Below, piece by piece: positions 1-33,932 of a DNA stretch of 33,932 nt. Source of the stretch: Acidobacteriota bacterium (GTDB lineage: Bacteria; Acidobacteriota; Polarisedimenticolia; Gp22-AA2; AA152); contig QHVQ01000014.1 of the NCBI GenBank assembly GCA_003222305.1, positions 1-33,932 on the forward strand, written 5' to 3'. The notes under the pieces are model-generated. The model was not told where the DNA came from. It worked only from the letters and a program-made list of their open reading frames with translations, and did not search any database. Positions within the stretch are counted from its first letter, which is position 1, and every line of letters begins with the position of its first letter. Both the position numbers and the translations under genes were made by a program.

Positions 1-50
1 TCGGGACCGAAGTCTCTCGAGGCCTCGAGGGCGCGGACGAAATCGATCAT
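1..50 (-). CDS. 5' end of an unidentified gene downstream of hbd (partial)
   Basis: An ATG at 50 on the minus strand opens a frame without a stop to the window edge (starts MIDFVRALEASRDFGP). It begins 6 bases after the 3-hydroxybutyryl-CoA dehydrogenase stop codon, so it is probably the third gene of that operon. Only about 16 residues are visible, which is too few to name a family. An acyl-CoA dehydrogenase or another beta-oxidation-type enzyme would fit the context, but nothing in the residues proves it. No convincing Shine-Dalgarno sequence precedes the ATG. Confidence 0.4.
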   Translation of the reverse strand, partial: MIDFVRALEASRDFGP

Positions 51-56
51 CGCCGA

Positions 57-914
57 TCAGACGCGTTCGTAGTCGTAGAAGCCGCGCCCCGACTTTCTCC
101 CCAGATGTCCGGCGTCCACCATCCTCCTCAGGAGAGGACAAGGGCGGTACTTCGGATCTCCGAAGCCTTCGTGGAGCACTTCCAAAATGGCCAGGCAGGT
201 GTCGAGTCCGATAAAGTCGGCGAGGGTCAGCGGTCCCATGGGGTGATTCATCCCAAGTTTCAGGACGGTGTCAACGGCCTCTCTTGAGCCCACCCCTTCG
301 TAGACAGCATAGATGGCTTCATTAATCATGGGCATTAAGACCCGGTTGGAGACAAAGCCTGGATAGTCGCTGACCTCCACCGGGACCTTCCCCCAATTCT
401 CCGCGAGAGCTTTGGTGGTCCGCCAGGTCTCCTCCGACGTGGAATGCCCCCGAATCACCTCCACAAGCTTCATCACCGGCACCGGGTTCATGAAGTGCAT
501 CCCGATGACTTTCTCCGGACGGTCGGTGACGGCGGCGATGCGGGTGATGGAGATGGAGGAAGTGTTGGTGGCCAGGATGACCCCGGCGCGGCAGATTCGA
601 TCCAAGTTCGTGAAGATCCCGCGCTTCAGATCGAGGTCTTCGTTGACCGCCTCGATGGCGAAGTCACAGTCCACCAGCCTCTCCAGGCTCTCTGTGGGGG
701 TGATCCGCCCCAGGATTTCCGCCTTGTCGAGGGGGGTGAGGGCCCCCTTATCCACGCCCCGCTGGAGATTTTTTTCGACCGTGGCCATTCCCCGCTTGAG
801 CAATTCGTCGGACCGATCCACCAGGATCACGGGATGGCCTGCCGCGGCGATCACGTGGGCGATGCCGTTACCCATGGTGCCGGCTCCCACCACTCCCACC
901 GTTCCAATTTCCAT
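57..914 (-). CDS. hbd: 3-hydroxybutyryl-CoA dehydrogenase
   Basis: This is an NAD(P)-dependent cytoplasmic enzyme interconverting acetoacetyl-CoA and 3-hydroxybutyryl-CoA. It has 285 aa, the usual length for the single-domain-pair family. The N-terminal Rossmann motif GAGTMGNGIA is at residues 10-19. The acidic stretch DCDFAIEAVNED is near 82, NTSSISITRIA near 117, the catalytic region HFMNPVPVMKLVEVI starts at His140, and DYPGFVSNRVLMPMINEA of the C-terminal domain follows. The frame is open much further upstream, but that extension lies inside the thiolase gene and has frame-shadow composition. The ATG at 914 has GGAGGAG five bases upstream and begins directly with the Rossmann strand, so I use it. 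The gene starts 20 bases after the thiolase stop and is surely co-transcribed with it. Together the two make C4 acyl-CoA from acetyl-CoA, or run the reverse. Confidence 0.96.
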   Translation of the reverse strand: MEIGTVGVVGAGTMGNGIAHVIAAAGHPVILVDRSDELLKRGMATVEKNLQRGVDKGALTPLDKAEILGRITPTESLERLVDCDFAIEAVNEDLDLKRGIFTNLDRICRAGVILATNTSSISITRIAAVTDRPEKVIGMHFMNPVPVMKLVEVIRGHSTSEETWRTTKALAENWGKVPVEVSDYPGFVSNRVLMPMINEAIYAVYEGVGSREAVDTVLKLGMNHPMGPLTLADFIGLDTCLAILEVLHEGFGDPKYRPCPLLRRMVDAGHLGRKSGRGFYDYERV

Positions 915-934
915 GGTCTCCTCCATGGATGGTT

Positions 935-2116
935 TCAGACGATTCGGATGGCCAGAGCCACGGCGTTGCCGCCGCCCAGACAGAGGGCTGCGATCCCTTG
1001 CTTGCCGCCGCGGTCCTTCAGAGCATGGATGAGGGTCGTCAGGATCCGCGCCCCGCTCGCGCCGATGGGATGCCCCAGCGCTACCGCGCCGCCGTTCACG
1101 TTGACCCGGTCGGGCGGGAGCCGCAGCTCCTTCACCAACGCCACCGCCTGCACCGAGAAAGCCTCGTTCAGCTCGTAGAGATCTACCTCCTCGCGCTTCC
1201 AGCCGGTTTTTCTGAGAACCTCCTCCACCGCCGACTGGGGGGCCATCATCACCCATTTGGGTTCCACACCGGAGGTGGCGTAGGCCACCACCTCGGCCTG
1301 GGGCGGAACCCGGTATTTCGCGGCCGCCGCCTCCGACAGGACCACCATGGCCGAAGCACCGTCGTTCACCCCTGGGGCATTCCCAGCGGTGACGGTGCCA
1401 TTCGGTTTGAAGGCGGGTCTCAGCTTCGCCAGCACCTCCACCGAAGTATCCCGGCGGGGTCCCTCGTCGGTATCGAACACCAGCGGGTTCCCCTTCTTCT
1501 GGGCAATCTGCACCGCCACGATCTCAGCTCTGAACTTGCCGCCGTCCATGGCGGCGAGAGCCTTCCTGTGGCTGTTGGTCGCATATTCATCCTGCATCCT
1601 GCGGGATATGTCATACCTTTCGGCAACGTTTTCGCCGGTACAGCCCATGTGGTAGTCCTCGTAAACGTCCCAGAGGCCGTCCCGGATCATCGAATCGATG
1701 ATCTGGCCGTGCCCCATCCGGTACCCCTCACGGGCATCGGGGAGGAGGTACGGAGCATTGCTCATGCTCTCCATTCCTCCGGCAATCACCACCTCCTGGT
1801 CTCCCAGCATCACCGCCTGGGCCGCCAGGATCACCGACTTGAGGCCGGAGCCGCAGACTTTATTGACGGTCAAGGCGGCCACCGTGCTCGGAATGCCCCC
1901 TTTCAGAGCAGCCTGACGGGCCGGATTCTGCCCCAGGCCCGCCTGGACCACGTTCCCCATTATCACTTCTCCCACAGCCTCCGCGGGAACCCTCGTGCGA
2001 CGGACCGTCTCCTGGACGACGTGGGCCCCCAGCTCCGTAGCCTTGAATCCCTTCATGGCCCCGAGGAATTTACCAATGGGAGTCCTAACGGAGCCCGCGA
2101 TGAGGGCCTTCGTCAT
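935..2116 (-). CDS. acetyl-CoA acetyltransferase (thiolase)
   Basis: Thiolase II family enzyme condensing two acetyl-CoA to acetoacetyl-CoA, or cleaving it. It has 393 aa, matching biosynthetic thiolases such as PhaA/AtoB. The nucleophilic cysteine is Cys88 in [20 protein letters not shown] is at 317-326, the His motif [16 protein letters not shown] contains His349, and the second catalytic cysteine is Cys379 in [11 protein letters not shown]. All catalytic elements are present. The ATG at 2116 has AAGGAGG seven bases upstream and gives the canonical [13 protein letters not shown] start. An in-frame extension to 2152 is not needed. It is the first gene of the minus-strand operon with hbd, driven by the promoter at 2157-2186. 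Whether the physiological direction is PHB/butyrate synthesis or beta-oxidation cannot be read from this window. Confidence 0.96.
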
Positions 2117-2156
2117 GGGATGACCTCCTTGGGCAGAAATGTAACACCGCACGGGG

Positions 2157-2186
2157 ATTATAACTGTCTCCGGGGAGCATCATCAA
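2157..2186 (-). promoter_or_regulatory. sigma70-type promoter for thiolase-hbd
   Basis: Read on the minus strand: TTGATG (2186-2181), 18-base spacer, then a perfect TATAAT (2162-2157). The predicted start near 2150 gives a leader of about 34 bases carrying the AAGGAGG ribosome site of the thiolase gene. It lies back to back with the plus-strand promoter at 2270-2298. Confidence 0.65.
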
Positions 2187-2269
2187 TCCTCCTTCTGGGA
2201 GCCTGGAGGCGGGGCGCCCCGGCAGCGCTTCCACGGAAGAGCCCGACGCTCAAAGCGCTCTTTTTCAGG

Positions 2270-2298
2270 TTGACAGGGGGCGATTCGTTGAGTATTTT
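2270..2298 (+). promoter_or_regulatory. sigma70-type promoter for the 71-aa orphan gene
   Basis: TTGACA at 2270-2275, a 17-base spacer and TATTTT at 2293-2298. The predicted start near 2305 leaves a leader of about 138 bases before the ATG at 2443. Just upstream, AGCGCTT (2224-2230) and AAGCGCT (2253-2259) form an inverted repeat followed by a short T run. That could be an operator or a weak terminator, and I cannot tell which. Confidence 0.6.
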
Positions 2299-2364
2299 TC
2301 CTCTCTGGAGCGGCTGAAAAGGCCCCTTCAATGAAATGTTTGGTGGGTGCATTAGCTCTCCCTA

Positions 2365-2427
2365 TCTGGGGGGGTAGTGGAGAGTCGGGTCCGCATCTTC
2401 CACAAGAAGGTGCGGGCCCCTCCCAGA
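2365..2427 (+). promoter_or_regulatory. folded 5' leader element upstream of the 71-aa gene
   Basis: Three nested stems can be drawn by hand. The outer stem pairs 2365-2372 (TCTGGGGG) with 2420-2427, with one G-U. The middle stem pairs 2387-2395 (GGGTCCGCA) with 2411-2419 (TGCGGGCCC), nine pairs with one G-U. The apical stem pairs TCTT (2396-2399) with AAGA (2404-2407) around a CCAC loop. The element ends five bases before the GGAGG ribosome site at 2432-2436. It lies in the 2117-2442 gap, which otherwise holds only the two divergent promoters. I do not recognise it as a known riboswitch class. It could be a cis-regulatory RNA, a protein-binding leader or a stability element. Confidence 0.4.
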
Positions 2428-2442
2428 AATCGGAGGAAGTGA

Positions 2443-2658
2443 ATGAAGATCCAGGGATGGAATGTCAAGCCCACGATGCCCAAGGGCTGGAACGATGCCG
2501 AAGGCCCCCTCGCCGACGACATCCGCGTCGAGACCATGGTCGCCACCAAGAACAACCAGCGGGTGGTCCTTCACAGGGTGGTGAAGACGAATCCTGATGG
2601 AACGGAGGAGGTCTTCATCATCAAGGCGACTCCCCAGATGCTCAAGACCGACCACTAG
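2443..2658 (+). CDS. conserved-looking small protein of unknown function, 71 aa
   Basis: I do not recognise this protein. It has 71 aa and begins MKIQGWNVKP. The body is mixed alpha/beta-like with alternating charged and hydrophobic residues (QRVVLHRVVKTNPDGTEEVF), and there is no signal peptide, membrane segment or Cys motif. The ATG at 2443 is well supported by GGAGG at 2432-2436. The composition reads as a genuine soluble protein, unlike the overlapping 88-codon frame that starts at 2331. A consensus promoter lies at 2270-2298, and a strongly folded leader precedes the ribosome site. It ends about 60 bases before the promoter of the next gene, so it may be monocistronic. The beta-hairpin look (VVLHRVV..DGTEEVFIIKA) could suit a small binding protein, but that is only a guess. 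Confidence 0.7.
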   Translation: MKIQGWNVKPTMPKGWNDAEGPLADDIRVETMVATKNNQRVVLHRVVKTNPDGTEEVFIIKATPQMLKTDH

Positions 2659-2718
2659 CTCTTCCCGCCGCTTCGTCGAAACCCAGCGCCCGGCGTTCCT
2701 CCCACGCCCGGACTATTC

Positions 2719-2747
2719 TTGACAGAGAGTTCGATTCAGCCTATCGT
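2719..2747 (+). promoter_or_regulatory. sigma70-type promoter for the exported protein-folD-coaE-tldDE run
   Basis: TTGACA at 2719-2724, a 17-base spacer and TATCGT at 2742-2747. The predicted start is near 2754, giving a leader of about 18 bases with GAGGA at 2761-2765 before the ATG at 2772. Confidence 0.6.
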
Positions 2748-2771
2748 TCTTCCTCCTCGCGAGGAATTCCG

Positions 2772-3404
2772 ATGCGCTGGTCCTTTCACCGGGGCATTTC
2801 GCTCGCTCTCTCCGCTGCGCTCTTAGTTCCCGCCTTTGCCCCCACCGCCCTCCCCACGTGGCGGATCGTGGCGGGTCCCGAGTGCCTGAAGGGAGAGCCG
2901 CGAACCGACTCGGCGAGCACGTTGAGCGCGGGGGTGAGTTTCTCAGCGCGCCCACTCGGCGTGGCGGAGTACGAGGCGCGGCTCGAGAGGCGCTCTCCTG
3001 GCATGGGCGGGCTCTTCCGCGGTCCCAGCGGAAAAGCACCCCCGTTCCAGGTCTTCCTGGTAAGCTTGGAGAATAGGAACAAGGACGTGGTCCGGTTTCA
3101 GCCTGGGAACGTCCTGCGCATCGGCGGACCCCACGAGCAAGACCACATCCTCGACTACACCGACCTGTATCGTTACCTGCAGGATATCGGCAAGGGGGGC
3201 GAGTCCCTGGATCCTCTGCGGGACGAATTCTTCGACAGCGGGATGAGTCTCGACACGGGCCACCCGGTGGTGCGACTACTTTTCTTCCGCGAGCTACCCC
3301 CGAGCAAGAAACGCAAGGCGATGATGCTCCTGTTCTCAAGCTTTCAAGTCGGAGCCGAGACCTACCAGGCCGGGCTGGCCTGGCATTTTGAGAAGGTCAA
3401 GTAG
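2772..3404 (+). CDS. exported protein of unknown function
   Basis: A 210-aa protein I cannot assign to a family. The N-terminus has the classic Sec pattern: basic MRWSFHRG, a hydrophobic core ISLALSAALLVPAFA and an Ala-rich cleavage zone around residues 22-27, so it is likely secreted or periplasmic. The mature part contains a beta-rich segment (PPFQVFLVSLENRN..VVRFQPGN) that resembles an Ig/jelly-roll type edge. A DYTDLYRYLQD helix and a C-terminal segment SSFQVGAETYQAGLAWHFEKV follow. The ATG has GAGGA six bases upstream and a promoter at 2719-2747. folD starts one base after its stop, so it probably heads the folD-coaE-tldD-tldE transcript, although nothing connects its function to theirs. 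There are no Cys residues for a lipobox, so it is not a lipoprotein. Confidence 0.75.
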   Translation: MRWSFHRGISLALSAALLVPAFAPTALPTWRIVAGPECLKGEPRTDSASTLSAGVSFSARPLGVAEYEARLERRSPGMGGLFRGPSGKAPPFQVFLVSLENRNKDVVRFQPGNVLRIGGPHEQDHILDYTDLYRYLQDIGKGGESLDPLRDEFFDSGMSLDTGHPVVRLLFFRELPPSKKRKAMMLLFSSFQVGAETYQAGLAWHFEKVK

Positions 3405-3405
3405 C

Positions 3406-4341
3406 GTGGCGGCGCGCGTGCTGGATGGGGAAGCGGTGGCCAAGGCGATCCGGCTTGAGGTGGCCGCGGGCGTCGCCGATCTCTGTGCCCGGGGAATGAC
3501 CCGGCCGAGGCTCGCCGTGGTCCTGGCGGGCGAAAACCTCGCCTCCCAGGTTTATGTCCGCAACAAGATCAAGGCTTGTGGCGAAGTGGGGATCGACTCG
3601 GAGCTGGTCCGTCTGGAGGGATCCCGCGATAGTGGGCGGACGCTGGCCGCCGTGCAAGAGCTTAACCGGCGGGACGAGGTGGACGGGATTCTGGTGCAGC
3701 TTCCTCTCCCGGACGACGCCAACGAGACACGCATTCTTCACTCGCTGGATCCCGCCAAGGATGTGGACGGCCTGCACCCGGAAAACGTGGGGAGAATGGT
3801 GGAGGGAGCCGAGGGGCTGCGCCCTTGCACCCCCAGCGGCATCCTGGAGCTGCTGAAGCGCTCGGACATCGAGGTGGACGGAAAGCGCGCCGTGGTCCTC
3901 GGTCGTAGCGCCATCGTGGGGAAGCCCATGGCCATCCTGTTGCTGCACGCCAACGCCACGGTCACCATCTGCCACTCGAGAACGAGGCAGCTGGCCGAGG
4001 TGTCCCGCAGTGCCGAGATCCTGGTCGCTGCCGTGGGGAAGCCGGCGTTCGTCACCGAAGCGCACGTCACTCCCGGCGCCACGGTGGTGGACGTCGGGAT
4101 CCATCGCGTGACGAACGAGGAGCAGGCCGCGGAGCTGTTCGGGCGCGATTCTAGACAGGTGGCGGCCTTCCGCGAAGGAAAGAATCTCCTGGTGGGGGAT
4201 GTTCACGCGCGGCGGGTGGCGCCCGTCGCGGGGGCCCTCTCCCCGGTCCCGGGGGGAGTGGGACCTCTCACCATCGCCTGCCTGCTTCAGAACACCCTGC
4301 AGGCAGCCCGGGTCCGCCGCGGGCTGCCGGCTCACCGATGA
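3406..4341 (+). CDS. folD: bifunctional methylenetetrahydrofolate dehydrogenase/cyclohydrolase
   Basis: FolD interconverts 5,10-methylene-THF, 5,10-methenyl-THF and 10-formyl-THF in the cytoplasm, supplying C1 units for purines and formyl-Met. It has 311 aa from the GTG at 3406. Catalytic Tyr50 and Lys54 lie in YVRNKIKACG. DGILVQLPLP, KDVDGLHPENVG and PCTPSGILELL follow. The Rossmann segment GRSAIVGKPMAILLL is next, and PGGVGPLTIACLLQNT closes the fold. The GTG gives the family-typical AARVLDGEAVAKAI start and has AGAAGG nine bases upstream. A TTG at 3388 would overlap the exported-protein gene by 17 bases and is less likely. The stop overlaps the coaE start (ATGA). FolK and FolP elsewhere in the window belong to the same cofactor system. 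Confidence 0.97.
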   Translation: MAARVLDGEAVAKAIRLEVAAGVADLCARGMTRPRLAVVLAGENLASQVYVRNKIKACGEVGIDSELVRLEGSRDSGRTLAAVQELNRRDEVDGILVQLPLPDDANETRILHSLDPAKDVDGLHPENVGRMVEGAEGLRPCTPSGILELLKRSDIEVDGKRAVVLGRSAIVGKPMAILLLHANATVTICHSRTRQLAEVSRSAEILVAAVGKPAFVTEAHVTPGATVVDVGIHRVTNEEQAAELFGRDSRQVAAFREGKNLLVGDVHARRVAPVAGALSPVPGGVGPLTIACLLQNTLQAARVRRGLPAHR

Positions 4342-5009
4342 AGCGCTCCGGCGGGAAGGATCCGGTCCCGTCGGTCTTCCGAGTGGGATTGACAGGGGGG
4401 ATTGCCACGGGCAAGTCGCAGGTGGCCGAGGTGTTCCAGGAGGAGGGTGCGCTCGTCCTGGACGCCGACACGCTGGGGCACGAGCTGATGGATCCGGGCG
4501 GGCCCGCCTTCGCGGCGATCCGGAAGAGCTTCGGCGACGAGATCCTGGGTGCCGACGGCCGGATCGACCGAAGGAAGCTCGGCGGCAGAGTTTTCAAGGA
4601 CCAGAGTGCCCGCCGCGAGATTAACGCGATCCTCCATCCTCTGATCATGGAGGTAGCGGAGAAGCGCATCATGGAATTTGGGAGGCGATTCCCCGGAGGG
4701 ATCGCGGTCCTGCAAGCGGCGCTGGTGGCGGAGTCGGGCGCCGCCGGTCGGTTCCATCGAATCGTGATGACCGACTGCGACGCGGAGACGCAGATCTTCC
4801 GCCTGAAGGAGCGGGAAGGGATTCCGACCGAGGAGGCGCTGCGGCGCATCCGGTCCCAGGCCGATCCGGCCGAGCGTCGGAAAATCGCGCACCTCATCAT
4901 CGATACCTCCGGCTCCGTGGAGGAGACGCGGGCAAAGGCGAAGCAAGCTTTCGGGAGGCTCCGGAGCGACTGGGAAGCCCTGCAAGCCAGCGAGGAGAAG
5001 AGCGAATGA
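4338..5009 (+). CDS. coaE: dephospho-CoA kinase
   Basis: CoaE phosphorylates the 3'-OH of dephospho-CoA, the last step of CoA synthesis. It has 223 aa, slightly longer than the usual ~200 because of a 12-residue N-terminal lead. The P-loop GLTGGIATGKS is at 17-27, followed by DADTLGHELMDPGGPA, which is typical of the family. The lid/CoA-binding region contains the REINAILHP helix, and the C-terminal segment has R..R.QAD..ERRKIAHLIIDTSGS. The usual PLL.E element is replaced by LQAALVAESG, a mild variant. The ATG overlaps the folD stop and the stop overlaps the tldD start, so translation is probably coupled. The panBCD genes on the opposite strand supply the first part of the same pathway. Confidence 0.95.
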   Translation: MKRSGGKDPVPSVFRVGLTGGIATGKSQVAEVFQEEGALVLDADTLGHELMDPGGPAFAAIRKSFGDEILGADGRIDRRKLGGRVFKDQSARREINAILHPLIMEVAEKRIMEFGRRFPGGIAVLQAALVAESGAAGRFHRIVMTDCDAETQIFRLKEREGIPTEEALRRIRSQADPAERRKIAHLIIDTSGSVEETRAKAKQAFGRLRSDWEALQASEEKSE

Positions 5010-6409
5010 GTTTCATGGATGAAGCGTCGGCCCGTCGCATTCTCGAGGTGCTGCTTTCGCGGGGGGGCGACTTCGGCGAGATTTACTGTCAGGCAAACCA
5101 GTACACTCGGATGTCGTTGGACGACGGAAAGCTGGAGGAGATCCTGTCGGGCGAGGACTCGGGCGTGTCCATGCGCCTGGTCGCGAGCGATCGGACCTTC
5201 TTTTACTCCGGGAACTCCCTGCAGGTTGCAACGCTCGTCACCGAGGCGGGTCGCCTGGCCCGGGCTCTGGAAGAGGGGCAGAAGTCGGGTGTCATCGCGC
5301 CGTTCTGCCCCAGGGACGTGCCGGCGATCTCTCCCATCAGGATCCTGCCCGCGACCGTGGATCTCGGGCAGAAGGTCGCACTGCTCCGGCGGGCCGAGAA
5401 GGCGGCTCGGCACTGCCATCCGGCCGTGGTTCAGTTCTCGGCCAGTTACGGCGATTCCACCCTGTCGGTCGCGGTCATCAACTCGGAGGGCGCCTTTTCC
5501 CGCGAGACGCGGATCTACACGACCCTGTTCGGGTCGGCCATCGCTCAGGAGGGAGAGCAGATCCGCACCGGCTATCATTCCGTGGCTGAGACGAAGGGGT
5601 TCGAGCTGTTCGACGAGCATCCCCCTGAGGAGGTGGGCAAGGAGGCGGCCCGCATCGCTCTGGTGCAGATCGCCGCCAGGCCGGCTCCGGCGGGCACCTT
5701 CACCGTCGTCCTTTCCTCCAAGGCGGGCGGTACCATGGTCCATGAAGCGTGCGGCCATGGGCTGGAGGGGGACTTCGCCGAAAAGGCGCTCTCCATCTAC
5801 GCGGGCAAGCTGGGCCAGCGCGTCGCCTCGGAGCTCGTCACCGTCGTGGACGACGGCACGCTGGCCAACAAGCGCGGCTCAACCGGCATGGACGACGAGG
5901 GGATCCCGAGCTCCCGAGTTCTCCTCATCGATCACGGCATTCTGAAGTCGTATCTCCACAGCCGACGCACCGCCGGCAAGCTCGGGCATTCACCCACCGG
6001 CAACGGCCGGCGGGAAAGCTACCGGCATCTCCCGATACCGCGCATGCGCAACACCATGATCCTCTCCGGCGACACGCCGCCCGAAGCGATCGTCGCCGGA
6101 GTGAAAGAGGGAATCTTCGTCTGCCAGATGGGGGGTGGCGAGGTGGACATCGCCAGTGGCAATTTCATCTTCAATGTGGGTGAAGCCTACATGATCCGTG
6201 ACGGAAAAGTGGCCGAGCCGATTCGGGACGCCACCCTGATCGGGAACGGCCCGGAGGTGCTCGGCAGCATCGACGCCGTGGGCTCCGACTTGGGCTTCGG
6301 GGTGGGAACCTGCGGGAAAGACGGCCAGAGGGTACCCGTGGCCGACGCGCAGCCGACGCTGCGCATCCCGAAGATCGTGGTGGGTGGCACCGTGGGCCAG
6401 GCCCGGTGA
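5006..6409 (+). CDS. tldD: TldD family metalloprotease subunit
   Basis: TldD is the zinc-bearing subunit of the TldD/TldE heterodimer, which degrades unfolded peptides and in some bacteria matures modified peptides or removes antitoxins. It has 467 aa, the normal length. The metal motif HEACGHGLEGDF begins at His246 and holds the HExxxH ligands His246 and His251. Other signatures are RRTAGKLGHSPTGNGRRES in the middle, then GVKEGIFVCQMGGGEVDIASGNFIFNV, and a C-terminal GTCGKDGQ segment. The ATG overlaps the coaE stop and has GAGGAG upstream. It is followed directly by its partner, and the adjacent pair suggests a stoichiometric complex. No candidate modified-peptide precursor is recognisable nearby, so a general housekeeping role is the default reading. 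Confidence 0.95.
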   Translation: MSFMDEASARRILEVLLSRGGDFGEIYCQANQYTRMSLDDGKLEEILSGEDSGVSMRLVASDRTFFYSGNSLQVATLVTEAGRLARALEEGQKSGVIAPFCPRDVPAISPIRILPATVDLGQKVALLRRAEKAARHCHPAVVQFSASYGDSTLSVAVINSEGAFSRETRIYTTLFGSAIAQEGEQIRTGYHSVAETKGFELFDEHPPEEVGKEAARIALVQIAARPAPAGTFTVVLSSKAGGTMVHEACGHGLEGDFAEKALSIYAGKLGQRVASELVTVVDDGTLANKRGSTGMDDEGIPSSRVLLIDHGILKSYLHSRRTAGKLGHSPTGNGRRESYRHLPIPRMRNTMILSGDTPPEAIVAGVKEGIFVCQMGGGEVDIASGNFIFNVGEAYMIRDGKVAEPIRDATLIGNGPEVLGSIDAVGSDLGFGVGTCGKDGQRVPVADAQPTLRIPKIVVGGTVGQAR

Positions 6410-7773
6410 GGCGCGAGGCCGGGATGCTCCCCGGCGAGCCCGACCAGGTTCTTGACCTGGTGCTGGAAGTCCTGAAGCAGGCGCCGGGGGAGGGGGGGGA
6501 AGTGTACTTTCAGGACACCCATGAAAGCTCCGCCAGCGTGGTGGACCAGAGAATCGAGAGCGTCGAGGCAAAGCAGGAGCGCGGCATCGGCGTGCGCGTC
6601 TTCCGCGAGGGGCGCGTCGGGTTCTCGTTCACGCCCGACGTCACCGCCGAGGGCATCCAAAAGGCGGTCGAGTGGGCGGTGGCCATCCTTCCCCACGTCG
6701 ATCCCGAGCCGGAGCAGATAGTCCCGACCCCCGAGCCGACCACGTTCACGCTGCCAAACGAGGACCCGCGACTTCTCGGGGCGAGCATGGAGGAGAAGGT
6801 GGACATGGCGCGGCGCATCGAGAGCTGTGCGCTGCGATTCTCCAGTCGCGTAAAACGGGTACGGGACAGTCGCTATTCCGACGTCTGGGGCGGCTGCTGG
6901 ATTGCCAACACTGCAGGGCTGCGCGCCGGCTATACCTTCTCAAGGGCCATCGGCTCCATCGAGCTGGCGGCCATCGAGAAGCAGGAGAACCAGACGGGCT
7001 ATGCATCGGGCTTCGCCCTGGGGCTCGAGCAACTCGAGCCCGACGCCATTGGAATCGAAGCCGCCTCCCGGGCCATCAACAAGCTCGGGGCCGAGCCCAT
7101 CAGCACCCGCCGAACCGAGGTGGTTTTGGATCCTGAAGTGGTGGCGGGGGTGTTCGGCCTGCTCGCCTCCGCCTTCCACGCCGACAACATTCTCAAGGGC
7201 AAGTCGCTCTTCAAAGGGCTGCTTGGGCAACGGATGGCGCGTGCCACGGTCACCTTGATGGATGATGGTCGCCTCCCGGGCGCCATCAACACCGGTCCCG
7301 TGGACGGCGAAGGGACTCCCACCCGCCGCACCGTCCTCATCGATCAGGGATTCCTCAACAGCTATCTCCACAGCGATTTCACCGCTCGCCGGATGAAAGC
7401 CTCCCGCACGGGCAACGCGCAGCGCGGCGGCTATCTGTCGTTTCCGCACATCGGGACCAACACGCTTTTCCTGAAACCCACTGGCATCAACCGCAAGACC
7501 CTGCTGGGTACGGTGGCCAGGGGCGTCTACGTCTCGGAGGTGATGGGGCTGCACACCATTGACCCGATCAGCGGCGATTTCTCGCTGGGCGCCGTGGGCT
7601 GGGAGATCGAGAACGGCTCCATGGCCCGCCCGGTGCAGAAGATGGGGATCTCCGGCAACATCCGCGACCTTCTCCATTCCGTTGCCGCCGTCGCCGACGA
7701 TCTCCGCTTTTTTGCCTCCGGCCCGGCCGGCTCCACCGTCCTCCTGGAAGGCATCAGCATCAGCGGCAGCTAG
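6406..7773 (+). CDS. tldE: TldE/PmbA family protease partner subunit
   Basis: This is the second subunit of the TldD/TldE protease, a paralogue of tldD that lacks the HExxxH zinc motif, as expected for TldE (PmbA). It is 455 aa. Family signatures include [17 protein letters not shown] near residue 63, the [19 protein letters not shown] strand-helix, [14 protein letters not shown] and the C-terminal [19 protein letters not shown]. The listed start is the GTG at 6406, overlapping the tldD stop (GTGA) and consistent with the tight coupling of this operon. An ATG at 6424 with GAGG five bases upstream is an equally good alternative and removes only six residues. It is the last gene of the run that starts at 2772. 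The helicase gene downstream has its own -10 box. Confidence 0.94.
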
Positions 7774-7784
7774 AGGCTCTCCCG

Positions 7785-7824
7785 CCGGTTCCGTTCCGGT
7801 TCCTTGCCTGTTCGACGGTATAAT
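7785..7824 (+). promoter_or_regulatory. putative lhr promoter with an 8-bp direct repeat
   Basis: A perfect TATAAT lies at 7819-7824, giving a start near 7831 and a leader of about 20 bases before the GTG at 7850. No good -35 box exists. Its place is taken by a direct repeat, CCGGTTCC at 7785-7792 and again at 7796-7803, with an 11-base period (about one helical turn). This looks like an activator or repressor site overlapping the -35 region, but short GC repeats also arise by chance. Confidence 0.4.
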
Positions 7825-7849
7825 GCGCTTCATCGTTCAGGAAGGAATC

Positions 7850-8822
7850 GTGACTCTGAAGGGGTTCCATCCCACCCTCCGCCAGTGGTTCGAGCGGCAG
7901 TTCGGGGCTGCCAGCCCCCCCCAGGAGCAGGGGTGGCCGCCGATCCGGGCGGGGCAGCACACGCTGATCGCCGCGCCCACGGGAACGGGGAAGACGCTTG
8001 CCGCCTTCCTTTCAGCGATAGACTCGTTGATCCGCCAGGGCGACACGCTTCCGGACATTACGCAGGTCCTCTACCTCTCTCCCCTCAAAGCCCTGGGCAA
8101 TGACGTCCAAAAAAATCTGCAGGGGCCGCTGGACGAGCTGCGCGCACAGGATCCATCACTGCCGGAGGTGCGCGTGCTGGTGCGCTCGGGCGATACGCTC
8201 CCGGCGGCCAGGACCGCCATGCGGAAGCGCCCCCCGCACATCCTGGTGACCACGCCGGAATCCCTCTACATCCTCCTCACCAGCGACGGCGGCCGGGCGA
8301 TGCTCCGCACGGTGCGCACCGTCATCGTGGACGAGATCCACGCCATTTGTGGTGACAAGCGCGGCTCGCACCTGGCCCTGTCCCTCGAGCGCCTCGAAGC
8401 GCTTACCTCGTCTCCCCCGCAGCGCATCGGCCTCTCCGCGACCCAGAAGCCGTTGGAGAGTGTCGGGCACCTTCTGGTGGGTGCAGGCCGTGATTGCGCT
8501 CTGGTGGATGTCGGGCACCGCCGCGCCATGGACCTCGCAGTGGAGATTCCGGACTCGCCTCTCACCACCGTCTGCTCCCACGAGATGTGGGACGAGATCT
8601 ACAGGCGGATGGCGAAGCTGATCCAGGAGCATCGCACCACGCTGATCTTCGTCAATACCCGGAAGCTGGCCGAGCGCGTCGCGGCGCGCCTCACCCAGGT
8701 GCTGGGCAAGGACCAGGTCACCAGCCATCACGGCAGCCTCTCCCGGGAACGGCGTCTCGACGCCGAGCGACGCCTTAAGGCGGGATCCCTGCGCGCGCTC
8801 GTGGCTACCGCCTCGCTGGACC
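7850..8822 (+). pseudogene. lhr: Lhr-type DEAD/DEAH helicase, N-terminal part, cut by deletion and frameshift
   Basis: This is the N-terminal RecA domains of a large Lhr (long helicase-related) SF2 helicase, a 3'-5' DNA or RNA:DNA helicase family linked to DNA repair. From the GTG at 7850 (GAAGGA three bases upstream), [15 protein letters not shown] and PPQEQGWP match the family's Q-motif region. Walker A APTGTGKT is at 42-49, [12 protein letters not shown] follows, motif II is [14 protein letters not shown], and motif III is [10 protein letters not shown]. The frame holds through [10 protein letters not shown] at about 8815 and then turns into unrelated sequence that stops at 9043. The expected motif V block (ELGID and about 15 more residues) is missing. 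The next recognisable residues, [15 protein letters not shown] (motif VI), continue in another frame from 8823. As sequenced, the product would be a helicase cut in the middle of domain 2. Confidence 0.85.
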
Positions 8823-11789
8823 ATCGCCACATGGCTGCAGCGAGTGGGCCGTGCCGGCCACGCCCTCTCCCGAACTCCGAAAGGTCGCATCTTTCCGCTC
8901 ACCCGGGACGAGCTGGTCTGCGCCGCCGCGCTGCTCCATGCCGTGAGGCACGGCGAGCTGGACCGCACCCCCCAGCCCCGCTGCCCGCTGGACATCCTCG
9001 CCCAGCAGCTGGTGGCCGCCTGCGTTCCCGAGACGTGGGATGAGGATGACCTCTTTGCGGCGCTCACCCGCGCCTGGCCTTACCGAGAGCTCTCCAGGAA
9101 GGACTTCGACTCGGTGGTAAGGCTGCACAGCCAGGGACGACTCGCGTTGCTCCATCGCGACGGCGTACGCAAGCGCCTTCGAGCCACCCGCCGAGCCCGC
9201 ATCACCGCTCTGACTTCCGGCGGCGCCATCCCGGACACCGCCGACTACCAGGTGCTCCTAGAGCCCGAGGGGGCCCTCATCGGCTCGGTGCATGAAGACT
9301 TCGCCGTCGAGGCCAACGTCGGCGACATCTTTCAGCTCGGGAACGCGTCCTGGAAGATCTTGAAGGTGGAGCCTGGCATTGTGCGGGTGACCGACGCGCA
9401 AGGAGCACCTCCGAGCCTTCCCTTCTGGCTGGGCGAGGCCCCGGCCCGCTCCGCCGAACTCTCCGACGCGGTCTCCCGGATCCGCAAGCAGGGACGGGAT
9501 CCGCACTGGCTCGAGTCCGAAGCGGGGCTGAGCGAGCCCGCCGCCCGGCAGGTCTCCGAGTTCGTCGAGGCCGGCGCCAGGGCGTTGGGAGCCGTCCCTA
9601 CCCGGGAGTGCGTGATCCTGGAGCGCTTCTTCGACGAGTCAGGCGGGATGCAGCTAGTGCTGCACTCTCCCTTCGGCGGGCGGATCAACCGGGCCTGGGG
9701 CCTGGCGCTCCGCAAGCGTTTTTGCCGCGGGTTCGGCTTCGAGCTGCAGGCGGCAGCCAACGAGGAGGCCATTGTCCTCTCCCTCGGCCCGCATCACAGT
9801 TTTTCGCTCGAGGAGGTCTTCGACTATCTGCACCCAGACACGGCGCGGGACGTGCTGGTGCAGGCGCTGTTCCCCTCACCGCTGTTCCTGACGCGCTGGC
9901 GCTGGAATCTGACGCGCTCGCTGGTCCTCTCCCGGACGCAGAGGGGGGGGCGGCGCGTTCCCGCGCCGCTGCTGCGGATGCGGGCCGATGACCAGCTCGT
10001 TCTGGCCTTTCCGCAGGTGCTTGCATGCGGCGAAACCCTCCCGCCGGGGGATCTCCCGGTGCCCTGGGAGCATCCCATCGTGCGCCAAACCATCGAGGAC
10101 TGCCTGGAAGAGGCGATGGATGCCGAGGGGATGGTTCGGCTCTTACGGGACCTGCGCCGCGGCAGGATACGCAAGAGGGCCGTGGACACCTCCGAGCCTT
10201 CCCCCTTTGCGCTGGGAGTTCTCCACGCCATGCCTTACGCCTTTCTGGATGACGCGCCGCTGGAAGAACGCCGCACCCAGGCGGTGATGCAACGCCGCGC
10301 TCTGGATGTCCACGGCGCCGACTCGGTGGGCGCTCTCGACCCCGAGGCGGTGGCAAGGGTGCGCGACGAGGCCTGGCCGCAGCCCGAGAATGCCGAGGAG
10401 CTGCACGAGGCTCTGCTTTGGATGGGGTATCTCACGGACGATGAAGTCTGCGGTTCAGGCTGGCAGGAATGGATCGAACTACTTCGCAGTCAGTCGAGAG
10501 TGCTTCGGGAGCGAGACCGCTGGTTCGCGGCAGAGACCTCCCGCGAGCCCAAGGCAATACTCCGCGGACGCCTCGAGGCCCTCGGGCCGATGACCGTGGG
10601 AGGCGCGGGCCGCTTTGCACTTTCGCCCGAGGACGAGCCCGTGCTCCTGGCTCTCGAGCACGAGGGGGTCATCCTCCGCTGCCGACTCGAACAGCAGCAG
10701 ACCTGGTGCGACCGGCGGCTCCTGGCGCGCATCCACGCCTACACGCTGGGGCGGCTGCGACGAGAGATTGAGCCGGTGAGCGCCGCGACGTTCTGGAGGT
10801 TCCTGGCCTGCTGGCAGCACGCCGAGGAATCCCAACGCCTCGACGGCCCCCGCGGGGTGGCCGAGGTCGTCCAGCAACTCGCAGGTTTCGAGATTCCCGC
10901 GGCGGCGTGGGAGACGAGTATCTTCCCCGCCCGAGTTCGGGGTTATCGGCCCGACTGGCTCGACCACCTGACTCTGACGGGCGAGGTGGCGTGGGGAAGG
11001 ATTTGGGGGGCCGGAGAGGCTGCCATCCGAACGACGCCCATCACCCTGCTGCCGCGCCGGGACCTGCCCCAGTGGATGTCCCTGTCGGAGGTCGCGAGGG
11101 GCGTCGCCGCCGGCACGCTTTCCACCCGCGGCCAGGCTCTCTTCGACCTGCTGACATCCCGCGGCGCTCTCTTCGCCCAGGAGCTGGAGTCCGTCAGCGG
11201 GCTGCTCCCGACTCACCTCGGTATGGCGCTGTCGGAGCTGATAGCACGGGGAATGGTGACCTGCGATTCCTTCGGAGGGCTTCGCCGGCTCCTTAGGCCC
11301 TCGAAAACGCCTCGCCGCTTCGGCCAGAAATCTCTCATCGCTCCCGCCGGCCGCTGGTCCCTGCTGCGGCCCGCTCTCGCGACACCGGGGACCGCCGAGG
11401 CTGCTTCCTGGGTGGCCTCCGTCGCCGGAGGCTCCGAGCGCGAGTCTCAAGCCGAGTTCGTGGCCCTCCAGCTGCTAAGACGCTACGGCGTCCTGCAGCG
11501 ACGCCTCCTGGAGCGCGAGAGAATTCCCCTGCCCTGGCGGAATCTCGTCCGGGCTTGCCGTCACCTCGAACTGCGCGGTGAAATCCGCGGCGGCCGATTC
11601 ATCGCGGGATTCTCCGGCGAACAATACGCCCTTCTCGACGCCGTCGAACTCCTCCGCTCCACCCGCAAACGCCAGCCCACTTCCGCCTTGAGCCTCTCCG
11701 CCTCCGACCCTCTCAACCTGCACGGCATCCTCACCCCGAGCCAGCGAATCTCCACCCAGAGCCGGAGTCGCATTCAGGTCGGGACGTAG
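8823..11789 (+). pseudogene. lhr: Lhr-type helicase, C-terminal part, separated from its N-terminus
   Basis: This is the remainder of the same helicase in a second reading frame, about 988 codons with no internal stop. It opens with motif VI ([18 protein letters not shown]) and [17 protein letters not shown]. It continues through the winged-helix and Lhr-core region (DYQVLLEPEGALIGSVHEDFAVE) and ends in the large C-terminal domain with ARGMVTCDSFGGLRRLL, GRWSLL and FIAGFSGEQYALLDAVELL near the end. The first usable start, GTG at 8844, is within motif VI, so this piece could not act as a helicase alone. The extreme C-terminus (DPLNLHGILTP then SQRISTQSRS) stops earlier than I would expect for the family, so a second small lesion is possible. 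That the other ~3 kb are intact suggests the lesion is recent or a sequencing/assembly error. Confidence 0.85.
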
Positions 11790-12046
11790 GTGGACGCGCC
11801 CGATGCGCTCCGCTGGACTGCCGCCTGGTCGAGAGGACTCCGGAGCGGGATGATCTCCCAATGTCCGGACGCTGGACAGCCGTGTCACCACGGTTCCTCA
11901 GAAACTCCTCACTTCGAAGAAGCATCCGGCTTCACCGATGACCCGATGCGGAGTCTGGATGAATCGAGCCTCCGGTTCGGGGAACGCCGCTCTCCGCGAC
12001 CGTAAGTCACCACGGGCACGGGGACGCGAGGACGGGAGAAGCTGGC
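11790..12046. other. gene-free stretch between convergent lhr and panD
   Basis: 257 bases in which I see no credible gene. A 71-codon plus-strand frame is present, but it has no ribosome site and low-complexity composition. A 7-bp inverted repeat (CGCTCCG 11806-11812, CGGAGCG 11841-11847) with a 28-base loop and no T tract is not a convincing terminator. The stretch may include decayed 3' coding sequence of lhr, but I cannot show that. Confidence 0.5.
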
Positions 12047-12430
12047 CTAGGGTACGCGCGTACCGGTGGATTCATGGTGGACCCGTTTGATGCGGTTGGA
12101 GTCATCGACCAGGACAACCCGGGGGCGGTGGGATTTGACTTCAGCTGCGGTGGCGAGGCCGTAGCCGGTGATGATGATTTTGTCGCTCCTCTTGGCCAGG
12201 TGGGCGGCAGCGCCGTTGACACAGACGACTCCGGAATGTCGGAGGCCCTCGATGAGGTAGGTGGAAAAGCGACTGCCGTTGGTGATGTCGTACACATCGA
12301 TCCGCTCATAGGCGGAGAGGCCCGCCGCTTCCATCAACTCCGCGTCCACGGTGAGGCTCCCTTCGTATTCCAGGTCGGCTTCGGTCACCGTGGCCCGATG
12401 AATCTTGCCGCGCAGCACTTCGCGATGCAT
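12047..12430 (-). CDS. panD: aspartate 1-decarboxylase proenzyme
   Basis: PanD decarboxylates L-aspartate to beta-alanine for pantothenate synthesis, using a pyruvoyl group made by self-cleavage. It has 127 aa from the ATG at 12430. The processing site is Gly24-Ser25 in LEYEGSLTVD, exactly the numbering of the E. coli enzyme, which supports this start. GGAGGAG lies eight bases upstream, inside the panC end. A GTG at 12439 would add three residues. Lys9, the DITNGSRFSTYLI segment and the NGAAAHLAKRSDKIIITGY segment are all family-typical. It is the last gene of the folK-dNK-panB-panC-panD run. The final codons contain a perfect 14-base palindrome at 12051-12064 that I regard as chance. Confidence 0.97.
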   Translation of the reverse strand: MHREVLRGKIHRATVTEADLEYEGSLTVDAELMEAAGLSAYERIDVYDITNGSRFSTYLIEGLRHSGVVCVNGAAAHLAKRSDKIIITGYGLATAAEVKSHRPRVVLVDDSNRIKRVHHESTGTRVP

Positions 12431-12435
12431 GGGGG

Positions 12436-13290
12436 TCACTCCTCCACCTTGAGGATCACGTTGTCGATGAGTCGCGTCGTCCCGACGCGGACCGCGACGG
12501 GGACGAGAATGCTGCCCTGGAGTCGATCCGATGGCTCCAGGGTTTCGGCGTCCACCACCGCAGCGTAATCGAGGAAAACCAGCGGCTCAGTGGCCACGGT
12601 CTCCTGAATCAGCTTGAGCACGCATTTGGCGTGGCGCTCCCCTTCCTTCATCACCGCGGATTCGACGCGCCGGAGTGCTCGACAAAGAATCGGAGCGGCG
12701 CGGCGTTCCTCGGGAGTGAGATGGACATTGCGGGAACTCATGGCCAGCCCGTCCTCCTCCCGGACCGTCGGGCAGACTTCGATTTCCAGGTCCATCTCCA
12801 GGTCGTGCACCATCTTTCGGATCAGGATTGCCTGCTGGGCGTCCTTCTGGCCGAAAAAGGCGACGTGGGGAGCGACCCGGTTGAACAGCTTGGTTACGAT
12901 CGTGGCGACGCCACGAAAATGCCCTGGCCGGCTCGCGCCTTCCAGGACGGTGCCGAGGCCTTCCACGGCGACGTAGGTTCGATAGCCCGCGGGATAGACG
13001 TCCTCGACCTTGGGGATGTAGAGGACATCCGTGCCTGCGAGCCGGGCCAGATCGGCGTCCCGCTCCGGGTTTCTGGGATAGCTCTGGAAATCCTCCAACG
13101 GCCCGAATTGGGTCGGATTGACGAAGAGGCTTGCAACCACTTGGGTTGAGCATTGCCGCGCGCGGCGGATCAGACTGAGGTGGCCTTCGTGCAGGGCTCC
13201 CAGGGTGGGGACAAAGCCGATCCGTTCCCCCTTCGCGCGGAACTCCCGGGAGAGCGCCGTCATCGAAGCGGGTCGGGTCACGATCTCCAT
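12436..13290 (-). CDS. panC: pantothenate synthetase
   Basis: PanC joins pantoate and beta-alanine using ATP through a pantoyl-adenylate. It has 284 aa, the normal length. The nucleotidyltransferase HxGH-type motif is PTLGALHEGH at 28-37 (Leu where Met is commoner). ASLFVNPTQFGPLEDFQSYPR, GHFRGVATIVTKLFN and FGQKDAQQ follow, with the KMSKS-like region REEDGLAMSSRNVHL after them. The start ATG overlaps the end of panB by 13 bases and has no strong ribosome site, so translation is probably coupled to panB. Its substrates come from the two flanking genes panB and panD, making a compact pantothenate operon. Confidence 0.97.
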   Translation of the reverse strand: MEIVTRPASMTALSREFRAKGERIGFVPTLGALHEGHLSLIRRARQCSTQVVASLFVNPTQFGPLEDFQSYPRNPERDADLARLAGTDVLYIPKVEDVYPAGYRTYVAVEGLGTVLEGASRPGHFRGVATIVTKLFNRVAPHVAFFGQKDAQQAILIRKMVHDLEMDLEIEVCPTVREEDGLAMSSRNVHLTPEERRAAPILCRALRRVESAVMKEGERHAKCVLKLIQETVATEPLVFLDYAAVVDAETLEPSDRLQGSILVPVAVRVGTTRLIDNVILKVEE

Positions 13291-14162
13291 TGTCGCTTCG
13301 TCACCGCTTCAAATCTGTCGCGCATTTCTACCAAAACCTCGGGCTTGAGGTGATTCGACTCCGCGTCGGACGGGAACTGGCCGCCGCGCACATCCTGAAC
13401 GAAGTGCCGGCAGGCCTCGCGCATCGTTGCTCCGACTTCGGCGTACCTCCGCGCGAACGACGGGCAGGGCCCTTCGGTGGCGCCGAGCAGGTCATGGATC
13501 ACCAAAACCTGGCCGTCGCAGGATGGCCCGGCGCCGATGCCGATGCTGGGAATCGTGAGACGCTCGGTGATCATCGCCGCCAACTCCGCCGGGATGGCTT
13601 CCAGCACCAAGGAGAAAACGCCGGCCTCCTCCAGCGACAGTGCGTCCTCCAGGATTGCCAGGGCGGCGGTGGCGCTCTTGCCTTGAACCTTGAAACCGCC
13701 GAAGGCATGCACCGACTGAGGCGTGAGGCCCACGTGCCCCATCACCGGAATCTCGGCATCGAGGATGGCGCGGATGACCCGCGTGCGTTTGCGCCCCCCC
13801 TCGACCTTCACCCCCTTCGCGCCTGCCTCCTGGATGATGCGGCCAGCGTTGCGCACGGACTCGCGAAGACTCACATGATACGAGAGGTAAGGCATGTCTG
13901 CGACGACCAGGCCATGCGATACCCCTCGGACCACGGCCTTGGTGTGATGGACCATGTCATTCATGGTGACGGGGAGCGTGCTCTCGTAGCCCAGCACCAC
14001 CATGCCCAGGCTGTCACCCACGAGCACGATGTCGGCGCCGGCGGCGTCCACCTGCCGCGCCGTGGGATAGTCATAGGCGGTGAGCATGGCGATCTTCTCG
14101 CCGCGCTGCTTCATTTTCAGCAGATCGGGAACGGCAAGGGGACAAGGACGGGGGCCGCTCAT
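13278..14162 (-). CDS. panB: 3-methyl-2-oxobutanoate hydroxymethyltransferase
   Basis: PanB adds a hydroxymethyl group from methylene-THF to alpha-ketoisovalerate to make ketopantoate, so it consumes a folate C1 unit. It has 294 aa from the ATG at 14162, which has AAAGGAG six bases upstream. An in-frame start at 14183 is poorer. Metal and substrate motifs are intact: LVGDSLGMVVLGYE with Asp50, VVADMPYLSYH with Asp89, KVEGG, VMGHVGLTPQS, GGFKVQGKS, LEAIP and IGIGAGPSCDGQVLVIHD. It lies 83 bases downstream of the dNK gene. No terminator is visible in that gap, so it may share the folK-dNK transcript or have its own weak promoter. Confidence 0.97.
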   Translation of the reverse strand: MSGPRPCPLAVPDLLKMKQRGEKIAMLTAYDYPTARQVDAAGADIVLVGDSLGMVVLGYESTLPVTMNDMVHHTKAVVRGVSHGLVVADMPYLSYHVSLRESVRNAGRIIQEAGAKGVKVEGGRKRTRVIRAILDAEIPVMGHVGLTPQSVHAFGGFKVQGKSATAALAILEDALSLEEAGVFSLVLEAIPAELAAMITERLTIPSIGIGAGPSCDGQVLVIHDLLGATEGPCPSFARRYAEVGATMREACRHFVQDVRGGQFPSDAESNHLKPEVLVEMRDRFEAVTKRQWRS

Positions 14163-14245
14163 CGTTCGCTCCTTTCTCCCCACCCCACCCGGGGTTGAGG
14201 GAAATGCGGCGGCGGTTGGCTTGCGACCGGGGTTCGGGGGTCCGT

Positions 14246-14905
14246 CTACTTGGATTTCCGTCTCGGGCCGTCTCCGGCTCCCAGCGGAATGTAGTACTGG
14301 ACTCCCTTCTCCATCTGGTCGATCTGAGTGACCAGCTCGTTCAAATCGTCCACCCGCTCCACAAAGTCGATGTCCGAGGTGTCGAGGACGAGCAGCGGGG
14401 TGGCTGTGTAGTGAAAGAAGAAATAGTTGTAAGCGCGATTCAGTTCCGCGACGTAGCGCTCCGAGATTCCAACCTCGTAGTCCCGGCTTCTCCGGCGTAT
14501 TCGTTCCAACAGCACCTTGTCCGAGGCCTGCAGATAGATAACCAGATCGGGCCGCGGGATATTCTGCTCCAGAAGCGCATAGAGCTTCTCATAAATCATC
14601 AACTCGGAATCGTCCAGGTTCAAGTAGGCGAAAATCTTGTCCTTGGCAAAGATGTAATCTGACAGCCTGACCTGGTTGAAAAGATCCCCCTGCGTCAGCT
14701 CCCGCTGTTGCTGGTAGCGGTTTAGAAGGAAGAAGAGCTGAGCCTGAAACGCCGCCCCGGGCTTGTCCCGGTAGAAACCTTCCAGGAAAGGATTCTCGGT
14801 GCGCTCCAGCACCTTCAGGGCGTCGAATCGCTGGACGAGCAGGTCGACCAGGGAGGTCTTCCCCACGCCGATGGGTCCTTCCACCGCTATGTGCTTGAAC
14901 TTCAT
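14246..14905 (-). CDS. deoxynucleoside kinase family protein
   Basis: A 219-aa kinase of the deoxyadenosine/deoxyguanosine kinase-thymidine kinase 2 type (dNK family), which salvages deoxynucleosides to dNMPs. The P-loop GPIGVGKTS is at 10-18. ERTENPFLEGFY, FFLLNRYQQQREL and the substrate-site segment VRLSDYIFAKDKIFA with its acidic-basic pair follow. The lid region has LLERIRRRSRDYE and a C-terminal tail RRKSK. The exact nucleoside preference cannot be read from sequence. The start ATG overlaps the folK stop (ATGA) with AAAGAGGT just upstream, so the two are translationally coupled. The pairing of a dNK with folK is something I associate with several Gram-negative phyla. No functional link to folate beyond nucleotide supply is evident. 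Confidence 0.9.
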   Translation of the reverse strand: MKFKHIAVEGPIGVGKTSLVDLLVQRFDALKVLERTENPFLEGFYRDKPGAAFQAQLFFLLNRYQQQRELTQGDLFNQVRLSDYIFAKDKIFAYLNLDDSELMIYEKLYALLEQNIPRPDLVIYLQASDKVLLERIRRRSRDYEVGISERYVAELNRAYNYFFFHYTATPLLVLDTSDIDFVERVDDLNELVTQIDQMEKGVQYYIPLGAGDGPRRKSK

Positions 14906-15459
14906 ACCTCTTTGTCCCGGGAAGCCGCCGGATTATATCCAGAGGGGTCGAGGGGTTCAACCGCCGACATCTCCCCCACCTTCCGGACCCCGGAATTATC
15001 CGGGCAGATCGCCAGCAACTCCTGCACGCTCAAGCGCATAATCGGATGGATCGCCTGGGCAGCAATCTCTTCCAGAGGGACCAGGACAAACCTGCGGAGA
15101 TGCATGCGTGCATGAGGGATTTCCAGGCGCCCGGCCCTGACCATTCGCCCACCCGCCAAGAGGATGTCGATGTCCAGGGTTCGCGGACCGTCCTTGAGGT
15201 ACCGCAGCCTCCCCAGGGCCTGCTCAGCGGCCAGGCAGTGCTCGAGAAGCTCGTCCAACGTCCCCTGCCAGCTCACTTCAACCGCCAGATTCAGAAAACT
15301 TCCCTGGTCAAGAAACCCCACGGGATCAGTCTCATACACTGAGGACACCCGCCGTATCTCCACCCCGCGGGCGGCTAGTTCCCGCAGCCCTTGGCGCAGA
15401 GCCGCCTGGCGATCGCCCAGGTTGGATCCCATGCCGAGGTGAATTGGATTCGTTGACAC
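14902..15459 (-). CDS. folK: 2-amino-4-hydroxy-6-hydroxymethyldihydropteridine diphosphokinase
   Basis: FolK (HPPK) transfers pyrophosphate from ATP to the pterin alcohol, the step before dihydropteroate synthase (folP, at 29030 here). It has 185 aa. Family motifs in order are GMGSNLGDR at 9-17, RRVSSVYETDPVGFLDQ, FLNLAVEV, LRYLKDGPRTLDIDILL with the metal-binding Asp pair, and the EIPHARMHLRRFVLVPLEEIA helix. A C-terminal extension of about 25 residues beyond the usual end is unremarkable. The start is GTG at 15459 with no ribosome site. A weak AATACT -10-like box (minus strand, 15467-15462) only a few bases upstream would make the mRNA leaderless. The -35 box of the opposing TPR-glmU promoter overlaps its first codons. 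Confidence 0.95.
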   Translation of the reverse strand: MSTNPIHLGMGSNLGDRQAALRQGLRELAARGVEIRRVSSVYETDPVGFLDQGSFLNLAVEVSWQGTLDELLEHCLAAEQALGRLRYLKDGPRTLDIDILLAGGRMVRAGRLEIPHARMHLRRFVLVPLEEIAAQAIHPIMRLSVQELLAICPDNSGVRKVGEMSAVEPLDPSGYNPAASRDKEV

Positions 15460-15481
15460 TAAGTATTCGCTTTGCTAAGAT
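15453..15481 (+). promoter_or_regulatory. sigma70-type promoter for TPR-glmU(-glmS)
   Basis: TTGACA at 15453-15458, a 17-base spacer and TAAGAT at 15476-15481. The predicted start near 15488 gives a leader of about 112 bases in which I see no strong structure. The -35 box overlaps the divergent folK start codon. Confidence 0.7.
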
Positions 15482-15599
15482 TTCCCGTTTCTCTATCCCG
15501 ACGATCCAAACAACCGCCTGGTGTGCCGCAAGGGGTCATCATAGCCTTGTCTTTCGGAAAACATCCAGGTGAAACTCAGGAATACAGGACAAACCACCC

Positions 15600-16151
15600 A
15601 TGGCCAAGAAAGAAATCAGGAAGAGCAAGAGAATTGCTTCGCGTCCGGTTTCGAGCCTCGCTGCCCACGCCGAGCAGGCCGTGAAAGACTACGAGCAAGC
15701 CCTGGGGCTGCTCCATCGAAGGGACTACGCGGGAGCCGCCGAGGCGTTCGAAAAAGTGATCAAGACCTATCCCGAAGAGAAGGAGATGGCCGATCGGTGC
15801 CGAGCTTACCTCCGCGCCTGCGAGCGGGAACAGTCGGACAAGGTCCTGCCCCTCAAGCGCGCCGAAGACTACTATTACCAGGCTATCGTGGAGAGTAATC
15901 GGCAGCGCTACGACGAAGCGCTCGGGCACCTGGACAAGGCGCTCAAGATGAGCCCCGGAGACGACCGAATCCTCTACATCATGGCTTCCACCCAGGCCCT
16001 CAAGGGGGATCGGGAGCAGGCGCTGACCATGCTCCAGGAAGCCATCCAGATCAACCCCGACAACCGCATCCACGCGCAGCAGGATCCGGACTTCGAGCCG
16101 CTGCGGGATGACGACGCATTCATCGATCTCGTCTCCGCCGCGATTCAATAG
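15600..16151 (+). CDS. TPR-repeat protein
   Basis: A 183-aa soluble protein with tetratricopeptide repeats, which usually act as protein-protein adaptors. A basic N-terminal tail (MAKKEIRKSKRIASR) is followed by a helix pair around ALGLLHRRDYAGAAEAFEKVIKTYPEE, a clear TPR. A second, at AEDYYYQAIVESNRQRYDEA, leads into ALGHLDKALKMSPGDD. A third is at LYIMASTQALKGDREQALTMLQEAIQINPDN. The end (DPDFEPLRDDDAFIDLV) is the common capping pattern after TPRs. There is no signal peptide, so it is cytoplasmic. A weak AGGA lies about ten bases before the ATG. glmU follows 11 bases after the stop, so they are likely co-transcribed. Its partner is unknown. Confidence 0.85.
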   Translation: MAKKEIRKSKRIASRPVSSLAAHAEQAVKDYEQALGLLHRRDYAGAAEAFEKVIKTYPEEKEMADRCRAYLRACEREQSDKVLPLKRAEDYYYQAIVESNRQRYDEALGHLDKALKMSPGDDRILYIMASTQALKGDREQALTMLQEAIQINPDNRIHAQQDPDFEPLRDDDAFIDLVSAAIQ

Positions 16152-16162
16152 CTTTGCCACTG

Positions 16163-17602
16163 ATGGCCACTCGGAAGACCTCCATCAAGCCCACCCATTT
16201 CCCAGAGCCCAGGCCGCGGGAAGTCAGCGTCCTGGTGCTGGCCGCAGGCGAGGGAAAGCGCATGCTCTCCCGTCACTCCAAAGTGGTCCACCCGTTGGCT
16301 GGCAAGCCCATGGTCCGCTACGTGGTGGACGCGGCACTGGCCATGGGGGCGAGCCGGGTGTTGGTGGTGGTGGGAAGCCGGGGGGAGGAGGTCAAGGCAG
16401 CCATCGGCGCGCACGACAAGCGCATTGGTTTCTGCGTCCAAGAGCGGCCCCTCGGAACGGGACACGCGGTGCTCTCCGCTGAGAAGGCGCTGAAGGGTGC
16501 GGAAGGGACTCTTCTGATCGTCAACGGCGATCTCCCCTCCCTACGGGCGGAGACGCTCCAGGGGTTTCTCTCCACCCATCGCCAGAGCGGCGTCCCCCTG
16601 ACCCTGGTGACCGCAGTCCTCTCGGACCCGGGAAGCTACGGGCGCATCGTCCGCAACTACAACTCCGAAGTGGCCCGCATCGTGGAGGCCACCGATGCCA
16701 GCTCCGAAGAGAAGCAGATCAAGGAGATCAACGCGGGCATTTACTGCGTTGAGATCGACCACCTCTTCAAGAACCTCAAGCTGGTAGGCGCCAACAACGC
16801 CCAGGGCGAGGTCTATCTCACCGACCTGGTGGAGATCCTCAAGAAGAATCACGCCAAGGTGGCCGCCTACTGCCACCCGGAGCCCGAGGAAGTCCTGGGA
16901 GTCAACAACCGGCGCGAGCATGCCCGCGCGGCGAAGACCCTCTTTCTGCGCAAGGCCGCCGAGCTGATGGATGCTGGCGTCTCGATACTGGATCCTGATG
17001 GCACCTATGTCGATGCCGATGTGAAGGTCGGCCGGGATACGCTGCTCTACCCCGGCACGATTCTGGAGGGGGACACGATTATTGGCGAAGGGTGCCGGAT
17101 CGGTCCCGGGACCCGAATCGTGAGCTCGACCCTCGCGAACGGGGTGGAGGTGCTGGATTACTGCGTCATCCGTCAGGCGCGTCTGGGCCGGGGCGTGCGG
17201 GTGGGGCCGTTCGCCCATCTAAGGCCCGAGACCGACCTGGCTGAAGAGGTGAGGATCGGAAATTTCGTGGAGACCAAGAAGAGCAAGATCGGGCGCGGGA
17301 GCAAGGCGAATCACCTGGCTTACCTGGGTGACTCGGAGATCGGCGCAGGGGTCAACGTGGGGGCCGGGACCATCACCTGCAACTACGACGGAGAGAAGAA
17401 GCACAAGACCGTCCTCGAGGACGATGTGTTTATTGGAAGCGACAGCCAGCTCGTAGCGCCGGTGAAGGTGCACCGCGGAGCTTACGTGGGTGCCGGCTCC
17501 ACCATCACCAAGGATGTTCCCCCTTACAGTTTGGCGATCGCCCGGGGGCGGCAGGTGGTGGTGGAGAATTGGGTCAAGCGCCGCAAGAAGAAGCGTCGTT
17601 GA
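16163..17602 (+). CDS. glmU: bifunctional UDP-GlcNAc pyrophosphorylase/GlcN-1-P acetyltransferase
   Basis: GlmU acetylates glucosamine-1-phosphate and then couples it to UTP, giving UDP-GlcNAc for peptidoglycan and lipid A. It has 479 aa from the ATG at 16163. A TTG nine bases upstream is an alternative. The N-terminal uridyltransferase domain has LAAGEGKRM at 26-34, LGTGHAV, VNGDLPSLR and EINAGIYCVE, with GEVYLTDLVEI after them. The C-terminal left-handed beta-helix shows hexapeptide repeats, ETKKSKIGRGSKANHLAYLG with the catalytic His, NVGAGTITCNYDG, and IGSDSQLVAPV. The gene includes about 20 extra residues before the first strand. GlmS (next gene) and GlmM (32034) complete the pathway inside this window. 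Confidence 0.97.
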   Translation: MATRKTSIKPTHFPEPRPREVSVLVLAAGEGKRMLSRHSKVVHPLAGKPMVRYVVDAALAMGASRVLVVVGSRGEEVKAAIGAHDKRIGFCVQERPLGTGHAVLSAEKALKGAEGTLLIVNGDLPSLRAETLQGFLSTHRQSGVPLTLVTAVLSDPGSYGRIVRNYNSEVARIVEATDASSEEKQIKEINAGIYCVEIDHLFKNLKLVGANNAQGEVYLTDLVEILKKNHAKVAAYCHPEPEEVLGVNNRREHARAAKTLFLRKAAELMDAGVSILDPDGTYVDADVKVGRDTLLYPGTILEGDTIIGEGCRIGPGTRIVSSTLANGVEVLDYCVIRQARLGRGVRVGPFAHLRPETDLAEEVRIGNFVETKKSKIGRGSKANHLAYLGDSEIGAGVNVGAGTITCNYDGEKKHKTVLEDDVFIGSDSQLVAPVKVHRGAYVGAGSTITKDVPPYSLAIARGRQVVVENWVKRRKKKRR

Positions 17603-17634
17603 AAGCGTGCGCGGTTGGCGGGCATCCGTGATTC

Positions 17635-17663
17635 TTGCAGGACCCCTCGAAAGCCTCTATATT
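17635..17663 (+). promoter_or_regulatory. sigma70-type promoter placed directly on the glmS start
   Basis: TTGCAG at 17635-17640, a 17-base spacer and TATATT at 17658-17663. The predicted start at about 17670-17671 is only three or four bases before the glmS ATG at 17674, so this promoter would make a leaderless mRNA. It lies in the 71-base glmU-glmS gap. Confidence 0.6.
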
Positions 17664-17673
17664 CGTTTCCACC

Positions 17674-19506
17674 ATGTGCGGCATCGTTGGATACATCGGC
17701 AATAAGCGCCTCACCAGCGTCCTCATGGACGGGTTGCGCCGGCTCGAGTACCGGGGATACGACTCGGCGGGACTGGCGGTAGTCAACGACAAGGGGCTGG
17801 AGGTGGTACGCTGCGCCGGTAAGCTGCGCGATCTGGAGGAGGCACTGCGTCTCACTCCGTTGGACGGAGCCTTTGGCGTGGGTCATACACGCTGGGCCAC
17901 GCATGGTCGCCCCACCGAGGAGAACGCCCATCCCCACCGGGACTGCACCGGCAACTTGGTAGTCGTCCACAACGGTATCATCGAAAACTACGTGGAGCTG
18001 AAGCACGAGCTACAGCAGCGCGGCCACGCCTTCAAGACCGAGACCGACACCGAAGTCATGGCTCATCTGTTCGAGGAGAAGCTCAAGGACCACCCCCTCG
18101 AAGAGGCGGTGCGTCTCTGCCTGCCTCGTCTGAGAGGGGTCTACGCCATCTGCGTCATTGCCGCCAATCAGCCGAAAAAGATTATCGCTGCCCGCAATGG
18201 CCCCCCGCTGGTGGTAGGTCTGGGCAAGAACGAATACTTCGTCGCGTCGGACATCCCCGCGATTCTCCATCACACCCGCGACGTCTTTTTCCTGGACGAT
18301 CGGGAGGTGGCCATGGTCACCGATGCGGGCGCTCAGGTCAAGGATCTGGAAGGCCGCCCAGTCACCAAGAAGGTCCAACGGATCACCTGGGACCCCATCA
18401 TGGCCGAGAAGAGCGGGTTCAAGCACTTCATGCTCAAGGAAATCTACGAGCAGCCCCGAGCCGTCCGCGACACGCTTCGGGGGAGGGTCTCCTCCGAGAC
18501 CGGCAAGATCTTTCTGGAGGAGATGGATATATCTCCCGAGGAGTTTCGGAAGGTGCGCCGCATCTCCCTCGTGGCCTGCGGGACCTCCTGGCACGCGGCC
18601 CTCGTGGGAAAGTTTCTGCTGGAGCGGCTGGTGCGCGTGCCGGTGGAGGTGGACATCGGTTCCGAGTTCCGGTACCGGGACCCGATTCTCTTCCCCGAAG
18701 ATCTGGTGGTGGTGATTAGCCAGTCCGGAGAGACGGCCGACACTTTGGCCGCCCAACGCGAGGCGAAGGCCAAGGGGCTCAAGACCGTGGCTATCTGCAA
18801 CGTGGTGGGGAGCATGATCACCCGGGAGGCCGACGGCGTCATCTTCACCCATGCGGGACCCGAGATTGGGGTGGCCTCCACCAAAGCCTTCACGTGCCAG
18901 CTCGCCGCGCTGCAGCTCCTGGCCCTCCACCTGGCCGAAGTCCGAGGCACGCTGGAGCCCGAGAGCGCCAAGGAGCACATCGCGCAGCTCTTGCACCTAC
19001 CGGTGCTCATCGAAAAGATTCTCCAGACCGACCCGGCCATCGAGGAAGTGGCCAAGGAGTACTACCGTGCATCCGATTTCTTGTTCCTCGGGCGCGGGGT
19101 CAATTACCCCATTGCGCTGGAGGGAGCCCTCAAGTTGAAGGAGATTTCCTACATCCATGCCGAAGGCTATCCGGCGGGAGAGATGAAACATGGCCCTATC
19201 GCCCTCATCGACAGAAACCTCCCGGTGGTGGCCCTGGCCTTCGGCGACAAGGTGTTTGAGAAGATGATGGGAAACATCGAGGAGGTGAAGGCTCGCGAGG
19301 GACGCATCATCGCCGTGACCCAGGAGGGGAACGGAACCCTGGCCAAGATGGCCAGTCACACCATCAGCATTCCCAAGACCGCCGACCTGCTCACCCCGAT
19401 TCTGGCGGTGATCCCGCTGCAGCTCCTGGCGTACCATATTGCACTCCGCCGTGGCTGCGACGTGGACCAGCCGCGAAACCTCGCCAAGAGCGTCACCGTC
19501 GAATAG
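17674..19506 (+). CDS. glmS: glutamine-fructose-6-phosphate aminotransferase (isomerizing)
   Basis: GlmS makes glucosamine-6-phosphate from fructose-6-phosphate and glutamine, the entry step of amino-sugar synthesis. It has 610 aa. The start must be the ATG at 17674, because the nucleophile is the Cys right after the initiator Met (MCGIVGYIG). The glutaminase domain has [31 protein letters not shown] and NGIIENY. Two SIS sugar-isomerase domains follow, with [38 protein letters not shown] and KHGPIAL. The C-terminal tail [13 protein letters not shown] is canonical. No ribosome site precedes the ATG, and a good promoter ends ten bases upstream, so translation may be leaderless. I see no glmS ribozyme or long leader that would give GlcN6P feedback at the RNA level. 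Confidence 0.98.
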
Positions 19507-19630
19507 CATCCAGCGCCTGCCCCCCGCTTACCTGCATCCAAATCCCACGAGAAATCCGTTGAGTGTTCTCTCTATGCTATTCTTCCGACCGTCCCGGACG
19601 AATTAAACGAGATCATCGCCGAAAGAGCCG

Positions 19631-21790
19631 ATGCTTCTGGACTCCCTCAACGAAAAGCAGCGTGAGGCCGTGCTCGCCACTGAACAGCCTCTCCTGATCC
19701 TGGCCGGCGCCGGCTCGGGGAAGACGCGGGTCATCGTCCACCGGGTTGCTCATCTTATCGGCTCAGGGACGGCTCGGCCCGAGGAAATCTTCGCCGTCAC
19801 CTTCACGAATAAGGCCGCCGGCGAGATGAAGACACGGGTGGCGAATCTGTTGAGTGCGGACCCCGGCGGCACCTGGATCTCGACCTTCCATTCCCTCGGG
19901 CTGCGGATCCTGCGCGTGGAGGGAGAACGGCTCGGGTACCGCCGAGGTTTCGTGATCTACGATGACGACGACCAGATGGCACTCATCAGGGACCTCCTCC
20001 GAGAGGAAGCGGTGGACGAAAAGAGCTTCCCGCCGCGCCGGGTGCTGTCGGCCATCAGTCGCGCCAAGAACCGGACGGTGACCCCCGAGGGCTTCCAGGC
20101 TTCCGACGTTTCGATCGGGAGCGGAACCATCGCCCGACTCTACGAGCGGTACTCCCAGCGATTGCGCTCCGCGAACGCCATGGATTTCGACGATCTGATC
20201 GTGCTGACGCTGAGGCTTCTGGAGACCGACGAGGAAGTGTCCGAGCGCTGGAGCGGGAGATGCCGCTACTTGCTGGTAGACGAATACCAGGACACCAACC
20301 ATTCCCAGTACCGTCTTATACGGGCGCTGTCCCGTTCCCATGGAAACGTCTGCTGCGTGGGAGATGAAGACCAGTCTATCTACCGATTCCGCGGAGCGGA
20401 CATCAACAACATCTTGAGCTTCGAGCGCGACTTCCCAGGAACGCGAATCATCAAGCTGGAGCAGAACTACCGTTCGACGAAGGTCATCCTGGAGGCCGCC
20501 TCCTCGGTGGTGTCCAACAACCGGAGCCGAATCGGCAAGGCCTTGTGGACCGAAAACGACGCGGGGGAAAACATCGACCTTTTCTGTGCCGGCGACGACG
20601 TGGAGGAGGCGCATTTCGTGGCGGAGGAGATCGCCAAGCTCGATGGATCCCATACCGATTTCGCCATCCTGTACCGCACCAACGCCCAGTCGCGTTTGTT
20701 TGAGGAGGCCCTGGCGCGACGCAGCATTCCGTACCTCATGATTGGCGGCGTCCGGTTCTACGAGCGCAGAGAAGTCAAAGATCTGATCGCCTACCTGCGC
20801 CTGCTGGTCAACCCGGTCGACGAAGTCTCTTGGAAGCGGATCGTCAACGTGCCTCCCCGGGAGATCGGGAAGGGGACCTCGGACACGGTGGCGGAGGTGG
20901 CCGTTCGCGAGAAGCTCCCCCTCTCCGGCGCGGCTCACGTCTCTCTGCATCGATCCTTGCTTACCGTGCGCGGCGAACGGTCGCTGAAGAGCTTTCTGGA
21001 CCTCCTGGAAAACCTTCGGGTCGAGCTGACGGAAATGGAGCCTGGAGAGTTCGTCGCACACTTGATCCAGCGGATCGGATACCGGGACTATCTCGAGAGG
21101 TCCAGCCCGCAGGACGCGGAATCAAGGCTCGAGAACGTGGACGAGCTGGTTGCCGCGGTGGGGGAATACGCCGGCGTCGATGGAATCCAACAGTTCCTGG
21201 AGCGCACCGCGCTGCTCTCGGAGGTGGAAAACGTCCAGGGGTCGGAAGGCGTGTCCCTGATGACGCTTCACTGCGCCAAGGGCCTGGAGTTTCCCGTGGT
21301 TTTTCTCGTGGGCATGGAGGAGAACCTCTTCCCTCACGCCCATAGTCGGGAGGACCCGGAGGACCTGGAGGAGGAGCGGCGCCTTTGCTATGTGGGGATG
21401 ACACGCGCCAAGCAACGCCTTGTCCTCACGCGGGCTACCTCCCGGCGGCTCTTCGGCCGAAGCCAGTTCAACGAACCGTCACGCTTTTTGGAGGAGATCC
21501 CCTCCCACTTGCTGCGCGACCTCTCACGACGGGCCATGGCCCGCCCCGCGCTTCCCTTGGCCGAGCGACGGCACAGCTACGCTCCGGATCCGGACGAGGC
21601 CGGGGAGCACCGTGAAAGCCAAGGGGCGGGTCCGTTCAAGTTGGGGAAGCGGGTCCATCACCCGGAGTACGGGATCGGCACCATCATCGGCGTGGAAGGG
21701 TCGGGAGACTCGTTGAAGCTCACCGTCTCCTTCTCGGTCTACGGCTCCAAGAAGTTCCTGCCCAAATACGCTCCCCTCGAGCCGATCTGA
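19631..21790 (+). CDS. pcrA: UvrD/PcrA-type ATP-dependent DNA helicase
   Basis: SF1A 3'-5' helicase involved in nucleotide excision repair, replication restart and displacement of RNA polymerase. It has 719 aa. All motifs are present: AGAGSGKT at 25-32 (I), FTNKAAGEMKTR (Ia), LLVDEYQDTNHSQ (II), VGDEDQSIYRFRGAD (III), LEQNYRST (IV), MTLHCAKGLEFPVVFLVG (V) and YVGMTRAKQRL (VI). The C-terminal 50 residues (GKRVHHPEYGIGTIIGVEG) form the Tudor-like module that binds RNA polymerase in PcrA/UvrD. The 124 bases upstream contain an extended -10 (TGCTATTCT, 19575-19583) but no good -35. The ATG lacks a strong ribosome site. It converges with the VOC gene, stops being only five bases apart, so there is no room for a terminator between them. 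Confidence 0.96.
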   Translation: MLLDSLNEKQREAVLATEQPLLILAGAGSGKTRVIVHRVAHLIGSGTARPEEIFAVTFTNKAAGEMKTRVANLLSADPGGTWISTFHSLGLRILRVEGERLGYRRGFVIYDDDDQMALIRDLLREEAVDEKSFPPRRVLSAISRAKNRTVTPEGFQASDVSIGSGTIARLYERYSQRLRSANAMDFDDLIVLTLRLLETDEEVSERWSGRCRYLLVDEYQDTNHSQYRLIRALSRSHGNVCCVGDEDQSIYRFRGADINNILSFERDFPGTRIIKLEQNYRSTKVILEAASSVVSNNRSRIGKALWTENDAGENIDLFCAGDDVEEAHFVAEEIAKLDGSHTDFAILYRTNAQSRLFEEALARRSIPYLMIGGVRFYERREVKDLIAYLRLLVNPVDEVSWKRIVNVPPREIGKGTSDTVAEVAVREKLPLSGAAHVSLHRSLLTVRGERSLKSFLDLLENLRVELTEMEPGEFVAHLIQRIGYRDYLERSSPQDAESRLENVDELVAAVGEYAGVDGIQQFLERTALLSEVENVQGSEGVSLMTLHCAKGLEFPVVFLVGMEENLFPHAHSREDPEDLEEERRLCYVGMTRAKQRLVLTRATSRRLFGRSQFNEPSRFLEEIPSHLLRDLSRRAMARPALPLAERRHSYAPDPDEAGEHRESQGAGPFKLGKRVHHPEYGIGTIIGVEGSGDSLKLTVSFSVYGSKKFLPKYAPLEPI

Positions 21791-21795
21791 ATCTC

Positions 21796-22179
21796 TTAGT
21801 GGTGAGTCTCGCCGAGGGCGATCTCGAGACCGTCGGGATCGAGAAGCGTTGCGATGCGGCCGCCGGGTCCGCCGTCGGTGGGAGGTTGGACGAATGTCAC
21901 GCCCTTCGCTGTGAGGTCTCGATAGACTTGGTCGAGGTTTTTCACTTCGAAGGAGATGCCGACTCGGCCTGCGATGGGCTGCCCATCAGAACTCTTCTCG
22001 GGGATGGCGGCCACCGGTGGCGCGCCGGCCTTGAGGGCGAGGCGAGTGCCCAGGGTCGCAAACTCCGCCCAATCATCGGACTCAAATTTGAGGGGCACTC
22101 CCAGGACATCTCGATAGAACTCGACGGAGCGTTTCAGGTCGGAGACGATGATCCGGCTGTAGCCTACTTTGCTCATCAT
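21796..22179 (-). CDS. VOC/glyoxalase-fold protein
   Basis: A 127-aa vicinal-oxygen-chelate superfamily protein with one pair of beta-alpha-beta-beta-beta modules. VGYSRIIVSDLKRSVEFYRDVLGVPL is the first module (positions 5-30), and VGISFEVKNLDQVYRDLTAKGV opens the second. The end DPDGLEIALGE carries the usual C-terminal glutamate ligand position. The His normally found in the first strand is replaced (YSRI), so a glyoxalase I activity is doubtful. It could be a dioxygenase-like, resistance-type or non-catalytic member, and substrate cannot be inferred. Two ATGs in a row lie at 22179 and 22176, with AAGGAG about ten bases upstream. It has its own promoter at 22231-22259 and is transcribed separately from the hem genes behind it. 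Confidence 0.88.
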   Translation of the reverse strand: MMSKVGYSRIIVSDLKRSVEFYRDVLGVPLKFESDDWAEFATLGTRLALKAGAPPVAAIPEKSSDGQPIAGRVGISFEVKNLDQVYRDLTAKGVTFVQPPTDGGPGGRIATLLDPDGLEIALGETHH

Positions 22180-22230
22180 GGCTGGGCGACTCCTTCTCAG
22201 GCCGGGTCCAGATCCATGGAAAGTGAAACC

Positions 22231-22259
22231 ATCCTAGCCACCCCACCCGGATCTGTCAA
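22231..22259 (-). promoter_or_regulatory. sigma70-type promoter for the VOC gene
   Basis: Read on the minus strand: TTGACA (22259-22254), 17-base spacer, TAGGAT (22236-22231). The predicted start near 22224 leaves a leader of about 45 bases carrying AAGGAG. The remaining sequence up to the hemL stop at 22350 holds nothing else I can identify. Confidence 0.6.
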
Positions 22260-22349
22260 TCCTCAAACTTCTTTCTCGATTACGTTTTTGTAGGATGGCG
22301 CCTGCCAGGCAGTACCTCTCCCTGCCGGAGGCAATAACCGAGTCGATCT

Positions 22350-23594
22350 TCATCCGGCAAGCTCTCGCAGCGCGTGGACCGCGGCGTCGACGGTGCGGTC
22401 CACGTCTTCCACGGTATGCGCTGCCGAGAGGAACGTCGCCTCATACTGGGCCGGCGGCAGGTAGATTCCTTGCTCCAGCATCCTGTGAAAGAACACCGAA
22501 TAGCTGTGCCTGTCCGACTTAGAGGCCGAGGCGAAATCGTTCACGGCGGAACCGTTGAAGAACGGAGTAAGCATTGAAGCAAAGCGGTTCACGGTGAGAG
22601 GTACCCTCGCGTCCCGCGCAGCGGCTGACAGTCCCTCGGCCAGCCGCCTGCAGAGAGATTCGAGCCGCGCGTAAGGGTTGAGCTTCTTGAGCGCTCGCAG
22701 GGTTGCCAGACCTGCCGTCATCGCCAGGGGGTTTCCTGAAAGGGTCCCGGCCTGGTAGATGGGGCCCACCGGCGCCATTCGGTCCATCAGGTCGGCCCTC
22801 CCGCCGTAGGCCCCCACGGGCAGGCCCCCGCCCACAATCTTGCCCAGTGTCGTGAGGTCGGGCACAACGCCGAAGCGTTCCTGGGCCCCGCCGTAGGCCA
22901 CGCGAAAGCCTGTGATTACCTCATCGAAGATGAGAAGACTTCCCTGCTCCTTGGTGATGCGGCGCGCCGCCTCCAAATAGCCCGGTGCGGGAGCCACCAC
23001 TCCCATGTTTGCCGCCACGGGCTCCAGGATGAGAGCGGCGATCCGGCTGCCACTCTCGTCGAAGACCCGTTGCAGGCTGGAAACGTTGTTGTAGGGCACC
23101 AGCAACGTCTGGGCCGCGGCCGGTCCTGATCCGGCCGAGATCAGCAGCCCGTCCACATGACCGTGGTAACATCCTTCGGCTTTCACGATTAAGTCGCGGC
23201 CGGTGGCGCCGCGGGCCAGCCGAAGGGCGGAGAGGGTTGCCTCCGTTCCGGAATTCACCATTCGGACCTTCTCGACGGATGGGACTGCCTCCACCACCTC
23301 GCGAGCAAGTTCCACCTCGGTTTGTGTGGGAGCCCCGAAGGAGGTTCCGAACTCCAACGCCTCTCGCAGAGCTGCCACGATTTCCTCCCGAGCATGCCCC
23401 AGGATCAAAGGGCCCCAGGAGCCCAGGTAATCCAGGTACTCCCTCCCGTCCACGTCCCAAACCCGGCTGCCTTTGCCCCGCGCAATGAACAGGGGCATGC
23501 CCCCGACGGCTTTGAAAGCGCGAACGGGTGAGTTCACGCCTCCTGGAATGAGGCCGAGTGCCTGCTCAAAGAGATCATGGGATCGATTGGACAC
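22350..23594 (-). CDS. hemL: glutamate-1-semialdehyde 2,1-aminomutase
   Basis: HemL converts glutamate-1-semialdehyde to 5-aminolevulinate in the C5 route to haem, using PLP. It has 414 aa from the GTG at 23594. LIPGGVNSPVRAF is at 15-27, MVNSGTEATLSALRLARG follows, and GCYHGHVDG comes next. FDEVITGFR is at 223-231, and the PLP lysine is Lys252 in LGKIVGGGLPVGAYGG. The chosen GTG gives the family's short lead before LIPGGVNSPVR. A second GTG at 23624 overlaps the hemB stop (GTGA) and would add ten residues, and it is a real alternative given the coupled gene style here. Downstream of hemB, it makes the substrate of that enzyme. Its use implies the glutamyl-tRNA (C5) pathway and not ALA synthase. 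Confidence 0.96.
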   Translation of the reverse strand: MSNRSHDLFEQALGLIPGGVNSPVRAFKAVGGMPLFIARGKGSRVWDVDGREYLDYLGSWGPLILGHAREEIVAALREALEFGTSFGAPTQTEVELAREVVEAVPSVEKVRMVNSGTEATLSALRLARGATGRDLIVKAEGCYHGHVDGLLISAGSGPAAAQTLLVPYNNVSSLQRVFDESGSRIAALILEPVAANMGVVAPAPGYLEAARRITKEQGSLLIFDEVITGFRVAYGGAQERFGVVPDLTTLGKIVGGGLPVGAYGGRADLMDRMAPVGPIYQAGTLSGNPLAMTAGLATLRALKKLNPYARLESLCRRLAEGLSAAARDARVPLTVNRFASMLTPFFNGSAVNDFASASKSDRHSYSVFFHRMLEQGIYLPPAQYEATFLSAAHTVEDVDRTVDAAVHALRELAG

Positions 23595-23620
23595 GAGACA
23601 TCCGGAGAGATGGAGAGATC

Positions 23621-24595
23621 TCACCCCGCCTTCAGTAGACTGGCCGCTTCCTTGGCGAAGTAGGTGAGGACGAGATCGGCGCCCGCACGCCGGATGGCGG
23701 TGAGGGACTCCAAGATGACAAGCTTTCGATCGACCCAGCCCCGCTCGGCCGCCGCGGAGATCATCGAGTATTCGCCGCTCACCTGGTAGGCAGCGACGGG
23801 CACTTGAAAGGCCTCTCGGACCCTTCGGATGATGTCGAGGCAGGGAAGAGCTGGCTTCACCATGATCAGATCAGCTCCCTCTTGCAGGTCCAAGGCCACT
23901 TCACGCATCGCCTCGCGGGCATTCGCAGGATCCATTTGGTACGCTTTCCGATCCCCAAACTGGGGCGTGGAGCCGGCCGCTTCTCGGAAGGGCCCGTAAA
24001 AGGCCGAGGCGTATTTGGCTGCGTACGAAAGGATGGGCGTCTGCGTAAGCCCCTGTTCGTCCAGGGCACGACGTATGGCGGCCACGCGCCCGTCCATCAT
24101 GTCGGAAGGGGCGACCATGTCGGCCCCGGCTCGGGCCTGGGAGATTGCGGTCCTCGCCAGCAGTGCCAGGGTGGGGTCGTTGAGGACCTCTCCCTTGTCG
24201 ATTTTCCCGCAGTGGCCATGGTCGGTGTATTCGCACAGGCAGACGTCGGTGATCACGAACAGCCCGGGGACCTGCCTCTTCAAGGCACGGACCGCTTCTT
24301 GAACGATGCCGTCCTCCGCCCAGGCGCCGCTCCCTTCCGCGTCTTTATGCGGGGGGATACCGAAGAGAATAACCGCGGGAACACCGAGGGAGAGGGCTTC
24401 CTCCCCTTCCGCCGCCGCCTCCTCCACGGACAGGCGAAAGCAGCCAGGCATCGCCTGGATAGGATCGCGAACACCACGGCCTGGACAGACGAAAACGGGG
24501 TAGATGAAATCGGAGGCTGAAAGCTCCGTTTCTCGGACCATCCGTCGGAGGACTTCGCTCCTCCTGAGTCTTCGAGGACGCTCCACTGGAAACAC
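23621..24595 (-). CDS. hemB: delta-aminolevulinic acid dehydratase (porphobilinogen synthase)
   Basis: HemB condenses two 5-aminolevulinates to porphobilinogen. It has 324 aa. The two Schiff-base lysines are Lys194 in [15 protein letters not shown] and Lys247 in [10 protein letters not shown]. The metal site [14 protein letters not shown] keeps Cys119, Cys121 and Cys129, so this is the zinc-dependent type and not the Asp-rich Mg type. [15 protein letters not shown] and [10 protein letters not shown] are also present. The start is a GTG at 24595 with GGAGG seven bases upstream. It begins three bases after the stop of the small zinc protein and ends at the hemL junction, so the three form one operon. 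Confidence 0.97.
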
Positions 24596-24598
24596 CGC

Positions 24599-24787
24599 CT
24601 ACCCTCCGTCCTCGTCGATCTCATCCTCATCCTGATGGAAAAACATTTCGCCGCATCCACGACTACAGAAGGTCTGCCCGCTCTTGAGGAAGCGGCACTC
24701 TTCGCAGACCATCTTGTGGCAAATGGGGCACTTGTACAAGTACGCCTCCTCCTCGCCCGCGCCACACTGCACACATTCCTGGGCCAC
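24599..24787 (-). CDS. small cysteine-rich (zinc-ribbon-like) protein, unknown function
   Basis: A 62-aa protein I cannot name. The start is taken as GTG at 24787 because GGGAGG lies six bases upstream. The frame is open to 24856, but the extra residues look non-coding. It has three Cys pairs: CVQCG at 5-9, CPIC and CEEC in KCPICHKMVCEEC, and FCSRGCGEMFF. A His lies between the second and third pairs. The pattern fits a two-zinc ribbon or treble-clef fold. The tail HQDEDEIDEDGG is strongly acidic. It heads the hemB-hemL operon directly before a zinc-requiring HemB. A role as metal sensor, chaperone or transcription-associated zinc ribbon is possible but unproven. Confidence 0.75.
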   Translation of the reverse strand: MAQECVQCGAGEEEAYLYKCPICHKMVCEECRFLKSGQTFCSRGCGEMFFHQDEDEIDEDGG

Positions 24788-24813
24788 ACTAACCTCCCTA
24801 ATACTCGCGCCGG

Positions 24814-24842
24814 ATGATACCAGAGAGGCCCCCAGAAATCTA
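24814..24842 (-). promoter_or_regulatory. putative extended -10 promoter for zinc protein-hemB-hemL
   Basis: On the minus strand there is an extended -10, TGG then TATCAT (24822-24814), with a poor -35 (TAGATT, 24842-24837) at 17 bases. The predicted start near 24807 gives a leader of about 20 bases with the GGGAGG ribosome site. It is divergent from the tRNA promoter at 24874-24903. Confidence 0.45.
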
Positions 24843-24873
24843 GCGCTTTTAATCACTTAGCTCTCTCGAAGCC

Positions 24874-24903
24874 TTGACAGAGCCGTCCCGCATTCTCTAA
24901 AAT
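24874..24903 (+). promoter_or_regulatory. sigma70-type promoter for tRNA(CAU)-tilS-hpt
   Basis: TTGACA at 24874-24879, an 18-base spacer and TAAAAT at 24898-24903. The predicted start near 24910 is about ten bases before the tRNA. The three bases after the tRNA leave no room for another promoter, so it probably also drives tilS and hpt. Confidence 0.7.
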
Positions 24904-24919
24904 AAAGTGCCCTACCGGA

Positions 24920-24996
24920 GGCGGTGTAGCTCAGATGGTTAGAGCACGCGGCTCATATCCGCGGAGTCCGGGGTTCGAGTCCCTGCACCGCTACCA
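24920..24996 (+). tRNA. tRNA with CAU anticodon (Met elongator or Ile2)
   Basis: A full cloverleaf with encoded CCA (24994-24996). The acceptor stem GGCGGTG pairs with CACCGCT, with a G1-U72 wobble. The D arm is GCTC/GAGC and the anticodon stem CGCGG/CCGCG carries the loop CTCATAT, anticodon CAU. The T arm is CGGGG/CCCTG around TTCGAGT. It is not an initiator tRNA, because there is no 1-72 mismatch and no triple G-C block next to the anticodon loop. A CAU tRNA is either elongator Met or the Ile2 species that TilS modifies to read AUA. Position 38 is T and not the A of E. coli Ile2, which slightly favours Met. The next gene is tilS, which makes Ile2 attractive. Sequence alone does not settle it. 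Confidence 0.95.
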
Positions 24997-25001
24997 ACCC
25001 T

Positions 25002-26399
25002 ATGTCGTTTGACCTGTTCGAATCCTTCAAGTCGGCCCTCGACCGCCTGGCTCTCTGGAAGAAAGGGGAAGCGGTGTTGATCGCCGCGTCCGGCGGACCC
25101 GATTCGACCGGCCTACTCGACCTGTTTGCTCGCCTGCAGGAGGAAAGCCCCTTCCCGCTGGCTGTGGTGCACCTTAATCATGGGCTCCGGGGGGATGAAT
25201 CGGATGCGGATGAAAGGTTCGTTGAGACCCTAGCAAAGCGTCACAATCTCTCCTTTCATGTTCGTAGGATCAGCCGGGTGGAGTTAGAGGGCACGACAGA
25301 GGGGCTGGAGGCCGCCGCCCGGAAGGCGCGCTACAGATTCTTGAGGGAGACCGCGCGCACAACCGGATCCTCGCGCGTCGCCCTCGGGCACACTCGCGAA
25401 GATCAGTCCGAAACCTTACTCATGAGGCTGCTCCGAGGCTCAGGACGGCGGGGCCTGGGGGGCATCCACCCCTGCGTGGATGGGATTTTTATCCGGCCAC
25501 TTCTGGAGGTCTCTCGGGAAACGGTGAAGGCCTACTTGCTGCGACGGGGAGGAATCTGGCGAGAGGACTCTTCGAATCAGGATCTGCGGCGCATGCGGAA
25601 TCGGGTTCGTCACCGGCTCATGCCCTTGCTCCGGCAGGAATTCAATCCGGAGATCGACGCGGTACTCGCTCGCACCGCAACGTTCTTTCGGGAGGAGGAC
25701 GAATTCCTGGACACCCTCACCGAGGACCTGGCGCGGCGGCTCATCCGTAATGAAGCCCAAGGATTCTGTCTGAGTATTCCCGCCCTGCGCGTGCTGCCGG
25801 CGGCACTTCGAAGACGCCTTCTGAGAAGTTTCCTTGAAGGCGCCTCGCAGGATTCGGCCCCGCCCGACTTTGAGACCACGGCGGCATTGGAAACCCTGGT
25901 TCGTGAAGGCCGACATCGGGCGGCCGTGACTCTTCGCCCCGATCTGGAGGCGAGGGTCATCTATTCGGATCTGCTTCTGCTCCCTCCGCAAGCTGCGCCG
26001 GAACCGGATGCCGTCCCCCTCCCGGTTCCCGGCGAAGCAGCCCTGCCCGACCTGGGCGTCCGGCTGAGCGCCCGGCAGATGAGCCCCTCGGAGGTAGGGG
26101 ATCCCCGGATCACGACCATCCCGGGGCGGGCCCTTCTGGACGCCGATGCTCTTCCGGGGCCGCTGTTGGTAAGGCGCCGCAGGAACGGCGACCTGTTTCG
26201 GCCCCTGGGTGCCCCCGGCGAGTCGAAGCTCAAGTCGTACTTCATCGACCACAAAGTCCCGAGACCTGTCCGGGATCGGATTCCGCTGGTTGTGGCCGGA
26301 GACAAGATTGCCTGGGTGGTCGGCTATCAGATTGACGATCGCTTTAAGGTGACCCCACGCACCCGACGCGTGGTGGTCCTCTCAAAGGAGCTGCAATGA
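25002..26399 (+). CDS. tilS: tRNA(Ile)-lysidine synthetase
   Basis: TilS attaches lysine to C34 of the CAU-anticodon tRNA-Ile2 so that it reads AUA and is charged with isoleucine. It has 465 aa. The N-type ATP pyrophosphatase P-loop is SGGPDS at 30-35. HLNHGLRGDESDADERF, GLEAAARKARYRFL and GHTREDQSETLLMRLLRGSG follow, with the full C-terminal domains after them (GRALLDADALPGPLLVRRRRNGD and KSYFIDHKVPRPVRDRIPLV). The ATG is only six bases after the 3' A of the upstream CAU tRNA, and no ribosome site is possible between them. Once the tRNA is cut out, the message would start with about five bases. hpt overlaps the stop. The tilS-hpt-ftsH order is known from Gram-positive genomes. Confidence 0.96.
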   Translation: MSFDLFESFKSALDRLALWKKGEAVLIAASGGPDSTGLLDLFARLQEESPFPLAVVHLNHGLRGDESDADERFVETLAKRHNLSFHVRRISRVELEGTTEGLEAAARKARYRFLRETARTTGSSRVALGHTREDQSETLLMRLLRGSGRRGLGGIHPCVDGIFIRPLLEVSRETVKAYLLRRGGIWREDSSNQDLRRMRNRVRHRLMPLLRQEFNPEIDAVLARTATFFREEDEFLDTLTEDLARRLIRNEAQGFCLSIPALRVLPAALRRRLLRSFLEGASQDSAPPDFETTAALETLVREGRHRAAVTLRPDLEARVIYSDLLLLPPQAAPEPDAVPLPVPGEAALPDLGVRLSARQMSPSEVGDPRITTIPGRALLDADALPGPLLVRRRRNGDLFRPLGAPGESKLKSYFIDHKVPRPVRDRIPLVVAGDKIAWVVGYQIDDRFKVTPRTRRVVVLSKELQ

Positions 26400-26905
26400 A
26401 CCTTTCAAGGGAGATTCTGCGATCCGAGGCGGAGATCGCCGAGCGGGTGCGGCAACTCGGCCGCCAGATCACCACGGACCTCGAGGGCAAGGAAATGGCG
26501 GTTCTGGGAATCCTGAAAGGCTCCTTCGTTTTTGTCGCTGACTTGATCAGGCAAATCCGCCTGCCGGTTCAAATCGGTTTCCTGGAAATCAGCCACTCGG
26601 AGAAATCCGAGTTTCTCACCGAGATTCTTTTTTACTCCAATTTCAAAGTCGAGGGGACCAACCTCCTGGTGGTGGAGGACATCCTGGATACCGGGATCAC
26701 TCTCGCCTATCTCACGGAGCAGCTGGCCGCCAAGGGGCCGAAATCGATCCGAATCTGTACTTTTTTGGACAAGCCGGAAAGGCGGAAAGTGGACATTCAG
26801 CCGGACTATGTGGGATTCCCGGTCCCGAACAAACACGTGGTCGGCTACGGCCTGGACTTCCAGGGCCGGTTTCGAAACCTCCCCTATCTGACCTATATGG
26901 AATAG
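26396..26905 (+). CDS. hpt: hypoxanthine phosphoribosyltransferase (atypical loop)
   Basis: HPRT salvages hypoxanthine/guanine with PRPP to IMP/GMP. It has 169 aa, normal for short bacterial forms. VLGILKGSFVFVADLIR is at 36-52 and the PRPP motif VVEDILDTG at 92-100. CTFLDKPERR and VGYGLDFQGRFRNLPYL, both typical, follow. The segment between LPVQI and the PRPP motif (residues 61-88) is unusual: the flexible catalytic loop that normally reads like SSYG..SSGEV is replaced by EISHSEKSEFLTEIL. The Ser-Tyr pair of loop II is therefore not seen, and activity or specificity may differ. The ATG overlaps the tilS stop with AAGGAG upstream. Palindromes after the stop (TCCCTCGAGGGA at 26906-26917 and CCCC-AGA-GGGG at 26928-26938) are too weak to call a terminator. 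Confidence 0.9.
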   Translation: MNLSREILRSEAEIAERVRQLGRQITTDLEGKEMAVLGILKGSFVFVADLIRQIRLPVQIGFLEISHSEKSEFLTEILFYSNFKVEGTNLLVVEDILDTGITLAYLTEQLAAKGPKSIRICTFLDKPERRKVDIQPDYVGFPVPNKHVVGYGLDFQGRFRNLPYLTYME

Positions 26906-26978
26906 TCCCTCGAGGGAATGAAGACCCCCCCAGAGGGGTTCCTTAAGGCACGCCAGGGAGATCGCCACCCTCTCGGCG

Positions 26979-27007
26979 TTGAAAGGCCCTGCCGAAGGGG
27001 TTATATT
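26979..27007 (+). promoter_or_regulatory. sigma70-type promoter for ftsH
   Basis: TTGAAA at 26979-26984, a 17-base spacer and TATATT at 27002-27007. The predicted start near 27014 gives a leader of about 17 bases with GGGAG at 27021-27025 before the TTG start codon. ftsH can thus be transcribed apart from tilS-hpt. Confidence 0.65.
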
Positions 27008-27030
27008 TACCGGCGACATCGGGAGTCAAT

Positions 27031-28971
27031 TTGAACACTCTGGCGAAGAACATCATCTTCTGGCTGGTCATCATTGTCCTGGCCTTGGTGGCGTACCGCT
27101 TCCTGGCAGGGACGACGGTGCCACAGACCGAGCTGTCCTTCAGCGAATTCCTGAGCCAAGCCGAGGCAGGGAAGATTTCCGAGGTCACACTCAACGGCAG
27201 CGACGTGGATGGGGCCTACCTCGAGAAAGACACCTCGGGGCAGACCCGCACTTTTCATACCGTGGCGCCCGACTATCCGGACCTCGTCAAGGATCTGCGA
27301 AAATTCAACGTCACCATCACGGCCAAGAAGCCCAAAGATGCCAACTACCTGGTCACTGTCCTTTCATGGCTTCCCATGGTCTTGTTGGTGGGCATTTGGA
27401 TCTTTTTCATGCGCCAGATGCAGTCGGGCGGCAACAAGGCTCTTTCCTTCGGGAAGAGCAAGGCCAAGCTCTCTTCCTCCCAGGGGAAGAAGGTGACCTT
27501 CCGGGACGTCGCCGGGGTGGACGAGGCTAAAGAGGAGCTCCAGGAAATCATCGAGTTTCTCAAAGAACCGCAGAAGTTCCAGAAGTTGGGCGGAAAGATC
27601 CCCAAGGGCGTGCTCCTGATGGGTCCTCCGGGAACCGGCAAGACCCTGCTGGCCCGAGCCATCGCCGGCGAGGCCAACGTCCCCTTTTTCTCCATTTCTG
27701 GTTCGGACTTCGTCGAAATGTTCGTGGGGGTTGGGGCGAGCCGGGTGCGAGATCTCTTCGAGCAGGGAAAGAAAAACGCCCCCTGCATTATCTTCATCGA
27801 CGAGATCGACGCCGTGGGGCGGCATCGGGGCGCGGGGCTCGGCGGTGGCCATGATGAGCGCGAGCAGACCCTGAACCAGCTCCTGGTGGAGATGGACGGT
27901 TTCGAGAGCAATGAAGGAGTCATCCTGATTGCCGCCACCAACCGGCCCGACGTGCTCGACCCGGCGCTCTTGCGGCCCGGGCGGTTCGACCGCCGTGTAG
28001 TGGTGCCACGCCCCGATGTGAAGGGGCGCGAGGAAATCCTCCGAGTGCACACCCGCAAGACTCCACTGGGGGAGGACGTGGATCTTCAGGTGATGGCTCG
28101 CGGGAGCCCGGGCTTCTCCGGAGCAGACCTGGCAAACCTGGTCAATGAAGCTGCGCTGAATGCCGCCCGTTACGGAAAGAAGGCGGTAATGATGGAGGAC
28201 TTCGAGGGGGCCAAAGACAAAGTACTGATGGGCACCGAGAGGAAGAGTCTGATCATCAGCGAGGAGGAGAAGAAGGTCACCGCCTACCATGAAGCCGGGC
28301 ACGCCCTGGTGGCGGCAACGCTTCCCGACACCGATCCGCTGCACAAGGTGACCATCATCCCCCGAGGCATGGCCCTGGGCGTGACCCAACAGCTTCCCAT
28401 TGACGACCGACACAACTACAGCCGGGAGTATCTGCGCAGCCAGATTGCGGTGATGATGGGCGGACGCGTGGCGGAGGAACTCTATCTGCAGAAGATCACC
28501 ACCGGCGCAGGGAACGACCTCGAGCAGGCCACCGACATGGCCCGACGCATGGTATGCGAGTGGGGCATGAGCGAGACCATGGGTCCCCTCACGTTTGGCA
28601 AGAAGGAAGAGCAGATTTTCTTGGGCAGGGAGATTGCTCAGCATCAGGACTACAGCGAAAGCACCGCCGCCCTCATCGACAAGGAGGTCAAGCGGCTGGT
28701 TCTGGAAGGGTACGAGAGAGCCAGGGAAGTCCTCTCCAGTCACGCTGAAGCCTTGCATCGGATCGCGAGGGCTCTGCTCGAGTACGAGGTGCTGGCGGGA
28801 GAGGAGGTTCTGCGGGTAATGCGTGGCGAGGAGTTCGTACCGCAGCAGCGCGAGCGAAAAACCCGCAGACCTGAGCCCGGCACGGTGTCCCGGCCCGAAC
28901 CAGAGAGGGTGCGAGACGGTCGCCCCGAGGCCCCGGTCATCGCGCCCGATCCCTTGAAACAGCCCGGCTAA
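27031..28971 (+). CDS. ftsH: ATP-dependent zinc metalloprotease FtsH
   Basis: A membrane-anchored AAA+ protease that degrades membrane and short-lived cytoplasmic proteins. It has 646 aa. TM1 is [17 protein letters not shown] near 8-24, a periplasmic domain follows, and TM2 is [19 protein letters not shown] near 108-126. The AAA module has GPPGTGKT at 198-205, [11 protein letters not shown], and the second region of homology [13 protein letters not shown]. The protease domain has HEAGH at 420-424, with the third zinc ligand expected at Asp496 (GNDLEQATD). The C-terminus is a charged, proline-rich tail. The start is the TTG at 27031, because the frame opens directly with the membrane anchor and GGGAG is five bases upstream. 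folP follows after 58 bases. Confidence 0.98.
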
Positions 28972-29029
28972 TCCTCGGAGAAATCCGCTTCCCGGCCCTA
29001 CACCACCCTCGGATCACCCCGGGGAAGCA

Positions 29030-30229
29030 GTGACCCATAGCCTCCTACTGATGGAGGGTTTTTATCCTCCGCGAAGCCCGGATCACCTCCGGGCCCTGGG
29101 ACTGCCGGGGAACTTTCATACCCTCGGAGCCGTCGGACTTTTGCTTCGGATCGAGGGACTGTCAGTCCAATCCGCACGGTTTCTCAACGAATTGGCCCGG
29201 GAATGCGGTGGCCGGTCCCGGAGGCTTCCGCTTCCCCGTCCCGGCATCTGCATCCTGGTTGTACTTCCGCACGAAGCCCGAGAAGCATTCGCGAGCAGGC
29301 TCCGTTCCCACCCCCTTTTGCGTTCGCTGGCCGGGGAGATTGACACCGCGCGCCGGGCAGCTCGCCGGTCCATCGGCCGCCTGCGACTCCGACGCAGAAC
29401 CCTGCCCCTGCACGGCCGAACCCTGATCCAGGGGATCTTGAACGTCACTCCTGACTCTTTTTCCGACGGTGGTCGCTGGGCCGATCCCGCGCGCGCGGTG
29501 GAGCACGCCTTCCAAATGGTGGAGGAGGGCGCGGACCTAGTGGACATCGGCGGCGAGTCCACCCGCCCCGGCGCGCGTGCCGTTCCCGCCCACGAGGAGA
29601 TCCGCCGCGTCCTCCCCGTGATCGAGGCCCTGGTGGGGAGGATTCGCGTTCCCCTTTCCGTGGACACCACGAAGGTCGAGGTAGCCGAAGCGGCGCTCGG
29701 CGCCGGCGCCGAGCTGGTCAATGACATCAGCGGGCTGACCTTCAATCCATCCTTGGCCGAAACCGTCGCCCGCCACGGCGCCGGCGTGATCCTCTCTCAT
29801 ATCAAGGGCCGCCCCCGCTCGATGCAGCGGAAGCCTGGTTACCACCACCTTCTTCCCGAGGTGATCGGCTTCTTGCAGAAGTCGATCCGCCGAGCCCTGG
29901 AAGCGGGAGTACCTCACGATGCGATCCTGGTGGACCCCGGAATCGGCTTTGGGAAGACCGCCCTTCACAATCTCTTGCTGCTGCGGTTTCTCTCCGCCTT
30001 GCATAGCACCGGCTGCCCCATTCTGGTCGGTGCGTCGCGAAAATCTTTTCTGGGAGCAATTCTCGGAGAGGGGACCGACCGGCGGCTCCATGGAAGTTTG
30101 TCCGTCGCCGCCCTCGCGGTAACCGCCGGGGCCTCGGCGCTAAGGGTCCACGACGTGGCAGCAACGCTCGCTGCGGTCCGGGTGGCGGAGTCGGTGAGAG
30201 AGGCTACAATGGCTCGACTCAAACGGTGA
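29030..30229 (+). CDS. folP: dihydropteroate synthase with N-terminal extension
   Basis: FolP condenses the FolK product with p-aminobenzoate to dihydropteroate and is the sulfonamide target. It has 399 aa against about 280 for the minimal enzyme. The TIM-barrel core starts near 125: GILNVTPDSFSDGG at 135-148, then DIGGESTRPGARAVP, VPLSVDTTK, ELVNDISGL, VDPGIGFGKT, LVGASRKSFLG and a final RVHDV. The segment usually reading like MHMKG.P..MQ is LSHIKGRPRSMQ. The first ~125 residues (with LLLRIEGLSVQSARFLNELARE in fragments) form a separate alpha/beta domain. I think a similar domain occurs in some other bacterial FolP proteins. The start is GTG at 29030 with only GGGGAAG upstream, and an ATG at 29051 is possible. 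cdaA starts eight bases after the stop. Confidence 0.94.
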   Translation: MTHSLLLMEGFYPPRSPDHLRALGLPGNFHTLGAVGLLLRIEGLSVQSARFLNELARECGGRSRRLPLPRPGICILVVLPHEAREAFASRLRSHPLLRSLAGEIDTARRAARRSIGRLRLRRRTLPLHGRTLIQGILNVTPDSFSDGGRWADPARAVEHAFQMVEEGADLVDIGGESTRPGARAVPAHEEIRRVLPVIEALVGRIRVPLSVDTTKVEVAEAALGAGAELVNDISGLTFNPSLAETVARHGAGVILSHIKGRPRSMQRKPGYHHLLPEVIGFLQKSIRRALEAGVPHDAILVDPGIGFGKTALHNLLLLRFLSALHSTGCPILVGASRKSFLGAILGEGTDRRLHGSLSVAALAVTAGASALRVHDVAATLAAVRVAESVREATMARLKR

Positions 30230-30236
30230 GGTCTCC

Positions 30237-31094
30237 TTGCTGAATTCCTTCCTGGAAGCCGCCCACTTGAACCAGTTCGGATGGATGGACCTTTTGGACG
30301 TCCTGCTGCTCTCGGTCATCATTTACTATCTGCTGCTCCTGATCCGCGGGACCCGGGCCGTCCAGATGGTGGTGGGTGTCCTGGTCATGGCCGCTGCCTT
30401 TTGGGTTTCCGGACTTCCCGAAGGGGCTCACCTGCGCACCGTTCACCGGGTCCTCGGGTCCTTCCTCTTCTATGTCCCCTTCGCCCTCATCGTCATATTC
30501 CAGGACACCATCCGGCGGGCGCTGGCGGGTCTGGCGCGCAATCCGTTCCGGATGCTCCATCCTCCCCTCACCGATTCCATGATCCGGGACATCGCCCAGG
30601 CGGCGGGCGCTCTGGCCGAGCGGCGCCACGGCGCGCTGATCGTGATCGCGAGGGAACAAGGCCTTCGAGAGCAAGTGGAGACAGGCATCCTGCTGGATGC
30701 GGCGCTGTCCTACGATCTCCTGGTAAACCTTTTCGCGCCGCACGCTCCCTTGCATGACGGCGCGGTCATTCTCTCCGACGGGCGAATCAGGGCCGCAGCC
30801 TGCTTCCTTCCTCTCTCGGGAGACAGCGATCTCGGAAGGGACCTGGGGACTCGGCACCGGGCGGCGCTAGGGATCACCGAAGAGGCCGACGCCCTGGCAA
30901 TCGTGGTCTCCGAGGAGACAGGGATCATCTCGATGTGCGATGCTGGCCGGATGGTGCGAGGGCTGGATGCCGTCTCGGTGGCCAACTCGCTGCGGGAGCG
31001 CTTGGCCCTGCGCGGTGGGAGACTCGAATCCGTGCCGGTGCCCACGATGGGGCCCGCCCGGCCGCGTCATGGAGGCAGCGTCGGTGCGCCTTGA
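30237..31094 (+). CDS. cdaA: membrane diadenylate cyclase (c-di-AMP synthase)
   Basis: CdaA (DacA/YbbP type) makes cyclic di-AMP from two ATP. It has 285 aa. Three N-terminal transmembrane helices lie at about 18-37, 42-60 and 73-90 (LLDVLLLSVIIYYLLLLI is the first). The DisA_N/DAC domain carries DGA at 174-176 within PLHDGAVILSDGRI, and GTRHRAALG at 204-212 with the RHR motif, so both catalytic signatures are intact. The start is a TTG at 30237 preceded by GAGG. It matches the usual short lead before the first helix. The cdaR start lies inside its last codons. Cyclic di-AMP controls potassium and osmolyte balance and wall homeostasis in Firmicutes. Receptors and phosphodiesterases are not in this window. 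Confidence 0.96.
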   Translation: MLNSFLEAAHLNQFGWMDLLDVLLLSVIIYYLLLLIRGTRAVQMVVGVLVMAAAFWVSGLPEGAHLRTVHRVLGSFLFYVPFALIVIFQDTIRRALAGLARNPFRMLHPPLTDSMIRDIAQAAGALAERRHGALIVIAREQGLREQVETGILLDAALSYDLLVNLFAPHAPLHDGAVILSDGRIRAAACFLPLSGDSDLGRDLGTRHRAALGITEEADALAIVVSEETGIISMCDAGRMVRGLDAVSVANSLRERLALRGGRLESVPVPTMGPARPRHGGSVGAP

Positions 31095-32037
31095 TTTTCG
31101 GAAAAACCTTTCCCTGAAGGCCCTGGCCTTGCTACTCGCTTTGTTCGTCTGGGTCTTCACCACCGGCGAGATTCAAAGGGTCAAAGACCTGACCGTCCCC
31201 CTGCAGTTCACCGGCCTTCCTCGTGGGATGGTCCTCTCGGGAGAAGTCCCCGATCGCGTGTCACTGCGCATTCAGGCGCCCGAGCCGATCCTACAGCGCA
31301 TCAGCGCCGACCAGGTGGACGTCCACCTGGATCTCTCCCAGCTCCCGGCGGGAGACCAAGTCTTAACGCTCACCCCGGACCGCTTTCGAGTGAGCGGTGC
31401 CCAGGTGATTCGAGTGACGCCCCGGGTCCTCCCCTTACGAATCGTTCCGCAGGCGGAAAAGGAGGTGGCCGTGGTGCCGCGTCTGGAAGGAAAACCGCCC
31501 GAGGGGTTTGAAGTGGTAGACTACCGCGTTGAGCCGTCCACGGTGGTGGTCGTGGGTCCCGAGGATGCCGTGCGCGAAGTGCGCCGGGCCACCACGGGAA
31601 GCATTCCGGTGGGCGGGCTCATCGCTTCCAGCGAATTGAGAGTTCATCCTATTCCCGAGGGAAGCACCGGCAGTCCGGTCCACCTGCGAGATCCCGACAG
31701 CACAGTTCTGGTTCGAATTGGGGTCAGGGAGAGACCGCTGGAGCGGTCTTTCAAGGATGTGCCGGTGCGCGCGCGGGGAGCCGCCTACGAGGCGCGGCTG
31801 CGACCTGAAGCCATCAACGTGCGAGTCTCAGGTCCCACCTCGCTGGTGGCGGCGCTGGATCGCGGGAACCTGCTCGTGGAAGTGGATCTGGAGGGACTCC
31901 GTCCCAGGGAGCGGGATTATCGCCTCCCTCCCCGCGTGAGATTGGTGGGGGTCTCCCGCGAGCGCGAGCTGGAGGTGCTTTCCGCCTCGCGCACCGTGGC
32001 GGTCCGGATTGGGACAGTCGCACAGGAGAAACCTTGA
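31084..32037 (+). CDS. cdaR: YbbR-domain regulator of the diadenylate cyclase
   Basis: CdaR (YbbR) is a membrane-anchored extracytoplasmic protein that binds and modulates CdaA. It has 317 aa from the GTG at 31084. A single N-terminal TM helix, LKALALLLALFVWVFTTGE, is followed by three or so beta-rich YbbR repeats. Each has the VPLQFTGLPRGMVLSGEVPD or VVPRLEGKPPEGFEVVDYRV pattern and ends with VVVGPEDAVREVRRA-type loops. The GTG has GGAGG eight bases upstream, inside the end of cdaA. An ATG at 31069 would add five residues. The frame is open further upstream, but that part overlaps cdaA and looks spurious. The stop overlaps the glmM start (TTGA), the tight cdaA-cdaR-glmM layout known from Firmicutes. 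Confidence 0.93.
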   Translation: MRLDFRKNLSLKALALLLALFVWVFTTGEIQRVKDLTVPLQFTGLPRGMVLSGEVPDRVSLRIQAPEPILQRISADQVDVHLDLSQLPAGDQVLTLTPDRFRVSGAQVIRVTPRVLPLRIVPQAEKEVAVVPRLEGKPPEGFEVVDYRVEPSTVVVVGPEDAVREVRRATTGSIPVGGLIASSELRVHPIPEGSTGSPVHLRDPDSTVLVRIGVRERPLERSFKDVPVRARGAAYEARLRPEAINVRVSGPTSLVAALDRGNLLVEVDLEGLRPRERDYRLPPRVRLVGVSRERELEVLSASRTVAVRIGTVAQEKP

Positions 32038-33380
32038 GACACCTGTTCGGAACGGATGGAATCCGGGGCGTCGCGGGCGAGTTCCCTCTGGACGCATCCA
32101 CCGTGGAGCGGATCGGCCTGGCCCTGACCTGGACGCTGCGGGATGAAGAGAGTGTCGAGGCACCACGCGTCCTGGTGGGACGCGATACCCGAGAGTCGGG
32201 AGAGAAGCTGGAAGCGGCGCTGTCGCGAGGTATTGCTCAAGCGGGTGGCGCCGTGAGTCTCGTCGGCGTGGTGACGACTCCCGCGGTGGCTCACTTGACC
32301 CTTGCCGCGGGATTCGACGCCGGTGTGGTCATCTCCGCTTCCCACAATGCCTTCCAGGACAATGGCATCAAAGTCTTTTCGCGCCGCGGGATGAAGCTCC
32401 CCGACCATGAGGAAGCCGGGATCGAGCGGCGGATTCTGGGAGACGACTTTCATCCAGCACCGCGCACGGGACCGGTTCCGATCGGCGCAGAGGACCTCCT
32501 GGAGAGATACCTCAACTCGTTGGTCCAGGCGGTAGGTGCTGGGCGACCCTTTGTCGGAGTGCGGGTGGCACTGGACTGTGCCCATGGCGCAGCGACCCGC
32601 ATTGCTCCGGAGATTTTCACTCGGCTGGGAGCCCAGACCCTCTTGCTGGGGGGCAGTCCCGACGGCCGGAACATCAACAGCCGCTGCGGCTCCCTGCACC
32701 CCGAATCCCTCGCAGAAACGGTGGTGAAGGAATCAACCGACCTGGGCTTTGCTTTTGACGGCGACGGGGACCGGGTCGTGGCGGTGGATCGGAGCGGCAG
32801 GATTCTCGATGGGGACTACATCCTCTACCTGGCGGCCGAGGACCTGAAGGAGCGCGGCCTGCTCAGCGGTGGAACCGTGGTGGCCACGGTGATGAGCAAT
32901 CTCTGGCTGGAGAAGGCGTTGGCGTCCGCGGGCATCCGCATGATGCGGGCACCTGTGGGAGACAAGTATGTCCTGGAGGCCATGCAGCGCGGCGGTTTCG
33001 CCCTGGGGGGCGAGCAGTCTGGACACATCATCTTCCTGCGGGACGCCACCACAGGGGACGGAGTCCTCACGGCGCTGAAGTTTCTGGACCTTCTCCGGCG
33101 TCGACGCATCGACCTGTCCCATTGGGCCGCGAGCATCACCCCCTGTCCGCAGATCTTGCTCAATGTGCGAGTGGGTTCCAAGCCACCCCTCGAGGGCGTG
33201 GCGGAGATCCAGAGAGCGGTGGCTCTGGCCGAGCGGGAGCTGAAGGGCAGCGGACGAGTGCTGCTGCGCTACTCGGGCACCGAGCCGATTCTTCGCGTGA
33301 TGGTGGAGGGAGAGGACGAGGCGCAGATTTCTCGGACCGCTTCGGAACTTCGCGACCTGGTGGCGGCGCGGTTGGGCTGA
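32034..33380 (+). CDS. glmM: phosphoglucosamine mutase
   Basis: GlmM converts GlcN-6-P to GlcN-1-P between GlmS and GlmU. It has 448 aa. LFGTDGIRG is at 4-12 and [10 protein letters not shown] at 47-56. The phosphoserine loop is [14 protein letters not shown] with Ser103 as the expected phosphorylated residue. The metal loop is [21 protein letters not shown] and the phosphate-binding [15 protein letters not shown] follow. The commonly seen SASHNP is SASHNA here, a small departure. The start is a TTG overlapping the cdaR stop, with AGGAG six bases upstream. In Gram-positive bacteria GlmM binds and inhibits CdaA, and the coupled gene order suggests the same complex could form here, though sequence alone cannot show it. 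Confidence 0.97.
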
Positions 33381-33382
33381 AT

Positions 33383-33398
33383 GGGGGCCTGAGCCCCC
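33383..33398 (+). other. stem-loop between glmM and pdxJ
   Basis: GGGGGC (33383-33388) and GCCCCC (33393-33398) form a perfect six-pair stem around a CTGA loop, starting two bases after the glmM stop. No T run follows, so it is not a standard terminator. It may shield the pdxJ ribosome site, stabilise upstream mRNA or act with Rho. Confidence 0.5.
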
Positions 33399-33414
33399 TG
33401 CGGAGAACGCAGAG

Positions 33415-33932
33415 ATGAGCATGAGACTGGGGGTCAACGTGGATCACATCGCCACCCTTCGGGAGGCCCGCAAGACCAACGAGCCGGACCCGGTGGTGGC
33501 CGCGGCCTTGGCGGAACTGGCGGGCGCCGATCAAATCACGGTGCACCTGAGGGGCGATCGGCGGCACATCAAGGAGCGGGATCTGGAGATTCTGCGCCGG
33601 ACGGTCCGGACTCGCCTTAACGTGGAGATGGCCGCCACCGAGGAGATGGTCAAAGTCGCCGCGTCCATTAAACCGGCCTGCGTCACGCTGGTCCCCGAAC
33701 GCCGCGAGGAGGTCACCACCGAGGGAGGGCTGGACGTGATCCTGAACCAGAACCACTTGAAGCGCATCGTCGCAGCCCTTCGCGAGAGCGGCTTGGCGGT
33801 GAGCATCTTCGTGGACCCCGACTTCGACCAACTCAAAGCCATCACCAAAATCGACGCCGCTCTGATTGAGATCAACACCGGCAGATACGCCGACGCGAAG
33901 ACCGAGGATCTGCGCGCACTGGAGTTGACCAA
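33415..33932 (+). CDS. pdxJ: pyridoxine 5'-phosphate synthase (partial, runs off the right edge)
   Basis: PdxJ condenses 1-deoxyxylulose-5-phosphate with 3-amino-2-oxopropyl phosphate to pyridoxine phosphate, the last ring-forming step of de novo vitamin B6 synthesis by the DXP-dependent route. About 172 residues are visible. [15 protein letters not shown] is at 4-18, followed by [48 protein letters not shown] and SIFVDPDF, with [10 protein letters not shown] near the edge. All are family signatures. ATGs at 33415 and 33421 are both possible, and GGAG lies nine bases before the first. It follows glmM by 34 bases containing a stem-loop. The PLP product is needed by HemL in the same window. Confidence 0.95.

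Follow-up and report, generated by a model that had tools for sequence, protein, structure and literature searches.

A tRNA-Met gene ending five nucleotides before tilS in an Acidobacteriota genome suggests a nearly leaderless lysidine synthetase message

Co-transcription of tRNAs with protein genes and the tRNA punctuation of mitochondrial transcripts are already known. The latter was reportedly described by Ojala, Montoya and Attardi in 1981. In E. coli, metY-rimP-nusA-infB and thrU-tyrU-glyT-thrT-tufB are transcripts in which tRNAs are joined to genes of the translation machinery, with long spacers and normal ribosome binding sites before the protein genes. Still closer to the locus described here are clusters in clostridia, Geobacteraceae and KSB1 (L125, L132, L121 and L131), in which an elongator tRNA-Met lies upstream of tilS on the same strand. 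These clusters differ in including an initiator tRNA, and in the clostridia also Leu, Glu and Val tRNAs, and their last tRNA is approximately 59–273 nt from the tilS start, which leaves room for a ribosome site.

The locus analyzed here lies on contig QHVQ01000014.1 of an Acidobacteriota bacterium, and the window refers to the entire 33,932-nt stretch. As in mitochondrial punctuation, a protein gene starts right after a tRNA, and excision of that tRNA would leave almost no leader. Unlike the mitochondrial case, the setting is a bacterial chromosome, a single tRNA with its own promoter precedes an operon, and cleavage is predicted. As in the E. coli transcripts, the tRNA is joined to a gene of the translation machinery; the spacer, however, is only 5 nt and contains no ribosome site, and both the tRNA and the gene are different. 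In the searchable literature, whose coverage is partial, we found no description of a linkage between elongator tRNA-Met and tilS, and no paper on bacterial start codons inside tRNA genes.

ARAGORN identifies a single tRNA in the window, at 24920–24996 on the forward strand, with a CAU (CAT in the DNA) anticodon at 24954–24956 and an encoded CCA. The Rfam tRNA model (RF00005) matches it with 64.3 bits. The 5-nt spacer ACCCT (24997–25001, forward strand), the putative leader of a processed tilS message, has no Shine-Dalgarno site. It is followed by tilS (25002–26399, forward strand), which starts with ATG and encodes a tRNA(Ile)-lysidine synthetase of 465 amino acids. The protein scores over the Pfam cut-offs for ATP_bind_3 (PF01171, the PP-loop domain with SGGxDS), TilS (PF09179, substrate-binding) and TilS_C (PF11734, C-terminal). 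ARAGORN, Rfam and the Pfam domains of the reading frame thus confirm the junction proposed earlier from the sequence alone, a CAU tRNA ending at 24996 and a tilS ATG at 25002 with a 5-nt gap. The next gene, an hpt-like phosphoribosyltransferase (26396–26905, forward strand; Pfam Pribosyltran), overlaps the tilS stop with its start as ATGA (26396–26399), suggesting coupled translation. Downstream of hpt are ftsH, the next gene in the same direction (27031–28971, forward strand; Pfam Peptidase_M41, AAA and FtsH_ext), folP, cdaA, ybbR and a gene of the phosphoglucomutase family. On the reverse strand, at 24599–24856, is a divergent gene for a small protein with several CxxC pairs (QECVQCGAGEEEAYLYKCPICHKMVCEECRFLKSGQTFCSRGCGEMFF) and no Pfam match; its relatives occur near the tRNA in many other families.

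ARAGORN calls CAT tRNAs of every class Met, and the class was therefore judged by identity positions. The TilS of E. coli requires C4:G69 and C5:G68 and disfavors tRNA-Met by a factor of more than 300 (PMC12514573). The window tRNA has G4:C69, G5:C68, C3:G70 and U38, and lacks these determinants. It agrees with E. coli elongator tRNA-Met in the CAU anticodon, A73, G2:C71 and C3:G70. It is not initiator-like: G1:U72 is paired, and the anticodon stem, CGCGG/CCGCG, has no GGG/CCC beside the anticodon loop, in contrast to the initiator tRNA in L121, which reads CGCGGGG...CCCGCAA. A38 in the anticodon loop is a feature of isoleucine tRNAs. The loop of the window tRNA reads CTCATAT, compared with CTCATAA in all 30 Ile2-type tRNAs, a test that is weak alone as A38 occurs in E. 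coli tRNA-Met too. Among the tilS-linked CAU tRNAs, G4:C69 is found in 58 of 58 and C4:G69/C5:G68 in none; the Ile2-type tRNAs have C5:G68 and C4:G69 or U4:G69 in 30 of 30.

The other CAU tRNA of the window's own genome, on contig C106, belongs to the latter type, with C4:G69, C5:G68 and A38, and its best match over the whole length is the E. coli tRNA-Ile with a CAT anticodon. It is the only other CAU tRNA found in this assembly, which is 87% complete; no initiator tRNA was seen in the same 87%, presumably because the assembly is incomplete. In L121, L125, L131 and L132 the second CAU tRNA of the cluster is of the initiator type (CGCGGGG or CGCGGGA), indicating that the tilS-linked one is neither initiator nor Ile2. 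Judged by these positions, the window tRNA is an elongator tRNA-Met, not Ile2. The sequence-only reading had raised the possibility that it is Ile2, such that TilS would be co-transcribed with its own substrate. The CAU anticodon, A73 and A37 are indeed common to both types. The pairs at 4:69 and 5:68, U38 in place of A38 and the initiator-type partner in the four named loci nevertheless contradict this proposal, and the missing TilS determinants together with the separate Ile2-type gene rule out Ile2 identity; we consider co-transcription with the substrate extremely unlikely. Of the checks which that reading had suggested, classification thus went against it, and the search for the arrangement in relatives went in its favor. 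Phage annotations were unreliable as class labels: depositors call near-identical tRNAs either Met or Ile, and in one case the label is at odds with the product name in its own row.

The strong promoter predicted upstream of the tRNA was borne out. TTGACA (24874–24879) and TAAAAT (24898–24903), separated by 18 nt on the forward strand, match the consensus at 11 of 12 positions and form the sole promoter-like site in 24700–25300, where shuffled sequences average 0.2. A comparable site precedes the tRNA in the three other genomes of the window's family (G001, G002 and G003), and a promoter of the same type was found before the tRNA in 42 of 49 tight loci, compared with 9% of shuffles. Between this promoter and the tilS ATG (24904–25001), the consensus scan detected no promoter-like site. 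The 20 nt before the ATG consist of the tRNA end and the spacer, and no Shine-Dalgarno match of at least 3 bases was present in the 17 nt scanned upstream of tilS, whereas the same scan found AAGGAG before hpt. Both scans agree with the earlier claim that neither a promoter nor a ribosome site fits between the two genes. Lacking a Shine-Dalgarno site and starting 5 nt past the tRNA 3′ end, the window tilS resembles a leaderless gene.

We also looked for a different tilS start, one of the findings, with an internal promoter, that the sequence-only reading had named as evidence against itself. Alignment with relatives supports the ATG at 25002, as M1 hardly varies and the N-terminal helix can be aligned. 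A later start at GTG 25074, preceded by AAGGGG, is unlikely because the conserved N-terminal helix ahead of it would be lost. It is conceivable that tilS has its own promoter inside the tRNA gene and gives rise to a leaderless mRNA independent of tRNA processing, as leaderless genes with their own promoters are frequent in some bacteria (PMC4633059). The empty interval 24904–25001 argues against such a promoter. Furthermore, its -10 element would have to lie where the T-arm and acceptor strand are encoded, and no TANNNT occurs in TTCGAGTCCCTGCACCGCTACCAACCCT. We judge this arrangement very unlikely, and we strongly infer that the tRNA and tilS are co-transcribed.

Of 60 relatives, 57 have TilS. 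We examined 56 tilS loci, and 40 carry a Met-type CAU tRNA upstream in the same orientation; for 35 the distance to a start is no more than about 200 nt. In most of these relatives, the gene beside tilS is the only strong Met-type match, and an Ile2-type tRNA is located elsewhere. Among the best 80 named relatives, 20 have a Met-type CAU tRNA no more than 700 nt upstream of tilS. They represent about ten phyla, with members in Poribacteria, Aminicenantes, Omnitrophota, Armatimonadetes, Desulfuromonadales, Gemmatimonadetes, Latescibacterota, KSB1, Bacillota and Acidobacteria. In sister families of the window's own, the named TilS proteins that come nearest suggest Acidobacteriota as the phylum. 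By our own estimate, a single tRNA gene in a 3–4 Mb genome would by chance lie 100 nt or less upstream of any particular gene, in the same orientation, in approximately 1 of 100,000 cases. The suggestion that the arrangement exceeds chance and is kept in relatives is therefore upheld, by the 40 of 56 loci and by a spacing of 5 nt in all four members of the window's family. On these comparisons, the pairing of elongator tRNA-Met with tilS is old and widespread.

In that family, the window genome and G001–G003, the constant 5-nt gap is a matter of four genomes. The spacers read ACCCT, AATTT, ACTCT and TTACG, constant in length and changing in sequence, and TilS identity is 60–67%. We scanned 396 genomes of the phylum for a tRNA T-arm and acceptor followed by SGGxDS within 66–96 nt. 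The pattern matched in 51 genomes and its reverse in none; the match in G015 is spurious (no tRNA, broken frame). In 36 genomes from 11 families, the tilS ATG is at its usual position 8–13 nt past the discriminator base; in 19 genomes the distance is exactly 8 nt, corresponding to 5 nt after an encoded CCA. None of the 36 has a usual-position ATG nearer than 8 nt, although the pattern allowed nearer ones. C71-C72-A73 in f15, f44, f49 and f57 is not an encoded CCA, and gaps in these families were counted accordingly. In G302, G274 and G356, the final A of the tRNA is also part of an additional in-frame ATG, and G206 has a GTG 16 nt past the tRNA.

These distances bear on whether the neighborhood is simply conserved, with the promoter of a housekeeping tRNA driving an essential gene in low demand and the small gap reflecting compaction without regulatory meaning. 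The spacer sequence is not conserved, and folding of the leader region, in the transcript and in the cut message, is no better than in shuffles. In other orders the gap varies from 18 nt up to several hundred; gaps of 18–170 nt or more indicate that a tiny gap is not required. Plain compaction, however, does not readily account for the sharp lower limit of 8 nt in 11 families, for a spacer length kept in the window's family while its sequence changes, or for a linkage that recurs in about ten phyla. We find this explanation quite unlikely. In f15, f35, f44, f49 and f57 (L226–L244), the tRNA-Met lacks an encoded CCA and is followed by a mostly T-rich run (for example TTTTTTTTATG) up to the tilS ATG. 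This run could weakly terminate transcription, be a point of cleavage or serve as a site for ribosomal protein S1.

The tRNA class, the lone promoter, the missing Shine-Dalgarno site and the conserved order and spacing are established at the level of sequence. We consider it fairly probable that in the window tRNA-Met and tilS form one transcription unit, and that the tilS mRNA is left almost leaderless once the tRNA is excised. The single strong promoter would give a transcript containing the tRNA, tilS, hpt and probably ftsH, from which RNase P and a 3′ nuclease, here perhaps of the RNase E/G type, would cut out the tRNA. Only about 5 nt would precede the AUG of the leftover tilS message, which would be translated without a Shine-Dalgarno site, as are leaderless mRNAs and the products of mitochondrial punctuation. 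TilS output would then depend on how elongator tRNA-Met, the near-cognate that the enzyme has to reject, is transcribed and matured, rather than on the enzyme's substrate tRNA-Ile2. Cleavage at the CCA end, leaderless initiation and any regulatory benefit are steps that we infer. The genome encodes two RNase E/G proteins. RNase Z gave only weak matches and none over the curated cut-off in the 87% complete assembly, which makes the 3′ nuclease uncertain.

In two other families, the tilS frame extends into the tRNA, always at the same distance, in 8 of 9 genomes of f14 and 4 of 4 of f39 (L275, L264–L273 and L189); the one exception among the 13 is 64% complete. In most members, the stretch from the tRNA to the PP-loop lacks any ATG, GTG or TTG, and the start codons present after the tRNA in some members are not common to both families. 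In all 12 genomes, C75 and A76 form a His codon (CAC or CAT) with the base after them, the fourth codon encodes Leu (CTN or TTG), and Phe and Arg come next, with synonymous changes. Protein-level constraint, as read from these codons, reaches the CCA of the tRNA, so that translation most likely starts no later than the junction. Conserved start codons occur only inside the tRNA gene, a TTG at -35 (12 of 12) and a GTG or TTG at -62 from the tRNA end; a non-standard start, for example CTG at -14, is possible. In G054 (L253/L206) there is no shared usual start after the tRNA, and an ATG 28 nt before the tRNA end heads a full-length TilS; its sole family mate did not match the pattern.

Were the tRNA excised in f14, f39 and G054, the cut message would lack its start, so the excision mechanism is not the whole story, and tRNA and TilS would have to come from different transcripts. 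An alternative is that the uncut precursor itself serves as the TilS message: initiation precedes excision, the ribosomes open part of the tRNA, and maturation and TilS synthesis compete for each transcript. A frame that begins inside the tRNA would allow only this route, and the fixed overlap, the constraint up to the CCA, the confinement of conserved starts to the tRNA and the G054 ATG all point to it. The in-tRNA starts may, however, persist only through conservation of the tRNA itself. The window family has a normal ATG after the tRNA, and a tRNA fold 5 nt before the start codon should obstruct the small ribosomal subunit. We regard the uncut-precursor route as rather unlikely. A related, tentative idea is that in f14 and f39 tilS starts inside the tRNA-Met gene, each transcript serving as either tRNA or TilS message and never as both, and that the window represents a relaxed form of this either/or coupling. 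If true, lysidine synthesis would be linked to how much of the competing CAU tRNA is supplied.

TilS decides which CAU tRNAs read AUA as isoleucine, and thus its amount relative to the look-alike tRNA-Met bears on decoding accuracy. Linkage to a non-substrate tRNA, a near-zero leader and overlap in some families provide a bacterial test case for tRNA punctuation, and also for translation that competes with tRNA maturation. Elsewhere in the window's own genome, on contig C123 (L021, 1583–2263), a possibly spurious GTG open reading frame of 227 amino acids with no Pfam match begins 7 nt after a tRNA-Gln.
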